DNA from: Planctomycetota bacterium
GTDB taxonomy: Bacteria > Planctomycetota > Phycisphaerae > SM23-33
DNA: 5,546 nucleotides
Direction of reading: 5' to 3'
Assembly: GCA_003644335.1 (NCBI GenBank)
Contig: QNCB01000109.1
Coordinates: 1-5,546, forward strand
Shown here: in pieces, positions 1 to 5,546 of the stretch
Layout of the letters: each line of letters opens with the position of its first letter
How positions within the stretch are numbered: the first letter of the stretch is position 1
Program-made: the position numbers and the translations under genes
The notes under the pieces: model-generated
What the model was told of the DNA's origin: nothing
Databases searched by the model: none
Seen by the model: only the letters and a program-made list of their open reading frames with translations

Positions 1-71
1 AGTCATTTTAGATTGAATCTCAAAAAAGACAACGCAAAAAGGATTTTTCGCCAAAATTTTTCGCCCGCCTA

Positions 72-100
72 TTAAACTCCTGGCCTGGTTGTTCGATAAT
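72..100 (+). promoter_or_regulatory. Putative sigma70-type promoter upstream of the HD-GYP gene
   Basis: TTAAAC (72-77) and GATAAT (95-100) are separated by exactly 17 bases, matching the -35/-10 consensus at 4 and 5 of 6 positions. Transcription would begin near 106-108, about 85 bases ahead of the ATG at 192. It is the best promoter match in the first 190 bases. The region is AT-rich, so a chance match is possible. Confidence 0.35.
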
Positions 101-106
101 AGTAAC

Positions 107-175
107 ATGGCGGCTGCCAAGGCGTCGTCTGTGGCGGGGGAGGAGCGGTGTAAGCGTCGCAAAGAGTGGGTTTAA
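107..175 (+). CDS. Possible 22-codon leader ORF before the HD-GYP gene (speculative)
   Basis: An ATG at 107 opens 22 codons ending with TAA at 173-175. The peptide begins MAAAKASSV and has a basic second half with one Cys (CKRRKE). There is no Shine-Dalgarno, but the ATG lies six bases after the GATAAT -10 box, where a leaderless transcript would start. The stop codon lies immediately before the GAGG (177-180) that serves the ATG at 192, an arrangement suited to translational coupling. Its function is unknown. An ORF this short can easily arise by chance, and only conservation in relatives would make it credible. Confidence 0.15.
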   Translation: MAAAKASSVAGEERCKRRKEWV

Positions 176-191
176 CGAGGTATGCGGTCCC

Positions 192-830
192 ATGCGAAGA
201 AGTGGACGAAGCTCGGACAATTTGGTTTTCCCGAATCAGCCGCCCGGGTTGCAGGGAAACGACATCCTGCCGGAGATAGTCTGGATCCAGCGTCAGCCCA
301 CGCTGGATCATTGTATACAGGTGGCTTGCTACGCTGAGGAGCTAGCCAGGCTGGCTGAGTTTTCGCAACGGGAAGTGGCCCTCGCCCGGGCTGCGGGCCT
401 GCTGCACGATATCGGCAAGGTTGGCGTTTCCGAAGAAATTCTCAACAAGGCTGGGGAGCTTTCGCCCGGGGAATTTGCCGAGATGCGAAACCACAGCCAA
501 TATGGCTACGATTTTCTGTCGCAGTTTCCAGACCTGGCTGAGCACGGGCAGGTTGTGCTGCATCATCACGAACGGTGGGACGGAGCGGGCTATCCGACGG
601 GCCTGGCCGGCGAGGATATCCCGCTGGCATCTCGGCTGATTCACCTGGCTGACGCGATCGACGTGATGCTCCGCCCACGCAGCTATAAGTGGTCCATGCC
701 GTTGGAATGGGTGCTGGGCGAACTGAGTCATCACAGCGGGTCGCAGTTCGACCCCGAGCTGACAGGCCTGGCGATGGACTGGATAAAGACAGGCCAACTC
801 TCACGCTGCCGGGCCAGGATCGCGGCGTGA
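192..830 (+). CDS. Stand-alone HD-GYP domain protein (predicted c-di-GMP phosphodiesterase)
   Basis: This 212-residue protein is nearly all HD-GYP domain. Visible motifs are His40 in the first helix (DHCIQVACYAEELA), HDIGK at 72-76, a second metal His at 101, HHER at 125-128, GYP at 133-135 and ADxxD at 154-157, followed by the C-terminal FDPEL. HD-GYP enzymes hydrolyse the second messenger cyclic-di-GMP, some also cGAMP, with a two- or three-metal centre. The residue four before His40 is Pro36, whereas in the tri-metal enzyme PmGH it is a Glu ligand, so a two-metal site is likelier (recalled, not computed). There is no receiver, PAS, GAF or membrane segment, so regulation must come from a partner or from expression. 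The usual SxRPYR stretch after the last Asp is altered to LRPRSYK. ATG 192 is the only ATG in a frame open from base 12 that precedes the domain; GAGG lies 11 bases upstream. The residues encoded before 192 do not look like protein. Confidence 0.92.
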   Translation: MRRSGRSSDNLVFPNQPPGLQGNDILPEIVWIQRQPTLDHCIQVACYAEELARLAEFSQREVALARAAGLLHDIGKVGVSEEILNKAGELSPGEFAEMRNHSQYGYDFLSQFPDLAEHGQVVLHHHERWDGAGYPTGLAGEDIPLASRLIHLADAIDVMLRPRSYKWSMPLEWVLGELSHHSGSQFDPELTGLAMDWIKTGQLSRCRARIAA

Positions 831-867
831 TTTTCGGCGGCATTTTCTTTGCCTATCATCAAGAGTC

Positions 868-885
868 CACAGATTTCACAGATTT
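868..885. repeat. Tandem duplication of CACAGATTT
   Basis: CACAGATTT occurs twice with no gap (868-876, 877-885), just downstream of the HD-GYP stop. It belongs to the degenerate short repeats that fill this spacer. Similar 'cacagatt' runs are familiar from intergenic DNA of Planctomycetota and other environmental bacteria (recollection, not searched). Confidence 0.7.
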
Positions 886-895
886 AAAAAGGATT

Positions 896-925
896 TAGTG
901 AACCTTCGGTTTCACGGATTTTTTT
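896..925 (+). terminator. Terminator-like hairpin with T7 tract after the HD-GYP gene
   Basis: GTGAACC (898-904) can pair with GGTTTCAC (908-915) around a TTC loop, with one bulged T. After a three-base GGA gap comes a run of seven T (919-925). The position, 66 bases after the HD-GYP stop and on the same strand, suits rho-independent termination. The stem is short and only half GC, and it lies in a repeat-rich stretch with similar words, so it may be weak or accidental. Confidence 0.45.
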
Positions 926-950
926 CAGAGAAATAACAAACTACAAAACA

Positions 951-967
951 CGCGAAAGAACGCGAAA
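951..967. repeat. Short direct repeat CGCGAAA, period 10
   Basis: CGCGAAA occurs at 951-957 and 961-967, separated by GAA, and is followed by related ACGAA words up to about 990. This is another member of the degenerate intergenic repeat series in the spacer. No coding function is visible. Confidence 0.55.
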
Positions 968-987
968 ACGAATTATCGTAAAAAACG

Positions 988-1060
988 AAAACAGATAAAC
1001 ACGAATGACGAATTTTTTTGAATTCAAAACACATTCGTGTCATTCGTGTTCTGCTGTTTT
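988..1060. repeat. Large imperfect inverted repeat (about 25 bp stem)
   Basis: The left arm (988-1013) matches the reverse complement of the right arm (1033-1060). AAAACAG pairs at the base, then a 3-base mismatch, then 12 perfect pairs of AACACGAATGAC, then a 2-base gap and 4 more pairs (GAAT). The loop is 19 bases and AT-rich. The right arm is itself a tandem pair of nonamers, ATTCGTGTC and ATTCGTGTT. The stem ends in a T run (1057-1061), so it could also help terminate transcripts from the left. It looks like two opposed copies of a dispersed intergenic repeat. Confidence 0.75.
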
Positions 1061-1104
1061 TGCCTATTCCCCTACTTGCTCATTCCCTACCTGCCTATTC
1101 CCCT
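1061..1104. repeat. Direct repeat TGCCTATTCCCCT, 31 bases apart
   Basis: The 13-mer TGCCTATTCCCCT occurs at 1061-1073 and again at 1092-1104. A shortened relative, TCATTCCCTACC, lies between them. This forms a small pyrimidine-rich repeat cluster directly after the large inverted repeat. A 100-codon reading frame crosses it (1005-1307) but is only a by-product of these repeats. Confidence 0.7.
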
Positions 1105-1140
1105 GTTTTTTGAACTTTTCTCTTGCTCGTGTCGATAAAA

Positions 1141-1280
1141 CATTAGCTCGTCAGCTTGGCTTGGTGGATGGCGAGGCTGGTCGTTGCTGCGCCAGATGCT
1201 TTTGCGGGCTTGAATATCGCCCCGGTCATCGGCTACAATGCTCCGGGCTGGGTGGACGCCAGGTAGACGTTCCGAGCGGT
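1141..1280. other. GC-rich island of unknown origin in the AT-rich spacer (possible gene relic or repeat copy)
   Basis: About 130 bases here have gene-like GC content, in contrast to the AT-rich flanks. On the + strand an ATG at 1168 opens 32 codons to TAG at 1264-1266, with a protein-like composition (start MARLVVAAPD, end GWVDAR) but no recognisable domain. The last bases before the ATG (GGTGG) are a poor, too-close ribosome site. The complementary strand is also open across the island. It could be the remnant of a decayed gene, a copy of an intergenic repeat family, or a tiny real gene. I do not recognise it, and its edges are approximate. Confidence 0.3.
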
Positions 1281-1304
1281 TTTGATATAATTACAGGATA
1301 TAAT
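1264..1304 (+). promoter_or_regulatory. Putative clpC promoter region with two TATAAT boxes
   Basis: A perfect TATAAT at 1286-1291 is preceded by TG one base upstream (1283-1284), an extended -10. TAGACG (1264-1269) lies 16 bases upstream as a 4/6 match to the -35. A second perfect TATAAT is at 1299-1304, with no good -35. The repeated word is GATATAATTA. Transcripts would start near 1298 or 1311 and carry a 150-165 base leader before clpC. No CIRCE inverted repeat is visible, so HrcA control of clpC is not indicated. Confidence 0.5.
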
Positions 1305-1306
1305 TA

Positions 1307-1332
1307 GTAGGATACACAGCTCCTACGGAGCT
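1307..1332 (+). promoter_or_regulatory. Two mutually exclusive hairpins at the start of the clpC leader
   Basis: AGCTCC (1318-1323) pairs perfectly with GGAGCT (1327-1332) around a TAC loop and is followed by AAAAA. TCCTAC (1321-1326) can instead pair with the upstream GTAGGA (1307-1312) around an 8-base loop. The two stems share TCCTAC and cannot form together. If transcription starts near 1298, both lie in the leader RNA. There is no T run after the stem, so this is not a standard terminator. It may be a dispersed palindromic element rather than a switch. Confidence 0.4.
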
Positions 1333-1347
1333 AAAAAGAACTTCATG

Positions 1348-1408
1348 TGCTTCATGGTGAATTGTGCTTTTCGTGCTTCATGGTGAAATGTGTTTTATGG
1401 TGAATTGT
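1348..1408. repeat. Triple direct repeat of ATGGTGAAWTG in the clpC leader
   Basis: ATGGTGAAWTG occurs three times, at 1354-1364, 1380-1390 and 1397-1407. The first two copies are extended on the left to TGCTTCATGGTGAA and are 26 bases apart; the third follows after 17. The block ends about 55 bases before the clpC ATG. It is probably part of the spacer's degenerate repeat family. Tandem heptads upstream of clpC are also how CtsR operators look in Firmicutes, but the sequence here (GGTGAAW) is not the CtsR consensus GGTCAAA. Confidence 0.7.
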
Positions 1409-1463
1409 TGCGTAGCCGTGAGCGGTTACTAAAAACTAAGAAATTTTCGGAGATAAAAACGAT

Positions 1464-4034
1464 ATGTTTGAACGCTTCACAGAACGCGCGCGGAAGGTAA
1501 TGGCCCTGGCTAATCAGGAAGCCCAGCGGTTTAACCACGAGTACATCGGCACGGAGCATGTCCTGCTTGGCCTGGTTAAGGAAGGTACCGGCGTTGGTGC
1601 CAATGTCCTGAAGAACCTCGGCGTCGAGCTACACAAGGTTCGGATGGAAGTCGAGAAACTCGTCAAAGCTGGGCCTGATATGGTAACGATGGGCAAGCTG
1701 CCTCAGACCCCCCGGGCCAAGAAGGTTATCGAGTATTCCATCGAGGAGGCTCGGAACCTGAACCACAATTATGTCGGCACGGAGCATCTGCTATTGGGGC
1801 TGTTGCGAGAGCACGACGGCGTCGCTGCCCAGGTGTTGTTGAACCTCGGGCTGAAGCTCGAAGATGTGCGCGACGAGGTGCTAAACCTGCTCGGTGCCGG
1901 CATGGAGCCTGCAGACGGAGGCCTGGCTACCGCCGGGACTGGGGGCAAGGGCGGCGCAGCCCAGGGTTCAGCCAAGCGAACCAAAAGCAAGACGCCCGCG
2001 CTGGACAATTTCGGACGCGACCTGACAGCCCTGGCCCGCGAGGGTTCGCTGGATCCGGTCATAGGCCGACTTGACGAGATCGAGCGGGTTATCCAGGTGC
2101 TATGTCGGCGGACGAAGAACAACCCCGTCCTGCTTGGCGAAGCGGGCGTGGGCAAGACCGCCATAGTCGAGGGCCTGGCCCAGAACATCATCCGCAAGGA
2201 AGTGCCCGACATCCTGCACGACAGGCGTATCGTGGCGCTCGACCTGGCGATGATGGTAGCGGGGACGAAATACCGAGGCCAATTTGAAGAACGCATCAAA
2301 GCGGTTATGAACGAAGTCCGCCGGGCCAAGAATGTGATGCTGTTTATCGACGAGCTGCACACACTCGTCGGAGCTGGCGGAGCGGAGGGCGCCATCGACG
2401 CAGCCAACGTGCTCAAGCCCAGCCTGTCGCGCGGGGAGATACAGTGCATCGGCGCCACCACGCTGGACGAGTATCGAAAATATATCGAGAAGGACAGTGC
2501 CCTGGAACGGCGGTTTCAGACCATCGTGGTCAACCCGCCAAGCCATGAGCAGACCGTGGCGATTCTTAAGGGCCTACGCGACCGATACGAAGAGCATCAT
2601 CGCGTGAAGATAACCGACGAGGCCTTGGTCAGTGCGGCAGAGCTGTCCAACCGATACATCACCGGGCGAGTCCAGCCAGATAAGGCCATCGACGTTATCG
2701 ACGAGGCCGGTGCCAGGATCAGGCTGAAAAACATGACCAAGCCGCCGGACCTGGCGAGTATCGAGGTGCAGATAGACCGGCTTCAGACCCAAAAGGACGA
2801 AGCTGTCAAGAACGCCGACTACGAGCAGGCTGCGGAGCTTCGCGACCAGACAGAGCAACTCCGGGCGGAAAAAGAAACCATGCAGAAGGAGTGGAAAGAC
2901 CGGGGCAAGGAATCAGCTGGGATCGTCGACGAGGAAGTCGTCGCGGAGGTCGTCAGCAAGATGACCGGCGTGCCGCTGACCAGGCTGGAGAAGGAAGAAG
3001 CCCAAAGGCTGCTCGAGTTGGAAAACGAGCTGCACAAACGCGTCGTCAGCCAAAACGAAGCTATCGTCGCGATTTCAAAAAGCATCCGCCGGGCACGCAG
3101 CGGCATGAAAGACCCACGCAGGCCTATGGGGTCGTTTATCTTCGCAGGCCCCAGCGGCGTGGGCAAGACGCTGCTTTCCAAGGCCCTGGCGGAGTTCATG
3201 TTCGGCGACGAGGAATCGCTGATTCAGATCGACATGTCCGAGTATATGGAGAAGCACAATGTCTCCAGGCTCGTCGGCGCCCCACCCGGCTATGTGGGCT
3301 ACGAAGAAGGAGGCCAACTTACCGAACGAATCCGCCGGCGACCATACGCGGTGCTGCTGCTGGACGAAATCGAGAAGGCCCACCCCGACGTGTTCAACAT
3401 GCTCCTGCAGGTGATGGAGGAAGGTCAGCTGACCGACTCGTTCGGCAGGCGAGTGGACTTCCGCAACACGATATTGATTCTCACCACCAATATCGGCGCG
3501 GAGATGATAAAGTCCGGCGGCGGGTTCGGCTTTGGCAAGAGCGACGAGGAAGCGACCTACGAAAAAACCAAAGACCTGCTCCACAAGGAAATCGAGCGAC
3601 ACTTCAGGCCGGAGTTCATCAACCGGCTGGACGACATTATCGTCTTCAAATCCCTGTGTCGCGACGACCTGACGACCATCGTGGAATACGAGCTTCGCAA
3701 GGTGCGACAACGCCTGGACGAGCACGGGCTGGAGCTGGATCTCAACGACGAAGCCAAGGAATTCCTCATCGACAAGGGCTATAACCCGGACTTCGGAGCC
3801 AGACCCCTGCGGCGGGCGATCGAGCATCATATCGAAGACCCCATCAGCGAGGAAATTCTCCGAGGCAGTTACAAGGACAAAGCCAAGATAGTCGTTACCG
3901 TCAAAACCGGCGAACCAAACGAAGACGACGAGGACGACGATGCCCGCCATCTTTATTTCGAGGGCACGGGCCAGCGGGAGGCTCAGCCGGAACAAAGCCA
4001 GGACGCCGCCGAGCCAGTCCACGAAGGAACGTAG
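1464..4034 (+). CDS. clpC: ClpC-type AAA+ unfoldase, ATPase subunit of a Clp protease
   Basis: This 856-residue Hsp100 ATPase forms cytosolic hexameric rings that unfold proteins and thread them into ClpP. Two Clp_N repeats fill residues 1-145, each with a GTEH motif (29-32, 105-108), where Firmicute ClpC binds phospho-arginine. A Gly/Ala-rich linker (150-178) follows. D1 has Walker A GEAGVGKT (225-232), pore loop GTKYRG (267-272), Walker B FIDE (294-297) and ERR (348-350). The middle domain (about 410-485) is short, with a UVR-like coiled coil (about 431-466); this marks ClpC rather than ClpB. D2 has Walker A GPSGVGKT (562-569), pore loop GYVG (609-612), Walker B LLDE (632-635), NR finger (720-721) and sensor-2 GARPLRR (778-784). 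FGF at 688-690 sits where ClpP-binding loops carry VGF, LGF or IGF. An acidic tail (EDDEDDD, 820-826) extends the end beyond the usual 810-850 residues. GGAG lies 11 bases before the ATG; an in-frame TAA at 1437 excludes upstream starts. No clpP, mcsA/B or ctsR is in the window. Confidence 0.98.
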
Positions 4035-4096
4035 AAACGCCGCGGCGACCAGAGCGATTGTGTAGAGTGGAGACAAGACAGATTGCGGAACTGAGC

Positions 4097-4101
4097 GGGA
4101 G
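4097..4101 (+). promoter_or_regulatory. Ribosome binding site of the channel gene
   Basis: GGGAG lies nine bases before the ATG at 4111 and fixes that start, which also gives a complete signal peptide. The 76-base gap from clpC holds a perfect 10-base palindrome (4038-4047, CGCCGCGGCG) but no T tract and no convincing promoter, so co-transcription with clpC is possible. Confidence 0.7.
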
Positions 4102-4110
4102 CTGCGGACC

Positions 4111-5142
4111 ATGAGGATTCGTCGTTATACTCTAGCGGGGGCGCTGGCGTTTTTGTCCGTCGTGTTCGTGGCCGGCCCGGCGTTGGCCGGGGAGAAAGGG
4201 CCGGTGCTCTCGCGGCCCGGCAACCACCAAAAGCCTCTGAAAATCGACTTCGGCGTATATCTGATGGACATTGACGAGATCAATGGCCAGGAGCAGAACT
4301 TCAAGATAAACGCCGTGGTACTGCTACGATGGAAAGACTCGCGTCTTGCCCATCCGGGTCCCGGTAAGCGAATAGTCGCCCTGGATAGTATCTGGCATCC
4401 GGAGATACTGTTGACCAATCGCCAGGCTCGGCTGCGGATGCCCCTGCCGAGAATCGCAATGATCGAGCCCGACGGCACGGTAACCTTCCGCCAGCAGTAT
4501 GTCGGGCCGTTGTCCCAGCGGCTCAGATTGCGGGACTTCCCCCTGGACACTCAGGAGTTCAGCATCCACTTCGCACTGACTGGGATAGATCCGAGGGACG
4601 TCGAGTTGACCCCCGGAGCCTTTCCGGGCGGCCTGGTCGGCGGCGGAATGGCCAAGGTGCTCTCGCTGCCGGACTGGGGCATAGTGAGTTATCGGGCGGA
4701 AGTAAAACCCTACCGCCTCTCAGCCCTGCTTCAGGCGCCGGGTTTCGCATTCGAGTTTACCGCCAGGCGCCATTCGATATATTTTATCTGGCAAGCTGCG
4801 ATGCCGCTGATACTGATAGTCATGATGTCGTGGGTGCCCTTTTGGGTGGACCCCCGTCGAGCCGAGATGCAATTCGCCATCGCCAGCAGTACGGTACTGA
4901 CCCTGATAGCATTCAGATTCACCTTGGCAGCTATGCTTCCGCCCCTGCCTTACCTCACCCGGCTGGACATGTTGACCATTGGCGGTACGATTCTGGTGTT
5001 TATGGCGTTCCTACAGGTCGTGATAACCAGTTTGCTGGCCCAGGGCGAACGATTGGCCCTGGCTCGGCGGATAGACAAGTTGTGCCGCATAATATTCCCC
5101 CTGATATTCATCGGGCTGATAATACTGGCGCGATGGATCTGA
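4111..5142 (+). CDS. Prokaryotic pentameric ligand-gated ion channel (GLIC/ELIC-like)
   Basis: This 343-residue protein has the full plan of a bacterial Cys-loop-family channel without the Cys loop. A signal peptide (1-26, cleavage after ALA) is followed by a beta-sandwich ligand-binding domain (about 40-218) and four membrane helices: M1 about 221-246, M2 252-275, M3 284-310, M4 322-342. Family marks are FKINAVVLLRWKD (64-76), WHPE (95-98), DGTV (121-124), FPLD (143-146, with Phe150 in place of the second Cys) and SWxxFW (240-245). Aligned by eye to GLIC, M2 gives Glu252 at -2', Ala256 at 2', Ser260 at 6', Leu263 at 9' and Ala267 at 13'. A -2' Glu predicts a cation channel. The M2-M3 linker LPPLPYLT resembles ELIC. 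The M3-M4 loop is only about 12 residues, as in bacteria. The sole cysteine is Cys325, in M4. GLIC's His at 11' is Leu265 and its Glu35 aligns with Gln62, so proton gating is not assured. The agonist is unknown. It should act as a homopentamer in the inner membrane, ligand domain outward. Confidence 0.95.
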   Translation: MRIRRYTLAGALAFLSVVFVAGPALAGEKGPVLSRPGNHQKPLKIDFGVYLMDIDEINGQEQNFKINAVVLLRWKDSRLAHPGPGKRIVALDSIWHPEILLTNRQARLRMPLPRIAMIEPDGTVTFRQQYVGPLSQRLRLRDFPLDTQEFSIHFALTGIDPRDVELTPGAFPGGLVGGGMAKVLSLPDWGIVSYRAEVKPYRLSALLQAPGFAFEFTARRHSIYFIWQAAMPLILIVMMSWVPFWVDPRRAEMQFAIASSTVLTLIAFRFTLAAMLPPLPYLTRLDMLTIGGTILVFMAFLQVVITSLLAQGERLALARRIDKLCRIIFPLIFIGLIILARWI

Positions 5143-5448
5143 AGCCCAGCCGTCAAGAAACCAGAGGTCCAGCCGCGGGGCAACTGCGAATTTTTATTGA
5201 ACCTTGAATAATCAACTTAACTGGCTTGAGTGACGGCCAAAGCGGCTTCCAGGCCGGTATTGGCCGGGCTGTCAATATCATACGCGCTTTTGCGATATAT
5301 CAGCGGAGTACCGATTGTTTAAGTTTGTAATTCAAGCATCAATAGCTTCTATTTATCCAAGTGAGTGACATTTTTTTCTGGCGCGACGCTAGTCCCTTGT
5401 TTACAATGACTTGCAACACTTACATTAACCCTGTTTTAGGAGCAAGTC
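5143..5448. other. Non-coding spacer after the channel gene
   Basis: These 306 bases contain no credible gene on either strand. They turn AT-rich after about 5190. They hold a bulged stem-loop (5231-5274), a GATATATC palindrome (5294-5301), a T7 run at 5371-5377 without a preceding stem, and the hairpin leader of the next gene. GAGTGAC occurs at 5228-5234 and 5363-5369. I see no convincing rho-independent terminator for the channel gene. Confidence 0.6.
5231..5274 (+). other. Bulged stem-loop 3' of the channel gene
   Basis: The right arm (5262-5274) can be paired along its whole length: GGCC with GGCC at 5252-5255, GG with CC at 5249-5250, GCT with AGC at 5241-5243, and GTCA with TGAC at 5231-5234. 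The left arm carries bulges of one, five and six bases, and the loop is GGTATT. No T run follows, so it is not a standard terminator. It could protect the mRNA 3' end or be chance folding of GC-rich DNA. Confidence 0.3.
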
Positions 5449-5450
5449 AT
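5406..5450 (+). promoter_or_regulatory. Hairpin enclosing the ribosome site and covering the start codon of the last gene
   Basis: ATGACTTGC (5406-5414) is a perfect 9-base inverted match to GCAAGTCAT (5442-5450). The right arm includes the last base of the Shine-Dalgarno AGGAG (5438-5442) and the first two bases of the ATG at 5449. In RNA that starts upstream of 5406 the stem would hide the start codon; a transcript starting inside the loop would lack the left arm and be freely translated. A possible -35 box, TTTACA (5400-5405, 5 of 6), lies at the stem edge, with TACATT at 5421-5426 as a poorly spaced -10. Confidence 0.5.
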
Positions 5451-5546
5451 GGAAGACAAAAAGATCACGCCGCAAGAGCTAAAAACCGTATGGACGAAGG
5501 ATATGGATCAGCTGGCAGAGAAAGTCGCCGAGGCTATCAACAACGC
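5449..5546 (+). CDS. N-terminal fragment of an unrecognised protein, cut by the window end
   Basis: An open frame of 32 full codons starts with ATG at 5449 and reaches the last base, so the 3' end is missing. A strong AGGAG lies six bases upstream, which makes this a credible gene start. The protein begins MEDKKITPQELKTVW and continues as a charged amphipathic helix (DMDQLAEKVAEAINNA). There is no signal peptide or membrane segment. I do not recognise the family. The helix vaguely recalls the N-termini of some IS transposases, and the start-masking hairpin would fit that, but no terminal inverted repeat can be identified, so this is only a guess. Confidence 0.7.
   Translation, partial: MEDKKITPQELKTVWTKDMDQLAEKVAEAINN

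Follow-up and report, generated by a model that had tools for sequence, protein, structure and literature searches.

The window, by which we mean the whole stretch of 5,546 nucleotides analysed, carries on its forward strand the gene for a subunit of a pentameric ligand-gated ion channel (pLGIC), an open reading frame of 343 amino acids with an ATG start that spans 4111..5142 including the stop codon. Lying 76 nucleotides upstream is clpC (1464..4034, +), which encodes a ClpC-type AAA+ ATPase with two PF02861 matches and AAA_2, UVR and ClpB_D2-small domains. This is in turn preceded by a gene for an HD-domain protein (192..830, +; PF13487, 5.6e-30), whose HDIGK, HHE and GYP motifs we take to be typical of HD-GYP cyclic-di-GMP phosphodiesterases. 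A simple scan of the 76 nucleotides between clpC and the channel gene found no promoter-like or terminator-like site, and co-transcription of the two genes is possible; a terminator-like hairpin with T-run follows the channel gene at 5174..5188 (+; consensus scan only). The start of a further open reading frame at 5449-5546 (+), MEDKKITPQELKTVWTKDMDQLAEKVAEAINN, is cut by the window end and has no Pfam match. The AT-rich gap before clpC contains, at 1347-1413, three near-tandem copies of a 24-nucleotide GTGCTTCATGGTGAATTGTG-like repeat, and an imperfect inverted repeat with 39-nucleotide arms (72%) lies at 971-1077. No RNA feature reached its gathering score in the window and no tRNA was found there. 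PBP-II or Cache partners are among those described for other bacterial pLGICs in PMC549065; no such binding-protein partner is encoded within the window.

The initial annotation had assigned the channel gene to the pLGIC family, and this is borne out, well beyond chance, by two Pfam domains that both score above their gathering cut-offs: PF02931 (Neur_chan_LBD; residues 34-166, E=1.6e-17, 64.1 bits against 26) and PF02932 (Neur_chan_memb; residues 231-305, E=1e-7, 32.9 bits against 28.1). Matches to the NCBIfam models TIGR00860 (1.1e-35, 123.3 bits) and NF033918 (3.7e-24, 85.7 bits) lie under their curated cut-offs of 280.2 and 500, respectively. The single-chain AlphaFold2 model (pLDDT 90.3) has the beta-sandwich and four-helix bundle on which that assignment was to be judged, and comparison with the PDB shows its resemblance to pLGIC structures, namely those of GABA-A and glycine receptors, GluCl and GLIC. 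Family and fold are in this way established by computation.

The protein probably begins with a signal peptide (residues 1-26, 4111..4188, +; MRIRRYTLAGALAFLSVVFVAGPALA), as had been proposed: the model has a hydrophobic helix at residues 3-18 and low confidence at 23-28, and cleavage after the ALA of the ALA-G that follows the helix is plausible. From its first strand at residue 43 the extracellular (periplasmic) ligand-binding-type domain extends to residue 220 (4237..4770, +; model strands and PF02931), with only the signal-peptide-like helix and a short linker before it in the model, and no extra N-terminal domain of the DeCLIC type. It includes the WHPE motif (residues 95-98, 4393..4404, +), in which W95 and P97 are invariant in 38 rows, and the FPLD Pro-loop motif (residues 143-146, 4537..4548, +), an instance of [F/Y]PxD as defined in PMC4795631, in which F143, P144 and D146 are invariant in the same number of rows. 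Equally invariant is the pre-M1 Arg220 (4768..4770, +), which according to that source pairs with the FPxD Asp in solved structures. With the beta9 W189, the M1 P232 and the M2-M3 P277, these FPLD and Arg220 residues make up the Pro-loop superfamily set present in the channel. The SWxxFW motif is found as SWVPFW at residues 240-245, so that all three motifs initially listed are there, their conservation now being a computed result. No cysteine pair flanks the Pro-loop, the sole Cys being residue 325 in M4, and the channel falls outside a strict definition of eukaryotic Cys-loop receptors, which asks for two loop cysteines.

Four transmembrane helices, as initially counted, are present in the model: M1 at residues 222-239 (4774..4827, +), kinked at Pro232 and followed by a further helix at 242-245; the pore helix M2 at 251-275 (4861..4935, +); M3 at 284-311 (4960..5043, +), which starts within the YLTRxD motif (281-286); and M4 at 315-342 (5053..5136, +). 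M1 to M3 were also read from the alignment, by which M2 presents E at -2', A at 2', S at 6', L at 9', A at 13', R at 15' and F at 16'. The short, compact form initially noted is not distinctive: of 120 listed homologues, 80 have 335-360 amino acids and 25 have more, while the 15 with fewer include fragments.

Position -2' is occupied by Glu252 (4864..4866, +), which lies opposite GLIC E222 in the MAFFT alignment and aligns without gaps to the -2' Pro of the membrane domains of the glycine receptor (GlyR) and GABA-A alpha1; the prime numbering and pore-facing pattern of M2 are otherwise as we presume them to be. Between SWxxFW and M2, GLIC is two residues shorter than the channel. MAFFT sets the resulting gap in the M1-M2 linker, leaving channel residues 252-307 gap-free, while HMMER sets it at 254-255, inside M2, and so places E222 opposite Arg250. 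This latter placement was set aside in favour of that of MAFFT because M2 begins at 251 in the model, because the GlyR and GABA-A alpha1 alignment is ungapped and because insertions and deletions are reported to be frequent in the prokaryotic M1-M2 linker (PMC4795631).

In a pore-helix alignment of 178 distinct sequences (181 minus three duplicates, three references included), Glu at -2' occurs in 20 of 24 sequences of at least 50% identity to the channel, four of 54 at 40-50%, one of 79 at 30-40% and two of 18 below 30%, the residue elsewhere being mostly Gly, Asn or Ser. A tree was built without columns -2' to 0' and 15' from 122 rows, which remained when the 165 rows filling columns to 80% were thinned of near-identical members at 80% identity; full chains of ELIC, sTeLIC and DeCLIC are not on it. 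The channel belongs to starred groups of 10, 24 and 57 rows, each nested in the next, and GLIC falls outside the starred 106-row group that contains the channel, although its exact place is unsure, the tree being of a quick kind without bootstrap and GLIC among its long branches. At least seven changes of the -2' Glu are required on this tree, a count that cannot separate gain from loss. Since Gly, Asn or Ser is the usual residue in relatives beyond the channel's own clade and GLIC branches elsewhere, the -2' Glu common to channel and GLIC is best read as parallel in the two sequences. One grouping of 19 -2' Glu rows near the channel was not rejected (AU p 0.545), which is no proof of a single clade. 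A trade-off between acidic rings at -2' and 19' was also considered: among tree rows with 30% identity or more, an acid at 19' is seen in none of 20 rows with an acid at -2' and in 28 of the 86 others. With only four independent pairs on starred branches and a sign test median p of 1, we treat this pattern as shared ancestry and not as evidence. Of the initial annotation's GLIC-like M2 with Glu at -2', the Glu itself stands, but the likeness is misleading: this residue is scattered over the tree, 9' and 16' are ELIC-like and 15' is Arg.

That Arg269 at 15' (4915..4917, +; alignment) is a mark of the subfamily. Of the 157 aligned sequences that reach 30% identity, 149 have it: by band, 23 of 24 (at least 50% identity, one gap), 54 of 54 (40-50%) and 72 of 79 (30-40%), against two of 18 below 30% and none of the three references. 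Four changes at this position suffice on the tree. Among the PDB chains readable there, 15' is Asn in GLIC, the sTeLIC-type chain 6fvq and GABA-A beta3, Ala in ELIC, and Ser in GABA-A alpha1 and GlyR. Titles of PDB entries record ethanol sensitivity for an F14'A mutant of GLIC and a propofol complex of an F14'A-N15'A mutant, on which basis the GLIC 15' residue is placed near the ethanol/propofol cavity. We tentatively suggest that a pLGIC subfamily yet to be characterised, with members in Planctomycetota, Verrucomicrobia and the broad-sense Proteobacteria, has replaced the residue neighbouring this GLIC site with a near-invariant Arg, that the Arg and the TRxD of the M2-M3 loop, which is just as conserved, could form a charged gating latch between helices or subunits, and that the selectivity ring at -2' has switched between neutral residues and Glu inside the subfamily; we hold this to be possible, though rather doubtful.

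One database search, in which scoring was confined to the 7995 candidates with the most words in common, gave at least 251 relatives of the channel at E<=1e-3. A 227-residue protein (P0001) is 100% identical to the query over 66% of its length, and the closest near-full-length relatives are 60-69% identical, several covering 86-98% of the query. Among the best 60 of 357 and 379 PDB rows, the solved structures nearest in sequence are GLIC, GLIC chimeras and GABA-A beta subunits, to which the profile search adds glycine receptors. The lineage, also computed, is read mainly from the neighbouring gene: a 10,346-base NCBI contig encodes a protein 100% identical to ClpC, and the ten of the 120 listed ClpC matches that bear organism names are all from Phycisphaerae, Planctomycetes or Planctomycetota, the top one being 86% identical. 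The planctomycete host initially suspected is thus well supported by ClpC sequence comparison; the channel by itself is no proof, although its named relatives include, for example, a protein from a Phycisphaerae metagenome-assembled genome (MAG).

Relatives in named genomes occupy 28 loci (31-48% identity), assigned by title to Planctomycetota/Phycisphaerae (seven), Verrucomicrobia (six), Proteobacteria in the broad sense (11) and four others (Acetomicrobium, Gemmatimonadetes, Nitrospirales and Demequina); all 28 titles are those of MAGs, and such titles may be wrong. The family is sparse within the genomes sampled, even among planctomycetes: matches at E<=1e-3, often weak ones, were found in 32 of 392 genomes from the phylum of one locus and 16 of 397 from the class of another, these samples overlapping and their top match not exceeding 47% identity. 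As to an origin in mobile elements, no relative was found in viral contigs (25 pattern matches, none confirmed), plasmids or phages. No paper on planctomycete pLGICs was among the literature matches listed, a coverage that most subscription papers fall outside, and the word stem planctomyc is absent from the main texts, as distinct from figures and supplements, of the 2004 and 2016 surveys (PMC549065, PMC4795631).

The neighbourhoods of these relatives offer some observations of their own. Locus L004 has three different pLGIC genes (5344-6453, 6758-7927 and 10911-11963) on one strand within 6.6 kb, in a run that also holds sulfatase, DUF1254/DUF1214, DUF2092, SYLF-domain and thioredoxin-like genes. 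Clustering by blastp (L004, L009, L012, L013, L015, L025) gave recurring neighbour families, each at three of the 28 loci: DUF1254/DUF1214, sulfatase, an outer-membrane-barrel-like protein with weak matches only, and a family without Pfam match. Pfam was run on at least one member of each rather than on all, and the counts carry no chance level. In both L003 (5982-9595) and L014 (3-5523) the pLGIC has a HAD-type protein on its upstream side and an OprB-type porin on its downstream side, identified by Pfam in the former and by clustering in the latter, where a radical SAM protein stands between HAD and pLGIC. Just upstream of the pLGIC in L009 (5766-6263) is a 165-residue protein that bears a weak resemblance to potassium channel models (1e-4 in NCBIfam, which is under the cut-off).

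We consider it very probable that the channel is a subunit of a prokaryotic pLGIC, or Pro-loop receptor, of a Phycisphaerae-like planctomycete, presumed to act as a homopentamer with ligand-driven M2 gating and a preference for cations. Pentamer assembly in the membrane, gating route and cation preference are carried over from the pLGIC family. By this analogy, five identical subunits would most likely form an inner-membrane pentamer whose beta-sandwich lies in the periplasm, and a small molecule or ion at or near subunit interfaces may alter this sandwich. The signal would pass from the FPLD loop by way of pre-M1 Arg220 to the M2-M3 loop, the M2 helices would open gates at Leu 9' and Phe 16', and the -2' Glu ring would then favour cations. 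Counted against this explanation are the sub-cut-off TIGR00860 and NF033918 scores, the gap placement by HMMER and the Gln at 0', a position held by Arg or Lys in 79% of the set described in PMC4795631.

Selectivity is the least certain step. The channel could be a pLGIC that is not cation selective, or a receptor that conducts poorly and signals by something other than ion flux, to which the 0' Gln, the Ala residues at 19' and 20', the Arg at 15' and the lack of either classic selectivity motif would all be congenial, as would the caution on selectivity prediction voiced in PMC4795631. We think this unlikely given the acidic -2' ring: according to PMC9897478, all known cation-selective pLGICs have acidic residues that form a filter at their cytoplasmic mouth. 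Less likely again is a proton-gated channel working like GLIC. Of bacterial channels, GLIC alone features in the top 60 full-length PDB rows (of 357 and 379), and of the eight positions reported in PMC5760087 to alter its activation (E26, D32, E35, D122, E222, H235, E243 and H277) three are kept or conservatively replaced: D122 and E222 are retained and E26 corresponds to Asp53 in the MAFFT alignment. The other five are changed, D32 to Gly59, E35 to Gln62, H235 to Leu265, E243 to Ala273 and H277 to Ser307, so that the titratable positions that would mark a GLIC-type channel, above all E35 and H235, are here Gln62 and Leu265. Moreover, Gln62 is nearly fixed (147 of 157 aligned rows; nine gaps, one Arg). 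This argument is not decisive since E35Q GLIC is still proton gated (PMC5760087), for which reason proton gating is possible but not predicted. A functional tie to ClpC, in an envelope or proteotoxic stress module, might be read from the common strand, the 76-nucleotide spacing and the clean intergenic scan, but seems highly improbable: ClpC is very widespread, and homologues of ClpC, the HD protein and the downstream reading frame were found at E<=1e-5 in none of the 28 named loci, whose channels are at most 48% identical and many of whose contigs are short.

The channel is a sound but fairly ordinary addition to a known superfamily, and a genuine bacterial relative of the neurotransmitter-responsive ion channels of our nerves. 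Few bacterial pLGICs have been characterised, and it offers a clean two-domain member of a separate lineage, from a subfamily whose Glu or neutral -2' residues and steady 15' Arg are natural variants for tests of selectivity and gating. According to PMC4795631, as of 2016 a biological role was known for no pLGIC of a single-celled organism. The most interesting part, a lead rather than a finding, is the near-invariant 15' Arg combined with variable -2'. The conserved pore-helix arginine of its group makes the channel worth testing and, were the latch real, the subfamily would provide a natural series for studying the evolution of pLGIC gating and ion selectivity.

Comparison with known channels places this one within the common core and apart from each. 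GABA-A beta subunits are eukaryotic, with Cys-loop cysteines, an anion filter and an intracellular domain, all of which are missing here. DeCLIC shares the pLGIC core, including a match in the M2 region (6v4a), but has an additional N-terminal domain (PMC9897478) of which the channel has none. GLIC, about 27% identical and on a separate tree branch, has Ile, Asn and Ile at 9', 15' and 16' where the channel has Leu, Arg and Phe. PDB chain 6fvq, which we take to be a variant of sTeLIC since it has the same molecule name and length as 6fl9, identified as sTeLIC in PMC12637682, aligns with the channel through the IAF-x-F core, Phe 16' and LPxLxYxTxxD, but has Asn at 15'. ELIC, which does not appear in the top 60 full-length PDB rows (of 357 and 379), was aligned via the matching piece of a relative (P0017). 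It differs at 15', where it has Ala rather than Arg, and in its Glu, which forms a filter at -1' (PMC12637682), whereas the channel's Glu lies at -2'. Its likeness in M2-M3 nevertheless extends over Leu 9', Ala 13', an aromatic 14', Phe 16' and then LPxLPYxTxxD, and the gates described for ELIC in the same source, L240 (9') and F247 (16'), are matched in the channel by Leu263 and Phe270.
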